A stretch of DNA of 64,000 nucleotides, taken from the NCBI RefSeq assembly GCF_900163965.1, contig NZ_FULE01000027.1, positions 1-64,000 on the forward strand, given 5' to 3'. Both the position numbers and the translations under genes were made by a program. Below the pieces are notes generated by a model, which was not told the DNA's origin, did no database searches, and worked only from the letters and a program-made list of their open reading frames with translations. This stretch comes from Vibrio ruber DSM 16370. GTDB lineage: Bacteria > Pseudomonadota > Gammaproteobacteria > Enterobacterales > Vibrionaceae. Below, one piece after another: positions 1-64,000 of the stretch (the stretch's first letter is position 1; each line of letters begins with the position of its first letter).

Positions 1-1172
1 CGGCCTTCGTGTTCGGTGATGGAGCAGAAAGAGCAGCCCCCGAAGCATCCGCGCATAATATTGACTGATGTTTTGATCATATCGTAGGCCGGAATTTTTG
101 CTTTGCCGTAACGCGGATGCGGTACCCGGGCGTAAGGCAGGCCAAATACAAAGTCCATCTCTTCGGTCGAAAGCGGAATCGGTGCCTGATTGACCCATAA
201 TTCCCGGTCACCATGTTTCTGGATTAAAGCGCGGCCAGAGTAGGGGTTGGTCTCCAGATGGAGTACCCGGCTTGCATGTGCATAGAGAATTCGGTCATTC
301 ACCAGTTTTTCATACGACGGCAGACGTACCGCAGTGGTTTCAGCATCGTGGCGGGAGGGACGCACCGTAATCGGCTGGGCTTGCGCCTCACTGGTGTTGG
401 TTTCACAGGCGGGTTCGGCCTGATACGGATTGGTCGGTACAAACGGTTTTCCCGGCTTTTCTATCCGCGAAGAGTCAATGATTCGGTGGGTGTCCGGCGC
501 TTGAGAGCAGATCACTGCCGTGCCGCGAATACGCGTCATCGACTGAATTGATTCTCCCTGTGCCAGCCGGTGAGCGACTTCGACCAGTGCCCGCTCGGCA
601 TTACCAAATAGCAGAATATCAGCCTTGGCATCAAATAAGATCGAACGACGGATTTTATCCGACCAATAGTCATAGTGGGCAACGCGGCGCAGGCTCGCTT
701 CAATGCCCCCTAAAACAATCGGGGTTTCTTTATAGGCTTCACGACAACGTTGGGAATAGACCAGTGTCGCGCGATCCGGCCGTTTTCCACCTTCGTTTCC
801 GGGCGTATAGGCATCATCATGACGCAATTTTTTATCCGCGGTATAACGATTAATCATCGAGTCCATGTTACCGGCAGTAATGCCAAAAAACAGGTTGGGT
901 TGCCCCAGCGTCATGAAGTCTTCTTTGTTATGCCATGCCGGCTGAGCAATAATCCCGACCCGGAATCCCTGAGCTTCGAGCAGACGGCCGATAATCGCCA
1001 TGCCAAAGCTCGGGTGATCAACATAGGCATCACCGGTCACGATGATGACATCACAGCTATCCCAGCCCAACTGATCCATTTCTTCTCGACTGGTCGGCAA
1101 AAATGGTGCGTGACCGAAGCATTTGGCCCAGTAGGGTTCATAGTGATGAATTGGCGTGGTGATACTGTGCAT
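1..1172 (-). CDS. ygiQ: YgiQ family radical SAM protein (partial, C-terminus off window)
   Basis: The reading frame runs leftwards from an ATG at 1172 and is still open at base 1, so only about 390 N-terminal codons of a protein that is usually over 700 residues are present. The N-terminus reads [20 protein letters not shown], followed by the YgiQ-typical [20 protein letters not shown] region (B12-binding-like fold). Near the left edge is the radical SAM cluster motif [10 protein letters not shown] (C-x3-C-x2-C), which binds the 4Fe-4S cluster. The family is widespread, but its substrate is not established. It is transcribed away from the membrane gene at 1382, and the two share the 1173-1381 intergenic region. 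Identification is from remembered family sequence. Confidence 0.93.
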
Positions 1173-1381
1173 ATTTTGACCTCATGAAAGTGCGGCGGGC
1201 ATTATAGCGGCAAGTGAGAGGCGTCGCCAGCATCATCAGTCCACAAAATAAATCGGGATATTCGTGGGTCGCGATAAACCATGGTTCACTCAATGTTCCT
1301 CAACAGAATCTGTATCATTCGCTTTCATCCGGCAATGTTTTTGGTATGATCGTATTATCTAATTTTATGCTAGATTTCGTT

Positions 1382-2062
1382 ATGTTGAACGCTTTTATTG
1401 CCGTATTGTTTCCAATGACCGCCGGAGCACAATTTATTCTTACGCTTGTTTTGATCAAAGGGGAAATTTGTCCGGGACAACGGGGGAGAATTCACCGCAT
1501 CTTACCGCTGTTGCTGGTGCTATGGTTGCTGGTCGCTTCCCAGCATTTATGGGCGCTATTGAATGTTGCTTTGATCGGTTATTTCTATTCTCAGGTCAAA
1601 ACAGGCAAGACACGACAAGAAGGGCCACTGAAAGTCCTTTATTGCGCCAACGGAGTGGCCGGACTGACGCTGTTGTATGCCATTCTGAGTGCTCCGAACT
1701 GGGTTGCTGCGGTCACGTTAGTCTTGTCATGTTTGTTGTTAGGGGCGATTGCCGCTCATTGGTTACTGACCATTGCCAGAACTCGCTTGCAAGCTTTTCA
1801 TCGTTTATTACCGGTTATCGGCATTCTGACAGCAATATTACTGACGCTGTGTATTGTGCCACTGGCTGCCAGTATGGATCCGATTCAGTTGCAAAACGTA
1901 TTGCACTCGATTCTGCTCAGTTTTTCTCTGTTAGTGACGGCCGTGATTATCTGGTCATGGCATTTACTGACGACTAAAAATGCGGATAAAGTACAGCTGG
2001 GAATTTCCTGTCTGGTGCTTTTAACGGCGATGAGCGGGTTCCACCAGTTGTATTTTTATTAA
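1382..2062 (+). CDS. Multi-pass inner-membrane protein, function unknown
   Basis: A protein of about 226 residues made almost entirely of hydrophobic segments, about six to seven predicted membrane spans, with short basic loops (for example QVKTGKTRQEG). I do not recognise a named family. The open frame extends upstream to 1214, but that extension is polar and codon-poor. The ATGs at 1346, 1367 and 1382 all lack a strong Shine-Dalgarno sequence. I chose 1382 (MLNAFIAVLF) because it puts the first helix at the N-terminus and leaves TATGAT at about 1344 as a possible -10. It is divergent from ygiQ and ends 87 bp before the DUF4250 gene, on the same strand. The start could be wrong by up to 12 codons. 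Confidence 0.7.
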   Translation: MLNAFIAVLFPMTAGAQFILTLVLIKGEICPGQRGRIHRILPLLLVLWLLVASQHLWALLNVALIGYFYSQVKTGKTRQEGPLKVLYCANGVAGLTLLYAILSAPNWVAAVTLVLSCLLLGAIAAHWLLTIARTRLQAFHRLLPVIGILTAILLTLCIVPLAASMDPIQLQNVLHSILLSFSLLVTAVIIWSWHLLTTKNADKVQLGISCLVLLTAMSGFHQLYFY

Positions 2063-2149
2063 GTTACTTGTCACGATTTCGCACTACACTTAAATCAGGT
2101 TGACTTCATTCAGGCTTACAACCTCAGAATCACCGAAAGGAGTGTAGTG

Positions 2150-2347
2150 ATGGACTTTTCAAATATTGACCGTTTAGACCATTCGATTTTGCTGGGCATC
2201 GTCAATGAGAAACTGCGACTCGAATGTGAAAGTTTTGATGATTTGGTGACGACGTATGAGTGTGACTCTCAAGCCGTGCTCGATAAGTTAGGTCATCTGG
2301 GTTATCAGTACGATCCGCTGACCAATCAGTTTAAAGCCGATCATTGA
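2150..2347 (+). CDS. DUF4250 domain-containing small protein
   Basis: A 65-residue acidic protein beginning MDFSNIDRLDHSILLGIVNE and ending in a GYQYDPLTNQF segment. The whole protein matches the pattern I know for DUF4250: an N-terminal 'D..LLSIVN.KLR' helix, then a helix-turn-helix-like central part and a C-terminal 'GY.YD...NQF'. Its function is unknown. A good Shine-Dalgarno (AAAGGAG, ending at 2142) lies 7 bases before ATG 2150; a GTG at 2147 is in frame but spaced less well. It is followed by a hairpin at 2410-2431 that it may share as terminator with the convergent Lrp-family gene. Confidence 0.85.
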   Translation: MDFSNIDRLDHSILLGIVNEKLRLECESFDDLVTTYECDSQAVLDKLGHLGYQYDPLTNQFKADH

Positions 2348-2409
2348 GCCGCTTCATTGGTCGAGAGGCAGTCATGATTGACGACCGGTGACAACAGAAA
2401 GGCGACTCG

Positions 2410-2431
2410 GGCCGGATGGTGACATCCGGCC
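2410..2431. terminator. Hairpin between convergent DUF4250 and Lrp-family genes
   Basis: Perfect 9-bp stem GGCCGGATG / CATCCGGCC with a GTGA loop, followed on the + strand by TTTGCTATT. It lies between two convergent genes and could end both transcripts. The T tract is weak, so the call is moderate. Confidence 0.6.
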
Positions 2432-2435
2432 TTTG

Positions 2436-2906
2436 CTATTCTGATTCACTGACGGGCGTGTAAAATGAGCGTTTCGGACTGTCGAGCACCACATGGGTCG
2501 TAACCCGGCGGATTTTGGGATTTTCCTGCATCAGTTTTTCGATAAATGCATCATATTCCAGCGCGGTTGCCGCGGTCACCAAGACTATCAGATCAAACTG
2601 CCCGGTGACATAATAGATCTGTTGGATATTTTCTTTCTGCTCAGCCCAGATTTTGAAGTGGGAGAGAGTCTGGTAGTTGTCCCGTTCGATTTCTAAACCG
2701 GCTAAAAAGCTCATATGATTGATCAGATACTGCGGATCAATGACTGCCACTTCCTGTTGAATCACGCCTTCCTGACGTAATTTTTTGATCCGGCGCTGTA
2801 CCGCGGACGCCGATAATCCAATTTGTTCGGCAATCCGTTCGGTTTGCAGGCGGCAATTGTGCTGCATGATATCCAGTATCTTCCTGTCGAATAAGTCAAG
2901 TTGCAT
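2436..2906 (-). CDS. Lrp/AsnC family transcriptional regulator
   Basis: 156 residues. The N-terminal winged HTH (about residues 1-60) starts MQLDLFDRKILDIMQHNCRL and contains the recognition-helix region GLSASAVQRRIKKLRQEGVI. The C-terminal half (about 65-150) has the RAM/ligand-binding pattern, including YYVTGQFDLIVLV, where the family usually has 'xxVTGxxDxxL'. It is transcribed divergently from the PLP enzyme gene at 3100 with 193 bp between them. By analogy with many Lrp-family/PLP-enzyme pairs it probably controls that gene in response to an amino acid; this is inference. It is one of the local, specific Lrp paralogues and lacks the longer N-terminus of global Lrp. Confidence 0.92.
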   Translation of the reverse strand: MQLDLFDRKILDIMQHNCRLQTERIAEQIGLSASAVQRRIKKLRQEGVIQQEVAVIDPQYLINHMSFLAGLEIERDNYQTLSHFKIWAEQKENIQQIYYVTGQFDLIVLVTAATALEYDAFIEKLMQENPKIRRVTTHVVLDSPKRSFYTPVSESE

Positions 2907-3099
2907 ATTTTAAGATCTCGAAATGCGGTTTTTCTGCATATTATGATAAAAAATGCAGAAAATCATAGTTTGATTCGGTTATTTCTCCGTTCAGCCGCTC
3001 TTGTTTCCCCGATACTATCGACTCCGGGATGGTGTGTATCCAGTACATGCCTGTCTCGTTTTCTCACTGCTGTTATGAACCTTACGGAAGCTTGTATCG

Positions 3100-4314
3100 A
3101 TGTCTGAGTCTAAGTCCCCGCAGTATTGTCCGGAAACACTGGCACTTTCAGCCGGTTTTGTGCCGGATCACCAAACCAAAACCACAACTCCCGATATTAC
3201 GATGTCGGTGAACCACTGTTTTGTACCGGAGGAAGGGTCGTTTTCTGCCAACGGGATTGAGGATTTGGCCGATGCGCCTTTTTTGTATGCCGGCTGGACC
3301 AATCCGACCGTCCGACAGCTTGAACAGCGGATTGCAGCACTGGAATGTACCGATGATGCCTATGCAACGATGACAGGAATGGCGGCACTGTCAGCGGTGT
3401 TTTTTTCACTGTTACGTGCCGGCGATCATTTGATTATCAGCGATGTCTGCTATGCCGCAGTTTATGAGTTGGCAAGAGACGTTTTGCCTGACTACGGGAT
3501 TGAAGTGACCGCGGTGAATCTGACCGATCTCGATGCGGTGGTGCAGGCAATTCGGCCCAATACCCGGTTGATCCATGCCGAGAGCCCTTGCAACCCTTTA
3601 TTGCGTCTGACTGATCTGGCGCAACTGGCACATGTCGCCAAACAGCATCAGGTGTTGCTGTCGGTGGATTCAACCTTTGCGACACCGGTGATTACGCGTC
3701 CGGCAGTGCTGGGGGCTGATCTTGTCATTCACTCACTGACCAAGTTTATCAATGGTCACGGTGATGCATTGGGTGGGTGTGTCGCGGGGAACAAAGCTTT
3801 GATTGCACAAATTCGTTCCAGAGCGGCAGCGCATTTTGGAGCTACGATCAGCGCACAAAATGCCTGGCTGATTATGCGTGGCATCGAGACCTTGTATCCC
3901 CGGATGAAAACCATCAGTGATTCGGCGCATCAAATCGCGCAATGGCTGGAAAATCATCCCCGGGTGAAGCAAGTCAATTATCCGGGGCTCACATCTCATC
4001 CTCAATATGCACTGGCACAGGAACAGATGGCTTATGGTGGCGGGATTATCGTTTTTCAGGTCGATGCGCTGGATGATATTGCACAGCGGTTTGCCAGAGA
4101 TGCCCGTTTATTTTACTACGCTTATTCTATCGGGCACCAGCGGAGTCTGGCGGTCTTACTGAAGACGGCTGACTTGATGACATCGACTTACCGGATGACA
4201 GCGGAACAGGAACAACAGTTTCGACATTATGCCGGAGACGGGGTATTGCGGTTGTCAATTGGTCTGGAAAACCCGCACGATCTGATAGAAGAGCTTGAGC
4301 AGCTATTGCGTTGA
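3100..4314 (+). CDS. PLP-dependent trans-sulfuration family enzyme (cystathionine/methionine lyase-like)
   Basis: 404 residues, the usual length for the Cys/Met metabolism PLP family. The PLP lysine is K215 in HSLTKFINGHGDALGG, a motif closest to methionine gamma-lyase (GHGD) rather than cystathionine beta-lyase. D190 in VDSTFATP should contact the pyridine nitrogen. The stacking tyrosine is kept (SDVCYAAVY, Y118), but the cysteine that follows it in classical methionine gamma-lyases is absent. The C-terminal active-site segment (FYYAYSIGHQRSL) departs from the usual 'SLGGxESL'. The substrate is therefore uncertain; a sulfur amino acid or related lyase is most likely. An Lrp-family regulator is divergent and an amino acid ABC importer follows 297 bp downstream. 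The start is ATG 3100. Confidence 0.85.
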   Translation: MSESKSPQYCPETLALSAGFVPDHQTKTTTPDITMSVNHCFVPEEGSFSANGIEDLADAPFLYAGWTNPTVRQLEQRIAALECTDDAYATMTGMAALSAVFFSLLRAGDHLIISDVCYAAVYELARDVLPDYGIEVTAVNLTDLDAVVQAIRPNTRLIHAESPCNPLLRLTDLAQLAHVAKQHQVLLSVDSTFATPVITRPAVLGADLVIHSLTKFINGHGDALGGCVAGNKALIAQIRSRAAAHFGATISAQNAWLIMRGIETLYPRMKTISDSAHQIAQWLENHPRVKQVNYPGLTSHPQYALAQEQMAYGGGIIVFQVDALDDIAQRFARDARLFYYAYSIGHQRSLAVLLKTADLMTSTYRMTAEQEQQFRHYAGDGVLRLSIGLENPHDLIEELEQLLR

Positions 4315-4611
4315 TGCGCGCCTTTGTTTGTTGAGTACGTTTCTCATCCTGCTCAATCAAAAGAAGAAAATAGTCCATCAAAGAGAAGGGAGACAGATAA
4401 AGCGGAAAACGGCAACAGTTGAATGTCCCAGTGACTTGACTCTTTTGTAAACAAGCGTGTGATTGATTGTGACGAAAGTATTGAAAAGTGCTACTGTTCT
4501 GTCGCACTATACTAAAGATAACTTTGCTGAATAATTCGGCAAAGTTGATAACACAACATCGCATTTCTTGAAAGAAATGGTCACGGAATATAAAAATCAT
4601 AAAGGGATAGT

Positions 4612-5418
4612 ATGAATAAAATATTAAAATCAGCGATTGCCGGAGCGGTACTTGCCTGCTCTGCATGGACGACTCAGGTTTATGCCGCACAATCTGCACT
4701 GGAAAACATCCTCAATAAAGGAGAGCTCAGAGCTTGTTTTGATGCGGGTTATGTACCATTTGAAATGAAGACCAAAGATGGTCGTTTTGTCGGCTTCGAC
4801 TTAGATATAGCAAAACATATGGCACGTTCTATCGGCGTGAAATTTGTGCCGGTCAATACCGCATGGGACGGGATTATTCCTGCTTTGCAGACCGACAAAT
4901 GCGATATCATCATTTCCGGGATGACCATTACACCGGAACGCAATCTGAAAGTTAATTTTGCCGACCCTTATATTGTTATCGGACAGTCGGTACTGATTTC
5001 CCCTAAACTGGCGGGCAAAGTGAAAAGTTATCAGGACCTCAACGATCCGAAATATACTTTAACCAGCAAGCTGGGAACAACGGGAGCAGAAGCGGCAAAA
5101 CGGTATATCTCGAAGGCGAAGCTGGATCTCTATGACACTGAAGTCGATGCTGTACTGCAAGTCTCCAACGGTAAAGCCGACGCTTATGTATATGACTTGC
5201 CGTATAATGCTATCTATGCCGCACAGCACCCTCAGCAAGTAACACATCTGGATACGCCATTTACCTATGAACCGCTGGGATGGGCGATTCGTCAGGATGA
5301 CCCTAATTTCCTCAACTTCCTGAATAATTACCTGCGTCAGGTAAAAGGAGACGGGACTTATCAGCGTATTTATGATAAATGGTTCAAGTCTGATAGCTGG
5401 TTGAAGGACGTTCAGTAA
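4612..5418 (+). CDS. Amino acid ABC transporter, periplasmic substrate-binding protein
   Basis: 268 residues. A Sec signal peptide (MNKILKSAIAGAVLACSAW, cleavage near VYA-AQ at about 26) is followed by an SBP family 3 domain: GELRACFDAGYVPFEM, the GFDLDIAKHMA helix, ISGMTITPERNLKVNFADPY and GTTGAEAAKRYISKAK. These are hallmarks of polar amino acid binding proteins. It captures the amino acid in the periplasm and delivers it to the permease encoded next. It is the first of three genes (SBP, permease, ATPase). The 297-bp upstream region contains a possible -10 (TATACT, 4508-4513) and an 8-bp inverted repeat AACTTTGC/GCAAAGTT (4520-4546) that may be regulatory. The specific ligand cannot be read from the sequence. 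Confidence 0.9.
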   Translation: MNKILKSAIAGAVLACSAWTTQVYAAQSALENILNKGELRACFDAGYVPFEMKTKDGRFVGFDLDIAKHMARSIGVKFVPVNTAWDGIIPALQTDKCDIIISGMTITPERNLKVNFADPYIVIGQSVLISPKLAGKVKSYQDLNDPKYTLTSKLGTTGAEAAKRYISKAKLDLYDTEVDAVLQVSNGKADAYVYDLPYNAIYAAQHPQQVTHLDTPFTYEPLGWAIRQDDPNFLNFLNNYLRQVKGDGTYQRIYDKWFKSDSWLKDVQ

Positions 5419-5508
5419 TTTCCTCGCTATTATACTCAATTAATATGAAGTACCGGACTTGGGGTTTCCCTTGTCCGGGTGAGCAGTAAACACAAGAGAA
5501 TCATTGTA

Positions 5509-6453
5509 ATGCAGTCAAAATCCAGCCGTTGGATAGGTCATGGAATTTATGCCGTAATTATGGTGTTGTTGGTGAGTGGTATTTATTTCTCCGGCAAAAC
5601 GATTAATTATAACTGGCATTGGGATCGGTTATGGCCTTATGTTGTTAATACTGAGATGCAGGATATCCGTGCCCATGGGGATGGTGTATCTGTTATCGAA
5701 GGCCATACAATCATTGTGAAATTTGATAACGGAGCCCCTGATCAGGTCATCAAATCATATGATCAACGAGCGATTGGTAATGGTGACTTAATTTTCGAAG
5801 GGGATACGGTTGCCCGGGTTGAAGATTGGAAGTTCGGGCCGATCGCTGTCGGGCTTTGGGTGACGGTAAAAATCTCGTTCATCTCACTCTTTTTTGCCAT
5901 TTTCTTGGGGCTGATTTTCGGACTGATGCGGGTCGCAAAAAATCAGACTGCCCGGGACCTGTCTCTGACGTATGTTGAAATTATTCGCGGTACACCGTTA
6001 CTGGTGCAAATTTTCATCGTCTATTTCTTTATTGGTACTGTACTGGATTTGGATCGATTTACCGCGGGTGTGGTTGCACTGTCGGTGTTTACCGGTGCTT
6101 ATGTTGCAGAAATTATCCGGGCGGGGATTCAGTCGGTATCCAGTGGTCAAATGGAAGCTGCACGTTCATTGGGGATGACTTATCCTCAGGCGATGATGTA
6201 TGTCATATTGCCACAAGCGTTTAAGAGAACGCTGCCACCGCTCGCCGGGCAATTTATTAATTTGATTAAGGATTCGTCATTGGTTTCGGTGATTTCAATT
6301 ACGGATCTGACCAAGGCTGGTCGGGAAGTCGTTGCAGGGAGCTTTGCCCCTTTTGAAGTCTGGTTTACCGTTGCAGCACTTTATCTGCTCGTCACCGGCT
6401 CACTTTCGTGGGCGATCCAAGTGTTAGAAAAGAGGTTATCCGCTAGTGACTAA
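5509..6453 (+). CDS. Amino acid ABC transporter permease with a periplasmic insert
   Basis: 314 residues from ATG 5509 (AAGAGA lies 9-14 bases upstream; a GTG at 5479 is in frame but has no ribosome site). The C-terminal 210 residues are a HisM/GlnP-type permease domain with the EAA loop [20 protein letters not shown], which docks onto the ATPase. Unlike the usual 220-240 residue permeases, the first membrane span (about 12-32) is followed by about 75 mostly polar residues ([12 protein letters not shown] to [10 protein letters not shown]) before the next span, which I predict to be periplasmic. It lies 90 bp after the SBP gene and its end overlaps the ATPase start by 8 bp. Confidence 0.9.
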
Positions 6454-7201
6454 TAATCAATATTCCGGTGAAGATATGATTGTTGCCAAAGGGATTGAAA
6501 AATTTTATCCCAATGGCTGCCACGCACTAAAATCGGTCAGTGCGACGGTGAGAAGAGGTGAAGTCGTTGCGATTATCGGGCCTTCCGGCTCAGGGAAATC
6601 CACGTTCTTGCGGACCTTGAATCAACTTGAAGCCATTAATGAAGGTTCGATTATCGTCGATGGTATCGATATGTATGCCAAATCAACAGATATCAATCAA
6701 CTGCGACAAAATGTCGGGATGGTGTTTCAAAGCTTTAACTTATTTCCCCATAAGACAGCTTTAGAAAATGTGATGCTGGCACCGATGAAAGTGGCCAAAC
6801 GTCCGGTGAAAGAGGTGGAAGTCGCCGCGAAAGCGTTGATGAAGCGTGTTGGTCTGGCTGATCGGATGAACAACTATCCTTCTCATCTGTCCGGCGGCCA
6901 GCAGCAACGTGTGGCGATTGCCCGGGCGTTGGCGATGGAGCCGGATTTGATGTTGTTCGATGAACCCACTTCGGCGCTTGACCCGGAAATGGTCGGTGAA
7001 GTGTTGGATGTGATTAAAGGATTGGCAGCAGAGGGTATGACGATGGTGATCGTGACTCATGAAATGGGATTCGCCAAAGAGGTTGCCGACCGCGTGTTAT
7101 TCATGGAGGAAGGCGCATTGTTGGTTGATGATACGCCTCAGGTGGTATTTGAATCGCCGCCTCATCCTCGCTTACAACAATTTCTTGCCAAAATTTTATA
7201 A
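6446..7201 (+). CDS. Amino acid ABC transporter ATP-binding protein
   Basis: 251 residues. Walker A is GPSGSGKST, the Q-loop lies in [12 protein letters not shown], the signature is LSGGQQQR, Walker B is [12 protein letters not shown], and the switch histidine is in [10 protein letters not shown]. This is a GlnQ/HisP-type ATPase that powers the importer. The GTG start at 6446 overlaps the permease by 8 bp with AGAGGT 9 bp upstream, implying translational coupling; an ATG at 6476 is possible but too close to its purine tract. A strong hairpin terminator follows directly. Confidence 0.93.
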
Positions 7202-7207
7202 TACAAT

Positions 7208-7231
7208 CTTCCGCCAGTTGACTGGCGGAAG
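7208..7231. terminator. Hairpin terminator after the ABC importer operon
   Basis: Perfect 10-bp stem CTTCCGCCAG / CTGGCGGAAG with a TTGA loop, followed by TCGTTTCT. It sits 7 bp after the ATPase stop codon and 10 bp before the convergent metR end, so it may serve both. Confidence 0.75.
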
Positions 7232-7240
7232 TCGTTTCTA

Positions 7241-8152
7241 TCAGGCGATTTTTATCCCTTCTAAGTGTGTTTTACACTGTTGTCGGGCTGTCGCAAAGAA
7301 AGCCTGTAGATAGCGTTTCTCTTTTTCCCCATGCCGTACAGCAGCAAACAGTCGCCGCCATAATCCTTGCCCCAGTGGTTTACTGGTGATCAGACGCTGG
7401 CGGGAGAATTCACTGATGGCCCAGTTGGGGAGTGCCGCAACCCCCAGTCCGGCTGAAACCATCTGCACCAGCATGAGCGTATTGTCTGCCTGTTTCCATT
7501 TCATCGGCTCTACACCGGCCGGTTGAAGAAAGTGTTTGTATACATCAAGACGCTGTTTGGGAACCGGATAAGTCAACATGGTCTGTCCGGTTAAATCTGT
7601 CGGTTGAATCGCAGCGGCGTCTGCCAGCGGATGATTGATTGCAGTGACGAGACGCATTTCAAAATCAAACAACGGTTCATAATGGATTTCTGAGCGGGGC
7701 ATAATGTCCGAGGTGATCAAGAGATCAAGCTCTCCCGCGAGTAGCGCAGGCAGCGGTTCAAACCCAAATCCGGAAGAAAAATCCAACGTTACATCCGGCC
7801 AGCTGATCTGATATTCCTTAAGTGCCGGCATCAGCCATTGAAAGCAAGAATGGCAGTCGATTGCCATGTGCAGGCGACCATTGACATCTTCTTTGAGACT
7901 GGCGATTTGGTGCTCGGCCTGAGCCATTCGCGGCAAGACATCTTCCGCCAGTCTGAGCAAAATTTCACCTTCGGAGGTAAACCGAACCGGCCGTGTTTTT
8001 CTGAGAAACAGCGGGCTGCCAATGCGTGATTCCAGATCTTTAATCTGATGAGACAGAGCGGATTGGGTCAGGTGCAGCGCGGTCGCCGTTGCGGTTAAAG
8101 AACCGGTATCTCGAAGGGAAATCAATGTCTTAAGATGTTTGATTTCTAACAT
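7241..8152 (-). CDS. metR: LysR-family methionine regulator MetR
   Basis: 303 residues, the standard length for MetR. The N-terminal HTH (about 1-60) reads MLEIKHLKTLISLRDTGSLT, with LTQSALSHQIKDLE as the recognition region. The effector domain contains MAIDCHSCFQWLMPAL and SSGFGFEPLPALL, as in MetR proteins that sense homocysteine. It activates metE, from which it is divergent with 286 bp between the starts, the classical metR/metE arrangement. I see no perfect TGAA-N5-TTCA MetR site in the interval, but two MetJ-like boxes are present. Confidence 0.95.
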   Translation of the reverse strand: MLEIKHLKTLISLRDTGSLTATATALHLTQSALSHQIKDLESRIGSPLFLRKTRPVRFTSEGEILLRLAEDVLPRMAQAEHQIASLKEDVNGRLHMAIDCHSCFQWLMPALKEYQISWPDVTLDFSSGFGFEPLPALLAGELDLLITSDIMPRSEIHYEPLFDFEMRLVTAINHPLADAAAIQPTDLTGQTMLTYPVPKQRLDVYKHFLQPAGVEPMKWKQADNTLMLVQMVSAGLGVAALPNWAISEFSRQRLITSKPLGQGLWRRLFAAVRHGEKEKRYLQAFFATARQQCKTHLEGIKIA

Positions 8153-8221
8153 GAGTTTTCCTCATTCATGATAAATCATGTTGAATATTTTTACTAAACT
8201 ACGCTGAAATCAGGCGCATGT

Positions 8222-8237
8222 AAACATCCGGACGTCT
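8222..8237. promoter_or_regulatory. Candidate MetJ box pair, metR-proximal
   Basis: Two adjacent 8-mers, AAACATCC and GGACGTCT, match the MetJ consensus AGACGTCT at 5 and 7 of 8 positions. MetJ binds as dimers to tandem 8-bp boxes. It lies 70 bp upstream of metR, in the metR-metE intergenic region. Assigned by eye. Confidence 0.5.
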
Positions 8238-8341
8238 ATATGAGTTACTTAATTTCAATTTATTTTTATGACTATGAATTTTATTAATGTAACGGTTGAA
8301 CAATTGGCGATTGGCAGGGAAATCATTTTGTACGATATTTT

Positions 8342-8357
8342 AGCCATCCAGACATCT
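8342..8357. promoter_or_regulatory. Candidate MetJ box pair, metE-proximal
   Basis: Adjacent 8-mers AGCCATCC and AGACATCT match the MetJ consensus at 5 and 7 of 8 positions, the same quality pattern as the pair at 8222-8237. The site lies 81 bp upstream of the metE start, a plausible promoter position for repression by S-adenosylmethionine-bound MetJ. Confidence 0.5.
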
Positions 8358-8438
8358 TTAATGGTCTGAACGATTAGTCAGTAACCCGATCAATCCGTAT
8401 CAATATTCACGGCAAACAATAATCAAAGGATGGTATTC

Positions 8439-10754
8439 ATGGCAACCACAACACATATTCTGGGCTTTCCTCGTATCGGCGGTAAAAGAGAACTTAAATT
8501 TGCTTTAGAAGGGTATTGGCGCGGGGCGCTTGACCAGTCTCAGCTGGCAGTGACTGGTGCATCGATTCGTCAGGAGAATTGGACACTGCAAGCGGACAAT
8601 CAGCTCAGCTTTGTGACAGTGGGTGATTTTGCCTGGTATGATCATGTGCTGAATACGTCGCTGTTATTAGGCCATGTGCCTCAACGCCACCGGGACGGTG
8701 ATATCGGTCTTGATACACTGTTTAAAATTGCCAGAGGTCAGTCCCGACAAGGGTGTGACTGTCAAGGAGGCCATGCCGCTTCTGATATGACCAAATGGTT
8801 CAATACCAACTATCACTATATTGTGCCGGAATTTTCAGCCGATGATACGTTTGAGGTGAGCTGGTCACAGCTATTTGATGAAGTCGGTGAAGCCATTCAG
8901 CAAGGGCATCAGGTGAAGCCCGTATTATTGGGACCACTCAGTTATCTGTATCTGGGGAAATCCGTGACAGAGGGGTTTGACCGCTTGTCGTTATTACCTC
9001 AGTTAACGGTTGCCTATCAAACCATTGTGGAGAAATTGGCAGCACTGGGGGTTGAGTGGGTTCAGATTGATGAGCCAATTTTGGCGCTGGAGTTACCACA
9101 AGTCTGGCTTGATGCGTTTCAGACTGCTTATACGCAATTACAGGGAAAAAATAAACAGGGAAGTCCCAAGTTGTTGCTAACCACTTATTTTGATTCAATC
9201 ACCGATGTTTTAGAACGTGTGATTGCCTTACCGGTCAATGGACTGCATATCGATGTCGTCTCCGCACCACAGCAGTTGGATGAAATTGCCGGGAAACTCC
9301 CTGCCGATTGGGTTCTGTCTGTGGGCGTCATTAACGGACGTAATGTCTGGCGCGCTGATCTGGCAGCATTACTCCGACAGTTACAACCCCTTAAAGCACA
9401 GCTCGGTGACCGATTGTGGGTCGCAAGCTCATGCTCGCTGCTACATAGTCCGGTTGATCTTTCACTGGAGACGGAACTGAGTGAAGAGACGCGCAGTTGG
9501 TTTGCCTTTGCCCGTCAAAAAGTCGCCGAGCTGGGGTTACTTGGCGCTGCGTTAGATGGTGATGTTAAAGCTGTTGAAGCGTGTCAGCACTATAGCCGTC
9601 CGATTGAACAGCGGCGCGCCTCTCAGCAGGTCAATAAACCCCATGTTCGTCAACGGGTTGAAGCGATTACCGAGGCTTTGGCGACAAGGGCGCTGCCTTA
9701 CCGGGAGCGGGCGACATATCAGAAGGAGGCATTGGGGTTACCATTCTTACCGACCACAACAATCGGCTCTTTCCCTCAGACCAGCGAAATCAGAAAATTG
9801 CGCAATGATTTTAAGCAGGGACGTTTATCTGAAAGTCATTATAAAACCGCGCTGAAAGCTCATATTCATGAAGCGGTTGAGCGACAGGAAGCTCTGGGAC
9901 TGGATGTTTTGGTTCATGGTGAAGCTGAGCGCAATGATATGGTGGAGTATTTCGCGGAGAACTTATCCGGATTTCAGACGACCCGTTTCGGCTGGGTACA
10001 GAGTTATGGGTCACGCTGTGTTAAACCGGCTATTGTCGTGGCTGATATCGAACGTGAAAAACCGATCACGGTGGAATGGTCGCAGTACGCCCAATCGCTC
10101 ACTGCAAAGCAGATGAAAGGAATGTTGACCGGCCCTGTTACCATCCTGTGCTGGACATTCCCCCGGGAAGATATCTCCCGGAAAACGATCACGCAGCAAC
10201 TGGCTCTGGCGCTGCGTGATGAGGTTGCTGATTTGCAAACCGCCGGTATCAATATCATCCAGATTGATGAGCCGGCAATCCGGGAAGGTTTACCGCTGAA
10301 AAAACGCGATCATCAGGCTTATCTGGACTGGGCTGTTGAGTCTTTCCGTATCGCTGCGTCCAGTGCTGCGCCGCAAACACAGATTCATACGCATATGTGT
10401 TACAGTGAATTCAATGAAATTATTGAATCAGTCGCTGCTTTGGATGCAGATGTGATCACCATTGAAACGTCGCGGTCAAATATGGCGCTGCTCGATGCAT
10501 TTGAGGCTTTCAATTATCCGAATGAGATTGGCCCGGGTGTTTATGATATCCATTCACCGAATATTCCGTCTCAGGCGTGGATGATTGAGTTATTGAAAAA
10601 GGCAGCACAAGCCATTCCTGCCGAGCGGTTATGGGTCAACCCTGACTGTGGTTTGAAAACCCGGGGCTGGCCGGAAACAGAAGCCGCGTTACATAATATG
10701 GTCGCTGCCGCTAAAACGCTTCGTAAGCATTGGGAAGAACAGGGCGCATCATAA
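8439..10754 (+). CDS. metE: Cobalamin-independent methionine synthase MetE
   Basis: 771 residues (family about 755-770). It transfers a methyl group from 5-methyltetrahydropteroyl-triglutamate to homocysteine to make methionine in the cytosol. The N-terminus [20 protein letters not shown] is diagnostic. The two-barrel layout is complete: the C-terminal barrel begins near [19 protein letters not shown], and the zinc ligands are visible as the histidine and cysteine of HTHMCYSEF, the glutamate region of the following strand, and the cysteine of [12 protein letters not shown] chose ATG 8439 rather than ATG 8430 because AAAGGA (8425-8430) is correctly spaced from it. It is divergent from metR and likely under MetR activation and MetJ repression. 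No cobalamin riboswitch is recognisable upstream. Confidence 0.98.
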
Positions 10755-10770
10755 TGATTGCCATAAACCA

Positions 10771-10792
10771 AGGGCCCCGATATTGGGGCTCT
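10771..10792. terminator. Hairpin between metE and aspS
   Basis: Eight-bp stem AGGGCCCC / GGGGCTCT (one G-T pair) with a GATATT loop, 16 bp after the metE stop and between convergent genes. No long T tract on either side, so the termination role is probable rather than certain. Confidence 0.5.
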
Positions 10793-10835
10793 TGATCATT
10801 TGACGCAAGCAAATTGACGAAGATAAATCGCTGAG

Positions 10836-11237
10836 TTATTGCTTCTGTGCATATTTTTTACAAGCGTTTTGGTCGATTAGTTGATCAATCATCAGCTGAC
10901 CACGGGTATTGCGGATTTTTATCCGGTAGGCAAGACCCGCCTGGAGATTTGATAGCGTTTCCGCATTGGTACAATAACTTTTGATACTCTGCGCTAAGAG
11001 TGCCTGCGTTGACTTGGCTTTAGGCGCATCATTGTTATAAATCATCATGATCTCAATGATGTTCCCCTTTGAAGAGGCGCGCATGATGGACAATGGTCCG
11101 GACTTAATCGGAAGCTCGGCATGAAGAATACTGGCGCGGTTGGATGCAAGTAGCTCCAGCTGTTTTTGCTCATTATGACTACTACAACCGATTAAGACAG
11201 CACTTAGCCCAACTGCAATACATATTTTTCTTATCAT
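10836..11237 (-). CDS. aspS: Type II secretion pilotin lipoprotein AspS (GspS-beta)
   Basis: 133 residues with a lipoprotein signal ending in the lipobox L-I-G-C18. The mature part has ELPIKSGPLSIMRA, IEIMMIYN and the closing YRIKIRNTRGQLMIDQL, the pattern I recall for Vibrio AspS, the pilotin that carries the secretin GspD to the outer membrane. Two mature cysteines, C89 and C126, could form the family's disulfide. In V. cholerae the gene (VC1703) is also next to metE (VC1704), which supports the call. It stands alone, away from the gsp operon, as is usual for this pilotin class. It is convergent with metE. Identification rests on memory of the family and on synteny. Confidence 0.82.
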   Translation of the reverse strand: MIRKICIAVGLSAVLIGCSSHNEQKQLELLASNRASILHAELPIKSGPLSIMRASSKGNIIEIMMIYNNDAPKAKSTQALLAQSIKSYCTNAETLSNLQAGLAYRIKIRNTRGQLMIDQLIDQNACKKYAQKQ

Positions 11238-11257
11238 GAAATGCTATTCTCAGATCG

Positions 11258-11554
11258 TTAAAAAACTTGTTTATAGGGTTTGACGATAACGGATTGGTAA
11301 ACACCGGCTACGACATAAGGATCGGCATCCGCCCATGCTTTGGCTTCATCCAGAGATGCGAAATCAGCGATCACGGTTGACCCGGTGAATCCTGCCTCTC
11401 CGGGGTTTTCAGAGTCAATTGCTGGCAGAGGCCCGGCAGTGAGTAAGCGCCCTTCATTTTGTAATTGCTGTAATCTTTCCAGATGTTGCGGCCGGGCACC
11501 CATCCGCTTCTCTAAAGAGTTTTCCACATCTTGAGAAAATATGACATACCACAT
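11258..11554 (-). CDS. yciI: YciI family protein
   Basis: 98 residues from ATG 11554, preceded by AAGGAT at good spacing (the open frame extends further upstream without a better start). It begins [18 protein letters not shown] and contains [22 protein letters not shown] and the C-terminal [21 protein letters not shown]. These are YciI features: a ferredoxin-like fold with a conserved His-Asp pair (H in RPQHL, D in ADADPY). The E. coli protein's biochemical role is unknown. It is followed upstream on the same strand by yciA and yciB, the usual yciI-A-B cluster. Confidence 0.93.
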
Positions 11555-11638
11555 ATTTATATCCTTATACAAAAGTCGGGTCGTTGACTCGACTTGGGTT
11601 CTCTCCGGCCGATGGCTTTGAGAGAACAATGATTTATC

Positions 11639-12040
11639 TTATGGGTGAAGCTCAATCATTCTCGGGCGCCCGTCACTATCAACGGCCACGTAGTTAAATG
11701 TGGCTTCACAGACCTGAAACCGTTCACCAATGCCGTGTGCATGAACGGGTTTAACCCAGACTTCAAGCTCAATTGACATCGAGCTACGACCGATACGGAC
11801 ACATTCACCATAGCAACAAACTACATCACCGACACTGACTGGTTTCTTAAAGGTAATGCTTGATACCGAAACCGTGACGATTCTGCCGTGTGAGATTTCT
11901 TTTGCCAGAATGCCACCGGCCAAATCCAGCTGCGACATAATCCAGCCGCCAAAAATATCGCCGTTCGCATTGGTATCCGCCGGCATTGCAAGCGTTCGTG
12001 AAAGGAGCTGGCCTTTCGGGGTATTCACTTCAGAGTTCAT
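11639..12040 (-). CDS. yciA: YciA acyl-CoA thioesterase
   Basis: 133 residues with a single hotdog domain. It begins MNSEVNTPKGQLLSRTLAMP and has the active-site segment NANGDIFGGWIMSQLDLAGG, in which the aspartate is the catalytic residue of YciA. It hydrolyses acyl-CoA thioesters of varied chain length in the cytosol, probably to balance CoA pools and membrane lipid synthesis. It sits between yciB and yciI on the same strand, as in many enterobacteria and vibrios. Confidence 0.95.
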   Translation of the reverse strand: MNSEVNTPKGQLLSRTLAMPADTNANGDIFGGWIMSQLDLAGGILAKEISHGRIVTVSVSSITFKKPVSVGDVVCCYGECVRIGRSSMSIELEVWVKPVHAHGIGERFQVCEATFNYVAVDSDGRPRMIELHP

Positions 12041-12193
12041 AATTTCGTACTACACAGGTTGAATGCTTTCAGGAGAAGCGTTGACTGATCAATCAAATAC
12101 AGTGAATTCATCCAACTTCGAAACAATAACAGATGGTGCATCGGATTTCACACAGATGCAAGAAAGAACCGATGCAAGTTCACGTTTTTCAGG

Positions 12194-12736
12194 TTACTGA
12201 TGTTTGTCTTCATCTTTGGGTAACCGGGTATAAATGTATACACCAGTCAGTAAGGTGTATACCAGCGTCGCAATCAGCAGACCAAAAACTTTGAAATCGA
12301 CCCAGACATCTAAAGGCAGTCTGAAAGCGATATAGACATTAATACCTGCACAGGCAACGAAAAAAAACACCCAAGCCCAGTTAATTTTTGACCAGACATC
12401 ATCAGGCAGGTGTAGCTCTTTGCCCAACATGCCTTTAATGGCTGATTTGCCCATCAGGTGGCTGGCAGTCAGGCCGATGGCAAAGACAAGATAGACAATG
12501 GTGACTTTCCACTTAATGAAGTTGTCATCATGGAGGAAGATCGTCATTCCACCGAACACTGCGACCAAAATAAAAGTAATGACCTGCATTTTTTCGACTT
12601 TTTTATACCAAAAGTAGGTAATGACAATTTGCAGAGCACTGGCAACGATCAGGGCTCCTGTTGCCACATAGATGTCGTACAGTTTGAACAGCACGAAAAA
12701 CACAATAAGTGGAATAAAGTCGATCAGTTGTTTCAT
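12194..12736 (-). CDS. yciB: Inner-membrane protein YciB (septation protein A family)
   Basis: 180 residues, the family length. It begins [21 protein letters not shown] and has about five membrane spans, with the family segments [33 protein letters not shown] and a charged cytoplasmic tail ([10 protein letters not shown]). YciB is an intracellular septation/cell-envelope protein that interacts with elongation and division factors in E. coli. It lies 153 bp from yciA. The 465-bp region on its other side contains no gene. Confidence 0.95.
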
Positions 12737-13201
12737 GGGTATTCAGTCCTTCACTAGAGAGCGGTACAGTCTAACTAAAATTGACAGGTATCTGAATAGT
12801 CAGATCACGTTTTGTCACGATTTCTGGCTGGTTTGAGCCTGATCTGGATATTTGTGGCTGAGTCGGCCTCTATCGATTGTTGCCAGCGGAGTCATTGAAT
12901 CGAAGAGAAGTATAAAAAATAAGCGCTATAGACTTTCCCGTTACTAAAAATATAACCATAAGTGATCTGGTTTATATTTTTCATTACATATCATATTGAT
13001 ATTTAAGAGCTAGATCAGATTATCGTGTACAGGTTCGTTTCATCAGTGATATATCTATTTATAATGTTTTCGCTTTATAAGTCATTCAATTGAATTGAGA
13101 AAAAGTGATACTTAATCAGCAGATAAGGGCGGTGGGATATCGCTGGTTCATCATGACAACAACGAGTGATGTATATATTTTTAACAACAAGGAAATTCAT
13201 C
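12737..13201. other. Gene-free AT-rich region between yciB and a lipoprotein gene
   Basis: I see no open frame with a ribosome site, no tRNA and no strong hairpin. It must hold the yciB promoter (minus strand) and the promoter of the lipoprotein gene at 13202. The right half is notably AT-rich (about 12900-13120), as in H-NS-bound promoter regions. In E. coli ompW lies near yciB; here there is no ompW. Confidence 0.5.
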
Positions 13202-13660
13202 ATGTATAAAAGGCTAGTTGCAGTCGCTTGTGCTTCTATTTTATTTGCTGGTTGTGCATCGGTTCCATTGGAAGATGATGCGACAACTAATCAAGCAAAA
13301 GCGTTTAACCCACCTTCTAAAGGTCATGCCGGATTATATATTTATCGTTCAGGCGCTTTAGGCGGAGCGTTGAAAAAAGACGTATGGGTTGACGGTGAGT
13401 GTGTCGGGGAAACTGCACCTGATGTTTTCTTTTATAAAGAAGTGGCCGGTAATCAAGCCCATCAGGTTTCAACTGAATCAGAGTTTTCTCCGAATGTATT
13501 ATCGGTGGCAACAAAGAGTGGTGAAAACTACTTTATTAAACAATATATTAAACTGGGTGTATTTGTCGGCGGTGCCGGTCTGGAAGAAATGAATGCCGAA
13601 GAAGCCAAGAAAACCATTCAAAAGCTAAAAATGGCAAAGCAGGGTCACTGTAGTCAATAG
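13202..13660 (+). CDS. DUF2846-like lipoprotein
   Basis: 152 residues from ATG 13202 (AAGGAAA lies 8-14 bases upstream; the open frame to 13166 has no ribosome site). The lipobox is F-A-G-C18. The mature protein carries KGHAGLYIYRSGALGG, then LKKDVWVDGECVGETAPDVFFYKEV, resembling DUF2846 proteins (a short beta-rich domain in which a strand pair 'G..Y.YR.......V.VDG' recurs). It is probably anchored in the outer membrane facing the periplasm; residue +2 after the cysteine is serine, which does not signal inner-membrane retention. Its function is unknown. It is monocistronic, with its own terminator at 13694. Confidence 0.75.
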   Translation: MYKRLVAVACASILFAGCASVPLEDDATTNQAKAFNPPSKGHAGLYIYRSGALGGALKKDVWVDGECVGETAPDVFFYKEVAGNQAHQVSTESEFSPNVLSVATKSGENYFIKQYIKLGVFVGGAGLEEMNAEEAKKTIQKLKMAKQGHCSQ

Positions 13661-13693
13661 TGATCGGATTGAGTCTTTTTTGAACTGATGAAG

Positions 13694-13727
13694 CAGGTTC
13701 CGTGATGAGCGTTGAACCTGTTTTTTT
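13694..13727 (+). terminator. Rho-independent terminator after lipoprotein gene
   Basis: Seven-bp stem CAGGTTC / GAACCTG (loop 13 nt) followed by seven Ts. It lies 34 bp after the lipoprotein stop codon. Confidence 0.8.
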
Positions 13728-13784
13728 ATGGGAGCAGTACAAAGTATTGAGCGCCCAGCTTATATAACAAGAAGCGATATAACA

Positions 13785-13812
13785 AAAAACCACTCACGAA
13801 TGAGTGGTTTTT
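13785..13812 (-). terminator. Rho-independent terminator after the symporter gene
   Basis: Twelve-bp perfect stem AAAAACCACTCA / TGAGTGGTTTTT with a four-base loop. The A/T ends make it work in both directions. It lies 28 bp beyond the stop of the minus-strand symporter gene. Confidence 0.85.
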
Positions 13813-13839
13813 GAAGATCAATCTACAATGAATAAGGCG

Positions 13840-15093
13840 TTATGCTTCTTGTTCTACGGTCTTTTCTTCTGTTGCCGGCTCTTCGATAAGAGAATCGACA
13901 ATCACTGCACAGGCGGCGTCACCGGTAATATTCAGTGCGGTACGAATCATGTCGAAGATACGATCCAGTGCAAATAATAGCGGCAGGCCTTCAATTGGAA
14001 TCCCGGCTGCAAGCAGGACGGCAACGACAAGGAAAGAAGGTCCCGGAACACCAGCCTGACCGACAGCACCGAGTGTTGCTGTGACGATAATGGCGATGTA
14101 AGACCCCATGCTCAGATCGATGTTAAACAGTTGAGCAAAGAAAATGGCAACCAGTCCGTAGTAAATTGCGTTACCGGACATATTGATCGTCGCACCCAGC
14201 GGGAGAACGAATGATGCGGTTGAGTTTCTGACACCAAGGTCGTTTTCAACGGTATCCATCGTGACTGGCAGGGTAGCCATTGATGATGCTGTCGAAAGGG
14301 CAACGGCTTGTGGTTTTTTCATTGCGCCAATGAACTTACGTGCAGACGTTTTGGTAAACACCTGAATCATCAGTGGATAGACAATGAAACCAAAAATCAG
14401 AATAGCGGCAACATAGACAACAAAGAGTTTAAGCACAACCGTCAGGGCACTGAAACCAAATGTACCGACCGCTTCTGCCATCAGGCCGAAAACACCGATT
14501 GGTGCAATAACCATGACTTTGTTGATCATCCAAACCATCGCATCAACAATCGTGTTGACACCATTGATGATGGGTTGACGTCTTTCTTCACTCTGTTTGG
14601 CCAGCGCGACACCGAAGAAGAGGCAGAATACCAATATTTGTAGAATATTCGCGTTATTCAGTGATTTGAAAACGTTGGTTGGGATCATACCGATAATAGT
14701 CGCCCAAAAAGTAGGAAGCTCACCTTTTGATGCATATTCAGAAGAGAACATCCCCTCAACACCTGAAACATCAATACCGATACCGGGTTGGAAAATGTGT
14801 CCCATCAAGAGTGCTAAGGCAACTGCCAGCGCTGAAGTGACGGCAAAGTACCCTAGAGTCACGGCACCGACTTTACCTGCGGAATGGCTGTTCCCCAAAC
14901 CGGCAGAGCCTGAAATCAGTGCAACGGCAACCAATGGAATGACCAGCATCTTAATCAGATTGATAAAGATAGCCCCGAGTGGTGAGAACATTGCAGCATC
15001 GTGCCCCATAGTGGCACCTACAATCGAACCCAGAATCATCGCAATGACAACCTGAACACCAATATTTGATAATAAACTCTTCTCTTTTAACAC
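13840..15093 (-). CDS. Dicarboxylate/amino acid:cation symporter (DAACS, GltP-like)
   Basis: 417 residues from a GTG at 15093 preceded by AAGGG at 8-nt spacing; the open frame continues to an ATG at 15156, but that extension is unlike the family. It has about eight spans and two re-entrant loops. The DAACS signatures are visible: the serine-rich hairpin TASSMATLPVTMDTVENDLG and, after it, LPLGATINMSGNAIYYG, where most family members have NMDG and here it is NMSG. It couples uptake of glutamate, aspartate or C4-dicarboxylates to Na+ or H+. The acidic C-terminal tail (EEPATEEKTVEQEA) is cytoplasmic. A PurR-like palindrome and an 8-bp inverted repeat lie upstream. The exact substrate is not certain. 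Confidence 0.88.
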   Translation of the reverse strand: MLKEKSLLSNIGVQVVIAMILGSIVGATMGHDAAMFSPLGAIFINLIKMLVIPLVAVALISGSAGLGNSHSAGKVGAVTLGYFAVTSALAVALALLMGHIFQPGIGIDVSGVEGMFSSEYASKGELPTFWATIIGMIPTNVFKSLNNANILQILVFCLFFGVALAKQSEERRQPIINGVNTIVDAMVWMINKVMVIAPIGVFGLMAEAVGTFGFSALTVVLKLFVVYVAAILIFGFIVYPLMIQVFTKTSARKFIGAMKKPQAVALSTASSMATLPVTMDTVENDLGVRNSTASFVLPLGATINMSGNAIYYGLVAIFFAQLFNIDLSMGSYIAIIVTATLGAVGQAGVPGPSFLVVAVLLAAGIPIEGLPLLFALDRIFDMIRTALNITGDAACAVIVDSLIEEPATEEKTVEQEA

Positions 15094-15247
15094 TTCCGTA
15101 ACCCTTGTGTTATTAATTTGCAATTTCCTAGGATTACCCACTAACATTAATAACATTTGTGGGTAAATATTCCGGTTAGGTTTTTACACTGATATCTTTT
15201 CCTGATCAAGGTATCTGTTATCAAAAATCTCAATAGACAGAAAATTT

Positions 15248-15263
15248 ACGCAAACGTTTGGCA
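15248..15263. promoter_or_regulatory. PurR-like palindrome upstream of the symporter gene
   Basis: ACGCAAACGTTTGGCA agrees with the PurR operator consensus (ACGCAAACGTTTGCGT) at 13 of 16 positions, including the central CAAACGTTTG. It lies 155 bp upstream of the symporter start. Compare the perfect site at purC (38225-38240). Other LacI-family regulators share this core, so the assignment is tentative. Confidence 0.4.
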
Positions 15264-15359
15264 AAAGATATCGAGAGTAGGAAATTATGCTGAATTATGT
15301 CTTAAATGTAAAATAATTGTTTATGTGAATGAGTTTGAATAACCCTATGTGGTATGATT

Positions 15360-15384
15360 GGCGGTTTCTGTTGTAGAAACCGCC
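15360..15384 (-). terminator. Hairpin after trpA, end of the trp operon
   Basis: Perfect 10-bp stem GGCGGTTTCT / AGAAACCGCC with a five-base loop, 12 bp beyond the trpA stop. On the minus strand it is followed by AATCATACC rather than a T run, so it may work with Rho or as an mRNA 3' end protector, as with the E. coli trp t/t' pair. Confidence 0.55.
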
Positions 15385-15395
15385 GATTCAATGGA

Positions 15396-16202
15396 TTATA
15401 ACTGCGTAGCAGCTTTCATCTCAGAGACAAACTGATGGAGCTGTGTCAGAAGTGTTGAGGTATCGTGTTGATTGGATTCAATAATTTTGACTACTGCTGA
15501 GCCTGAGATTGCGCCTGCCGCACCCGCAGCCAAAGCCTGTTTCACCTGCTCCGGTTCTGAAATACCGAAGCCGAGTAATGCAGGCGGAGCCTGATATTCT
15601 TTCAGGGTTTTCAGGAGATTATCTACAGGCATTCCGGCTTTGGTTTCTACACCGGTGACTCCCGCACGAGAAAGGAGATAAGTATAGCCTTTGCTGTATG
15701 ATGCGACAGTTTGTAAGGTTTGCTGGTCTGCCGTTGGCGGAGCAATGAAAATCGGTTCAATCCCATACTTTTCGGCTGAACGAATAAAATCTTCGCTTTC
15801 GTTGGTCGGCACATCAGCGATCAGAACGGAATCGACTCCGGCCCGTTGGCAGCGATGATAAAAATCGTCAATGCCACGGGTGTAGACCAGATTGGCATAC
15901 ACAAGCAGACCAATCGGTAAATCCGGATGGTTTTGCCGCACTTGCGTAATGAGTTCAAAGCAGATATCAGGCGTGGTATTTGCTTCGAGAGCCCGCATAT
16001 TCGCTCCCTGAATCGTTGGTCCGTCTGCAAGTGGATCAGAGAACGGGATACCCAATTCCAGTGCGTCCGCACCTGCTTCAATCAACGTATTGATAATTTC
16101 TAAAGAGAGTGACGGAGTCGGGTCACCAATGGTTACAAAAGGAACAAATGCACCTTGATTCTTTTCCGCCAGTTGTTGGAAAAGTGTTTGGTAACGATTC
16201 AT
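15396..16202 (-). CDS. trpA: Tryptophan synthase alpha chain
   Basis: 268 residues, the standard length. It cleaves indole-3-glycerol phosphate to indole, which is channelled to TrpB. The catalytic glutamate is in [19 protein letters not shown] (the E of LELG) and the catalytic aspartate is in DPLADG; the phosphate-binding end contains [15 protein letters not shown]. It is the last gene of the operon. Its ATG overlaps the trpB stop (ATGA, 4-bp overlap at 16199-16202), consistent with equimolar synthesis of the alpha2beta2 complex. Confidence 0.98.
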
Positions 16203-17392
16203 GACAGCACTCCTTTTTCTTCTAATATTTTGTGGACGGTGAAAATATCTTTATCACCCCGTCCGGATAGGTTCACCACCAGAACTTGCTCTTTTTCGGG
16301 TTCGCTGCGTGCCATCTTCAGCGCATGTGCTAAAGCATGAGATGACTCAAGGGCAGGGATAATCCCTTCATGGCGAGCCAGTTCCTGAAATGCATCCAGT
16401 GCTTCGTCATCAGTAATGTTTTCATATTCGGCTCTGCCGATAGCATTTAAATGGGCATGTTGCGGACCGACGGACGGGAAATCGAGGCCGGCAGAAACAG
16501 AGTAAGATTCTTCAATCTGGCCGTGCGCATCCTGCATCAGTGGTGATTTCATGCCGAGATAAATACCGGTTTTACCATATTTCAACGGGGCGCCGTGTTG
16601 ATGGGTTTCAATCCCTTTTCCGCCGGGTTCGACACCGATGAGGCGAACATTTTCTTCTTCGATAAAGTCAGCAAAGATACCAATTGCATTCGAGCCACCG
16701 CCGACACAGGCGATGATGGCATCCGGTAGTTTGCCTTCCCGAGCCAAAATTTGATGCTTTGTTTCTTCTCCGATGATGCGTTGGAATTCCCTGACAATCG
16801 TCGGGAATGGGTGGGGGCCTGCAGCCGTCCCTAATAAATAGTGGGATGTTTCGTAGCTTGCAGACCAGTCTCGCATTGCCTCGTTACAAGCATCTTTGAG
16901 TGTTGATGATCCCGAGTGGACAGGAATAACGGTTGCCCCCATCAAACGCATCCGAAACACATTCGGGCTTTGACGTTCAACATCTTTGGCCCCCATGTAG
17001 ACGCGGCACTTTAACCCCAACAGGGCACAGGCAATCGCTGTGGCCACACCGTGCTGACCGGCACCGGTTTCTGCGATGATTTCATGCTTACCCATGCGTT
17101 TTGCCAACAGGGCTTGTCCGAGTACCTGATTGGTTTTATGGGCTCCTCCGTGTAGTAAATCCTCTCGTTTGAGGTACAGTTTGGTTTTGGTATTTTTGGT
17201 TAGATTTTTAGTAAGAGTGAGTGCTGTCGGACGGCCCGCATATTCTTGCAGCAGCGACATGAATTCGGCTTGGAATTCAGGATCTTCCTGAGCGTCGATA
17301 AAAGCCTGTTCTAACTGATCGAGTGCCGGAACCAGTATTTGTGGGACAAACTGGCCACCGAACTCGCCGAAGTAGGCGTTAAGTTTAGACAT
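16199..17392 (-). CDS. trpB: Tryptophan synthase beta chain
   Basis: 397 residues. A PLP enzyme that condenses indole with serine to form tryptophan. The PLP lysine is in [15 protein letters not shown], the carboxylate-binding loop is ETGAGQHG, and the phosphate-binding glycine loop is [10 protein letters not shown]. The start [20 protein letters not shown] is typical. It lies 45 bp downstream of trpCF and overlaps trpA by 4 bp. Confidence 0.98.
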
Positions 17393-17437
17393 GATTGATT
17401 CCTTTTGCTGTTCTGTCAGGTATCGGTATTCCGACCT

Positions 17438-18847
17438 TTAGTAATCTCTGATTTTTTGAAATGCTTGCTGTAACTTGTCTGCGTCCTTGATGCCGGGTGC
17501 CGATTCGACTCCTGAATTGAAATCCAGTCCGTTACATCCGAGCGCGGCCGCTTGTTTGGCATTCTCCGGCGATAAACCGCCGGCAAGTATGACGCCTTCT
17601 ACTTGGGTCAGTTGTTGCCAGTCAAATGTTTGTCCGGTACCGCCGCTCTGTTGACCAACTTTGGTATCGTATAAATGACGATCGATATGCTGTGATAATC
17701 GTGCCGGAAGCTGGTCTGAAACCGGGTAAGCTTTCCAGATCGCGATATCAGGAGCCAGCACCTCTCTGAGCTGGTTCACATAGGCTTGATCTTCGTCACC
17801 GTGGAGCTGAACCGCGCTTAATTGCAGTTGATGCGCAATTTCTGTCACCTGTTCAACCGTGTGATTTTGAAATACACCGACATATTTGAGTGGTGCACCG
17901 GACATGGTCACACGAGCGGACTCCGGTGAGGTATAGCGCGGGGAGGCTTCGACAAAAATGAGTCCGCCATAGACGGCACCGGCACGGAAAGCCTGAGCAG
18001 CATCATCCGGACGGGTCAGTCCGCAAACTTTGTTGTCACCGAGCACCACACGGCGAACCGCCATTTCCAGATTTTGCTCGGACATTAAAGAACTGCCGAT
18101 CAGGAAACCTTGCGCATAGGCAGAGAGCTCCCGGACTTGCTGATGGGTATATATGCCAGACTCCGAAATAATCGTGGTGCCTTTTGGTAGTTTCGGTGCC
18201 AGTGCTTTGGTTCGACTCAGGTCGGTTGTTAAGTCTCTCAGATTACGGTTATTAATCCCGATCACTTTTGCGTTGAGGGCGACGGCTCGCTCCAGTTCAG
18301 CCTCATTGCTGACTTCAGTTAAAATCCCCATGTTAAGTTGATGAGCAACCTGAGCCAGTGTCTGATAAGTTTCATCGTCTAAAACGGAGAGCATGAGCAG
18401 GATGGCATCCGCCCCATAGTGGCGAGCCAGATAAACCTGATAAGTATCGACCATGAAATCTTTACACAGAACCGGCTGAGTCACCTGATTGCGCACCTGA
18501 GGAATAAATTCAAAATTTCCCTGAAAATACTTCTCGTCGGTCAGAATCGAAATTGCATTGGCATACTGCTTGTAGACCGATGCGATATAGTCGAGATCAA
18601 ATACGTCGCGGATCAGCCCTTTGGAAGGCGATGCTTTTTTGCATTCGAGAATAAACGCTGCTTTTCCTGTGTTTAACGCATCATAAAAACTGCGGTCTGA
18701 AGGTTTAAGTAAATGCTTAAAGCTGGCTAATGGCTGACTTTGTTGACGTTGTTCAAGCCAGAGATGTTTATCGCGCACAATCTTGACGAGGACTTCTGCC
18801 ATTTCCGTATGTTCTGTAGTGATGTGTTCTGATAACTGTGTCGTCAT
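17438..18847 (-). CDS. trpCF: Bifunctional indole-3-glycerol phosphate synthase / phosphoribosylanthranilate isomerase
   Basis: 469 residues, a fusion of two TIM barrels as in enterobacteria and vibrios. Residues about 1-265 are indole-3-glycerol phosphate synthase (FILECKKASPSKGLI with the catalytic lysines, VIGINNRNLRDL, IISESGI). Residues about 270-469 are phosphoribosylanthranilate isomerase (KVCGLTRPDDA, VQLHGDE, ILAGGLSPENAKQA, LDFNSGVES). Both steps follow TrpD in the pathway. It starts 6 bp after the trpD stop. The N-terminus is slightly extended (MTTQLSEHITTEHTEM) relative to the usual MQxTVLxKIV start; an internal ATG in TEMAEVLVKIV is an alternative. Confidence 0.97.
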   Translation of the reverse strand: MTTQLSEHITTEHTEMAEVLVKIVRDKHLWLEQRQQSQPLASFKHLLKPSDRSFYDALNTGKAAFILECKKASPSKGLIRDVFDLDYIASVYKQYANAISILTDEKYFQGNFEFIPQVRNQVTQPVLCKDFMVDTYQVYLARHYGADAILLMLSVLDDETYQTLAQVAHQLNMGILTEVSNEAELERAVALNAKVIGINNRNLRDLTTDLSRTKALAPKLPKGTTIISESGIYTHQQVRELSAYAQGFLIGSSLMSEQNLEMAVRRVVLGDNKVCGLTRPDDAAQAFRAGAVYGGLIFVEASPRYTSPESARVTMSGAPLKYVGVFQNHTVEQVTEIAHQLQLSAVQLHGDEDQAYVNQLREVLAPDIAIWKAYPVSDQLPARLSQHIDRHLYDTKVGQQSGGTGQTFDWQQLTQVEGVILAGGLSPENAKQAAALGCNGLDFNSGVESAPGIKDADKLQQAFQKIRDY

Positions 18848-18853
18848 GTTGTA

Positions 18854-19852
18854 TTAGCTCCGCTGTGCAAGTTGACGGACTCGTTGGAATGCCTGTCCTG
18901 ATTGCATAATATCAATTGCTTGTTGGGTATTGGCTTTTAAATCTTCGCGGCCGAAGAGACGCAGTAATAGTGCAACATTCACTGCGACTGCCGCCATTTG
19001 TGCCTCTGTTCCTTTACCCGTCAACAGATTTTCAATCAGTTGACGGTTTTCTTCAGGTGTTCCGCCCTGAATCGCAGATAAAGGATACGTTTTTAATCCG
19101 AAGTCTTCTGGTGTTAAGAGATATTCAGTGATTGTTTGATCTCGTATTTCTGCCACCAGTGTCGGGCCGTGAATGGCGACTTCATCCAGCCCGGAACCAT
19201 GAACCACCGCTGCGCGTTTCATGCCCATTTTCAACATGGTCTGAGCAATCGGCTGAATGAGGTCTGGGTCATAAACGCCCATCAGCTCGATATTCGGCCG
19301 TGCCGGATTGATAAGCGGACCGAGAATATTGAAAATCGTTCGGGTTTTGAGGGTTTGACGCACAGGCATTGCGTGCCGGACGCCACCATGGTACTGCGGG
19401 GCAAACAGAAAAGCGACCCCCAGTTCGTCGAGTGCTTCCCGGGTTGCCAGAGGTGTCATCGCCAGATCGATACCGAATGCATCCAGCAGGTCAGACGATC
19501 CGGATTTGCTTGATACGCCCCGGTTACCATGCTTGGCAACTTTGACACCGCAGGCCGCAGCGACAAATGCAGCGGTCGTCGAAATATTAAAGGTATTTGC
19601 ACCGTCGCCACCGGTACCGACAATATCGGCAAAATCGTAGTCAGGGCGAGGGAATGGGGTAGCGTTATCCAACAACGCCTGTACGGCACCGGAGATTTCT
19701 TCGGGCGTTTCACCTTTGAGTTTCAGTGCCGTTAACATTGCGGCCATCAGAATCGGTGCCATTTCACCCCGAATAATCTGACTAAAAAGGATATGGGCTT
19801 CCTCTTGAGATAATGAAACCTGTGAGAACAGTTTATCAATGATTGGTTGCAT
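18854..19852 (-). CDS. trpD: Anthranilate phosphoribosyltransferase
   Basis: 332 residues from ATG 19852; the open frame extends 13 codons upstream, but [20 protein letters not shown] is the family N-terminus and AAGGA precedes it. It adds phosphoribose from PRPP to anthranilate. The PRPP-binding loop [17 protein letters not shown], the [17 protein letters not shown] segment and [17 protein letters not shown] are all present. Unlike E. coli, trpG is not fused to it: trpG is a separate gene 51 bp upstream. Confidence 0.97.
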
Positions 19853-19903
19853 GTGGTCCTTTTCCTTCGCTTGATACTTTAGTTTGGTCAATCATATTTC
19901 GGT

Positions 19904-20488
19904 TTAGTTCTTTTGAAGTGCCCACTCAATGGTATTGGCCAGTAGTTTTGCGCCATAAGTTGTCATGATTGATTCCGGATGAAATTGAAAGCCGCACACT
20001 TTGTGTTGTTCATGAATCACAGACATGGTTAAGCCGTCCACTTCAGCGGTGATGGTTAATGTTTCGGGAATCTCTAAGGCAACCAAAGAGTGGTATCTTG
20101 CCACGGTCATCGGTGATGGTAAGCCCTGATAAACGGTATGAGCTTGATGTGCCATCAGTGAGACTTTGCCGTGGACGATTTCTCCCGCACCTGCAACCCG
20201 GCCGCCATAGGCTTCAACAATCGCCTGATGACCCAGACAGATACCGATCACCGGCACCTGACCTATTACCTGTTGTAACAGTTCCGGCATACAGCCCGCT
20301 TCAGAAGGAGCACCCGGGCCGGGTGAAAGAACAACGACAGGATCTTCAGTCTGATTGATTGTCGCCATGATTTGAGAGGCTTCGATATTATTCCGATAAA
20401 TAGTGACCTGATGGCCGAGTGAACGGAACTGATCAACCAGGTTGTAGGTAAATGAATCAAAATTGTCGATAAAAATGAGATTAGCCAT
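19904..20488 (-). CDS. trpG: Anthranilate synthase component II (glutamine amidotransferase)
   Basis: 194 residues from ATG 20488, which overlaps the end of trpE by 8 bp; the longer open frame into trpE is a shadow. It is a class I glutamine amidotransferase that supplies ammonia to TrpE. The nucleophile cysteine is in IGICLGHQAIVEAYGG, the catalytic His-Glu pair is in FQFHPESIMT, and the oxyanion loop is LSPGPGAPSEAG. The overlap suggests coupled translation and fixed stoichiometry with TrpE. It could also serve as PabA, as some TrpG proteins do. Confidence 0.97.
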   Translation of the reverse strand: MANLIFIDNFDSFTYNLVDQFRSLGHQVTIYRNNIEASQIMATINQTEDPVVVLSPGPGAPSEAGCMPELLQQVIGQVPVIGICLGHQAIVEAYGGRVAGAGEIVHGKVSLMAHQAHTVYQGLPSPMTVARYHSLVALEIPETLTITAEVDGLTMSVIHEQHKVCGFQFHPESIMTTYGAKLLANTIEWALQKN

Positions 20489-22079
20489 GACGTTTTTCTC
20501 CCTGTGGGCGGTCTGATGCCTGATGAGCCATCTGAATTGCAGCAATGACGGCCTGAGCCTTTCCTCTGGTTTCATCCGCTTCTGCCTGTGGGTCAGAATC
20601 GTAAACGACACCGGCACCAGCCTGAACGCTGGCAATACCATTTTCGATATAAGCTGAGCGAATCACGATACAAGTATCGAGATCACCTTCACCTGTCATA
20701 TAACCGACGGCACCGCCGTAGCTGCCCCGGCGCTCTTGTTCAACTGCACGAATTAATTGCATCGCTCTGATCTTGGGCGCTCCGGTCAACGTTCCCATAT
20801 TCATACACGCCTGATAGGCGTGCAGGGCATCCAGATCATGTCTCAGTTGACCCACGACCCGGGAAACTAAGTGCATCACATGACTGTAGCGGTCAGTTTT
20901 CAGCAGATCAGCAAGATAGCGGGTGCCGGGTTCAGCAATTCTGGCGACGTCATTGCGGGCTAAATCAACCAGCATCATGTGTTCGGCATTCTCTTTTTTG
21001 TCATTACGAAGATCTAATTCCAGCCGGCCATCAAGATCGAAATTGATTGAACCGTCAGGGTTTTTACCACGCGGGCGGGTTCCCGCAATTGGATAGATCT
21101 CAATTTGATTGTTATCACTGCCATATTTGAGGGCGCTTTCCGGAGAGGCGCCGAACAAGGTAAACTTTTCATCCTGAATGTAAAACATATAAGGACTTGG
21201 GTTGGTTTCTTTGAGTTTTTTATAAGCGGCTAACGGGGACGGGCATGGCAGAATAAAACGCCGGGAAGGGACAACCTGAAAAATATCCCCTTGAACAATA
21301 TACTGTTTCAGATTATCGACCACATCACAGTATTCAGTGTCACTCATCGAGGGGGAAACCGTCACATCATGGCCGACTGCTACCGGAGGAAGCGGCTGAA
21401 TGTCCTGACATTGATGAACAATCGATTTCAGTCGTTGTGATAGCCTCTCGGTTGTCTGTTCATCCGGATTAAACAGCGACCCCTGAACATGACAACTGCC
21501 GTTTTGATGGTCAATAATCATCAAGGATTCAGCCACATAAAATACATAGTCAGGGCATTGGTTGGTGGCCTCAGCATTACCCAGCGGCTCAAAATTGGCA
21601 ACGAGGTCGTAAGCAAACAGTCCGCCTAAAAATATGGCATGTTTGTCCAGTCCGGTCAGGTCGAAACTATGCTGAATCAGACGCAGGGCATCAAACGACG
21701 AAGACTGTTGCAAGCGGCTGTCTTCATCAAGCCCCGTCTGTGGTGCCTCGAAGTGGAGCGTCAGCGTTTGCCCGGTCAGAGTTCTGGCAACTCCGGGTTT
21801 AATATTCTGAATCAGGTGATGAATCAGATGTTCTCCGTTGTCTGTCAGTGCATGAAACGTCACTTCATGTCCAAAACAGATCACTCGCACCGCAGCATCA
21901 ATCAGAAGCAGACTTTTCAGATTTGCTTTCGAATCAATCTCTGCCGATTCGAGCAGCAGGCAATCGCTTCTGTCGCCACATAAGGTGTGAAATACAGCGG
22001 TTGGGTCTGCAGAATAGGGCAAGGTTTCTGACAGAAGGCGCAGTGTGCCGAGCTGCGTAATATCAATGGTGTTATTCAT
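20481..22079 (-). CDS. trpE: Anthranilate synthase component I
   Basis: 532 residues. It converts chorismate to anthranilate with TrpG-supplied ammonia. The tryptophan feedback site motif LLLESAEID is intact near residue 37-46. The C-terminal chorismate-binding domain has PSPYMFYIQDEKFTLFGASPES, IAGTRPRGKNPDG, MLVDLARND and GTLTGAPKIRAMQLI. The first structural gene of the operon; AAAGGAT sits just before the ATG. It is expressed from the promoter at 22289-22317 under a TrpR operator. Because the leader attenuator appears lost, feedback inhibition and TrpR may be its main controls. Confidence 0.98.
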   Translation of the reverse strand: MNNTIDITQLGTLRLLSETLPYSADPTAVFHTLCGDRSDCLLLESAEIDSKANLKSLLLIDAAVRVICFGHEVTFHALTDNGEHLIHHLIQNIKPGVARTLTGQTLTLHFEAPQTGLDEDSRLQQSSSFDALRLIQHSFDLTGLDKHAIFLGGLFAYDLVANFEPLGNAEATNQCPDYVFYVAESLMIIDHQNGSCHVQGSLFNPDEQTTERLSQRLKSIVHQCQDIQPLPPVAVGHDVTVSPSMSDTEYCDVVDNLKQYIVQGDIFQVVPSRRFILPCPSPLAAYKKLKETNPSPYMFYIQDEKFTLFGASPESALKYGSDNNQIEIYPIAGTRPRGKNPDGSINFDLDGRLELDLRNDKKENAEHMMLVDLARNDVARIAEPGTRYLADLLKTDRYSHVMHLVSRVVGQLRHDLDALHAYQACMNMGTLTGAPKIRAMQLIRAVEQERRGSYGGAVGYMTGEGDLDTCIVIRSAYIENGIASVQAGAGVVYDSDPQAEADETRGKAQAVIAAIQMAHQASDRPQGEKRHG

Positions 22080-22167
22080 TTACTGATCCTTTATTCTTAA
22101 TACCTTCGTCGCCAGCGACTTGCGTTGTCAGCGCGCAGACGCGATGCTGATAGAGATTCAATCCGTT

Positions 22168-22254
22168 CTACAACCGATCTGCCTGCCCGTCAGAAACCTG
22201 TCTAATCAAAATCAGGGTGAGAGATTTTGGATTAATGTTGAATTCTTGTAACAT
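22168..22254 (-). CDS. trpL: Remnant trp leader peptide without tryptophan codons
   Basis: A 28-codon open frame begins MLQEFN, the start I recall for Vibrio trp leader peptides, and lies where trpL should be, about 28 nt after the predicted transcription start. It then reads INPKSLTLILIRQVSDGQ and stops without any Trp codon. No TGGTGG run exists in any frame of the leader, and I see no GC-rich hairpin followed by a T run before trpE. The ribosome site is weak. I read it as a decayed attenuation leader; it may not be translated. The alternative, that MLQEFN is coincidental, is less likely given the position. Confidence 0.55.
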   Translation of the reverse strand: MLQEFNINPKSLTLILIRQVSDGQADRL

Positions 22255-22282
22255 GGGGGCTCTGAGTCCAGTTGTGTATTTT

Positions 22283-22317
22283 TGTACTAGTAAACTAGTG
22301 CGAAGGTTTGAAGTCAA
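22283..22317 (-). promoter_or_regulatory. trp operon promoter with TrpR operator
   Basis: On the minus strand, TTGACT (-35, 22317-22312), a 17-bp spacer and TTTACT (-10, 22294-22289). Overlapping the -10 is CGCACTAGTTTACTAGTACA (22302-22283), which closely matches the E. coli trp operator (CGAACTAGTTAACTAGTACG). The arrangement is the same as in E. coli trp, so tryptophan-bound TrpR should repress by blocking polymerase. Confidence 0.88.
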
Positions 22318-22343
22318 GCTTTTATTGGTGAAAAATCAAAAAA

Positions 22344-23189
22344 ATGATGAAAATAGATTTACATAGTCACACCATCGCTTCCGATGGAAAATTATCTCCG
22401 GAAGAACTTCTGCTTCGTGCTGTTTCGTTTGATATTGATGTGCTGGCGATTACTGATCATGATTGTGTGGATGGTTTAGATGCGGCGCACCGGTTTATCG
22501 ATGCACAACAGTTACCGATCCGTTTGATTGATGGCATTGAAATCTCGACGGTTTGGCAAAACAAAGATATTCATATCGTCGGGCTGAATGTCGATGTTAC
22601 TTCTGCGGCGTTGCATGATCTGATAACACAGCAAAAGCAGCGTCGCGATACGCGTGCGACGATAATTGCGGAACGCCTGGAGAAAGTGACCCGACCGGGC
22701 ATTCTCGCAGAAGTCAAAGCAATTGCCGGTGATGCGGCGATAACCCGGGCTCACTTTGCACAATGGCTGGTTGAAAATGGCTATGTGAAGACCATGCAGC
22801 AGGTATTTAAAAAATATTTAACCCGCAATCAGCCGGGCTATGTCCCGCCGGACTGGTGTTCGATGCAGGATGCGATTGAAGCAATTCACGCGGCCGGCGG
22901 ACAAGCAGTATTGGCGCATCCGGGACGATATCAACTGACAACCAAATGGCTGAAACGTTTGATTGAAGCATTTGCCGAGGCCGGTGGAGATGCGATGGAA
23001 GTGGCTCAACCACAACAAGCCCCTCAGGAAAGGCGCAATCTGACCAATTATGCGTTACAATACAAACTGCTAGCCTCTCAGGGTAGTGATTTCCATTATC
23101 CTTCTCCGTGGATGGAGTTAGGTCGGAATCTTTGGTTGCCTTCTGATATTGAACCTGTATGGAAAGATTGGGGCTTGTCCGTAGAGTAA
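22344..23189 (+). CDS. rnmAM: PHP-domain 5'-3' exoribonuclease RNase AM (YciV/TrpH)
   Basis: 281 residues. The PHP metal-binding motifs are [42 protein letters not shown] and [11 protein letters not shown], the order seen in YciV/RNase AM, which trims short 5' ends including rRNA 5' maturation and degrades oligoribonucleotides. It is divergent from trpE, and its start is only 42 bp from the TrpR operator. It is followed by yciO 31 bp downstream, so the two are probably co-transcribed. The two adjacent ATGs (22344, 22347) cannot be distinguished. Confidence 0.93.
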
Positions 23190-23220
23190 GCATCGAGTTG
23201 CTCGATGGTGAGGAGTAATA

Positions 23221-23841
23221 ATGAGTCAGTATTTTTATGTTCATCCAGAAAATCCACAAGCCCGACTAATCAATCAGGCTGTGGCGATTATTCGTAATGG
23301 CGGGGTTGTTGTTTATCCGACTGACTCTGGTTATGCATTGGGATGCCAATTAGAGAATAAACGGGCACTGGAACGCATTTGCCAAATCCGTCGTTTGGAT
23401 GATAAACACAATTTTACGCTGTTGTGCCGGGATCTGTCTGAGCTTTCGCTGTATGCCAGAGTGGATAATACTGCGTTCCGATTGTTGCGAAACAATACCC
23501 CGGGGCCTTATACCTTTATCTTTAAAGGCACCAAAGAAGTCCCGCGGCGGTTAATGAATCCGAAACGGAAAACCATTGGTATCCGGGTGCCGGACAACCG
23601 GATTGCGCTGGATTTGCTCGAAGCGCTCGGCGAGCCACTGATGTCAACCTCGTTGATTCTGCCGGGCAAAGACACCACGGAATCCGATCCGGATGAAATT
23701 CGTGATTCGCTGGAACATGTTGTTGATGTGATTCTCAATGGGGGATACCTCGGAGAGCAGCCGACAACCGTGATTGACTTCAGTGAAGATGAAATGGTGG
23801 TTCAACGGCTGGGAGCGGGTGATCCGGCACCGTTTAAATGA
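23221..23841 (+). CDS. yciO: YciO, Sua5/YrdC family protein
   Basis: 206 residues. A single YrdC-like domain: MSQYFYVHPENPQARLINQA, GGVVVYPTDSGYALGC, KHNFTLLCRDL, RLMNPKRKTIGIRVPDN. YrdC-family proteins bind ATP, threonine and bicarbonate to make threonylcarbamoyl-AMP for tRNA t6A; YciO is the paralogue whose physiological role is less clear. The preceding sequence GAGGAGTAATA gives a good ribosome site. It is in a likely operon with rnmAM and ends at the hairpin at 23930. Confidence 0.94.
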   Translation: MSQYFYVHPENPQARLINQAVAIIRNGGVVVYPTDSGYALGCQLENKRALERICQIRRLDDKHNFTLLCRDLSELSLYARVDNTAFRLLRNNTPGPYTFIFKGTKEVPRRLMNPKRKTIGIRVPDNRIALDLLEALGEPLMSTSLILPGKDTTESDPDEIRDSLEHVVDVILNGGYLGEQPTTVIDFSEDEMVVQRLGAGDPAPFK

Positions 23842-23929
23842 CGATGTTGCAACGACAGTTTTGCTGAAATCGTATGGCCAAAACGTATTATCAAAATAGA
23901 TGCTTTTTTCACTTTGATTTGAGATAATG

Positions 23930-23959
23930 TGCGACCGCGATTTTGTGGTCGCATTTTTT
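23930..23959 (+). terminator. Rho-independent terminator after yciO
   Basis: Seven-bp stem TGCGACC / GGTCGCA with a 10-nt loop, followed by TTTTTTA. It is 88 bp after yciO and 38 bp before rluB, separating the two units. Confidence 0.75.
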
Positions 23960-23996
23960 ATTCGACGTCTGAGAAGACGACAAGCAAGGTAAGTTA

Positions 23997-24914
23997 ATGA
24001 GCGAGAAGTTACAAAAGGTTTTAGCACGCGCAGGTCATGGCTCACGTCGTGAGTTAGAAACGTTGATTCGGGCCGGGCGTGTCAGTGTTAATGGCAAGGT
24101 AGCTGTTTTGGGTGAGCGCTTAGAAGATGAAAGTGCCGTGATTCGGATTGACGGACACGTCGTCTCAATGAAAGCCGATGAAGAATTGGTATGTCGGGTG
24201 CTCGCTTACTATAAACCTGAAGGGGAATTATGCACACGGCATGATCCCGAAGGGCGCAGAACTGTTTTTGACCGACTGCCGAAAATCCGGGGTTCACGCT
24301 GGATTTCAGTTGGTCGTCTGGATGCGAATACGTCCGGACTGTTGTTATTTACAACCGATGGCGAACTTGCCAACCGATTGATGCATCCAAGCCGTCAGGT
24401 TGAACGTGAGTATTTAGTGCGTGTATTTGGCGAAATTAACGAGCAGAAAATCAAGAACCTTGTTCGTGGGGTTGAGCTGGAAGACGGGGTTGCACGTTTT
24501 GAAGACGTCGTATACGCCGGTGGGGAAGGAATGAATCACACATTTTATGTGGTGATCAACGAAGGACGTAACCGCGAAGTCCGTCGCTTGTGGGAGTCGC
24601 AAGACACGACCGTGAGCCGGTTGAAGCGTGTCCGTTACGGCGATATCTTTCTCGATAAAGCGTTACCTCGCGGTGGCTGGGTTGAACTCAGTTTATCGGA
24701 AGTGAATTATTTGCGTAAACTGGTTGAACTGCGACCAGAACAACGCACTATGATCGATGTGTCTAAAGACAATACTTCCCGCAAGCGCGAACGGGCAAGA
24801 AGTCAGAAAATTCGCCGGGCAGTCAAACGTCACGAAGAGCGAATTTCCGCACCGAAAGGAAGAAACCAGCGAGGCCAGAAAGCAGCGCCTCAGGCGAAAG
24901 GGCGTCAACGCTAG
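23997..24914 (+). CDS. rluB: 23S rRNA pseudouridine(2605) synthase RluB
   Basis: 305 residues. An N-terminal S4 RNA-binding domain ([20 protein letters not shown] to about 60) precedes the RsuA-type catalytic domain, whose aspartate lies in [16 protein letters not shown]. It has the conserved RKPxG-like segment [20 protein letters not shown] and ends in a long basic tail (about 255-305, rich in R and K), as in RluB. It modifies U2605 in helix 93 of 23S rRNA. It is transcribed alone and followed by a strong terminator. Confidence 0.95.
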
Positions 24915-24949
24915 ACCGCAGTGGTTGAATGAACATCGTGAGATTCAAT

Positions 24950-24979
24950 AAAAAAGGTGCTTTGAAAGCACCTTTTTTT
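24950..24979. terminator. Bidirectional terminator between rluB and cydC
   Basis: Stem AAGGTGCTT / AAGCACCTT with A-run on one side and T-run on the other (AAAAAAGGTGC...GCACCTTTTTTT). It serves rluB on the + strand and possibly cydC on the minus strand. Confidence 0.85.
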
Positions 24980-25010
24980 ATCCCGTGTTTTGTCCGGTAA
25001 GCCGACACCA

Positions 25011-26735
25011 TTACAGTGTCTGGTTGAGCGTATAATACCGCCCTTGCTGTGCCATGAGCGCTTCATGACGGCCATATTCAACAATCTGACCCTGTTCAAT
25101 CAAGCAGATCGCGTCCATCCGTTCCAGCTCTATTAAGCGGTGCGTAATGAAAATAACGGTTTTGTGTGCATAATGAGTGCGCAACAAATCCATAATTTGT
25201 TGTTCGGTCTGCTTATCCAGTCCTTCTGTCGGTTCATCCAACAAGAGAATATCGCCCTGATGGAGCAGAGCCCGGGCAATCCCCAGGCGACGTTTTTCAC
25301 CACCGGAGAGATGACGACCACCATCGCCTAACCAGATATCCAGTCCCGGTTCGTCAAGGAGTTTATCCAGCCCGACTTGACTGAGAACTTGGGTGTAAGT
25401 CATATCATCAGCATCCGGTGCCGCGATTTGTAAGTTCTCACGTAGTGTACCGTTTAAGATATCAACCCGTTGACTGACAATACTCATACAGGCGCGAAGA
25501 TCGTGTTCATTCCAGTTTTTCAGATCCGTTCCGGCAATTGAAACTTTACCCTGACTCGGATCCCAGTAGCGGGAAATTAACTGGAGCAGGGTCGATTTGC
25601 CGGAACCTGTCTGACCGACAATTGCGACTTTATGTCCGGCGGGAATATGGAGATCAATCTCTGTCAGTACACGTTGCTGATGTTCCGGATAATGAAAATG
25701 AACTTGCTCAAAGCGGATGTCGAATGCGCCATTATGTTGTGTCGGCTCGGTCTGAAATGTGACTTCAGGCGCTGATGATAACACCTCATTCAAGCGTCTC
25801 GCTGACGTGAGCGTCTGACCTAAATGCTGAAATGCACCGGCAATCGGCATTAACAGTTCAAAACTGGCCATGGTGGCAAATACCACCATGGCGATCATCG
25901 GATCCGGCTCGGCCTGACCGACACCATTGCCGACAAACCATAGCATGAATACCAGTGTCCAGCCGCTGGCCAGCATGAGCAGTGCCTGAGCAAATCCGCT
26001 ATAACGGGTGTTGATGTACTGCCGTGAGATCAAATCTTGCTGATCGTGCAGCATCGCTTGGCGATACGTTGGTTCTGCACCAAAAATCGTCAGCTCGCTA
26101 TAGCCTTGAATCCAGTCGAGCAGGGTCACCCGAAAATTCGCTTTGCTTTGGGTAAGCGCTGCACCGTTACGTTTGCCGAGTTTGTAAAATAGCACCGGCC
26201 AAGACAGCAGCAAGACCAGTAAAATTGCACCGAGAGTCAGGCCGACCGCCGGGTCAAACCAGTACAGAAATGCAGAAAGCACCAATACGCCCAATACACC
26301 GATCATCACGGGGCTGATCAGACGCAGATAGACATGATCCATCGCATCAACATCAGCGACCAGACGATTGAGCAGATCGGCATCGCGGAGATTGGCGATT
26401 CGCCCGGGAATAAGTGGCGACAGTTGCTTAAAAAAGAAAATCCGTAGATCTGCCAACACTTTAAAGGTTGCATTGTGACTGACCACTCGTTCGCCCCATC
26501 GCCCCGCGGTGCGTCCGATTGCGAAACCGCGGACAAAAGCACTGGGTAACATGTAGTTGAACGATTGTCGGGCGACACCTAAACCGGCCACTGCTGCTGC
26601 TGACAAAAACCAGCCGGATAGTGTCAGTAAGCCAATAGATGCGCATAGGGTCAAGAAAGCCAGTATCATCCCGAGTGTCAGGCCAAACCAATGTTTTCTA
26701 TACAGTTTGAGAAATGGGATCAAATCACGCATCAA
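25011..26735 (-). CDS. cydC: Heterodimeric ABC exporter subunit CydC (glutathione/cysteine)
   Basis: 574 residues: six membrane spans (about 1-320) and an ATPase domain with Walker A GQTGSGKST, signature LSGGEKRRLGIARALL, Walker B ILLLDEPTEGLD and the switch histidine in VIFITHRL. With CydD it exports glutathione and cysteine to the periplasm, needed for assembly of cytochrome bd oxidase. Its start overlaps the cydD end by 11 bp. The gene order trxB-cydD-cydC is the same as in E. coli. Confidence 0.96.
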   Translation of the reverse strand: MMRDLIPFLKLYRKHWFGLTLGMILAFLTLCASIGLLTLSGWFLSAAAVAGLGVARQSFNYMLPSAFVRGFAIGRTAGRWGERVVSHNATFKVLADLRIFFFKQLSPLIPGRIANLRDADLLNRLVADVDAMDHVYLRLISPVMIGVLGVLVLSAFLYWFDPAVGLTLGAILLVLLLSWPVLFYKLGKRNGAALTQSKANFRVTLLDWIQGYSELTIFGAEPTYRQAMLHDQQDLISRQYINTRYSGFAQALLMLASGWTLVFMLWFVGNGVGQAEPDPMIAMVVFATMASFELLMPIAGAFQHLGQTLTSARRLNEVLSSAPEVTFQTEPTQHNGAFDIRFEQVHFHYPEHQQRVLTEIDLHIPAGHKVAIVGQTGSGKSTLLQLISRYWDPSQGKVSIAGTDLKNWNEHDLRACMSIVSQRVDILNGTLRENLQIAAPDADDMTYTQVLSQVGLDKLLDEPGLDIWLGDGGRHLSGGEKRRLGIARALLHQGDILLLDEPTEGLDKQTEQQIMDLLRTHYAHKTVIFITHRLIELERMDAICLIEQGQIVEYGRHEALMAQQGRYYTLNQTL

Positions 26736-28515
26736 GATTCCCCTTCTGATGTTCAGGTTGCGGTGTATGATTGGCGGCTAACATCGATTTAAATAACCCC
26801 TCTTCATGACTGAGTGTCTGATAATGGCCTGACTGGACGATTCTCCCGTCTTGCATCACAAGAATGTTATCTACGCTCTGGAGTTGGGCAAGTTGATGCG
26901 TGACCAGTAAAGTCGTGTGCTGATGAATCTGTTTGGCCAGCCCCTGCATGACTAACTGTTCACTTCTGGCATCAAGGCTGGCAGTCGGTTCATCCAGCAA
27001 CCAGAACGAACCGTTTTGCAGCATGGCCCGGGCGAGGGCAAGTCGCTGAGCCTGACCGACAGACAGCCCGCCGGAACGGTCACTGATCAGGTAATCCAGC
27101 CCGTGGTTTTCGACAAAGTCAGCCGCAAAAGAATCTTTGAGGGCATTTTCAAGTTGTTCATCAGTAATCTGGCGTTTACTTAAGGTGACGTTGTCACGAA
27201 TTGTCCCGTGAACCAGTAACGGATTTTGCCCGACCCAGCTAATCAGTTGCCGCCAGTCTTCATGGGAGAGATCGTGCAAGTCAACGCCATTGATCAGCAA
27301 TTTTCCCCGATAAGGCATAAAGCCTAAAATCGCCTGTACCAGCGAGGTTTTTCCCGCACCGCTCGGACCGACTAAAGCGGTCGTTTCGTGAGAATTGAGG
27401 CGGAATGAAACCGGGCCGACCAATCTTTTTCCTTCGGGGCTGATGACTTCCAGGCCATCTGCTTCGATGGTGATCTCTTCAGGTGTCGGAACCGGTTGTG
27501 TGCCGGATTTAACCTCATTGACATCGATTTGGAGAAACTCAACGATACTTTCGGCTGCGCCAACGGCTTGCTGTTTTGCATGGTAGAAGGTTCCCAAATC
27601 CCGCAATGGCTGATAAAACTCAGGTGCGAGGATCAGCACAAATAGTCCGGTGAATAAGGTAATTTCTGCCCCGTAATAACCGAAATTCAGTTCCCCGATA
27701 AAACTGAAACCGAAATAGACCGCAGTCAGGGCAATAGAAACAGAAGTGAAAAATTCCAATACCGCAGAGGAAAGGAAAGCAATTCTCAGAACATCCATGG
27801 TTCTCATCCGAAACACTTCGGATGCTGCACGTAGATGTTCGGCTTCGGCTTGGGTCCGGTCAAACATACGAATCGTGGTCATCGCCTGAAGGCGATCATA
27901 AAAATGGCCGGAGAGGCGTTGCAGTGCTTTGAAGTTTTTTTGTGCCGCTTCCGCAGCTTTAATTCCGACCAGCGCCATAAACAGAGGGACTAATGGTGCA
28001 GTCAGCAGAAAAATCAATCCGGCAGCCCAATTGACAGGGAACACCGCGACGAGGATGACAAACGGAATCATCACGGACAGTGACATCTGGGGGAGGTACC
28101 GGGCAAAAAAGTCGTGCATGTTTTCGACTTGTTCAAGGACGAGTGTCGCCCAGCTACCTGCCGGTTTTCCTTTGATATAGGCCGGCCCCATCTCTCTGAG
28201 TTTATCCAGAATCAGTTGCCTGATATAGATTCTGATCTGCTCTCCGCATTTGAATCCGGCGATCTCTCGTCCCCAACTCAGTCCTGCTCTCACAGCAATG
28301 AGCGCTGCAAGTCCCAGAAAATGAGGGATTAAATCCGTTTTCGGCGTCTGTTCAATAATCAGTTGGTGTAAGATCGAGGCCAGCAAAGCCGCTTGGAACA
28401 GTAAGAAAATACTGGAGAGGACACCGAGCCCGACAGCAAGCATCAGCCAGCGCTTTGCCAGTTTGCTTTGTTGGCGGAGCCAGTGGTTTAAGCTACGTTG
28501 TTTATTCTTATCCAT
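26725..28515 (-). CDS. cydD: Heterodimeric ABC exporter subunit CydD (glutathione/cysteine)
   Basis: 596 residues: six membrane spans and an ATPase domain with Walker A GPSGAGKTS, signature LSVGQAQRLALARAML, and Walker B FWLLDEPTASLD. The signature has V in place of the usual second G (LSVGQ), common in CydD. It begins with a basic N-terminus (MDKNKQRSLNHWLRQQSKLAKRW). It forms a heterodimer with CydC in the inner membrane and follows trxB, from which it is separated by a terminator-like hairpin, so it may also have its own promoter. Confidence 0.96.
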   Translation of the reverse strand: MDKNKQRSLNHWLRQQSKLAKRWLMLAVGLGVLSSIFLLFQAALLASILHQLIIEQTPKTDLIPHFLGLAALIAVRAGLSWGREIAGFKCGEQIRIYIRQLILDKLREMGPAYIKGKPAGSWATLVLEQVENMHDFFARYLPQMSLSVMIPFVILVAVFPVNWAAGLIFLLTAPLVPLFMALVGIKAAEAAQKNFKALQRLSGHFYDRLQAMTTIRMFDRTQAEAEHLRAASEVFRMRTMDVLRIAFLSSAVLEFFTSVSIALTAVYFGFSFIGELNFGYYGAEITLFTGLFVLILAPEFYQPLRDLGTFYHAKQQAVGAAESIVEFLQIDVNEVKSGTQPVPTPEEITIEADGLEVISPEGKRLVGPVSFRLNSHETTALVGPSGAGKTSLVQAILGFMPYRGKLLINGVDLHDLSHEDWRQLISWVGQNPLLVHGTIRDNVTLSKRQITDEQLENALKDSFAADFVENHGLDYLISDRSGGLSVGQAQRLALARAMLQNGSFWLLDEPTASLDARSEQLVMQGLAKQIHQHTTLLVTHQLAQLQSVDNILVMQDGRIVQSGHYQTLSHEEGLFKSMLAANHTPQPEHQKGNLDA

Positions 28516-28604
28516 TGTAAAGGCTTTTATAGGAATGAGTTGATTAAGGTGCGTTTACCAGTCGGTATCACGGTACACCCGCAAGCAACTAGTATACAAA
28601 ATAA

Positions 28605-28629
28605 AACCCAGTGGGGACACCACCGGGTT
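28605..28629 (-). terminator. Hairpin between trxB and cydD
   Basis: Stem AACCCGGTG / CCACTGGGTT (read on the minus strand, one mismatch) followed by TTATTTTG. It lies 40 bp beyond the trxB stop and should at least attenuate read-through from trxB into cydDC. Confidence 0.65.
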
Positions 28630-28668
28630 GAGGGGATTTCACTTCAAAAATGGTGAAAAATAATGCAC

Positions 28669-29821
<1,153 letters not shown>

Positions 29822-30091
29822 CTAGGGGCTGTTGATCTTTCGTGATGTTTTTTGCAGCAATTTGTCGTGCATTTAGTCAAGGCAGGTCATGTGAAGTGTA
29901 GCGATCTACATGAACCATGACCTAACGCTGGATAAATGAGCGACAAATGCTGCCCAGAGGGTTCATCTGAACGTGTCTTGCTCTTTGTTGCGGGTCATTT
30001 GCTTAGGATAGCTAAGCGGCATGCCCCGCGCCGCGATCAATACCCGTTCAGATTGAACAAAATTCAACCACGAAAGGTCAACAACCCCTAG
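29822..30091. mobile_element. MITE-like element with CTAG flanks and two compound hairpins
   Basis: A 262-bp body (29826-30087) bounded by 19-bp imperfect terminal inverted repeats: left GGGCTGTTGATCTTTCGTG (29826-29844), right, read inward, GGGTTGTTGACCTTTCGTG (30087-30069), 17 of 19 identical. Each end is flanked by CTAG, consistent with a 4-bp YTAR target duplication as made by IS5-group transposases. It contains no open frame. Inside are two long imperfect hairpins: 29854-29953 (GCAGCA...TGCTGC outer arm, AGGTCATG/CATGACCT and TGTAG/CTACA inside) and 29961-30058 (GTTCATCTGAACG outer arm, GCTTAG/CTAAGC inside). It is non-autonomous and probably present elsewhere in the genome. Confidence 0.8.
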
Positions 30092-30292
30092 GTAAAAGTT
30101 CCGAATATTGCTGTGCTTTTGTTGCTTTGTTGAAGGGATAGTACAGTTTTTAATGATGTTTTAGTTCAATATCCTGAATTTGTTATTTTTAATTGTATTT
30201 TGATTTACTTTTTATGGAAAATACAAATGAATCGACTATTCTTTTGTTATAAAAATGTAAAATCATGCTAATTCTTGGTAGAGGAATTGAAT

Positions 30293-30949
30293 ATGATTCA
30301 TCAACATGAGAATACACTGCATATTACTCATCTGAGTGATACGGCGATCCATCAACTGGCACCTTCGTTCCGACAACTCCCTCATACAACCCATGCCGAC
30401 GGGCAATACCGGCTCAGACGTTATTCGGTGGTTCAGTTCGTCGGTGGCAAGGTGGTTGAAGTGGATAAACACGATTTCACGCAATCCAGTCAATATAACC
30501 CGTTTCAGGGGGATATTAAGCGTCAGTTTGAACCCGTGTTGCAAGAAACACTGAAGAGTGAGGGTTTACGGGAGATGTGCGAGTTATTTGTCGAAGCCAA
30601 TGGTTTACCGGACGGACAAATTATCGATATTCATCAAATGCGCATAGCATCGGTGTTCGATGAAACAATGGTGTCCCCGGAAGGGGTTCATCAGGACGGT
30701 TACGACTATATCGCGATGATCGGGATTGATCGTCATAATATTGTCGGCGGAGAACTGATGCTTTATCAGGATAATCATGCCGCTCCGTTTTTCCGTAAGG
30801 TGTTGGAGGATGGTGAAGTGGCGATGGTGGCCGATAGTGCGCTCTGGCATAACGCGACCCCGATCCGTGCGATAGAACATGGTGAAGAAGGGCATATGGA
30901 TGTGTTTGTCCTTACGGCGAAGGATGGTAACCATGAATTTCACGCCTGA
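30293..30949 (+). CDS. 2-oxoglutarate/Fe(II)-dependent dioxygenase family protein
   Basis: 218 residues from ATG 30293 (GAGGAA is 7 bp upstream). The iron triad is visible as H133-x-D135 in EGVHQDGYDYIAMIGID and H186 in SALWHNATPIR, with R192 a likely 2-oxoglutarate ligand. The HQDG context and overall length fit the 2OG-Fe dioxygenase family (PF10014), whose characterised members hydroxylate free amino acids such as isoleucine. The substrate here is unknown. Its last 17 bp overlap the start of a PLP enzyme gene, so the two are translated together and probably act in one pathway. Confidence 0.82.
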   Translation: MIHQHENTLHITHLSDTAIHQLAPSFRQLPHTTHADGQYRLRRYSVVQFVGGKVVEVDKHDFTQSSQYNPFQGDIKRQFEPVLQETLKSEGLREMCELFVEANGLPDGQIIDIHQMRIASVFDETMVSPEGVHQDGYDYIAMIGIDRHNIVGGELMLYQDNHAAPFFRKVLEDGEVAMVADSALWHNATPIRAIEHGEEGHMDVFVLTAKDGNHEFHA

Positions 30950-32162
30950 GGCTGCCCGCCAGCAATTTCCGGTATTCCGGCAGGATGAATCAGCATTACC
31001 GCTGTTCTTTGACGGGCCGGGCGGAAGCCAAGTCCCGGCGATTGTCGGAGAGCAAATCACACAGTATCTTTCCGGCGGGACTGCAAATGTGGGCGGGTAT
31101 TACCCGACGAGTTTTCACACCAGTCGGCTGGTGACGCAGGCGAGAGAAGCGGGTCAGGCATTGCTGAATGCCCCGGCACCGGAGAATATTGTGTTCGGGG
31201 CAAATATGACCACGCTGACGTTCCATCTGAGCCGGATTATCAGTCGCGAATGGCAAAGTGGGGATGAAGTGATTGTCACTGAGCTGGATCATTATGCCAA
31301 TGTGTCGAGCTGGCAGCAGGCAGCCACTGACCGAGGAGCCGTGATCCGTCAGGCCCGGGTGGATGAGAATCAATGTTCACTGGATGTTGAGCATCTCCTC
31401 TCTCTCATCGGTGAACGAACGCGGCTGGTGGCCGTGACCTATGCGTCGAATACCACGGGAGCGATTGTTGATATCCGGCGCATCATCGAAGCTGCGCATC
31501 GGGTCGGGGCATTGGTCTATGTTGATGCGGTTCATTTTGCCCCGCATCAGTTAATTGATGTTCAGGCATTGGATTGTGATTTCCTTGTCTGTTCCGCGTA
31601 TAAATTTTATGGTCCCCATATCGGTATTTTGTACATTGCGCCACGCTGGCTGGCGCATTTTATGCCATATAAAGTTGAGCCGGCGCCAAATGCCGGCCCG
31701 GGGCGTTATGAAACGGGGACACTGAATTTTGAAGGTTTGGCTGGTGTGATCGGTGCCATTGAATATCTTGCTCAATGGGGCAACGCGGAGGACTCACTTA
31801 GAATGAGGCTGGCTGAGAGCTTCACACAGTATCAACAGCATGAGCAACGGTTAGCTGCGTTGTTCTTATCACTGACAGATACGTTGACTTCAGCACAGTT
31901 GTACGGCGCTGATGTCGCTGACAGTGCGGTAAGAACCCCGACGTTTGCGCTGCGTTTTGCACATCATACCCCGGCGGTAATTGCCAAAGCTTTGGGAGAG
32001 CAGAATATTTGTGTCTGGCATGGCCACTTTTATGCTTTGGGGTTGGTGCGACGCTTAGGACTTGAAAGTCATGGTGTGCTGCGTATCGGAATGATGCACT
32101 ACAACACTGAAGCGGAAATTCATCATTTATTTGAACATTTGCGTCGTCTGGAAGAAGCTTAA
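30933..32162 (+). CDS. Cysteine desulfurase-like class V aminotransferase family protein
   Basis: 409 residues from ATG 30933 (AAGGA nearby, overlapping the dioxygenase gene). PLP fold type I, class V: N-terminal FFDGPGGSQVP, E117-L-D-H120 stacking histidine, VDAVHFAPH with D198, and the Schiff-base lysine K224 in CSAYKFYGPHIG. It fits the cysteine desulfurase-like family TIGR01976. In true group II desulfurases the segment RTGHHC carries the catalytic cysteine; the matching stretch here is WHGHFYAL, with tyrosine in that place, so it is unlikely to be a cysteine desulfurase. It may instead eliminate or transaminate an amino acid made by the adjacent dioxygenase; that is inference. Confidence 0.8.
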   Translation: MNFTPEAARQQFPVFRQDESALPLFFDGPGGSQVPAIVGEQITQYLSGGTANVGGYYPTSFHTSRLVTQAREAGQALLNAPAPENIVFGANMTTLTFHLSRIISREWQSGDEVIVTELDHYANVSSWQQAATDRGAVIRQARVDENQCSLDVEHLLSLIGERTRLVAVTYASNTTGAIVDIRRIIEAAHRVGALVYVDAVHFAPHQLIDVQALDCDFLVCSAYKFYGPHIGILYIAPRWLAHFMPYKVEPAPNAGPGRYETGTLNFEGLAGVIGAIEYLAQWGNAEDSLRMRLAESFTQYQQHEQRLAALFLSLTDTLTSAQLYGADVADSAVRTPTFALRFAHHTPAVIAKALGEQNICVWHGHFYALGLVRRLGLESHGVLRIGMMHYNTEAEIHHLFEHLRRLEEA

Positions 32163-32197
32163 TTGCAGTGATCGGGATAAGGGATAAGTGGGCGAAT

Positions 32198-32246
32198 ATG
32201 ATGTGTGGAACATGATTGTTCTCACACATCATATACCACACATCAT
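32198..32246. repeat. Inverted and direct repeat between PLP gene and DUF2797 gene
   Basis: ATGATGTGTGG (32198-32208) is repeated in inverse orientation as CCACACATCAT (32236-32246), and CACACATCAT also occurs at 32223-32232, so two alternative hairpins can form. There is no T tract. It lies between convergent genes and could still mark a transcript end. Confidence 0.5.
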
Positions 32247-32296
32247 CGTGGTAATATTAATGCTACCCGGTGAGTTCTCTAACTATCGAGGTGGTT

Positions 32297-33133
32297 TCAA
32301 TTGGACTCAAGCGGTTGAAATTCAACTTCATATGATGTGAATTTACGAATGTTAATCACCCCGGTATCCAGAATCAGATACTGTCCTTTAATCCCCTGTA
32401 AGAGGCCGGATACTTGGGGATTTTTATCAAAATTGTGTGACACGATTTTGGTCGGGTGTTGTTGCACCGGGAACTGGATATCAGTGATGTCCGGATTGAC
32501 CGCTGTGACGGCATCTTCTCCGTATGTTTGACGGATGGTTGCAATCGTCTCCTCAACTAATGGGCGCAGTTTTTCTGCCTGTTCATGAAGCGCAAGCGGA
32601 TCTTGATCTTCTTTTAATAAGGTGCGCCAGTTGGTTTTATCGGCAATATGCTGCGCCAATTCGACTTCGATTAAGCCGGAAATATAACGATTCTTCACTT
32701 TGAAAATCGGTAATCCTTGTGTCGCCCCTTGATCGATCCAGCGGGTCGGAATCTGAGAATGACGGGTAATACCGACTTTGAGACCGGATGTGTTAGATAG
32801 ATAGACATAATGGTCGGTCATACAGTGTGATTGTGCCCATTCCGGTTCCCGGCAGGTCCCTTGCTCATAGTGACAGGTTTCCGGCTTCATAATACACATA
32901 TCGCAACTGGCTAACTTCTGCATACAGACATAGCAATGCCCCTGCGCGTAACTTTTTTTCGTGCGTTTGCCGCAATGACAGCAATATATATTGCCGGTAT
33001 AGGTGAGGGATAGTGAGCGACCGATCAGTGGATTTAAGGCGACTTCCGTTTCTCCGACCGGGAGAAAATACTCGGTGCTTGGGTTGAGGGTCGCACGTAG
33101 TTTACTGAGGGTTCCCTTGATGACTGAAGACAT
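32297..33133 (-). CDS. DUF2797 domain-containing protein
   Basis: 278 residues. The N-terminal third carries two cysteine pairs in a zinc-ribbon-like array (YCCHCGKRTKKSYAQGHC, then CYVCMQKLASCDMCIMKPETC, with histidine nearby), followed by QSHCMTDHYVYLSNTSGLKVGITR, a segment reminiscent of a GIY-YIG-type strand (YVYLSNTSGLKVGIT). These match what I recall of DUF2797. A DNA- or RNA-binding role is possible but unproven. It is convergent with the PLP gene and followed upstream by sanA on the same strand. Confidence 0.85.
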   Translation of the reverse strand: MSSVIKGTLSKLRATLNPSTEYFLPVGETEVALNPLIGRSLSLTYTGNIYCCHCGKRTKKSYAQGHCYVCMQKLASCDMCIMKPETCHYEQGTCREPEWAQSHCMTDHYVYLSNTSGLKVGITRHSQIPTRWIDQGATQGLPIFKVKNRYISGLIEVELAQHIADKTNWRTLLKEDQDPLALHEQAEKLRPLVEETIATIRQTYGEDAVTAVNPDITDIQFPVQQHPTKIVSHNFDKNPQVSGLLQGIKGQYLILDTGVINIRKFTSYEVEFQPLESN

Positions 33134-33286
33134 GACATTGCTCTTTTTTATGGTTGAAATAAATAATCAATGAAGCGGTTTACAGCAAAACGGGCTGCAG
33201 CTTATTGGACCGCGTGATGTTCCCGTTTTGATGATTGACCGCCATTATCCGCTGATCTTAACAGAATCGGGTCTCTTCTCGCGAGT

Positions 33287-33976
33287 TTACTCAGCGGTGT
33301 GAGGATTTTTTGTATCGGCAGAGGGGCTTTCAGATATTTGTGCCGGTGCATCATCGGAGAAAATCGGCTCTTTAGGACCAAGGAACTTCGGTTTGGCATC
33401 GATGATAAACAGATCGAGGATCGCCCGGGCCCGGGCAAAAATCTCACGGATTCTTATTTTGAGATCCGTTCCGTGAGTCGGGCCGGGGACAGCGAAACAA
33501 GCAGCATCAATTTGATGATAGTTGGCGATAAACAGAGCCCGTTCACAATGGAAACGTTGCGTAATAATCAGAAAATGATTGGTATCAAAGATCTTTTTAG
33601 CGCGGACAATCGAATCGAGCGTTCTGAACCCGGCATAGTCTAAAGCGATATCTTGCTCCGGGATACCAGCTTTCATCAGATCACGTTTCATGGTCCATGG
33701 TTCATTGTAGGAACGGTGCGCATTATCACCGCTGAGTAAAAAATGGGTCACTTTGTCTGAACGGTAGAGCTCAATCGCGGCCTCTATACGATGGGTGTAA
33801 TACGCATTGAGGACTCGTCCCAGATATTTACTGGTGCCTAACACCACTGCAACTTGGTAATGCTCAAGATGATCTGTATTGGTGAGTATCTGGTTTTGTG
33901 TTTTCCAACTAATCCAGCGATCGATGGCGTACAGCGACACGGCCAGAATCAGCAGCATGACAAGCAAGCCTTTCAT
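33287..33976 (-). CDS. sanA: SanA/YdcF family envelope protein
   Basis: 229 residues. One N-terminal membrane anchor (MKGLLVMLLILAVSLYAIDRW) followed by a periplasmic DUF218 domain: VAVVLGTSKYLGRVLNAYYTHRIEAAIELY, LLSGDNAHRSYNEPWTMKRDL, DYAGFRTLDSIVRA, LIITQRFHCERALFIA. The spacing fits SanA, which in E. coli supports the permeability barrier (vancomycin exclusion at high temperature). The C-terminal 30 residues are a polar, low-complexity tail. It has the same strand as DUF3392 and DUF2797. Confidence 0.87.
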   Translation of the reverse strand: MKGLLVMLLILAVSLYAIDRWISWKTQNQILTNTDHLEHYQVAVVLGTSKYLGRVLNAYYTHRIEAAIELYRSDKVTHFLLSGDNAHRSYNEPWTMKRDLMKAGIPEQDIALDYAGFRTLDSIVRAKKIFDTNHFLIITQRFHCERALFIANYHQIDAACFAVPGPTHGTDLKIRIREIFARARAILDLFIIDAKPKFLGPKEPIFSDDAPAQISESPSADTKNPHTAE

Positions 33977-34072
33977 TACCTGAAAGCACCAGCGGCATAT
34001 CCTGCTGATATAACCGCTGTCGGTGCAATATTTACTGAAACGAGAGTGGATAACGATATACCTTTTACTGAA

Positions 34073-34396
34073 TTATATTTGCCGGTTTTTTTGGGCCCAG
34101 AGCCCAATACCAACAAAACTGACAATGACAACGACAAACATGGTGCCTCGTTCTAAATGGGCAAGTGTCCGAGCTAAGTCAGGGCTTAGTTTGACGATGA
34201 TAAATCCATAACCGAATGCATTGAGTAATATAAAGGTAAATGTGCGAATGACAAAGTGCTGATTACGCAACATGCGGCGTAATAGCGCATTAATTTCGCC
34301 ACCCAGCATCACCAGCAGGCAGGCAATCAATGCAATGGCAATCTCTTCCAGATAAGGGGCGAGATATTGTCCCGCAGGATTGAAAAAGTGCAACAT
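34073..34396 (-). CDS. DUF3392 family inner-membrane protein
   Basis: 107 residues with three hydrophobic helices (about 17-37, 48-68, 83-101) and an N-terminal amphipathic stretch MLHFFNPAGQYLAPYLEEIA. The family is small and restricted mainly to vibrios and relatives. Its function is unknown. It sits between sanA and maeA on the same strand, with a terminator separating it from maeA. Confidence 0.85.
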   Translation of the reverse strand: MLHFFNPAGQYLAPYLEEIAIALIACLLVMLGGEINALLRRMLRNQHFVIRTFTFILLNAFGYGFIIVKLSPDLARTLAHLERGTMFVVVIVSFVGIGLWAQKNRQI

Positions 34397-34421
34397 GGTA
34401 TGAATGATCCTTGCAAATAAA

Positions 34422-34442
34422 AAGCCTCTGTAACAGAGGCTT
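34422..34442 (-). terminator. Rho-independent terminator after maeA
   Basis: Perfect 9-bp stem AAGCCTCTG / CAGAGGCTT with a three-base loop; on the minus strand it is followed by TTTATTTG. It is about 30 bp beyond the maeA stop. Confidence 0.85.
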
Positions 34443-34472
34443 ATTTTATCATATTGATATCGTTAACTGTTT

Positions 34473-36161
34473 TTAGAATGCAACTCGCTTATAACGACGA
34501 TAAACCGGTTGCCAGAAGTTACGCTCGATTGCTTGCTCCAGTGCTTCCGGTGTAATTGCATCAGCAACGCCTTGTTCAATGGCTTTTTTCGCGACCGCCA
34601 TTGCAATTTTCTTCGAAACAGAGTGAATTGCTTCCAAAGGTGGCAGGAGTGAACCGTGACCATTGATGGCCAGTGGTGAACATTCAGCCAATGCCCGGCT
34701 TGATTCCATCAGCATTTCCTTGGTGACACGTTTTGCATTGGCTGCCAGTACACCAAGCCCGATGCCGGGGAAAATATAACTATTGTTACACTGAGCAATC
34801 GGATAGAGCTTGTCGCCTAACATGACCGGTTCAAACGGGCTACCGGTTGCAACCAGCGCTTCGCCGTTTGTCCATGCGATCAAATCGCTTGGCAAAGCTT
34901 CCACCCGGCTTGTCGGGTTAGATAACGGGAAGATAATCGGACGCGGACAGTGTTGGTGCATTTCGCGGATGATTTCTTCGCTGAAGAGTCCCGGAGCACC
35001 GGATACACCGATCAACACGGTTGGCTTGGCTTCGCGAACCACATCGTGCAGTGAGAACCCTGTTCCTTCTGCTTCCCAATCTTGGGTATTGGATTTTTTC
35101 TGAACCAGACGTTGTTGGAAATCCAGCAGGTTTGGCATACCTTCTTGAAGTAATCCCCAACGGTCAACCATATAGACCTGTGAGCGCGCTTGCTGATCGG
35201 AAATACCTTCTGAAACCATCTGAGCAATAATTGCTTCGGCAATCCCGCATCCAGCGGATCCGGCACCTAAGAAGGTGATTCGCTGTTCTGAAAGTTTGCT
35301 GCCCGCAGCTTTACATGCAGCCAGTAAAGAACCGACGGTAATTGCGGCCGTCCCCTGAATATCATCGTTAAAACAGCAAATCCGGTCTTTGTAACGCTCA
35401 AGCAGTGGCATGGCATTTTTCTGGGCGAAGTCTTCAAACTGAACCAGTGCATCCGGCCAGCGGCGTTGTACGGCTTGGATGAACTCTTCAACGAAAGCAT
35501 CGTATTCAGCGCCGGTAATTCGCGGATGACGCCAGCCCATATACATTGGGTCTGCCAGTCGTTGGGGATTATTGGTACCGACATCCAACACGATCGGCAG
35601 GGTATAAGCCGGGCTAATGCCACCACAGGCGGTATACAGAGCCAGTTTTCCGATTGGAATACCCATACCGCCGATCCCCTGATCGCCCAGACCAAGAATG
35701 CGCTCACCGTCGGTTACGACGATGACTTTGACGTGATGGTTAGAAGCATTATTGAGGATGTCATCAATTTGATTGCGGTTCGGATAGGAAATAAATAATC
35801 CCCGACCACGGCGATAAATATTAGAGAAGTTTTCACATGCTGCACCGACAGTCGGTGTATAGATGATCGGCATCATCTCGGTGATGTGATTCTGAACCAG
35901 CCGGTAGAAGAGTGTCTCGTTGGTATCTTGTATATTACGAAGATAGATGTGCTTATCCATGTCATTATCGAAATTACAATATTGCTGATACGCACGGACA
36001 ACTTGTTCCTGAATGGTTTCCGTTGCTTCGGGAAGCAGACCGGCAAGGTTAAATGAGCTTCTTTCTTCTGCGGTAAAAGCTGCACCTTTGTTGAGCAGTG
36101 GTGTACTGAGAAGCATGGAGCCCGCATGGGAGATATATAAAGGGCGTTTGTCGTTGTTCAT
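34473..36161 (-). CDS. maeA: NAD-dependent malic enzyme
   Basis: 562 residues from ATG 36161 (the frame opens 15 codons earlier, but [20 protein letters not shown] is the family start). It oxidatively decarboxylates malate to pyruvate. Visible are the active-site region [19 protein letters not shown], the metal/substrate motif [44 protein letters not shown], and the NAD fold [13 protein letters not shown]. It is monocistronic, divergent from the small gene at 36532, and controlled from the AT-rich 370-bp interval between them. Confidence 0.97.
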
Positions 36162-36531
36162 TGTATGCCTATATTTTGTAGGATGATGAAGGGGGAACCG
36201 GAGCAAATTTTACGGATACTCCTGTCGGTTGTAAATAGAGGCAATTTGACGTTTCCCTCATTCTCGCAGGTTAATTGTCGGATTTTTTGAAGCTGGTTTA
36301 TCAATGTTTGCGTTTTAGTGAATAAACACAAGTTTATTTGTTAAACAAAATATGAATTATTCATATCAGTAAGCTAAATATTTGTTCAACAGTTGTTATT
36401 TATATGCATCTGATAGAGCAATTATATATATGTTTTCGGTCATAAAATATCGTTTTCTTATATTCTATTGCTATAACCGGATTGTCGGATCATAGTGTGT
36501 CTATGGTGCTGTCACTTTCGTGGGGGACGAA
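36162..36531. other. AT-rich divergent promoter region, maeA / small unknown gene
   Basis: No coding frame. It contains a perfect interrupted palindrome ATATGAAT-T-ATTCATAT (36350-36366) and a TTTGTTAAACAAA palindrome just left of it (36337-36349), either of which could be a regulator site for one of the two divergent genes. Confidence 0.45.
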
Positions 36532-36909
36532 ATGATTCAACCGAGCCGAGTCCGGGGAGTATTTGATTACACCGCATTCCTGGACGCTGCATGTCATAAA
36601 CAATGGACACTGTTTGAAGTCTTTTTTCATATAGAGCATATTGTGCATGATGAAACACCGCAAATGGCTGGTCAGAGATTAGCCCCGGATGAACGTTTGT
36701 GGAAGAAAGCCCTCCAAAATCTGTCATTGGGACGTAGTGATCAAGAAAATCTGATGATCTTGTCAAAGTTAGCAAAAGCGGAAGGTATTAATACGTTACA
36801 AGTGATGATGCCTTATGCCTTAGATACACAACAGCTACATGAGATAGAAAGGCTGGGGTGTCATGCGACTCAGATGACAGAGGCTGACGAACTGTTGATT
36901 GAGTGGTAA
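36532..36909 (+). CDS. Conserved-looking small protein, function unknown
   Basis: 125 residues, acidic, no signal peptide or membrane span. ATG 36532 has GGGGGA about 5-10 bases upstream; the frame opens at 36520. I do not recognise the family. The protein is predicted mostly helical (for example PDERLWKKALQNLSLG, SDQENLMILSKLAKAEG) and ends TEADELLIEW. It is flanked by maeA (divergent) and purC (convergent), and a strong hairpin follows, so it is its own transcription unit. Codon use looks native. Confidence 0.75.
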   Translation: MIQPSRVRGVFDYTAFLDAACHKQWTLFEVFFHIEHIVHDETPQMAGQRLAPDERLWKKALQNLSLGRSDQENLMILSKLAKAEGINTLQVMMPYALDTQQLHEIERLGCHATQMTEADELLIEW

Positions 36910-36927
36910 AAGCAAACCGTAATTTGA

Positions 36928-36960
36928 ATCCGCTCATCGTCAGTGTCGCGATGAGCGGAT
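36928..36960. terminator. Hairpin between small unknown gene and purC
   Basis: Perfect 12-bp stem ATCCGCTCATCG / CGATGAGCGGAT with a nine-base loop between convergent genes. No T run on the + strand, so its strength is uncertain. Confidence 0.6.
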
Positions 36961-36982
36961 AAGATTATTGTTCAGCCGGGCA

Positions 36983-38092
36983 TTATGAATGCTGAATCAG
37001 GCCATATTCACGGTCAAGTATTTCAATAATTTCTTGTTTGGGGTTGTCACTCAGGTGAATCGGCTGACCCGTAATCTTCTCGGCAATACCGGTATAAGTT
37101 TCAGATACGTCCAGTAATGCTTTTAATGGTAAGGCATTATCTCTGGCGAGAGCTTCTCGTTCAGGCATCCGCGTCTTGTTGAGCAAAATATCCGGGTCAG
37201 GGAAGTAGTTCAGCAAAAATTGACGGAAGCCTTCTTTTGAATTTTCGACAATATTGCCGGCCACATATTGCTGAGCATCCCAGATTCTTGAGGAATCCGG
37301 TGTACCGACTTCATCCATATAAATGAGTTTATCTTGCCCCTGAGCATCGGTGACATAACCAAATTCAAATTTGGTATCAACGAAGATCTGATCGATATCC
37401 GCAAGCGCCTGACTGATCACATCAAAGCCTTCTTTGAGTAACTTCTCATATAAATCGATATCAGCCGGACGACGGAAGTTAAATGCAGCGTAGTTTGCTT
37501 CGATATCTTGGCGGCTGATATTGACATCATCGGCCTCTGGCACACCGGGAATCCCTTTGAGAATACCTTTGGTCGATGGCGTGATCAGCATCTCAGGCAG
37601 TTGCTTATCTTTTTCTAACCCTTCGGGAAGCTGAATCCCACAAAACTCCCGCTCACCTTTTTCATAGGCTCGCCACATTGAACCGGTAATGTAGTTGCGA
37701 CAGATTGCTTCAATTTTAATTGGAGTGGCTTTTTGAACGATCCAGACGAACGGATGGGGAATATCAAGGATATGACTGTCTGCCAGACCCTGTTGACGAA
37801 ACAGTTCGAACCAGTGATTGGAAATTGCGTTCAGTGCGGCGCCTTTTCCCGGAACCCCGGCAACATCACCTTCAGCGTGCCAGATACAATCAAAAGCAGA
37901 GATGCGGTCACTAATCACCATAATCGCCAGCGGGGCATCCGCTGCGACGTTGTAACCTTTTTGTTGAATCAGGCGGCGGCTATCTTCTTCAGTTAACCAG
38001 TAAACGGAACGCACTTTTCCACTGTGAACGGGTTTACTGGTGCGAATGGGGAGGTCGTCATTGACGGCGAGAATTTGATCGGCGAGGCTCAT
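36983..38092 (-). CDS. purC: Phosphoribosylaminoimidazole-succinocarboxamide synthase (long Vibrio type)
   Basis: 369 residues, the length of the Vibrio/eukaryote-like SAICAR synthase rather than the short 237-residue E. coli form. Family segments: [76 protein letters not shown]. It converts CAIR and aspartate to SAICAR in purine synthesis, with ATP. A perfect PurR operator lies about 135 bp upstream of the start, so repression by PurR with hypoxanthine or guanine is expected. Confidence 0.97.
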
Positions 38093-38224
38093 TCAGACAT
38101 TCCTATCTAAAAAGTAATCGGTTCAACTGACAGATACCCGTTAACCAGACACAAAGTGAAGTCATCACGGGATATCCGATTTCTGAGCGCATCATACCAG
38201 AACTATTTTTCACTGCCAGAGAAA

Positions 38225-38240
38225 AAGCAAACGTTTGCTT
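38225..38240. promoter_or_regulatory. PurR operator of purC
   Basis: AAGCAAACGTTTGCTT is a perfect 16-bp palindrome that fits the PurR consensus. It lies about 135 bp upstream of the purC start, where the promoter is expected. Confidence 0.8.
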
Positions 38241-38243
38241 TAA

Positions 38244-38282
38244 GGGGGATATTTTTCCGCGGTCGCAGTTCAAAAATCCCCC
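38244..38282 (-). terminator. Inverted repeat after sulA, possible weak terminator
   Basis: GGGGGAT-TTTT and AAAAATATCCCCC arms (one bulge) around a 16-nt loop containing CCGCGG. On the minus strand it lies about 60 bp past the sulA stop, directly before the PurR box. It is followed by TTAAAGC, so termination may be inefficient. Confidence 0.4.
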
Positions 38283-38331
38283 AAGTCTGAAAGAAATAGT
38301 GAGCGTCGTATAGGTTGGTGTACGGTGTTTC

Positions 38332-38345
38332 TCAACAGCCCCTAG
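38332..38345. repeat. Orphan match to the MITE end, overlapping the sulA stop
   Basis: TCAACAGCCCCTAG is identical over 14 bp to the left terminus (with its CTAG) of the MITE at 29822, in inverse orientation. The CTAG contains the sulA stop codon. No partner end or internal MITE sequence is found nearby, so this is either a decayed insertion or chance. Confidence 0.4.
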
Positions 38346-38752
38346 TGATAGTGACGGTTGGACTCTGCCACAAAGAAAACCTCACAGTGATATTGTTGCC
38401 CCAGTTGGATGAGTCGTGTTTGTGCTTGTTCCGTAAGCTGTTGCGAAGCGACGATGGCACAGGCATTGCCCGATAGAATCGCTTTGCGGATTACATGATA
38501 TTCATCCATTGTCCGTGAGGGTCTCAGTTGCACGACTTGATGGCTCGGAATCTTATATGAGTCAAGGGCGCGCAGATCAGGCCGGTAGGATTCAGAGGTA
38601 ACCAGAATCCACTGTGGCAGTCGAGAGAGTTGCGCCAAACGATCATAAAGCGAGCTTTCCATGACACAGTGCCGGGTCGCACCTTTGGGTGTATGACGAC
38701 CGACATAGTGGGGGGCTCCGGATGAGTTCATAAAATCATTCAACAAACGCAT
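38342..38752 (-). CDS. sulA: SulA-like SOS cell division inhibitor
   Basis: 136 residues. The middle and C-terminal parts resemble SulA (the ATPase-like fold that binds FtsZ): LPQWILVTSESYRPDLRALDSYKI and VVQLRPSRTMDEYHVIRKAILSGNACAIVAS. The clinching evidence is the perfect LexA box just upstream (38774-38789). SulA halts septation during DNA damage by sequestering FtsZ, and is removed by Lon. It is shorter than the 169-residue E. coli protein. The stop codon lies inside a 14-bp match to a MITE end. Confidence 0.8.
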   Translation of the reverse strand: MRLLNDFMNSSGAPHYVGRHTPKGATRHCVMESSLYDRLAQLSRLPQWILVTSESYRPDLRALDSYKIPSHQVVQLRPSRTMDEYHVIRKAILSGNACAIVASQQLTEQAQTRLIQLGQQYHCEVFFVAESNRHYH

Positions 38753-39082
38753 AATACTGTTTCCCTATACATGCTGTTCATATATACAGTATTTTATATT
38801 GGATGACTGATCAAGTACCAATTGGCTTAAATTTGTACTTTTCTGTTATCAAGATCTCATTATGACTATTTCTTTGCCGTGAATGCGAACTGATATAGCG
38901 GTGAGATACGTGTGTGGTCTGACTAAATCTGAAGTCAAAAGGGATGAGGCAAACAGAAAATTAGGGAGGACACGAGTTGTGAATTAATACGCTTTGAGTG
39001 ACGTTATCAATCGGTTTCTTACGAGCTGATTCAATTTATTGGCTACAGTAAAGGTGCCACTATACAGACACGATTCGGGGAC
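38753..39082. other. Gene-free region with the sulA promoter
   Basis: Apart from the LexA box, it holds an imperfect inverted repeat, AAGTACCAATT / AAATTTGTACTT (about 38813-38840, one mismatch). I find no open frame with a start, no tRNA and no strong terminator. Confidence 0.5.
38774..38789. promoter_or_regulatory. LexA (SOS) box of sulA
   Basis: CTGTTCATATATACAG fits the LexA consensus CTGT-N8-ACAG perfectly, with the extended form TACTGTATATATGAACAG on the minus strand. It lies 21 bp upstream of the sulA start, where it would cover the promoter. Confidence 0.92.
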
Positions 39083-40171
39083 TTATTGCGTGGAGGTTTT
39101 TTGCTGATGAGCTAAAAGAGATTTTAGTGCTTGATTTAAACGTTTCATCTCTTCATCGCTGCCCTTCATATCGGGGTGATAGATTTTGCTTAGCTGTTTA
39201 TAACGCAGTTTGATGTGTTTGATATCCGGAATAGCTGTGGTTGAAAAACCAAATAAGGCACATGCCAGATCGAGGTTCTCTACCCGGGCTGGTTGGGGTT
39301 GCTGTTTGGGTTGTGCCTGCTGTAAGCGTTTCAGCTCCTGAAACAGCATCGTCATCTGTTGCTTTTGTTTGCGAATCGTTTGTTCCTGCTGTTTGATTTT
39401 GTGCTGTTGCATATTAGTGCCGGACTGAATCGGGGCAGGTTCCGATGGGTGTGGCTGAAGCTCAGGGGATATGGATTCCGCTGTGCTGAGCTGTTTTTTG
39501 AGTCGCTTTTTGAGCCGGGCATAAGCAATGCCCAGTAATGTTACTGCCAGTAATAGAAATGCTCCGATGATACCGGATACAATTTGGGTCAGAGTGATTT
39601 GGGTGGTATCGATTTGCGCGCTTTTAGGCAGAGGAGATACAGAAGTTGTGGTTTGAGTGCCCTCAAGTGCCTTCCGCTGAGAAATCTCTTTCATTCTGCG
39701 ATGATTGAACTGTTGTTCGAGTAACTGGCTATAGCGTTGTTCTGCGGTTGGGTCGGATAGCCCGGCAATCCGATACCAGATCAGGGCTTGGGTTTCACCC
39801 GATAGCTCTGTCACTCGTTCATAGAGTTGCCCGAGCCTGAGTTGTGCTGAAGCATCGCCTTGCGTCGCCAACCGGGTCAGCCAATAAATTGCTTGGGTCT
39901 GATCCGGTGTGACACCATTGCTGCCATTGAGATAGGCATTCGCGACCTGTAGTTGTGCCTGCGTATGGCCGTTTTCTGCGGCTTGTTCCATCCAGTAAAA
40001 TGCTTGTTTAGCATCAGCTTTGACACCTTGGCCCTGTTGATAATGCAAGGCAAGTTGATACTGGGCGTCTCTGTCACGCAAGATAGCCTGTTGACGCAGG
40101 GAATTGATGTCGGCTGCATGAGCAGATGAGAGCAACAGCAGCAAACCTATCAGTAATAATCTCAATGGCAC
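39083..40171 (-). CDS. Sel1-repeat, transmembrane, J-domain protein
   Basis: 362 residues with an unusual domain chain. A signal peptide or anchor (MPLRLLLIGLLLLLSSAHA) is followed by about three Sel1/TPR-like repeats (about 25-150: DAQYQLALHYQQGQGV, AQLQVANAYLNGSNGV, AQLRLGQLYERV). Next come one membrane span (about 200-220, IVSGIIGAFLLLAVTLLG), a basic then glutamine-rich coiled coil (about 250-300), and a C-terminal J domain (about 305-357) with the HPD motif in KIYHPDMKGSDEE. J domains stimulate DnaK. If the Sel1 part is periplasmic, the J domain is cytosolic, as in DjlA-type proteins. The role and partner are unknown. Confidence 0.85.
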   Translation of the reverse strand: MPLRLLLIGLLLLLSSAHAADINSLRQQAILRDRDAQYQLALHYQQGQGVKADAKQAFYWMEQAAENGHTQAQLQVANAYLNGSNGVTPDQTQAIYWLTRLATQGDASAQLRLGQLYERVTELSGETQALIWYRIAGLSDPTAEQRYSQLLEQQFNHRRMKEISQRKALEGTQTTTSVSPLPKSAQIDTTQITLTQIVSGIIGAFLLLAVTLLGIAYARLKKRLKKQLSTAESISPELQPHPSEPAPIQSGTNMQQHKIKQQEQTIRKQKQQMTMLFQELKRLQQAQPKQQPQPARVENLDLACALFGFSTTAIPDIKHIKLRYKQLSKIYHPDMKGSDEEMKRLNQALKSLLAHQQKTSTQ

Positions 40172-40233
40172 TCCGATCCCGAAGGTTGATATTCCGGAGT
40201 CAGCGTAACATCTGATCCGGAATAGGTGTCAGT

Positions 40234-40902
40234 TTATTTCAGCGGTAGGATCTGTATTTCAACCCGTCGGTTACACTGTCTTCCCTGTGGGGTGCTGTTG
40301 GTGCACAGCGGACGGCGCTCACCAATACCCCGGGCAATAGCCCGACCGGGAGCAACACCTTGCGAGACAAGATACTGGCGTACCGATTCTGCCCGTTTTT
40401 CTGATAATACTTGGTTGGTGCGGTCACTACCGGTGCTATCGGTATGACCTTCAATGACTAAACTGGTCTCGGGATATTCGACTAAAATTTTGGCCACACC
40501 GTTTAATGTATTGTGAATCGAAGCATTGAGGTGGTAATCGTTGGTATTAAAGCCGATCCCGTTTTCCATGCGTAAACGTAATTGATGTTCTCCTACACGC
40601 TCAACCTGAACGCCCGAATTGACAAGAGAACGTCTTAATGCGGCTTCCTGTTTGTCAAAGTAGTAGCCGACACCACCACCGATAGCGGCTCCTCCGGCAG
40701 CACCAACGAGTGCTCGTTGTCGCCGTTCTCTGGCGTTGTCACCGGAGGCGAGGCCAACGGCAATTCCTGAAATCGCACCAATCAATGCGCCTTTTGTGGT
40801 TGAATTGGTTTCGTTTTCACCCGTTGTTGCATTCTGCCTTTGTGTTGCCTCGCACCCGGCCAGTAGCGAGAGCAGAGAAAGCATAATAATGGTTCGTTTC
40901 AC
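40234..40902 (-). CDS. OmpA-family outer-membrane lipoprotein
   Basis: 222 residues. Lipobox L-A-G-C17 is followed by a glycine-rich segment (about 38-85, GALIGAISGIAVGLASG and ALVGAAGGAAIGGGVGYYFD) like the YMGG/Gly-zipper region of YiaD-type lipoproteins. The C-terminal domain is OmpA-like and binds peptidoglycan: VIEGHTDSTGSDRTNQVLSEKRAESV and the RRVEIQILP end, including the conserved Asp and Arg. It tethers the outer membrane to the cell wall. It is on the same strand as the J-domain gene but 62 bp away. Confidence 0.93.
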   Translation of the reverse strand: MKRTIIMLSLLSLLAGCEATQRQNATTGENETNSTTKGALIGAISGIAVGLASGDNARERRQRALVGAAGGAAIGGGVGYYFDKQEAALRRSLVNSGVQVERVGEHQLRLRMENGIGFNTNDYHLNASIHNTLNGVAKILVEYPETSLVIEGHTDSTGSDRTNQVLSEKRAESVRQYLVSQGVAPGRAIARGIGERRPLCTNSTPQGRQCNRRVEIQILPLK

Positions 40903-40979
40903 TGAGATACTCCCTGATTGTTATTCTCATATTATGAATCAAAATTATCTATCACATTGTAGACAATAATTCGGATGAA

Positions 40980-41663
40980 TTATTTCAATAATTTTGGTGC
41001 CTGTGCACCATCAATCGGTCTGTTGACAGAAATTTTACGTCCTTTTTTCAATCCGGTTTCGTAATCTTCGGTCAAATTTTTCATCGCCTCTTTGAGCTGT
41101 TTCTTAAAAGTCTCTCGGTCAATGTTCTGGAATTCTCGATCAATATAGCTGTTGATCTTATCTGCGGAATCCTGATCGGGGGTGATATCCGGTAGTTTTT
41201 CCAGTGCGCCTTCGATCCAGCCGGAGACAAAAGAGTTCACCCGGCGCGACACTTCTTGTGTCGATGTACCACTACCGGCAAAACTATTACGGAATTGTCC
41301 CGTCTGTTCGTTCATTTCCCGGTAAATCACATCAAAAGCAAAAGCAGCGAAAATAGCGCGATCCGCTTCACCGATAAATTCTGCTCTTTTGAGCCCCTTA
41401 TGATTCAGCAATACTGCTTCAACACCAAACTTGGTGTTGATGCCGCGAATAATACGCAGCAAATGACTGCTGATTTGCGTGGGAAGCAGGTGAGATGACT
41501 GGGTTTTCCCCATTTTGATGAATTCAATATCATCTTTATGCAGACCATATTTTAACATCAGGCTATGCGCCATTTTGATGGCACTTGCCGCCTCATTCAC
41601 ATTAGCGGAATTACCAAGTTCCAAGCATTTGGCTATTTTTTTAAGGGCTTTTTCTTTATTCAT
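40980..41663 (-). CDS. DUF2786 domain-containing protein
   Basis: 227 residues from ATG 41663; the frame opens 15 codons earlier without a better start. N-terminal DUF2786 (about 1-45): MNKEKALKKIAKCLELGNSANVNEAASAIKMAHSLMLKYGL. This is followed by a second domain with an HLLPTQISSHLLRIIRGINTKF region and FIGEADRAIFAAFAFDVIYREM, and a basic, helical C-terminus (SYIDREFQNIDRETF, KKGRKISVN). Such proteins occur in phages and bacteria; the function is unknown. The segment around SRRVNSFVSGWIEG resembles what DUF2786 proteins carry after the first domain. Confidence 0.85.
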   Translation of the reverse strand: MNKEKALKKIAKCLELGNSANVNEAASAIKMAHSLMLKYGLHKDDIEFIKMGKTQSSHLLPTQISSHLLRIIRGINTKFGVEAVLLNHKGLKRAEFIGEADRAIFAAFAFDVIYREMNEQTGQFRNSFAGSGTSTQEVSRRVNSFVSGWIEGALEKLPDITPDQDSADKINSYIDREFQNIDRETFKKQLKEAMKNLTEDYETGLKKGRKISVNRPIDGAQAPKLLK

Positions 41664-41836
41664 TGACCTGAAATATAGGGAGTTGAGATGTACAGCAAAG
41701 TTCGCCATTCTAACTTTTCTGACGGGAAATGAAAAGGTAGTCGTCGGTTGCAGCGCATGAAGATTCTGGGTTGAGAGTACCGAATACGAATATCAATATA
41801 ACGATGGGTTTTCTGTGCTTGATGGCGTGAAAGTGG

Positions 41837-41864
41837 ATCCGGATAAAAGCGACTTTATCCGGAT
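41837..41864. terminator. Hairpin between DUF2786 and DUF3334 genes
   Basis: Perfect 11-bp stem ATCCGGATAAA / TTTATCCGGAT with a six-base loop, 28 bp past the DUF3334 stop on the minus strand. Confidence 0.6.
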
Positions 41865-41891
41865 AAAATTGCTTGAGAGTGGGGCGCTCGC

Positions 41892-42605
41892 TTATAGGCC
41901 GAGTTGATCGAGTAAATCGGTAGCGTTGGCGTTATCCTGTTGTTCATCTTGATTTTTCTGACGATTATCGGACACTTGCGTGGATGACTTGTGAGCCGAT
42001 TGTTGCCATGTTGATTCCAGAATATCGTCTGGATTTTCATCTTCAGAAACGTCAAACTCTTCCAACTGAATGAATTCGGTTTTGTCCATTGCAAGCTCAA
42101 GATAGAAAATGTTGTTTTTTTCAGTAGAGAAGGTCACCCGACGAGCCTGAGGACGATCGAGATTGGTATCAACAGACAGCAGAACCTGTTTGTTGAGTGA
42201 CAGCATTTTCGGCTGGTTTTGGGTAATATTGGTTTGTAGTTCTTTGCGGACTTTATTGGTGAAATCACCCACGAGTTGATTCATCAGTTCGCCGAGTACG
42301 TCACCGACCTCGTCTGATGTATGCAGTACGGCCAGTTCTTCTTCCGGCATTCCCATATTACGCATGTAATTACTATAAATCTCCAGTGCCGCTTTAGCAT
42401 TGAAGTTAATGACAACCAATCCGGTAAACCCGCCATCGAAAAGCACAAAACAACCAAAATCAGGCTTGAGTGCAGTTTTGTTAATTTTCTGAACCATAGC
42501 AGAATAATGAATCTGCGAAGCGGTTGCTGTCGTAAGCACCTTAGAAACAGACTGGCACAACATCAGCAGAATATCTTCTGTGGTGACTACTTGACTTTTT
42601 TTCAT
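41892..42605 (-). CDS. DUF3334 family protein
   Basis: 237 residues from ATG 42605 (GGA about 8 bases upstream). The first 190 residues form an alpha/beta domain with TTEDILLMLCQSVSKVL, FGCFVLFDGGFTGLVVINF and VGDVLGELMNQLVGDFTNKV; the last resembles the helix of CheC/CheX-type phosphatase-like folds. A glutamine/asparagine-rich acidic tail ends in TDLLDQLGL. DUF3334 is common in vibrios and has no known function. It is divergent from ydiJ by 184 bp. Confidence 0.85.
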   Translation of the reverse strand: MKKSQVVTTEDILLMLCQSVSKVLTTATASQIHYSAMVQKINKTALKPDFGCFVLFDGGFTGLVVINFNAKAALEIYSNYMRNMGMPEEELAVLHTSDEVGDVLGELMNQLVGDFTNKVRKELQTNITQNQPKMLSLNKQVLLSVDTNLDRPQARRVTFSTEKNNIFYLELAMDKTEFIQLEEFDVSEDENPDDILESTWQQSAHKSSTQVSDNRQKNQDEQQDNANATDLLDQLGL

Positions 42606-42789
42606 ATGATTGTCCATCAAAATATTTCAACAACAAGGCATCACATCATGCCTTTTCCTATTCTTGAACCGAGATTCTGTTTTAATCGCCTCTTTAAATG
42701 TTGTAAAGTGACCTGATTCAAAGATCAAGAACAAAAAAGTATTTAACCCATCGCTGCATTGAAGTCAGCGTCGTACGGACAGGAAGCAA

Positions 42790-45700
42790 ATGTTACCGAG
42801 ACTTCACCATCAATCCGATATTGATCCCGTCATATTCCAATTTTTACAAGAGCTTGAATCTCACGGATTTTCCGGTGATATAGAAACCCATTATTCAAGC
42901 CGTCTTGCGGTGTCTACAGACAATAGTGTTTATCAGCAGTTACCGCAAGCAGTCATTCATCCCAAAACTACAGAAGATGTTGCGCTGATAGGGAAAATGA
43001 GTGCGAAATCGGTTTATAAAACCGTGACTTTTTCGGCTCGCGGCGGTGGAACAGGGACGAATGGACAATCGTTGACGAAAGGCATAGTCGTCGATTTATC
43101 CCGCCATATGAACAATATTCTCGAAATCAATCCTGAAGAAGGATGGGTCCGGGTGCAGGCCGGGGTGATCAAAGATCAACTCAATGATGCTGTCAGACCT
43201 TATGGCTATTTCTTTTCTCCTGACCTTTCTACCAGTAACCGGGCGACGCTCGGCGGCATGATAAACACCGATGCATCGGGACAAGGATCGCTCAAATATG
43301 GCAAAACCTCGGATCATGTCTTGTCATTACAAGCCGTGTTCGCTGATGGTTCGATTCTGGAAACTGATCTGTCGGCTGGCTTACCGCAACAATCGACCTA
43401 TGCGGCCAACGCACTGGCAGTTACGGAATCCGTTTGTCGGGAAAAACGCGCGCAGATTCTGGATAAATTTCCGCCTTTGAATCGGTTTTTGACAGGGTAT
43501 GACCTGAAAAACGCACTCGATGAGGCCAATGATACGTTTAATTTCACGCGCGTTTTGTGTGGCGCTGAAGGATCGTTGGCATTTATTACCGAGGCCAAGC
43601 TGAATTTAACACCGATTCCCAAGGTGCGGGTGCTGGTCAATGTCAAGTATAACAGCTTTGAATCGGCACTCAGAAATGCGCCATTGATGGTAGAAGCACA
43701 GGCCTTATCTGTCGAAACGGTCGATTCGAAAGTGTTGAATCTGGCAAAACAGGATATTGTCTGGCACAGCGTCAAAGATTTGTTGTCTGATGTCCCCGGC
43801 CAAGAGATGCAGGGGATTAATATTGTTGAATACGCAGGCCAGGATCTGGCTGAAATCGAGTCTCAGGTTCAGGCGTTGACTGACAAACTCGATCAGATGA
43901 TAGCAAGTGAAGCTGCGGGTATTATCGGCTATCAGGTCTGTCAGGATCTGGCCAGTATCAATCGTATTTACAATATGAGAAAGAAAGCCGTTGGTTTACT
44001 CGGGGCTGCGCAGGGGCGGGCTAAACCCGTCGCGTTTACTGAAGATACCTGTGTTCCGCCTGAGAATCTGGCCGATTTTATTGCTGAATTTCGCACCTTG
44101 CTCGATTCTAAATCACTGGCTTACGGGATGTTTGGCCATGTGGATGCCGGAGTCTTACATGTACGTCCTGCATTAGATCTGTGCGATCCGCAACAAGAAG
44201 CAATGATGCACCGCATTTCGGATGAAGTGGTCAAACTGGTTGCCAAATACGGCGGTTTGATGTGGGGAGAGCACGGTAAAGGCTATCGTTCTGAGTATGG
44301 TCCGGAATTCTTCGGTGAAGAACTGTTTCAGGAACTCCGGCGTGTTAAGGCTGCTTTTGACCCGCATAATCAGATGAATCCGGGGAAAATCTGTACCCCG
44401 CTGGATAGTGATCATCAACTGGTGAAAGTCTCGGATGTCAAACGGGGTTATTTTGATCGCCAAATCGATATTCAGGTGCGTGACAGTTTCAAGCAGGCGA
44501 TGGAATGTAACGGCAATGGCCTCTGTTTTAATTATGAAACCAGCTCTCCGATGTGCCCCTCAATGAAAGTGACAGCAGATCGACGTCATTCTCCTAAAGG
44601 CCGGGCCGGATTAGTTCGCGAATGGTTGCGTCAGCTAACTGAACAGGGGATTGATATTCTTGATTTAGAACGACAAACCTTGAACTCGACGTTATCGGTG
44701 AAAACGCTGATTGATCGGATTCGCCATGCTTGGAAGAAAGAGCAAGACGGTGATTTTTCTCATGAAGTTTATGAAGCGATGAATGGGTGTCTGGCTTGTA
44801 AAGCCTGTGCCAGCCAATGTCCGATTAAAGTGGATGTGCCGAGTTTCCGTGCCCGTTTTCTGAATCTTTACCATACCCGCTATCCGCGCCCTGCCAAAGA
44901 TTATCTGGTTGCCAATATTGAAACCATGCTGCCGCTGATGGCAAAAGTGCCCACGTTAGTGAATGGTGTTTTATCACAGCAGTGGATGCAACGCCTTACA
45001 CGTTCGACAATGGGTTACATTGATGCGCCTTTGCTGACGGTGCCGACACTTGCCAAACGGGTTCGTCATAAGGCACTGATTCCTTATCATTCTGACGGGC
45101 TGGCTCAAATTCCTGAATCTCTGCGTCAGGACTATGTCATCATTGTTCAGGATCCGTTTACCAGCTATTACGATGCGGATGTGGTCGATGACTTTATTGA
45201 ATTAGTGATCCGGTTAGGCAAACATCCGGTGCTGCTGCCGTTTAAACCCAACGGTAAAGCACAACATGTGAAGGGGTTCCTCAAACAGTTTACGGCAACG
45301 GCCGGTTCAACTGCTGCGTTTCTCCGTGAGGTTGCTGAACTGGGGATTCCGATGGTTGGTGTCGATCCTGCCACCGTGTTGTGTTACCGCGATGAGTATC
45401 AGGAAATTTTGGGGGAACAACGCGGCGAATTTCAGGTTTTGAGTGTTCATGAATGGATGGCGCCACGTTTAGCTGAATTCCATATCGAGTCGTTTCAGCC
45501 ATCAGCAGAGACCCCGTGGTATCTTTTTTCACACTGTACTGAAAAAACCAAGTTGCCGAATAGTGAGAAAGAGTGGACGATGATTTTCAGTCACTTTGGT
45601 GCCAAACTTGAACCGGTTGCTGTCGGCTGTTGTGGGATGGCCGGAACTTTCGGGCATGAAGCGGATAAATTTGAGATGTCAAAAGATATCTATGGATTGA

Positions 45701-45855
45701 GTTGGCAACCAAATTTTGAACAGTTGCCGGCGGAACGTTGTCTGGCGACGGGATATTCATGTCGGAGTCAGGTGAAGCGGTTTGAGAAGATCAAACCCAA
45801 ACACCCGTTACAGGCGCTGCTTACACATCTTCAGGAGCCCGCACTCCGGGGATAA
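42790..45855 (+). CDS. ydiJ: FAD-binding D-2-hydroxyglutarate dehydrogenase with 4Fe-4S domain (YdiJ family)
   Basis: 1021 residues, close to the 1018 of E. coli YdiJ. Part 1 (about 1-560) is a PCMH-type FAD domain (SARGGGTGTNGQSLTKGIVVDLSRHM) with the GHVDAGVLHVRPALDL substrate region. Part 2 has two iron-sulfur cysteine clusters: CNGNGLCFNYETSSPMCPSM and CLACKACASQCPIKVDVP. Part 3 is a CCG-type domain ending in VGCCGMAGTFGHEADKFE. It oxidises D-2-hydroxyglutarate (and probably D-lactate) and passes electrons to the quinone pool. It is monocistronic or followed by the methyltransferase gene 65 bp away. Confidence 0.95.
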   Translation: MLPRLHHQSDIDPVIFQFLQELESHGFSGDIETHYSSRLAVSTDNSVYQQLPQAVIHPKTTEDVALIGKMSAKSVYKTVTFSARGGGTGTNGQSLTKGIVVDLSRHMNNILEINPEEGWVRVQAGVIKDQLNDAVRPYGYFFSPDLSTSNRATLGGMINTDASGQGSLKYGKTSDHVLSLQAVFADGSILETDLSAGLPQQSTYAANALAVTESVCREKRAQILDKFPPLNRFLTGYDLKNALDEANDTFNFTRVLCGAEGSLAFITEAKLNLTPIPKVRVLVNVKYNSFESALRNAPLMVEAQALSVETVDSKVLNLAKQDIVWHSVKDLLSDVPGQEMQGINIVEYAGQDLAEIESQVQALTDKLDQMIASEAAGIIGYQVCQDLASINRIYNMRKKAVGLLGAAQGRAKPVAFTEDTCVPPENLADFIAEFRTLLDSKSLAYGMFGHVDAGVLHVRPALDLCDPQQEAMMHRISDEVVKLVAKYGGLMWGEHGKGYRSEYGPEFFGEELFQELRRVKAAFDPHNQMNPGKICTPLDSDHQLVKVSDVKRGYFDRQIDIQVRDSFKQAMECNGNGLCFNYETSSPMCPSMKVTADRRHSPKGRAGLVREWLRQLTEQGIDILDLERQTLNSTLSVKTLIDRIRHAWKKEQDGDFSHEVYEAMNGCLACKACASQCPIKVDVPSFRARFLNLYHTRYPRPAKDYLVANIETMLPLMAKVPTLVNGVLSQQWMQRLTRSTMGYIDAPLLTVPTLAKRVRHKALIPYHSDGLAQIPESLRQDYVIIVQDPFTSYYDADVVDDFIELVIRLGKHPVLLPFKPNGKAQHVKGFLKQFTATAGSTAAFLREVAELGIPMVGVDPATVLCYRDEYQEILGEQRGEFQVLSVHEWMAPRLAEFHIESFQPSAETPWYLFSHCTEKTKLPNSEKEWTMIFSHFGAKLEPVAVGCCGMAGTFGHEADKFEMSKDIYGLSWQPNFEQLPAERCLATGYSCRSQVKRFEKIKPKHPLQALLTHLQEPALRG

Positions 45856-45920
45856 GCTGTGCTTGCTGAGACCGGGAGTGTCGCAGGTGATGTGACGATG
45901 AGAACAGGCCGGGAGAATTT

Positions 45921-46382
45921 ATGACCGAACGTTTAGCATTGAAAGTGCCCCCCGTGATTGTCTTTGTTGTTGCGCTGATGTTGATTCATTTGGGAAGCTG
46001 GTGGTTACCGGGTTCGGTTGAATTACCGTTTCGCTGGGGTGTGGTTATCGGATGTTTATTATTGTCCGGTTGGCTGGGATTATCTGCTTTGTTCACTTTT
46101 TACCGGGTCAGAACAACGGTGAATCCGGTGCGGCCTGACTTAGCTGCAACGGTGGTCACACACGGTGTGTTTCGATTTTCCCGTAACCCGATGTATCTGG
46201 GACTGGTACTCATTCTGATCGCGGATGTGTATTGGCTGGGAAGTTTCATCGGGCTGATTTGGATCATCGGATTCGTGATGTATATGACCTATTTTCAGAT
46301 TATACCTGAAGAGCGGATATTAGCGGCTCGCTTTGGCGAGCCTTACCGCGTTTATCTGCAACGAGTTCGTCGCTGGCTATGA
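45921..46382 (+). CDS. Isoprenylcysteine carboxyl methyltransferase family membrane protein
   Basis: 153 residues with about four membrane spans. The C-terminal half has the ICMT/PEMT-like signature: VVTHGVFRFSRNPMYLGLVLILIA, followed by FQIIPEERILAARFGEPYRVYLQRVRRW. The RNPMYLG and EER..GE.Y motifs are where S-adenosylmethionine binds. The bacterial substrate is unknown; lipids are likelier than prenylated proteins. It sits 65 bp after ydiJ and ends in a strong terminator. Confidence 0.9.
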   Translation: MTERLALKVPPVIVFVVALMLIHLGSWWLPGSVELPFRWGVVIGCLLLSGWLGLSALFTFYRVRTTVNPVRPDLAATVVTHGVFRFSRNPMYLGLVLILIADVYWLGSFIGLIWIIGFVMYMTYFQIIPEERILAARFGEPYRVYLQRVRRWL

Positions 46383-46433
46383 TGAGCGCGTTGTCACACC
46401 GGGTTGTATTATGAACCGGCACCTTAAAAAAAC

Positions 46434-46464
46434 AAAAACCGCTGAGATATACAGCGGTTTTTTT
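46434..46464 (+). terminator. Rho-independent terminator after the methyltransferase gene
   Basis: Stem AAAAACCGCTG / CAGCGGTTTTT with a seven-base loop and seven Ts. Works for the + strand; the A run also allows minus-strand use for DUF3581. Confidence 0.85.
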
Positions 46465-46554
46465 ATGTTGATCAGCAAGTATTTTGACGAGGGGAGCATT
46501 TATCTGATGATGACAGTGTATCCGCTCCGATTTTTGTCCGGATTGCTATCGCTA

Positions 46555-47283
46555 TCAGGCTGCCTGACCGGCAATTCGCGCCTGAAATGCATTTTTAAGC
46601 TCATGGAATCGGGCAACCAGATTGTCAATGGCATTGTCGTCATAAGGGCGTAGGCCACTGACGACCAAGCGTTTGGTTCCCTGACCAACAATCTGATCGT
46701 GATTGATGAAATTAAAATGCAACGTGACGAGGCCGCGTTTTCCGTCCACATCGAATGTGGTATGACTAAGTTCGACGGTCGGATGTGTCAAATCAAGGTG
46801 AGTGAACGTCGCTTCCATACTTTCATACATGATCAACGGACGATCACAGTTAATCATCACATTTTTATCTTTCATCAGCGGGACAAGCAAATGGGGAAAG
46901 TTCATTCCGGAAAAACGGGCATAACTGGTAACGAAATGTTCGATGAATGCGTCATTGTGGCTGACTTCCCCGTCACGACTCATATGAAGGTATTCTTTGC
47001 CGTTTTCATCAACGACGGCACTTTCCTGACCTTGGGTATTTTCGATATGCAGCGGTGTCTCTTCTCCGACCATACCAGAAAATTTAAATTTCATGTTCTG
47101 GCTAATCCCTTCTTTTTTCAATAGCACCGCAAAGAGTAAGTCACCGGGCACACAAAAGCGTCTGTTATCCTCGTCGTGAATAGGATTGAAATCACCGGCA
47201 ACTTTTTTAGCAAAGTGGCTTGCTTGCTGGCGTGTAAATTGAAACTGATGGTTATTGCTTGAGAAATAAGGATTTAGGAACAT
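46555..47283 (-). CDS. DUF3581 family hotdog-like protein
   Basis: 242 residues. It begins MFLNPYFSSNNHQFQFTRQQASHFAKKVAGDFNPIHDEDNRRFCVPGDLL. The phrase AGDFNPIHDE resembles the MaoC/hotdog dehydratase motif (A..GD.NP.H.D), and the C-terminal half (VELSHTTFDVDGKRGLVTLHFNFIN) has a second hotdog-like strand pattern. DUF3581 is found in vibrios and relatives, function unknown; an acyl-CoA or acyl-ACP binding role is plausible. Convergent with the methyltransferase gene, with 91 bp of terminator region between. Confidence 0.87.
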   Translation of the reverse strand: MFLNPYFSSNNHQFQFTRQQASHFAKKVAGDFNPIHDEDNRRFCVPGDLLFAVLLKKEGISQNMKFKFSGMVGEETPLHIENTQGQESAVVDENGKEYLHMSRDGEVSHNDAFIEHFVTSYARFSGMNFPHLLVPLMKDKNVMINCDRPLIMYESMEATFTHLDLTHPTVELSHTTFDVDGKRGLVTLHFNFINHDQIVGQGTKRLVVSGLRPYDDNAIDNLVARFHELKNAFQARIAGQAA

Positions 47284-47667
47284 ATTTAATAGTAAGCAGT
47301 CAAAACTGACAGCAATTATATACGATTTTTAGCAAAAAAATGGTCTATCCAGATCAAGATTAAGTACAGACCACGAGAAACTATCCGCGGCTAGTGTAGT
47401 TTGTCAGGGTGTGGGTGTCAATATTTTGTCAATTTCATTGATTTCACTGGTATTTTTTACATTACACAGAATTGAAACAAGTTAACTAATAAAATACCAA
47501 TTGCATAATGTATTGTGTCAAGCCTGTCTGAATATATCGGGGGGAGTGCAGCAGTGTTATGTGGGGGAACAATCGCAGACATGGTGTAATGATGTGAAAT
47601 ACTTGTGCACACCAATAAGCTGCGGTTACCTGTCCGGCAACCGCAACTCAGTGTTCAGCCGTTTCCG
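47284..47667. other. Gene-free region upstream of DUF3581
   Basis: AT-rich left half with the DUF3581 promoter; it ends at the stop of the DNA-mimic gene. I find no open frame with a ribosome site and no clear hairpin with a T run. Confidence 0.5.
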
Positions 47668-47994
47668 TTAGTCTCGTTTCCAGAATATATGGCAAAACTT
47701 ATGTTCCGGATCCCGGCTAATCAACATCCGAGCGAAAACATCATCTAAGGTATCATTTTCTTCGTTGACCAGACCGATATGAACTTCAGCATAAGTTTCT
47801 TTATCGACATCAAAACCAACCTGGTTATTCCAGTCGTCTTTGACATCGACCAACTCGGCCGCGCCGCGATCATCAAATTGTGCCGTAAACAGAATAATAT
47901 CTGCAGGTTCGAGATTATCCGGAGCCATTTCGAGAAAGATATCGTAAGCTGTATCGATGGCGTCATCGTAAGAAATGAGTTTATCCATTTGCAT
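47668..47994 (-). CDS. yciU: HI1450-type dsDNA-mimic protein
   Basis: 108 residues, very acidic (for example DYAIDTAYDIFLEMAPDNLEP and EENDTLDDVF). It matches the HI1450/DUF440 family, which mimics the shape and charge of double-stranded DNA and binds DNA-binding proteins such as HU. The start codon overlaps the efpL stop as TAATG, so its translation is coupled to efpL; a second ATG two codons later is possible. No ribosome site of its own is needed. The efpL-yciU pairing is unlike E. coli, where they are far apart. Confidence 0.88.
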   Translation of the reverse strand: MQMDKLISYDDAIDTAYDIFLEMAPDNLEPADIILFTAQFDDRGAAELVDVKDDWNNQVGFDVDKETYAEVHIGLVNEENDTLDDVFARMLISRDPEHKFCHIFWKRD

Positions 47995-48560
47995 TATGCC
48001 CGGTTCATGAATTTACGTTCTGTAGTGTTGACGACAACGCGGTCACCCGTTGCGATATATTCAGGTACCTGAACCACCAAGCCAGTTGCAAAACGCGCCG
48101 GTTTGGTTCTTGCTGATGCTGAAGCGCCTTTAATCGACGGGTCAGTCTCTTCAATCACCAATTCAACCGATGCGGGGAGATCCAATGCAACCACTTGTTG
48201 ATTAACGAGTACCGCATATAGCCCTTGAGTCTCTTCATTAATGAAGAGTAACTCGTCAGCGATGTCATCGTGTTTAAATGTGTATTGGGTAAAATCTTCG
48301 GTATCCATGAAGATATATTCATCACCGTCGATATACGAAAAACTGATCGGACGTTTGGTCATATCAACCGTTTCAAGAACATCATCAGATTTAAAGCGCT
48401 CATCGACCCGGGCGCCGGTGGTTAAATCGTTACAGCGAAACTTATAGATTTTTGCACCGCCACGGCCGCCGGGGGTTGTAATTTCAATATCTTTCACCAA
48501 TAACATTTTGCCATTGGTATCGATGACAAAGCCTTTTTTAATTTCACTTGCCTTCGGCAT
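47994..48560 (-). CDS. efpL: Elongation factor P-like protein EfpL (YeiP)
   Basis: 188 residues with the three EF-P beta-barrel domains. The tip of domain I reads TPGGRGGAKIYKFRCNDLTTG, carrying arginine where EF-P has its modified lysine, which is the mark of the EfpL/YeiP paralogue. It relieves ribosome stalling at proline-containing and other difficult motifs. It ends in the one-base stop/start overlap with the DNA-mimic gene, and its own start has MPKASEIKKGFVI, the family N-terminus. Confidence 0.95.
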   Translation of the reverse strand: MPKASEIKKGFVIDTNGKMLLVKDIEITTPGGRGGAKIYKFRCNDLTTGARVDERFKSDDVLETVDMTKRPISFSYIDGDEYIFMDTEDFTQYTFKHDDIADELLFINEETQGLYAVLVNQQVVALDLPASVELVIEETDPSIKGASASARTKPARFATGLVVQVPEYIATGDRVVVNTTERKFMNRA

Positions 48561-48813
48561 TGCTTTTCCTTACATGGATTGATTTGAGAAAAGCCGATTA
48601 TATACTGACTCAAGTGCGTTGATCATCTCTTGTTCTCTTCTTTTAGAAGAAACGTCGCTGCCAAGCGCTTCAGACCGATGTTGAGTGAGGGGGAGGGGGA
48701 CAAAAAAATTGAGGTCGCTATCTTTTATAATATCTTTTAGCGCAACGATTCGTGTATGATAGCGGTGCTTTTCAACTGCATTTTTTGAGTTTTTATCATG
48801 ACATATTCCGGTT

Positions 48814-49584
48814 ATGCAATTACCAGTGATTAATCCGAACACTCCTTTTCAGCCGCAGTATCAGCCTGTCGTCAGCTCCCTGATTGCTTATTTAAGAGCC
48901 GGGCTGAAAGATAATTTACACAGCGTCTACATATACGGCAGTGTCGCTCGAAAAACCGCTTCTCCCGGGCATTCAAATATCGATGTTGTCGTCGTGACGC
49001 ATCGCCATTTTGACAATCAGAAAACGACGATTTTCAATACATTACGCTGGCGTTTTAAAAAGGACTATCCGTTTGTCACTGATGTGTCCATTGAAACGGC
49101 TTTGGTCGAAGAGGTGGCATCGCTCGATAGCCTGTTTTCATGGGGATTTCTGCTTCGCCATTGTTCTGTTTGCATTTATGGCCCGGATTTAGCGGAGTGT
49201 TTTGGTCATTATGAGCCGAGCTGGGAAATCGCCAAGTTCTGGAATATGGATGTTGCGGACTGGGTCAGTTACTACCGGGATAAAATCGCGAAAGCGAACT
49301 CTCCGGAAGAACAGGTGCAAGCCCAGCAGCGTATCGCTAAAAAATTACTCCGTGCCAGCTATTCTCTGGTGATGTATCGCGACAAGCAATGGTTTGACGA
49401 CCCCGTTGCTTGCGGAGCGCAGTTTCTTCACTATCATCCGGAGCGGCAAACCGATATCGAACGACTGGGGATATTACTGAAGACGTCGCGCGTGATCCCG
49501 AAACGTTCAGTGATCGGCCTGCTGGATGATTACGGGCAATGGTTAGTCAAACAGTATCAGAAAACCGAATTCCGAATTGGTTGA
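48814..49584 (+). CDS. Nucleotidyltransferase-like protein with altered active site
   Basis: 256 residues. An N-terminal nucleotidyltransferase fold reads VYIYGSVARKTASPGHSNIDVVVVTHRHF: the GS motif is intact, but the first metal-binding aspartate of the usual D-x-D pair is asparagine (N-I-D). A third acidic site may be in VTDVSIETALV. The C-terminal half (about 140-256) is helical with basic patches. It starts with a weak ribosome site. It is convergent with polB and its family is not one I can name. It has no HEPN partner nearby, so a MNT/HEPN toxin-antitoxin system is not supported. Confidence 0.75.
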   Translation: MQLPVINPNTPFQPQYQPVVSSLIAYLRAGLKDNLHSVYIYGSVARKTASPGHSNIDVVVVTHRHFDNQKTTIFNTLRWRFKKDYPFVTDVSIETALVEEVASLDSLFSWGFLLRHCSVCIYGPDLAECFGHYEPSWEIAKFWNMDVADWVSYYRDKIAKANSPEEQVQAQQRIAKKLLRASYSLVMYRDKQWFDDPVACGAQFLHYHPERQTDIERLGILLKTSRVIPKRSVIGLLDDYGQWLVKQYQKTEFRIG

Positions 49585-49601
49585 TGGGCGCTTAATCGCT
49601 G

Positions 49602-51995
49602 TCAGAACAGGCCTAACTGAGGCAGGGTTAATTCATCAAACCGATAGCCGATAAATGGCAGAATTGCATCAGCAACCGGTCTGAGCTGTTTATCGATATA
49701 GTGCTGATAATCAAGTTGACTCGACTGATAGGCAACGGGCTCCGGACCATTGAGGGTGATCACGTATTCAATGACGCCTTTATTTTGATATTGCAGCGGC
49801 TTACTCTGTTGCTGATTCATTGCGTCGGCCATCCGGGCTGCACGGACTTGCGGTGGAATATTTTTCTGATATTCATGAAGTTTACGGCGTAGTCGTTTAC
49901 GGTAGATCAGTTCCTGATCGTATTGCCCAGCGAGGGTGCCGGCAACAAGTTCGCGAATATAGTCACAGGGATTTTCACCGTGGAAAACCCGCAGATAAAG
50001 TTGCTGCTGAAAACGTTTGGCGAGTTCAGTCCAGTCCGTTCTGGCACTCTCCAGCCCCTTGAAAATAAGCTGCTCTCCGTCATTCGTCTGAATCAGTCCC
50101 GCATAGCGTTTTTTGGAACCGGTATCAGCCCCGCGGATCGTGGGCATTAAAAATTTGATGTAATGGGTCTCATATTCGATTTCGAGGAAGCTATTCAAGC
50201 GATAGGTATCCCATAAATGCGTTTTCCACCACTGATTCACCGACGCAACAAGTTGTCGGCCGATGTCGTCGGCATCCGATTGAGCATAAGCTTTCCCTAA
50301 CGACACGAACGTCGAGTCAGTATCGCCATAAATGACCTGATAACCTTGCGCTTCAATCAATGTTTTTGTCTGCTTCATGATTTCGTGACCGCGCATTGTA
50401 ATGCTTGATGCCAGTCGGGTATCGAAAAAGCGGCACCCCGAAGAACCCAGCACCCCGTAAAATGAGTTCATGATGATTTTAATTGCTTGAGAGAACGCTT
50501 TTTCCTGATTTTTTTTGGCTTCATCTCTGGCGGCCCAAAGCGTCTCGATCATTTGTGGCAGAAAATGTCGGGTACGGTGAAATTGCCCGCCACGAAATCC
50601 GGGTACGGCCTGATGCGCTTCAGGGCCCACGTCGAGTTTTAGTCCTTCTATCAGCCCTAATGGATCAATCAGGAAAGAACGGATGATGGAGGGATACAGA
50701 CTTTTAAAATCGAGCACAAGTACCGAGTCGTAAAGATTAGGGATGGAGTCCATCACATAACCACCCGGACTGGCTTGCCAATCGGCAGCACTTAGGTTTG
50801 GTGCGATATAACCGGCCCGGTGGAGTTGCGGTAAATAAAGATTGGTAAAAGAAGCCACTGAACCACCGATTCGATCCAGTTCGATACCGGTGAGTCGAGA
50901 GCGCTGAATGACAAAGTCGAGAAGGTGAGTCTGGGCAAATATCCGGTTTACTAAATGGCAATCTTTGAGGTTATACACGGCCAGCCGGGTTTTATCATGA
51001 CGGAACATCATGTTGATTTCTTCCATTCGGTCATGTACCTGATGGATGGCTTTTCCTTCGTTGAGTAAGGTTTGCGATACTGATTCCAGTGACCAGGATG
51101 GGAATTGGTAAGTTGCTGTTTTCAACGTATCAATACCATCGAGAACAACACGGCCGGGAATTGTGACAAACCCTTGCTGTGATTGATTGGATGTTCTGAA
51201 GTAACTACTTTGATGGTTGCGTCCCAGCATTAGTTTCAGATGGTGTTTTTCTGCCCGGCGATGTAACAGACGGAAATCGAAATCAATGACGTTCCAGCCA
51301 ATAATGATGTCCGGATCATAGGTGTGAAACCAAGCTACCATCGCCAACAAAAGTGCCCGTTCATCTTCAACCCATTGAATTACGGGGATATCATCGGCAT
51401 GATCAGGGGATGCACGACCATCCGTTTGTGGGTCACCGATCATGATGACCCGAGCATCTTTCTCACTGTCGAAACCAATCGAGTATAAATGTCCTTTTTC
51501 GGAGCACTCTAGATCCAGAGAAACGACGTTGAGTGTGGGTAAAAAATCTCCCTGACGACACTTTGCATCCTGAACGATGGTGACATTGCCATGTTGTGTC
51601 ATTTGGCCTGTGAATTCAAAGCTTCCCCGAATAAAGCGTTCCATCAAGTAGCGTTCGGCCAGTTTGATGTCACTTTCAAGCACTTCAATCTCTTCCTGAC
51701 GGCAGAGCTCATGGATACGGGTCGCATCTTGTAGTGTGTTGGTATAACAAGCCGTCAGCGGCTCATGGGAAAAGCTTGTGAGTGGCAGTGTTTTTAATTC
51801 AGCCGAGATGCCCGTTTGAGTCACTTTCCGGGCCATATACTTTGCTTTTGTTGTCGGGATAAAACAGACGGGCTTCTCATGATGGATTAAGATTTGGGTC
51901 GGCCCTTCAGGGGTTGCCGCCCAAAGTTCTATCTGTGTGGTGCCGTTTATATCCCGGGCATGGCGGGTTAAAAGAAAACCTTTCCGGAGCGTCAA
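49602..51995 (-). CDS. polB: DNA polymerase II (family B)
   Basis: 797 residues, the length of E. coli Pol II (783). 3'-5' exonuclease motifs: VSLDLECSEKG (D-x-E), GWNVIDFDFRLL and a later YNLKDC-type site. Polymerase motifs: A DFKSLYPSIIRSF, B KIIMNSFYGVLG, C YGDTDSTFV. It acts in translesion and replication restart. The start appears to be TTG at 51995 (MTLRKGFLLTRHARD); an ATG just upstream leads to an early stop in another frame. No CTGT-N8-ACAG LexA box is visible in the 200 bp upstream, unlike in E. coli. Confidence 0.95.
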   Translation of the reverse strand: MTLRKGFLLTRHARDINGTTQIELWAATPEGPTQILIHHEKPVCFIPTTKAKYMARKVTQTGISAELKTLPLTSFSHEPLTACYTNTLQDATRIHELCRQEEIEVLESDIKLAERYLMERFIRGSFEFTGQMTQHGNVTIVQDAKCRQGDFLPTLNVVSLDLECSEKGHLYSIGFDSEKDARVIMIGDPQTDGRASPDHADDIPVIQWVEDERALLLAMVAWFHTYDPDIIIGWNVIDFDFRLLHRRAEKHHLKLMLGRNHQSSYFRTSNQSQQGFVTIPGRVVLDGIDTLKTATYQFPSWSLESVSQTLLNEGKAIHQVHDRMEEINMMFRHDKTRLAVYNLKDCHLVNRIFAQTHLLDFVIQRSRLTGIELDRIGGSVASFTNLYLPQLHRAGYIAPNLSAADWQASPGGYVMDSIPNLYDSVLVLDFKSLYPSIIRSFLIDPLGLIEGLKLDVGPEAHQAVPGFRGGQFHRTRHFLPQMIETLWAARDEAKKNQEKAFSQAIKIIMNSFYGVLGSSGCRFFDTRLASSITMRGHEIMKQTKTLIEAQGYQVIYGDTDSTFVSLGKAYAQSDADDIGRQLVASVNQWWKTHLWDTYRLNSFLEIEYETHYIKFLMPTIRGADTGSKKRYAGLIQTNDGEQLIFKGLESARTDWTELAKRFQQQLYLRVFHGENPCDYIRELVAGTLAGQYDQELIYRKRLRRKLHEYQKNIPPQVRAARMADAMNQQQSKPLQYQNKGVIEYVITLNGPEPVAYQSSQLDYQHYIDKQLRPVADAILPFIGYRFDELTLPQLGLF

Positions 51996-52144
51996 GCTTG
52001 GTTACTCATTTTGTCATTTATGATCACAATAATTGCATCAATTAATCGAATCCAGATCAATCTTCATTATCGTTTTATCGGTAAAATTTAGTGCTTATTC
52101 TACACTATATAAGGATGTCTGGTATCAGCATGTCTGGAGGAGCT

Positions 52145-52441
52145 ATGATCACTGTACACAGAGAATACTTATTAGTTCATCGCGGAAACAGAGATCACGC
52201 TCATGTGAAGGTTAATCCTGTTGGTCATATTGACATTGAGTTAAACTCATGTGAAGCGTGTTATCACTCCGCATTTGAAGATGTCCATTTTGAAAAGACG
52301 GGTCAGAAAACCAAACTGACTGGGAATCATCATTCATCTTCACCCTGGCAGGTGATGTTGTCTGATAATGATGCTAAAGAGCTCAATCATTTGATTAAAG
52401 AAGCAAATGAGGAGTATGAGGCATTGATGCGAGATTTGTAG
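52145..52441 (+). CDS. Small acidic protein, function unknown
   Basis: 98 residues from ATG 52145, preceded by a strong GGAGGAG ribosome site; earlier in-frame ATGs lack one. The middle reads INSC-like ELNSCEACYHSAFEDVHFEK (a CEAC pair and histidines that might bind a metal), then TKLTGNHHSSSPWQVML and an acidic helical end EANEEYEALMRDL. No signal peptide or membrane span. I do not recognise a family. It lies between polB (divergent) and varA, with a likely terminator at 52503-52548. Confidence 0.65.
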   Translation: MITVHREYLLVHRGNRDHAHVKVNPVGHIDIELNSCEACYHSAFEDVHFEKTGQKTKLTGNHHSSSPWQVMLSDNDAKELNHLIKEANEEYEALMRDL

Positions 52442-52831
52442 TCAATGTGATTCGTTGAATAAAGATTATATTCCCTGAAAATTTGTAAATTGGATTGATG
52501 CGCCAGGAAGGGGAGCTGAGAGTGACCCGTTCAAGGCGTTTTTTTTTGAATACTTACTTATGGTGACGTTTTATCCAGTCTACGATATTATGATGTAAGC
52601 TACTTATTATAAAGTAATTTGTGTTTACTTTTTGCGACAGAGGAACGGCTCCGAAAGCAAGTTTTTGAGGTCGCTTAGATTAACAGGCTGAGAGACAAAG
52701 AAGTGCTTGCCAAAGCGATTGTTTGGGCTCATAGTCAGGGAATAGTTAGGTTTTGGGCCAGACATGATAGTGTTTGCCCGATGATGTTGAACCAATTGGG
52801 TGTTGAGCCAATTGATTGTGGAGATGCAAGT
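52442..52831. other. Intergenic region between the small protein gene and varA
   Basis: Carries the terminator at 52503-52548 and then about 280 bp leading to varA that must hold its promoter. A minus-strand frame here (52625-52972) has no ribosome site and overlaps varA. Confidence 0.5.
52503..52548 (+). terminator. Probable terminator after the small protein gene
   Basis: A T run of ten (52539-52548) follows GGCG, which can pair with CGCC at about 52501-52504; an inner GGG/CCC pairing is possible. The stem is short, but the T tract is strong. It could also end a small RNA. Confidence 0.45.
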
Positions 52832-53476
52832 TTGATTAGCGTATTCCTTGTAGATGATCATGAGCTGGTTCGCACAGGGATTCGACGTATTATTGAAGAC
52901 GTCCGTGGCATGAGCGTAGCAGGGGAAGCTGATAGCGGTGAACAAGCTGTAAAATGGTGTCGTAATAACCATGTTGATGTTGTTTTAATGGATATGAATA
53001 TGCCGGGGATCGGCGGCCTTGAAGCAACGAAAAAGATACTGCGTTATAACCCGGATATTCGGATTATTGTACTGACCGTACATACGGAAAATCCGTTTCC
53101 GACCAAAGTGATGCAGGCTGGTGCTGCTGGATATTTGTCCAAAGGTGCCGGGCCGGATGAAATGGTGAATGCAATTCGGGTTGTCCATAGCGGGCAGCGT
53201 TATATTTCTCCTGAAATTGCACAGCAAATGGCACTCAGTCAGTTTTCACCTGCGTCTGAAAATCCGTTTGCCGATTTATCGGAACGTGAATTACAGATCA
53301 TGATGATGATCACCAAAGGGCAAAAAGTCACTGATATTTCAGAACAGCTGAATTTGAGTCCGAAAACCGTTAACAGCTATCGTTATCGCCTGTTTGCCAA
53401 ACTGGATATTAACGGTGATGTCGAGTTAACCCATTTAGCGATACGACACGGAATGCTGGATACTGAGACGTTGTAG
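52832..53476 (+). CDS. varA: Response regulator VarA (UvrY/GacA family)
   Basis: 214 residues from TTG 52832, chosen because [21 protein letters not shown] is the family start and GGAG lies 8 bp upstream; the longer frame to 52703 is not like the family. The receiver has the acidic pocket D8 and D9, phospho-acceptor D54 (VLMDMNMPG) and K104. The LuxR-type HTH (about 145-205) includes [18 protein letters not shown] and [17 protein letters not shown]. With sensor VarS (elsewhere) it activates the small RNAs that sequester CsrA. It overlaps uvrC by 1 bp. Confidence 0.94.
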
Positions 53477-55308
53477 TGACTCGAGCATTTGACCCTTCTT
53501 CTTTTTTAGCGACCGTTACCAATCAGCCCGGTGTTTATCGAATGTATAACACCGAGGCTGAGGTGATCTATGTCGGTAAAGCGAAAGATCTCAAAAAACG
53601 TTTGTCCAGTTACTTTCGCAAAACGCTGGATAACGAAAAGACCAAAGCATTAGTCAGCCATATTGCCAGAATCGATGTCACGGTGACGCATACCGAAACC
53701 GAAGCACTCATTCTGGAGCATAATTACATCAAGCAATACCTGCCTAAATACAATGTCTTATTGCGTGATGATAAGTCTTATCCCTATATTTTTGTGAGCG
53801 CCCACAAGCATCCGAGAGTATCGGTATACCGTGGTGCAAAAAAGAAAAAGGGTGAGTATTTCGGACCTTACCCCGATGCCGGTGCAGTGCGTGAGACGCT
53901 GCATTTAATTCAGAGAATCTTCCCGGTTCGCCAATGTGAAGACTCCGTCTACAACCATCGGACACGTCCCTGCCTGATGTATCAGATTGGTCGTTGTTCT
54001 GGCCCGTGTGTGCCGGATTTAATTTCGGATGAATCCTACCAAGAGCTGGTTGAAGATCTGCGGTTATTCTTACGCGGTAAAGATCAACAGGTTGTCTCAA
54101 TGCTGGTGGAGAGAATGACATCCGCCAGCCAGGCATTACGCTTTGAGGATGCTGCAAAATACCGCGATCAGATTCAGGCCATTCGCCGCATTCAGGAGCA
54201 GCAGTTTGTTTCGGCCGACAGCCTTGATGACATCGATGTGCTGGGATTTGCCCAGGAAAATGGCTTGGCATGTATACATGTGTTGATGATTCGGCAGGGT
54301 AAAATTCTCGGCAGCCGGAGTTTCTTCCCGAAAATTCCCGGCAATACCACGCACGAAGAAGTATTTGAAAGCTTTCTCAAACAGTATTATCTCTCTCATA
54401 ATGAGTCGCGGACACTACCGACTAAAGTGATTGTTAATCGGGGACTGCTCGATGATGTTCAGGTTTTTCAGGAATTATTGACCGAGATGGCCGGGCGAAG
54501 AGTGCAATTCTTTACTGAGCCGTCAGGCGTACGTGGGCGATACCTGAAACTGGCGAATACCAATGCTCAAACCGCAATCACCACCCGTCAAAATCATCGC
54601 ATGACTATCTTGCAACGCGTTAAAGCACTTCAAGACGCGTTAGAGATGGAGCAGATTCAACGGATGGAATGTTTTGATATCTCCCATACGATGGGGGAAA
54701 GTACCATTGCATCTTGTGTGGTATTTAATCAGGAAGGGCCGGTGAAACAGGAATATCGTCGTTATAACATTACCGGTATTACCGGTGGCGATGATTATGC
54801 TGCGATGGGGCAGGTTCTCGAGCGGCGTTATTCAAAACAGATCGATGTCGATAAAATTCCGGATATTATCTTTATCGACGGGGGTAAAGGTCAGCTGGCG
54901 CGGGCGCATCAGATTGTTTCTCGTTACTGGGACGATTGGCCCAAACGCCCTTTATTGATGGGCATTGCCAAAGGGGTTACCCGTAAACCGGGGCTGGAAA
55001 CTTTGCTGACCGTTGAAGGCGATGAATTTCATCTGGCGAGTGATGCACCGGCGTTACATTTAATTCAACATATCCGGGATGAAAGTCATAACCATGCGAT
55101 TAGCGGTCACCGTAACAAACGCGGGAAAACACGACGGACAAGTGCACTGGAAGGTATCGAAGGTGTCGGGCCGAAACGGCGTCAGTCTTTGTTGCAATTT
55201 ATGGGCGGGCTACAAGAACTAAAACGCGCCAGTGTTGAAGAAATCGCCAAAGTTCCGGGGATTAGCCGATCTTTGGCAGAAAATATCCATCAAGCATTGA
55301 AACAATAG
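53476..55308 (+). CDS. uvrC: UvrABC system protein C
   Basis: 610 residues. The GIY-YIG nuclease domain (about 15-100: [29 protein letters not shown]) makes the 3' incision. The UVR motif is in the 200-235 region ([20 protein letters not shown]), and the RNase H-like C-terminal nuclease ([28 protein letters not shown]) makes the 5' incision. The end is a double HhH domain ([18 protein letters not shown]). It starts at GTG 53476, sharing one base with the varA stop. The varA-uvrC-pgsA order is conserved in vibrios and E. coli. Confidence 0.97.
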
Positions 55309-55353
55309 CGAAAATACAGCAACATAACAGCGCAAACAATAAGAGCGAAGCAT

Positions 55354-55911
55354 ATGCGTTTAAATATTCCTAATATATTGTCCCTGATTCGACTTTTCCT
55401 CATTCCGGTATTTGTGGTCGCTTTTTATTTACCTTATAGCTGGTCTTCTTTTGCAGCGGCTGTTGTCTTCTGGATCGCCGGTGTAACTGACTGGCTCGAT
55501 GGGATGCTTGCGCGAAAATTACAACAAACTTCTCGCTTCGGGGCTTTCATTGATCCCGTTGCAGATAAGGTGTTGGTTGCCACGGCATTGATTTTGATTA
55601 CGGAATACTTTCATAGTATCTGGATTACCATTCCTGCTGTCACGATGATTGCCAGAGAAATTATTATTTCTGCACTGCGGGAGTGGATGGCAGAAATCGG
55701 TAAGCGGGCAAGCGTTGCGGTATCTTGGATTGGTAAAGTAAAAACCATGACCCAGATGTTTGCATTGTTCGCGCTGATTTGGCGTTATGATGACTGGATG
55801 ATTTGGTTAGGATATATCTCAATTTATGTCGCAACGATCTTGACTTACTGGTCGATGTGGCAATACCTGCTTGCTGCTAAGGATGATCTTCTGAGTGAGG
55901 AAAATCATTGA
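55354..55911 (+). CDS. pgsA: CDP-diacylglycerol-glycerol-3-phosphate phosphatidyltransferase
   Basis: 185 residues with about five spans. The CDP-alcohol phosphotransferase signature is present: [20 protein letters not shown] then IDPVADK, matching D-x2-D-G-x2-A-R-x8-G-x3-D-x3-D. It makes phosphatidylglycerol phosphate in the inner membrane. It follows uvrC by 45 bp, probably in the same operon. In many vibrios tRNA genes follow; none are seen here. Confidence 0.96.
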
Positions 55912-55935
55912 TCGCACGCTGTTCTTGATGATAGA

Positions 55936-55969
55936 CCCTGATATGGCTACTTTCATATCAGGGTTTTTT
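55936..55969 (+). terminator. Rho-independent terminator after pgsA
   Basis: Ten-bp stem CCCTGATATG / CATATCAGGG with an eight-base loop and TTTTTTA, 25 bp beyond pgsA. Confidence 0.9.
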
Positions 55970-56100
55970 AATGATATATAACAACTTATTGAATTATATC
56001 AAATAAATAATATATTCACTGACCTTGGTTTAATGTCTCAGCTGAATCAAGTCATGTTCTCCTGCCTGAACCTTCTTCCTAATTGTCGGACTCATGCCAG

Positions 56101-56123
56101 TTATCCACAAAATCTGTGGATAA
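56101..56123. repeat. Two inverted perfect DnaA boxes
   Basis: TTATCCACA (56101-56109) and TGTGGATAA (56115-56123) are both perfect DnaA-box sequences in inverse orientation, separated by five bases. Their function here is unknown; it may be a DnaA-binding or titration site or simply a hairpin. Confidence 0.5.
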
Positions 56124-56174
56124 GATGTTTTAAAGGCAGTGAGTAACAATAACTTTCTGATTTAAAAAACGAAG

Positions 56175-56202
56175 GTGCACAAAAAAGAACATTTTTGTGC
56201 AC
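56175..56202 (-). terminator. Hairpin after fetB
   Basis: Perfect 11-bp stem GTGCACAAAAA / TTTTTGTGCAC with a six-base loop, 13 bp beyond the fetB stop on the minus strand. Confidence 0.7.
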
Positions 56203-56214
56203 GGTTTTAGCGCA

Positions 56215-57015
56215 TTAAGTCGAGGGGGATTTCTTGAACTGAACCAGAACTTTACCTTCTTTGGTCAGTACTGCTTTCAGCATATATTCCATCGATAGTG
56301 CAAGTGAGATATTCAGCATGACGAAAATCGCAATCATGATCATAAACTGATATTTGGCGGCAATGATTGGAGAGGCGCCCCCTAAAATTTGTCCCGTCAT
56401 CATCCCCGGCAGAGTGACTAAACCAATGGTTGCCATCGACGCTAAAATGGGTGCATTCGCTTTTTGGATTGCATTTTGAATAAATGGCCGTGATGCATAA
56501 CGAGGGGAGGCACCTAAAGAGAGCGCCGCCTCATATTCACTTCTGCGGTCTTGATAGGCACTAAACAGATTTTGCAGGGCAACAATATTGCCACTCAGTG
56601 TGTTACCCATCAACATTCCTGCTAAAGGAATCATGTATTGCGTGTTGTAAAAGGGAACCGGTTGGACGATCAATAAACACAGGACGGCTAGTATGGGGAA
56701 TAAACCAATCATCATGCCCGTCATCAACGGGATGATTAAGCGACGTTTCGGCAGATGCGCTTTTGACAGAATTGCGCTCGCGCCCACACCGATAATAATG
56801 AACAACCAGCAGGTATTCACGATAAGGCTATTGAGTGCGAATAAATATTCCAGATAAATACCGACAAGGCACAGTTGCAGCCCCATGCGGAACACAGAGA
56901 TAACAATATCTTTGCCGATCATCAGATGGTATCGAACACTCATGACGAGCGGAATCAGTAGCGTCAGGCTAAATATTGCCAGCTGCCACCAAGAAATATC
57001 AATGACACTATTCAT
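56215..57015 (-). CDS. fetB: FetB family ABC permease (UPF0014), no FetA nearby
   Basis: 266 residues, about seven membrane spans. The UPF0014 signatures are present: VFRMGLQLCLVGIYLEYLF, PLAGMLMGNTLSGNIVALQN, SEYEAALSLGASPRYASRPF (a cytoplasmic EAA-like loop for an ATPase) and VTLPGMMTGQILGGASPI. In E. coli FetAB exports iron and protects against peroxide. The partner ATPase fetA, which is normally adjacent, is not in the window: fetB is flanked by pgsA and a DUF2927 gene, so it must use an ATPase encoded elsewhere or have lost it. Confidence 0.88.
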   Translation of the reverse strand: MNSVIDISWWQLAIFSLTLLIPLVMSVRYHLMIGKDIVISVFRMGLQLCLVGIYLEYLFALNSLIVNTCWLFIIIGVGASAILSKAHLPKRRLIIPLMTGMMIGLFPILAVLCLLIVQPVPFYNTQYMIPLAGMLMGNTLSGNIVALQNLFSAYQDRRSEYEAALSLGASPRYASRPFIQNAIQKANAPILASMATIGLVTLPGMMTGQILGGASPIIAAKYQFMIMIAIFVMLNISLALSMEYMLKAVLTKEGKVLVQFKKSPST

Positions 57016-57111
57016 TGCAGGCGGTTAAATTAGTGAACGGAATGGCTACTCTATCTGAATTTATCGTATCACCACAACTGGAATCAATAATGCTGACGAT
57101 GATTGTTACTT

Positions 57112-57900
57112 TTACCGGCCGAACTGTTCGACAATCGGTGCATGTCTGGACTGATATAAAGCTTGTTTGAGTTTACCTTGTTGTTGATATTGCAGTAATA
57201 ACTGTTGAAGCAAGGGCTGAAGCACTGAAGGGCTCATGCCGGAAGTAAGCGTCGGTTCATAGAGGAGTTTCAGTAATATGATATCCAAAGGAGACAGGAA
57301 ATCATCGGGGGTTTTGTCATTGAATATCGAAGGGTAAGCCTGCTCCGAATCATTGAATAGCCCAAGTGCCTGAGTCGATTCTTCAATAATACATCCGAGT
57401 AATTTACCGTGAGAGCGAGCCTGATCGACAGGAATAATCACGGTTGCCCGACGGATTTCATGGCTGTCGGGGTCGAGCTTGACACCAAACATACAGACCG
57501 AGCCATAGATATTGTTTAGGGCTTTTTCCCCCAGCTCCGTCCGAATAATTTTTTGCCACTCAGACTGGCGTGTAAAATACCAAATAAAATTGGCATCGGC
57601 ACGCCGGGCAACAACCGTGATCGGGAGATGTGTCAGTTGGGCGAGGTGAGCCAGATGAAGGCGGGCCATTTCTTCGTGTAATGCCTGATGACCGACATCA
57701 TGCCGGAACCACACGCGAATCGGGTGAGACCATTTAGCCAGACGCGGTGCTGTGGTCGATGTAAATTCGTATTCGAGTGCGACATGGAAGAAAGCATTCT
57801 CAATAAATGCCGGGCGTTCCCATGTCGGCAAGGCTGCGACCACTGTGTGGCTGAAGAACATTATTGTCATCATCAACCCGTACAGTAATCGCCATCGCAT
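57112..57900 (-). CDS. DUF2927 domain-containing secreted protein
   Basis: 262 residues from ATG 57900; sapF ends only 1 bp before (TAA then T then ATG) and GGAAGAG is upstream. A signal peptide (MRWRLLYGLMMTIMFFSHTVVAA) precedes a DUF2927 domain: KWSHPIRVWFRHDVGHQALHE, FIWYFTRQSEWQKII, a CMFGVK segment and IIPVDQARSHGKLLGCIIEES, then TQALGLFND. The IIEES and two spaced cysteines suggest a periplasmic globular protein. Function unknown. Its position at the end of the sap operon suggests a link to that transporter. Confidence 0.8.
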   Translation of the reverse strand: MRWRLLYGLMMTIMFFSHTVVAALPTWERPAFIENAFFHVALEYEFTSTTAPRLAKWSHPIRVWFRHDVGHQALHEEMARLHLAHLAQLTHLPITVVARRADANFIWYFTRQSEWQKIIRTELGEKALNNIYGSVCMFGVKLDPDSHEIRRATVIIPVDQARSHGKLLGCIIEESTQALGLFNDSEQAYPSIFNDKTPDDFLSPLDIILLKLLYEPTLTSGMSPSVLQPLLQQLLLQYQQQGKLKQALYQSRHAPIVEQFGR

Positions 57901-57901
57901 A

Positions 57902-58699
57902 TTACTCTTCCGTCCCAAACTCTGGGATGCGACTGAAATGACTTTCGATCATCCGTTGTGTGACGATATGTTGCGGATTCGAAAGGACATTTTCGGTATA
58001 GCCGGATTCAACCACTTTCCCCTCATGCATGACGATGACTTTATCGGTGATATGTTTAATCACACCAAGGTGCTGGGAAACATAGACAAAAGAAACCCCC
58101 ATTTCGTCCTGCAGTTCCATCAGGAGGTTAATGATCTGCGACCGCATCGCCATATCGAGACCATTTAATGCTTCATCGGCCACAATAATAGATGGCTGCA
58201 AAATGAGTGCTCTGGCGAGACACACCCGTTGTTTTTGCCCTGTAGCCAGCATCTGAGGATAGAAATAGGCATGTTCGGGGAGCAAGCCAACCCGTAACAA
58301 GGTATCTTTCACCCGCTTCTGGCGAGCGTCGGCTAACATTTCGGTATTCCGCTTCAGTGGCCCTTCCAAAATGCGTCCGATCTGAATTTTAGGATTCAGT
58401 GATGTATTCGGATCCTGAAAAATCATGCGGATGAGCTTACATCGGGTCGCGTAATCTTTATGCGCCAGACGTTCGCCATTGACTCTGATTTCTCCCGTTG
58501 TCGGTTCGACCATTCCCGATAACATGCGGGCAAGCGTTGACTTGCCCGAACCGTTTTGTCCGATAAATCCAATGGTTTGACCGGCTTCCAGTGTGAAATC
58601 AACCGACTCGACAGCATGATGAATCTTTTTCTTAAACAAGCTGGGACGAGTGATAAAAGTCTTGGATAAATCAGAAACTTCTAACAGCGGAATCGTCAT
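57902..58699 (-). CDS. sapF: SapF, ATP-binding protein of the Sap ABC transporter
   Basis: 265 residues. Walker [10 protein letters not shown], signature [16 protein letters not shown], Walker [13 protein letters not shown], switch histidine in YVSQHLGVI. The signature reads LATGQ rather than LSGGQ, as in some Sap ATPases. It pairs with SapD as the second nucleotide-binding subunit. The start overlaps the sapD end by 4 bp. The Sap system resists antimicrobial peptides and, in E. coli, SapBCDF has been linked to putrescine export. Confidence 0.95.
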
Positions 58700-59691
58700 T
58701 GTGTCTCCTCCATATTCAGCGGGTAGTGGCAGGAGTATTTATGATTCTTAATCCAGCGACTTTTCGGCATCTCAACACACTGGCGTTGCGCATAAGGGCA
58801 TCTTGGACCCAGTCGGCAACCAATTGGCAGATGTTGCAGTGGTGGAATTGATCCCGGCAGTGAGTTCAATTTCTGCTTATGCGGGATGGATGAACTGAAA
58901 TCCGGCATGGCCGTCAGTAGGGCGACCGTATATGGGTGTTTCGGCGTTGCCAGAATATTATTCGTCATTGCAGACTCGATTGACTGACCACAGTACATTA
59001 CGGTAATCCGATGCGCCCATTGTGTAATGGTGGTCAGGTCGTGTCCGATTAACAAAATTGTTGTGTTATTGACCTGATTCATCCGACTTAACAAGCGCAA
59101 AATCTGCGACTGTGTGATTGGATCGAGGTCGTTGGTCGGTTCATCTGCTATCAACAATTTGGGTTGGGTCGCAATCGCCATTGCGATCATAACTTTCTGA
59201 CATTCACCGTCAGTAATTTCATAAGGATAGCTTTTTAAAATACGATGGTGATCTTTAATCCCGACTTTATGCAGTAAAGCAATGGCTTGCTTTTTACGCC
59301 ATGAAAACCGTTGCCACCATGAGCCTTTAAATGTGTGAGACGGGATGGATTCGATCAACTGTTTGCCGACTTCATCTGAAGGGTCAAGACATGTTGAAGG
59401 TTCCTGAAAGATCATGGCAATATCCCGGGCGATCACTCGTCGTCGTTCCCGCGGCGTCAGTTGCAGCAAATCGATATTGCCCAGCCTCATCCGGTCAGCG
59501 GTAATTCGCCAGTTTTCTTTACATACACCGACAATAGCTTTGGCTACAAGGCTTTTACCTGAACCTGATTCACCGACCAAACCACGAATTTCACCTTCAC
59601 TCATGGTCAGACTGATGCGATCAACCGCTTTGACAAGCCCCTGCGGTGTATCGATTTCAATCGTCAGATGACGAATATCCAGTATTGGCAT
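58696..59691 (-). CDS. sapD: SapD, ATP-binding protein of the Sap ABC transporter
   Basis: 331 residues. Walker [11 protein letters not shown]-loop [13 protein letters not shown], signature-like [16 protein letters not shown] (unusual, in place of LSGGQ), Walker [13 protein letters not shown]. The C-terminal extension ends in a cysteine-bearing oligopeptide-type region, [18 protein letters not shown], as in DppD/OppD. It is ATP-binding for K+ transport by Trk in E. coli as well as the Sap transporter. It shares the sapC stop base and overlaps sapF by 4 bp. Confidence 0.95.
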
Positions 59692-60578
59692 TATTCGACC
59701 CCCTCATTGAGTGATTGACGAGCACCTTCACCCACAAGATTGACAATAATCACCGTAAACATGATTGTCAAACCGGGGAGTACCACCGTCCAAGGTGCGA
59801 GATAAAGCAGTTCTACGGAGTCCCCGAGAATCGCGCCCCACTCAGAAGTGGACGATTGTGCCCCTAATCCCAGAAAGCCCAGAGAGGTGATATCCAAGAT
59901 AGCAACCGTCATGGCGAAGTTAATCTCTAACACCAGGGTTGATAAGATATTGGGTAAAATAGAATACCAAAGCAGGTAAATATCTTTTGCCCCATCCAGT
60001 CTGGCGGCCATAATGTAATCTTTTCCGACTTCATTATGGACAGCGGTATAAGCTGAACGAATAAACCGGGGAATCAGCGCCAGCCCGATTGCCAGCAGAA
60101 TATTGGATTCACCTACGCCAAGAATCGCGACAAAAATAATCGCGAGCAGCAGTGATGGAATTGACATGATGGTGTCCATCAGGTGATTCAAAATACTCGA
60201 AAGCAATCCGGAGGTCATCCCTGCCGAGATACCGATAATCGAACCGACACAGGTAGCGAACAGAGTCAGCAGTACCGCATTACCAAAAGAGTGCCGGGCT
60301 CCTTCAATTAAACGAGACAAAATATCCCGGCCGAGATCATCGGTACCAAAGAAATATTCGACTGAGCCAGCCGGATCCCAAGAAGGAGGAACGAGCAAAT
60401 GACTGGTATGTGCTTGAGGATCATGTGGGGTAATCCAAGGCGCGAAAACAGTAATAATGATCAAAGCAAGCAGGCACCATAGCCCGAACATTGCCAGATT
60501 GTTGTTACGAAAACTTCGCCAGAACCGCTCGAACTGGGTTGGGATATGCTCTTCCTGATAGATATTATTTGTTAGCAT
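59691..60578 (-). CDS. sapC: SapC, permease of the Sap ABC transporter
   Basis: 295 residues. Six spans typical of the DppC class, with the cytoplasmic EAA-type loop seen as [28 protein letters not shown] and [22 protein letters not shown] after the first span. It forms the channel with SapB. Its start overlaps sapB by 14 bp, and the end shares one base with sapD. Confidence 0.96.
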
Positions 60579-61527
60579 ACCAAGCTTTCCTTACGAACGG
60601 ATTAATCAGGGCACCGAGCAAATCAGATAAAATGTTGGCGGTAAGCACAAGGGTTGAAACTGAAATTACACCGGCTTGAATCGAAACTAAGTCTTCATTG
60701 GCTAAAGCATCCAGCAGCCATCTGCCAATCCCCGGCCAGTTAAAGATAGATTCGGTGATAATCGCAAATGTCAGCATAGTTGAAAGCTGGACACCAAACT
60801 TAGGAATAATCGGCGGAATTGCATTACGTAGTACATGTTCTCTGATTATTTGATATTGCGAGAGGCCGCGGATTCTTGCGACCCGGATATAGTTCTGATT
60901 CATGACCTCTGCGACAGATGTCCGCATTAAGCGGATGACCTGAGTCGTCGGTGCCAACGCCAGTACGGTACAGGGGAGTATCAGGTGAGAAATGACACTT
61001 TGCAGAATCTGAGGGCGGTAGACACTTTCGGACATAAAAGCATCAATTAATGCAAATCCTGTTACATGCTTAATATTATACAGCAGGTCATAACGGCCGG
61101 AGACCGGAAAAATTTCGTAATTCAGCGAGAACACCAGCAGCAACATCAGTGCAATCCAATAGATCGGTGCAGAGTAGCCACACATGGATACAAAAGAAAT
61201 GACAGTGTCGATCCATTTTCCCTGTTTCATACCGGCAATTGTCCCGATTGGGATGCCGATCATTAATGAAATCATAAAGGCAAACAGACAAAGTTCCAGC
61301 GTGGCCGGAAAGACAATAGCTAATTCATCAATGACGGGTATTCCTGAGCGGTTGACGCCAAAGTTGAGTTGGCTGATTTCAGACACATAAGTGAACCAAC
61401 CTTGCCAGAAACTCTCTAGTGCCCAGTGAGAATAAGGGTCGAATCTAAGAATACTGTATCCGACCAGCGTCAGAATCAACAGCGTAATGACAAAGAGGTT
61501 AAATTTACGGATTGAGTAGAGAAGCAT
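60565..61527 (-). CDS. sapB: SapB, permease of the Sap ABC transporter
   Basis: 320 residues. DppB-class permease with an EAA loop in MNQNYIRVARIRGLSQYQIIREHVLRNAI. The first span is MLLYSIRKFNLFVITLLILT, and the periplasmic region between spans 1 and 2 contains FGVNRSGIPVIDELAIVFPATLEL. It overlaps sapC by 14 bp and its start shares a base with the sapA stop. Confidence 0.96.
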   Translation of the reverse strand: MLLYSIRKFNLFVITLLILTLVGYSILRFDPYSHWALESFWQGWFTYVSEISQLNFGVNRSGIPVIDELAIVFPATLELCLFAFMISLMIGIPIGTIAGMKQGKWIDTVISFVSMCGYSAPIYWIALMLLLVFSLNYEIFPVSGRYDLLYNIKHVTGFALIDAFMSESVYRPQILQSVISHLILPCTVLALAPTTQVIRLMRTSVAEVMNQNYIRVARIRGLSQYQIIREHVLRNAIPPIIPKFGVQLSTMLTFAIITESIFNWPGIGRWLLDALANEDLVSIQAGVISVSTLVLTANILSDLLGALINPFVRKAWYANK

Positions 61528-63149
61528 TATTTTATCCTCTCAACCATATTAAAAGGCTGTACATTGAATGGACTGAGCTGAAAACCAGTCAATGAGTCAT
61601 TATATGCCTTAAATTGCATTCCGTGGGCGATCGGAATGACCGGGAACTCTTGGTTAATAATATTTTGGGCCTGTTTGTAAAGGTTGAGGCGGTAACGATG
61701 ACGGTCAACCTCTAAGGCAAGATTCAGGAGAAAATCAAAGTCTTCATTGCACCATTTAGAGAGATTGATACCTTCTTGTCTCGCATCACAAGAGAGAATT
61801 GGACGCAGAAAACTATCCGGATCTCCGGTTCGTCCTGACCAGCCGGTCAGATATAAATCCACATCAGCGTAATCGGAGCGATTTTGTCGGTCAATCCGCT
61901 CTTCGGGGACAAGGTGAAGCGTTATGCCAATATCTTTCAGGTTTGCCTGAATGAGCTCCGCCGTTTTACGTGGGCTCGGATTGTAAGCGGTCGGTTCGAG
62001 TGGCACCAACATGGAAAGTTCCAATCCGTTACTGAACCCGGCATCACGAAGCAATCCTACAGAATAACTACGATCATAACGCACCTGAACCGCATCTTTT
62101 TGATAGGCCCAAGATGTCGGGGGAAGAATGTTATAGGCAATTCTGCCGGTGCCATAATAAACCGAGTCCAAAATGTTCTGTCGGTTAATGGCAAAACTCA
62201 GCGCTTTACGAACGCGGGGATCACTGATCGCCGGGTGAGTGGTATTTACCGCAATAAACGAGACATTCATGGCGGGGGTAGAGCTGAGCGAAATATGCTT
62301 TTGCTGTTCGATGATCGGAATTTGGCTTGAGATCGGTGTGCTGAGGACATCGCACTCATTACGCAGTAATTTTGCCAGTGTTCCTGTACCACGCTGGGCA
62401 ATATCAAACACAACCTGTTGCATTTTTGGCAGCCCTTTCCAGTAGAGTGGATGTCTTTTTAGCCTGATGAAGTCGCTTACCTGCATCTCATCAAGATAGA
62501 AAGGACCGGTACCGACAGGATGGGTGTCGATCATCGCTTTCTCATCTGCGTAAACCAGTTGATCGGCATACTCTTTCGAGAGAATAACAGCATGAGTCGT
62601 GGCGATATTTGCCAGAAAACTATTGTCAGGTCGTCGTAAGGTGAATTGCACGGTATAGGGATCCAGTGCATCAACACTTTTAACCAGATGTTTGAAATTA
62701 ATACCGGCAAACCACGGATAACTACTGTTTCCGACATTATGAAATGGATTGTATGAACTCAGGATGCGATCAAAGCTAAATACAACATCTTCAGCATTCA
62801 GATTACGGGATGGGCTAAACCACTTCGTCTGTTGAAAAGACACATGATGACGGAGGTAGAATGTATACACTGTGCCTTGTTCATTCACCGTCCAACGTTC
62901 AGCCAGATTGGGTGAAGGACGTTGCGTTTGGGGATCAAGAACGAGCAGCGTGTCATAAATTTGGGGGCCGAGGGATTCAGCAGTAATGCCACTATCAACC
63001 AATTGAGGGTTAAGTGTATCCGGCGTACCTTGCCCACAATAGACGAAGCCTGTCTGTCTGATTTCGCTATGATCGGTATTCTGGTCATTACAGCCTGTTA
63101 AGAGTCCCAGACCGCAGAAACTCAAGGTGAGTTTTATCAGTATTTTCAT
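61527..63149 (-). CDS. sapA: SapA, substrate-binding protein (lipoprotein form)
   Basis: 540 residues, SBP family 5 (oligopeptide/antimicrobial-peptide type). The signal ends in the lipobox L-T-G-C20, so the mature protein is anchored by lipid, unlike the soluble SapA of E. coli. Family segments: GTPDTLNPQLVDSGITAESL, FYLRHHVSFQQTKWFSPSRNLNAEDVVFSFDRI, LSFAINRQNILDSVYYGTG, GWSGRTGDPDSFLRPILSC, FPVIPIAHGMQFKAYNDSL. It captures peptides or polyamines for SapBC. It is the first gene of the operon; the 121-bp interval to pspF must hold the promoter. Confidence 0.95.
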   Translation of the reverse strand: MKILIKLTLSFCGLGLLTGCNDQNTDHSEIRQTGFVYCGQGTPDTLNPQLVDSGITAESLGPQIYDTLLVLDPQTQRPSPNLAERWTVNEQGTVYTFYLRHHVSFQQTKWFSPSRNLNAEDVVFSFDRILSSYNPFHNVGNSSYPWFAGINFKHLVKSVDALDPYTVQFTLRRPDNSFLANIATTHAVILSKEYADQLVYADEKAMIDTHPVGTGPFYLDEMQVSDFIRLKRHPLYWKGLPKMQQVVFDIAQRGTGTLAKLLRNECDVLSTPISSQIPIIEQQKHISLSSTPAMNVSFIAVNTTHPAISDPRVRKALSFAINRQNILDSVYYGTGRIAYNILPPTSWAYQKDAVQVRYDRSYSVGLLRDAGFSNGLELSMLVPLEPTAYNPSPRKTAELIQANLKDIGITLHLVPEERIDRQNRSDYADVDLYLTGWSGRTGDPDSFLRPILSCDARQEGINLSKWCNEDFDFLLNLALEVDRHRYRLNLYKQAQNIINQEFPVIPIAHGMQFKAYNDSLTGFQLSPFNVQPFNMVERIK

Positions 63150-63270
63150 TTTAAAAGCGAATATATAAAGCGGGGCTTATTAAGCCACGGTAATCTGCCT
63201 CAAACAAGCGGCTAATTTACCACTTTTATATAGGGGAACCAATGAAAAACACAGTGAATTGATTCATAAC

Positions 63271-64000
63271 TTACTCATTTTTGGTTGTGAGTTGATGTTT
63301 TCGGATGAGACCTCTTAGTTGATGATAGCTTAATCCTAGCAGCTGAGCGGCATTTTTTTGATTATATTTAGCTTCTATCAGTGCCTGTGTAATTACGTGA
63401 CACTCTTGTGTGTCTACCCATGATCTGAAATTAAGGGGAAATACGATATCATTTGTGTGCTGGGTATCTTGACGGGTTGGCGGAGTCTGCACCGTGTGAA
63501 TATCCGTTTCCTCAGTGGCTCTGACAGCGCTGTTGTTGTCGCAAGATGCCGGCCACTGGTGTTGAAATGGATTCAGTACCAACTCGTCAATAGGATGCTC
63601 GACTGAACGATGTTGGTAGACTGCGCGTTCAACCACATTTTTTAACTCCCGGATATTGCCGGGCCAGCGATAGCTGAGTAATTTGTCACAGGCTTGCTGA
63701 CTAAATCCCGGAAAGTAGGGGAGTTCGATTTCATGACACATCCGTATGGCATAGTGTTCGGCAAGCAGGAGAATATCTTCGGGTCTTTCCCGGAGTGGTG
63801 GCAGATGAATAATATCAAAAGCTAACCGATCCAATAAATCGGCGCGGAATTCGTTGCGTTCAGCCATGGAGAGTAAGTCACCATTGGTTGCACAAATCAG
63901 GCGCACATCGGTTTTGAGCGTTTTTGAACCGCCGACCCGCTCATACTCCCCGTATTCAATCACCCGCAACAGTTTCTCTTGAACATTCAGGGGGGCGGCT
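63271..64000 (-). CDS. pspF: PspF, sigma54 activator of the phage-shock response (partial)
   Basis: The frame is still open at base 64000, so only the C-terminal 242 residues are present. Visible are the AAA+ sensor region (KTDVRLICATNGDLLSMAERNEFRADLLDRLAFDIIHLPPLRERPEDI) after AAPLNVQEKLLRVIEYGEYE, and the Fis-type HTH at the end (AKYNQKNAAQLLGLSYHQLRGLIRKH). It activates the pspABC promoter with sigma-54; PspA inhibits it. It has no response regulator domain visible. It lies just upstream of sapA on the same strand, as in other Gammaproteobacteria where psp and sap loci are neighbours. Confidence 0.93.
   Translation of the reverse strand, partial: AAPLNVQEKLLRVIEYGEYERVGGSKTLKTDVRLICATNGDLLSMAERNEFRADLLDRLAFDIIHLPPLRERPEDILLLAEHYAIRMCHEIELPYFPGFSQQACDKLLSYRWPGNIRELKNVVERAVYQHRSVEHPIDELVLNPFQHQWPASCDNNSAVRATEETDIHTVQTPPTRQDTQHTNDIVFPLNFRSWVDTQECHVITQALIEAKYNQKNAAQLLGLSYHQLRGLIRKHQLTTKNE

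Follow-up and report, generated by a model that had tools for sequence, protein, structure and literature searches.

The window analyzed here, a stretch of 64,000 nucleotides of Vibrio ruber DSM 16370 (contig NZ_FULE01000027.1), carries 2 overlapping plus-strand genes that encode a PF10014 2-oxoglutarate/Fe(II) (2OG-Fe(II)) dioxygenase and a class V pyridoxal phosphate (PLP) enzyme of the TIGR01976 (VC1184) family (Table 1). The overlap of 17 bp had been claimed by a first-pass annotation made from the letters of the window, and both open reading frames and the overlapping positions are confirmed. An alternative in-frame ATG at 30879 would yield a PLP protein of 427 aa; the start at 30933 is preferred on the basis of an alignment to relatives. 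The pair is preceded by a gap of 667 bp (29626..30292), and the genes that flank it lie on the minus strand, with trxB-like and cydDC-like genes on one side and a DUF2797-like gene on the other (names read from the translations).

Table 1. Features of the dioxygenase/PLP locus, in positions of the window
Feature	Position	Strand	Basis
Weak copy of the direct repeat TGTRAA-N5-TGTTAA	30245..30261	+	10/12 positions matched
PF10014 2OG-Fe(II) dioxygenase gene, 218 aa	30293..30949	+	ORF, ATG to stop; Pfam match
H133-x-D135, iron ligands of the dioxygenase	30689..30697	+	Invariant in 52/52 rows
H186, iron ligand of the dioxygenase	30848..30850	+	Invariant in 52/52 rows
AAGGA, ribosome-binding-site-like, of the PLP gene, within the dioxygenase gene	30920..30924	+	Sequence
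Class V PLP enzyme gene, TIGR01976 (VC1184) family, 409 aa	30933..32162	+	ORF; model match
Overlap of dioxygenase and PLP genes, 17 bp	30933..30949	+	Sequence
K224, PLP Schiff-base lysine	31602..31604	+	66/66 rows
GHFY (364-367); Y367 replaces the SufS catalytic Cys	32022..32033	+	Alignment to group II desulfurase GHHC

Upstream of the dioxygenase gene, the direct repeat TGTRAA-N5-TGTTAA is found at 10 or more of its 12 positions in 16 of 18 Vibrionaceae regions, mostly about 55 bp before the start codon. For this count, 21 regions were reduced to 18 by dropping three duplicates, and A, G, or T was accepted as the fourth base. Shuffled controls gave a mean of 3.8 and a maximum of 9 of the 18 regions, an enrichment that is optimistic because the consensus was drawn from those very sequences. 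The repeat resembles an ArcA box. An ArcA-like site would suit an oxygen-using enzyme, and the copy in the window is a weak one.

The dioxygenase scores 185.5 bits against PF10014, where the gathering cut-off is 23.1, and its HxD...H triad is invariant in 34/34 rows of the paired clade and in 18/18 other PF10014 rows. This alignment leaves out L185-L188, which have very long branches, and L148, which is short; among its positions, F26, F99, P165, and F205 are typical of the paired clade. An AlphaFold2 model of the dioxygenase (mean pLDDT 85.9) matches the fold of HrmJ, BelL, Mpe_A2762, 8w8h, and IDO, with HrmJ and BelL as the top matches. The first-pass annotation had proposed a PF10014-like iron triad made of H133, D135, and H186; its numbers are exact, and both the family score and the fold agree with it.

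Several known systems resemble the dioxygenase, each with different surroundings. HrmJ (hormaomycin) and BelL (belactosin) belong to PF10014 as well, but come from natural-product clusters, where C4 of a nitro amino acid is the site of the reaction. Isoleucine dioxygenase (IDO, Hil operon) has the Pfam family, metal triad, and fold of the window enzyme, and members of this family act at C4 of free amino acids; however, the core partner in the Hil operon is a short-chain dehydrogenase (AR/HilC), whereas the partner in the window is a class V PLP enzyme. Some members of PF10014 are described as converting free L-Leu, L-Ile, and L-Thr into 4-hydroxy amino acids with Fe(II) and 2-oxoglutarate, and a PLP enzyme listed for certain Hil operons belongs to PF00291, which has another fold (PMC3684760).

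The PLP enzyme reaches 510 bits against TIGR01976 (am_tr_V_VC1184; curated cut-off 352.35), a hypothetical equivalog that NCBI labels "cysteine desulfurase-like protein". By contrast, it falls below the cut-offs of both SufS (206.6 vs 475.1) and CsdA (145.8 vs 493.6). K224, H120, D198, and H229 are invariant in 66/66 PLP rows, and position 367 is Tyr in 64 of these, His in 2, and Cys in none. All 31 paired rows have Tyr at this position, and a search of the same 31 rows for an invariant Cys column found none, the commonest being C148 (26/31). The class V lysine had thus been numbered exactly in the first-pass annotation, and the alignment confirms the Tyr it had read in place of the desulfurase Cys (GHFY for GHHC). 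Its doubt that the reaction is a desulfuration is supported by the absence of this Cys, for which there is no invariant replacement. The group II desulfurases SufS and CsdA have the fold, the PLP lysine, and many PLP contacts in common with the window enzyme, but possess the catalytic Cys that it lacks. We therefore reject a plain cysteine desulfurase, i.e. the catalytic Cys is missing and neither the SufS nor the CsdA cut-off is reached.

An AlphaFold2 model of the PLP enzyme (mean pLDDT 91.4) has Rv3778c as its best structural match (Z 53.4, rmsd 1.6, 393 aligned), with SufS structures at a Z of about 51, and in a second ranking SufS-type desulfurases come out on top, with a TM of about 0.9. 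Going by this predicted structure, the fold rankings do not reveal the reaction of the enzyme. The SufS fold speaks for a Cys-independent beta-lyase that acts on an oxidized S or Se amino acid (i.e. a desulfinase or a selenocysteine lyase), with the dioxygenase making or accompanying its substrate. SufS mutants of the catalytic Cys keep desulfinase and selenocysteine lyase activity, and IDO oxidizes methionine sulfur, both of which point the same way. So does a transcriptome list in which vc1184, the namesake of TIGR01976, is assigned to iron-sulfur cluster formation, a label given without a test (PMC8694189). Against it stand the Tyr that occupies the Cys position throughout the paired rows, the wide margins by which the SufS and CsdA cut-offs are missed, and the presence of four further strong class V genes in the host genome, and we consider a lyase of this kind quite unlikely.

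By sequence, the PLP enzyme has FGM3 of Fusarium as its closest solved relative (2.7e-51 with a single sequence and 1.8e-96 with a profile), which is only modestly ahead of SufS in the profile search (1.5e-87); UstD is also a profile match (2.1e-61). In the fusaoctaxin cluster, the P450 Fgm1 is reported to produce 4(R)-hydroxy-L-Arg, from which Fgm3 cleaves the Cbeta-Cgamma bond to give L-Ala (PMC10967133), and this cleavage of gamma-hydroxy-Arg has been termed retro-aldol (PMC10367076). Deletion of fgm1, fgm2, or fgm3 is described as leaving fusaoctaxin A unaffected (PMC6389888), and fgm1-fgm3 have been assigned to guanidinoacetate, which serves the other fusaoctaxin as its starter (PMC10967133). 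FGM1/FGM3 follow the hydroxylate-then-cleave logic that we propose for the window pair, but with a P450 hydroxylase in a fungal cluster, where the window pair is bacterial and has a PF10014 dioxygenase.

At 32% identity, FGM3 and the window PLP enzyme have D119, H120, N173, D198, H205, K224, H229, and R384 (window numbering) in common. They differ in residues of the likely pocket, as judged by alignment and not from a complex: FGM3 has the motifs DNAGGSQ and DGVAYAPH where the window enzyme has DGPGGSQ and DAVHFAPH, and Ala, His, and Phe in place of H201, K247, and Y367, with a gap in the alignment near K247. FGM3 (residues 5-397 used) scores 329 bits, under the TIGR01976 cut-off of 352. FGM3 entries are absent from the best 50 fold matches listed in either ranking, an absence that carries no weight. 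Nine bacterial genes that are 40-47% identical to FGM3 retain most of its signature and have other neighbors. A direct FGM3 orthologue acting on 4-hydroxy-Arg is not supported for the window, as the FGM3-signature genes are of another type, and since the window type forms another branch, its substrate may differ from hydroxyarginine.

UstD is a further desulfurase-like PLP enzyme with gamma-hydroxy amino acid chemistry, and it runs in the C-C forming direction. It is reported to build gamma-hydroxy amino acids via an enamine, which gives L-Ala when protonated (PMC11976203). A window enzyme that joins C-C bonds as UstD does, with the dioxygenase altering the product or the precursor, would fit the profile match to UstD and the reversibility of aldol chemistry. 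However, no biosynthetic neighbors were seen in the window or in two annotated paired loci, and we see only a slim chance for this direction, which we regard as highly improbable.

The PLP enzyme might also be a cyclase or eliminase that removes the hydroxyl added by the dioxygenase, be it through cyclization or beta/gamma elimination, and leaves a modified, uncleaved amino acid, in the manner of VioC/VioD or GntC. VioD and GntC are members of another PLP subfamily, and the matches of the window enzyme to their models are weak (2.2e-8 and 3.9e-7, respectively), well short of its TIGR01976 and FGM3 matches. These matches point to a cyclase or eliminase all the same, as does the report that GntC and Fgm3 differ in their action on one substrate, gamma-hydroxy-Arg (PMC10367076). 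On balance, we judge it unlikely.

Whether the 2 genes belong together can be read from their distribution. Among the matches listed for 150 Vibrionaceae genomes, 116 genomes have PF10014 and 113 have a homologue of the PLP enzyme (at least 44% identity); PF10014 is found in all 113, and three genomes have PF10014 alone. A total of 116 PLP places were counted, with SufS-like rows of 33-37% identity and one piece each of the broken genes of G013 and G084 excluded, and 111 of these places, again among the matches listed, are on the same strand as a PF10014 gene and directly 3' of it. The domain-edge spacing seen in the window recurs in 71 of these 111 adjacent pairs. The five nonadjacent places comprise second copies in G016 and G006, and the PLP genes of G059, G081, and G051, whose PF10014 gene is on another contig. 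The latter three genomes (L048-L050) belong to one genus, and the dioxygenase that lies apart from their PLP gene is of the paired type. In 2 loci, L084 (G084:C24) and L085 (G013:C46), a frame change or stop interrupts the PLP gene beside an intact dioxygenase, through either decay or assembly error. Another genome has a paired-clade dioxygenase alone (L082, G071:C16) and no close PLP homologue.

The same association is found across 394 genomes of the order, with PLP genes called at an E of 1e-75 or better and adjacency defined as co-oriented and within 300 bp. PF10014 occurs in 60/60 PLP-bearing genomes vs 18/334 PLP-free genomes (Fisher P = 4e-55, kinship ignored), counts that are not independent because the genomes are related, the 60 representing 12 genera and 8 families. 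The dioxygenase lies just upstream of the PLP gene in 53 of the 60, from six families. The other seven genomes come from two further families, one (four genomes) in which the 2 genes have opposite orientations and are separated by about 3.6-4.7 kb, and one (three genomes) in which they are on different contigs. Chance neighbors are rejected on these figures, i.e. 111/116 adjacent in the family and 60/60 co-occurring in the order. The first-pass annotation had named 2 findings that would speak against its reading, genes that usually occur separately and a catalytic Cys displaced to another position. Within the order, neither was found: the genes co-occur in all 60 genomes, and the paired rows have no invariant replacement Cys. 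Functional coupling of the dioxygenase and the PLP enzyme is, in our assessment, very likely.

Outside the order, the picture depends on the phylum. A scan of one genome per species (84,980 species), run with an alignment whose lead sequence is a cyanobacterial member, was followed through its best 80 loci, among which PF10014 is the most frequent neighbor on the PLP strand. It adjoins the PLP gene in 12 of these 80 (ten cyanobacteria, Methylomicrobium, where the genes are convergent, and Pseudoalteromonas). The genomes of 50 of the 68 unpaired loci were searched for PF10014 anywhere, and 19 carry it. Specifically, 15 of 16 cyanobacterial genomes have a paired-type dioxygenase elsewhere, whereas 30 of 34 noncyanobacterial genomes (Chloroflexota, Acidobacteriota, and others), many of them MAGs of unknown completeness, are without PF10014. 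In the remaining four of the 34, the PF10014 sequences form very long branches outside the named groups. The dioxygenase is therefore a near-obligate companion within the order as sampled and among cyanobacteria, but not in other groups: outside Gammaproteobacteria and Cyanobacteria, the PLP homologues are usually alone in the genomes searched. The interpretation given in the first-pass annotation is thus supported in part.

The abundance of PLP homologues without a dioxygenase would agree with 2 enzymes that are linked but not consecutive, i.e. that serve one pathway or condition under shared regulation and hand over no product. By contrast, the overlap-like spacing is conserved, and the partner is retained even where the genes are unlinked, which makes such an arrangement very unlikely in our view.

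In the sequence trees, the paired-type dioxygenases are set apart as a clade. A final tree of 68 rows, built without L185-L188, L148, and L204-L207 and with a small outside sample from which IDO is absent, has a branch with support 100/99 between 49 rows and 19 other PF10014 rows; in an initial quick tree the support was 98. The 49 rows comprise 31 paired and 15 unlinked cyanobacterial dioxygenases, one from the same region as its PLP gene, and two whose genomes have no close PLP homologue. The 15 unlinked cyanobacterial sequences and that of Methylomicrobium make up a sub-branch in a clade with the paired cyanobacterial ones (27 rows, SH-aLRT 95). When the four very divergent rows L204-L207 are included, again without L185-L188, the paired groups meet at an unresolved root. 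Paired and unpaired genes interleave more in the PLP tree, with 10 label changes in 66 hand-chosen rows (31 paired and 35 unpaired, to which FGM3 was added).

Gene neighborhoods were also considered where the pair is broken up. Around 14 of the unlinked cyanobacterial dioxygenases, no neighbor with a link to the chemistry was seen; a gene on the opposite strand recurs in 9/14 and a same-strand repeat-protein gene in 6/14. Unpaired PLP genes among the best 80 distant loci have no partner common to all, and their recurrent neighbor sets are bound to clades (8 and 6 loci in Acidobacteria and 6 loci in Nostocales). A homoserine dehydrogenase gene is found upstream, on the strand of the PLP gene, in six of 18 Acidobacteriota loci (L115, L123, L130, L132, L133, and L136; one was Pfam-scanned), which make up the set of 6 just mentioned, and homoserine is a gamma-hydroxy amino acid.

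Among 18 annotated loci around family members (2 paired and 16 unpaired, chosen among 60 of 150 records), an aldehyde dehydrogenase, dihydropyrimidinase, agmatinase, or creatininase is encoded near the PLP gene in 11 of the 16 unpaired ones, and none of these four enzymes in the other 5/16. Relatives of FGM3 on PLSDB plasmids (L224, L226-L232, and L045) have genes for amino acid ABC transporters, dihydropyrimidinase, agmatinase, creatininase, SDR, or aldehyde dehydrogenase nearby, and in 6/10 annotated loci of such relatives an amino acid ABC transporter, the PLP gene, and dihydropyrimidinase occur together. For example, the Rhizobium CIAT894 locus includes a creatininase, an agmatinase, and two SDR genes (PLP enzyme 34% identical to FGM3), that of a Phyllobacterium from Vicia an agmatinase (39%), and that of a Rhizobium from Vavilovia an agmatinase and an aldehyde dehydrogenase (32%). 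One gene order, namely aldehyde dehydrogenase, M20 hydrolase, cupin, PLP enzyme, amidohydrolase, ABC transporters, and Lrp, is common to L043 (Rhizobium etli bv. mimosae) and L223 (Rhizobium CB3060, from Leucaena). Both strains are symbionts of mimosine-producing plants (Mimosa and Leucaena), and this cluster may have to do with mimosine or a plant amino acid akin to it.

The rhizobial and other plasmid clusters are possibly a catabolic form of the FGM pathway that acts on gamma-hydroxyarginine or a similar compound. Gamma-hydroxyarginine would be cleaved to alanine and guanidinoacetaldehyde, and the latter would be converted via glycocyamidine to guanidinoacetate and finally to glycine and urea. 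Such a breakdown would explain several genes of the plasmid clusters, and these clusters support an aldehyde-releasing reaction for the wider PLP family.

For the window pair, we propose that both genes are co-translated and form a two-step pathway. By likeness to the PF10014 family, the dioxygenase would consume O2 and 2-oxoglutarate and place a hydroxyl on C4 (Cgamma) of a free L-amino acid. The PLP enzyme, by likeness to FGM3, would bind the gamma-hydroxy amino acid on K224, form the equivalent of a Cbeta carbanion or enamine, and cut the Cbeta-Cgamma bond by retro-aldol; protonation would then give L-alanine (or 2-aminobutyrate if Cbeta is methylated), and the side chain would depart as an aldehyde or ketone. 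The two steps are compatible: the dioxygenase is related to C4 hydroxylases, and the enzyme encoded beside it has a relative that cuts adjacent to a hydroxyl at C4. We give a little better than an even chance to this sequence of events, i.e. C4 hydroxylation of a free L-amino acid followed by a Cbeta-Cgamma cut that yields alanine, or a homologue of it, together with a carbonyl compound. Counted against it are the differing pocket residues, the modest lead over SufS, the fold rankings headed by SufS-type desulfurases and Rv3778c, the FGM3 score under the TIGR01976 cut-off, the 30/34 PLP-bearing genomes without PF10014, the 7/60 pairs that are not adjacent, and the iron-sulfur label of vc1184. 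A PF00171 search of the genome, which found no aldehyde dehydrogenase on the contig of the window, also weighs against it.

The logic of a hydroxylase combined with a PLP lyase is already known from Fusarium, and its bacterial version with a dioxygenase appears unreported; in the literature searched, no treatment of the dioxygenase/PLP pair was found, as judged by titles and abstract openings among the matches listed. We see about an even chance that the pair represents a widespread, unrecognized route of side-chain trimming in Gammaproteobacteria and Cyanobacteria, which would provide a function for the window-type branch of TIGR01976. A partner related to hydroxylases of free amino acids turns the open annotation of this family into an assay of 2 proteins. 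If the proposal is true, Vibrionaceae, their relatives, and cyanobacteria would have an oxygen-dependent amino acid route that cleaves side chains, and their PLP enzymes would be a source of new lyases or aldolases for C-C bonds in gamma-hydroxy amino acids.
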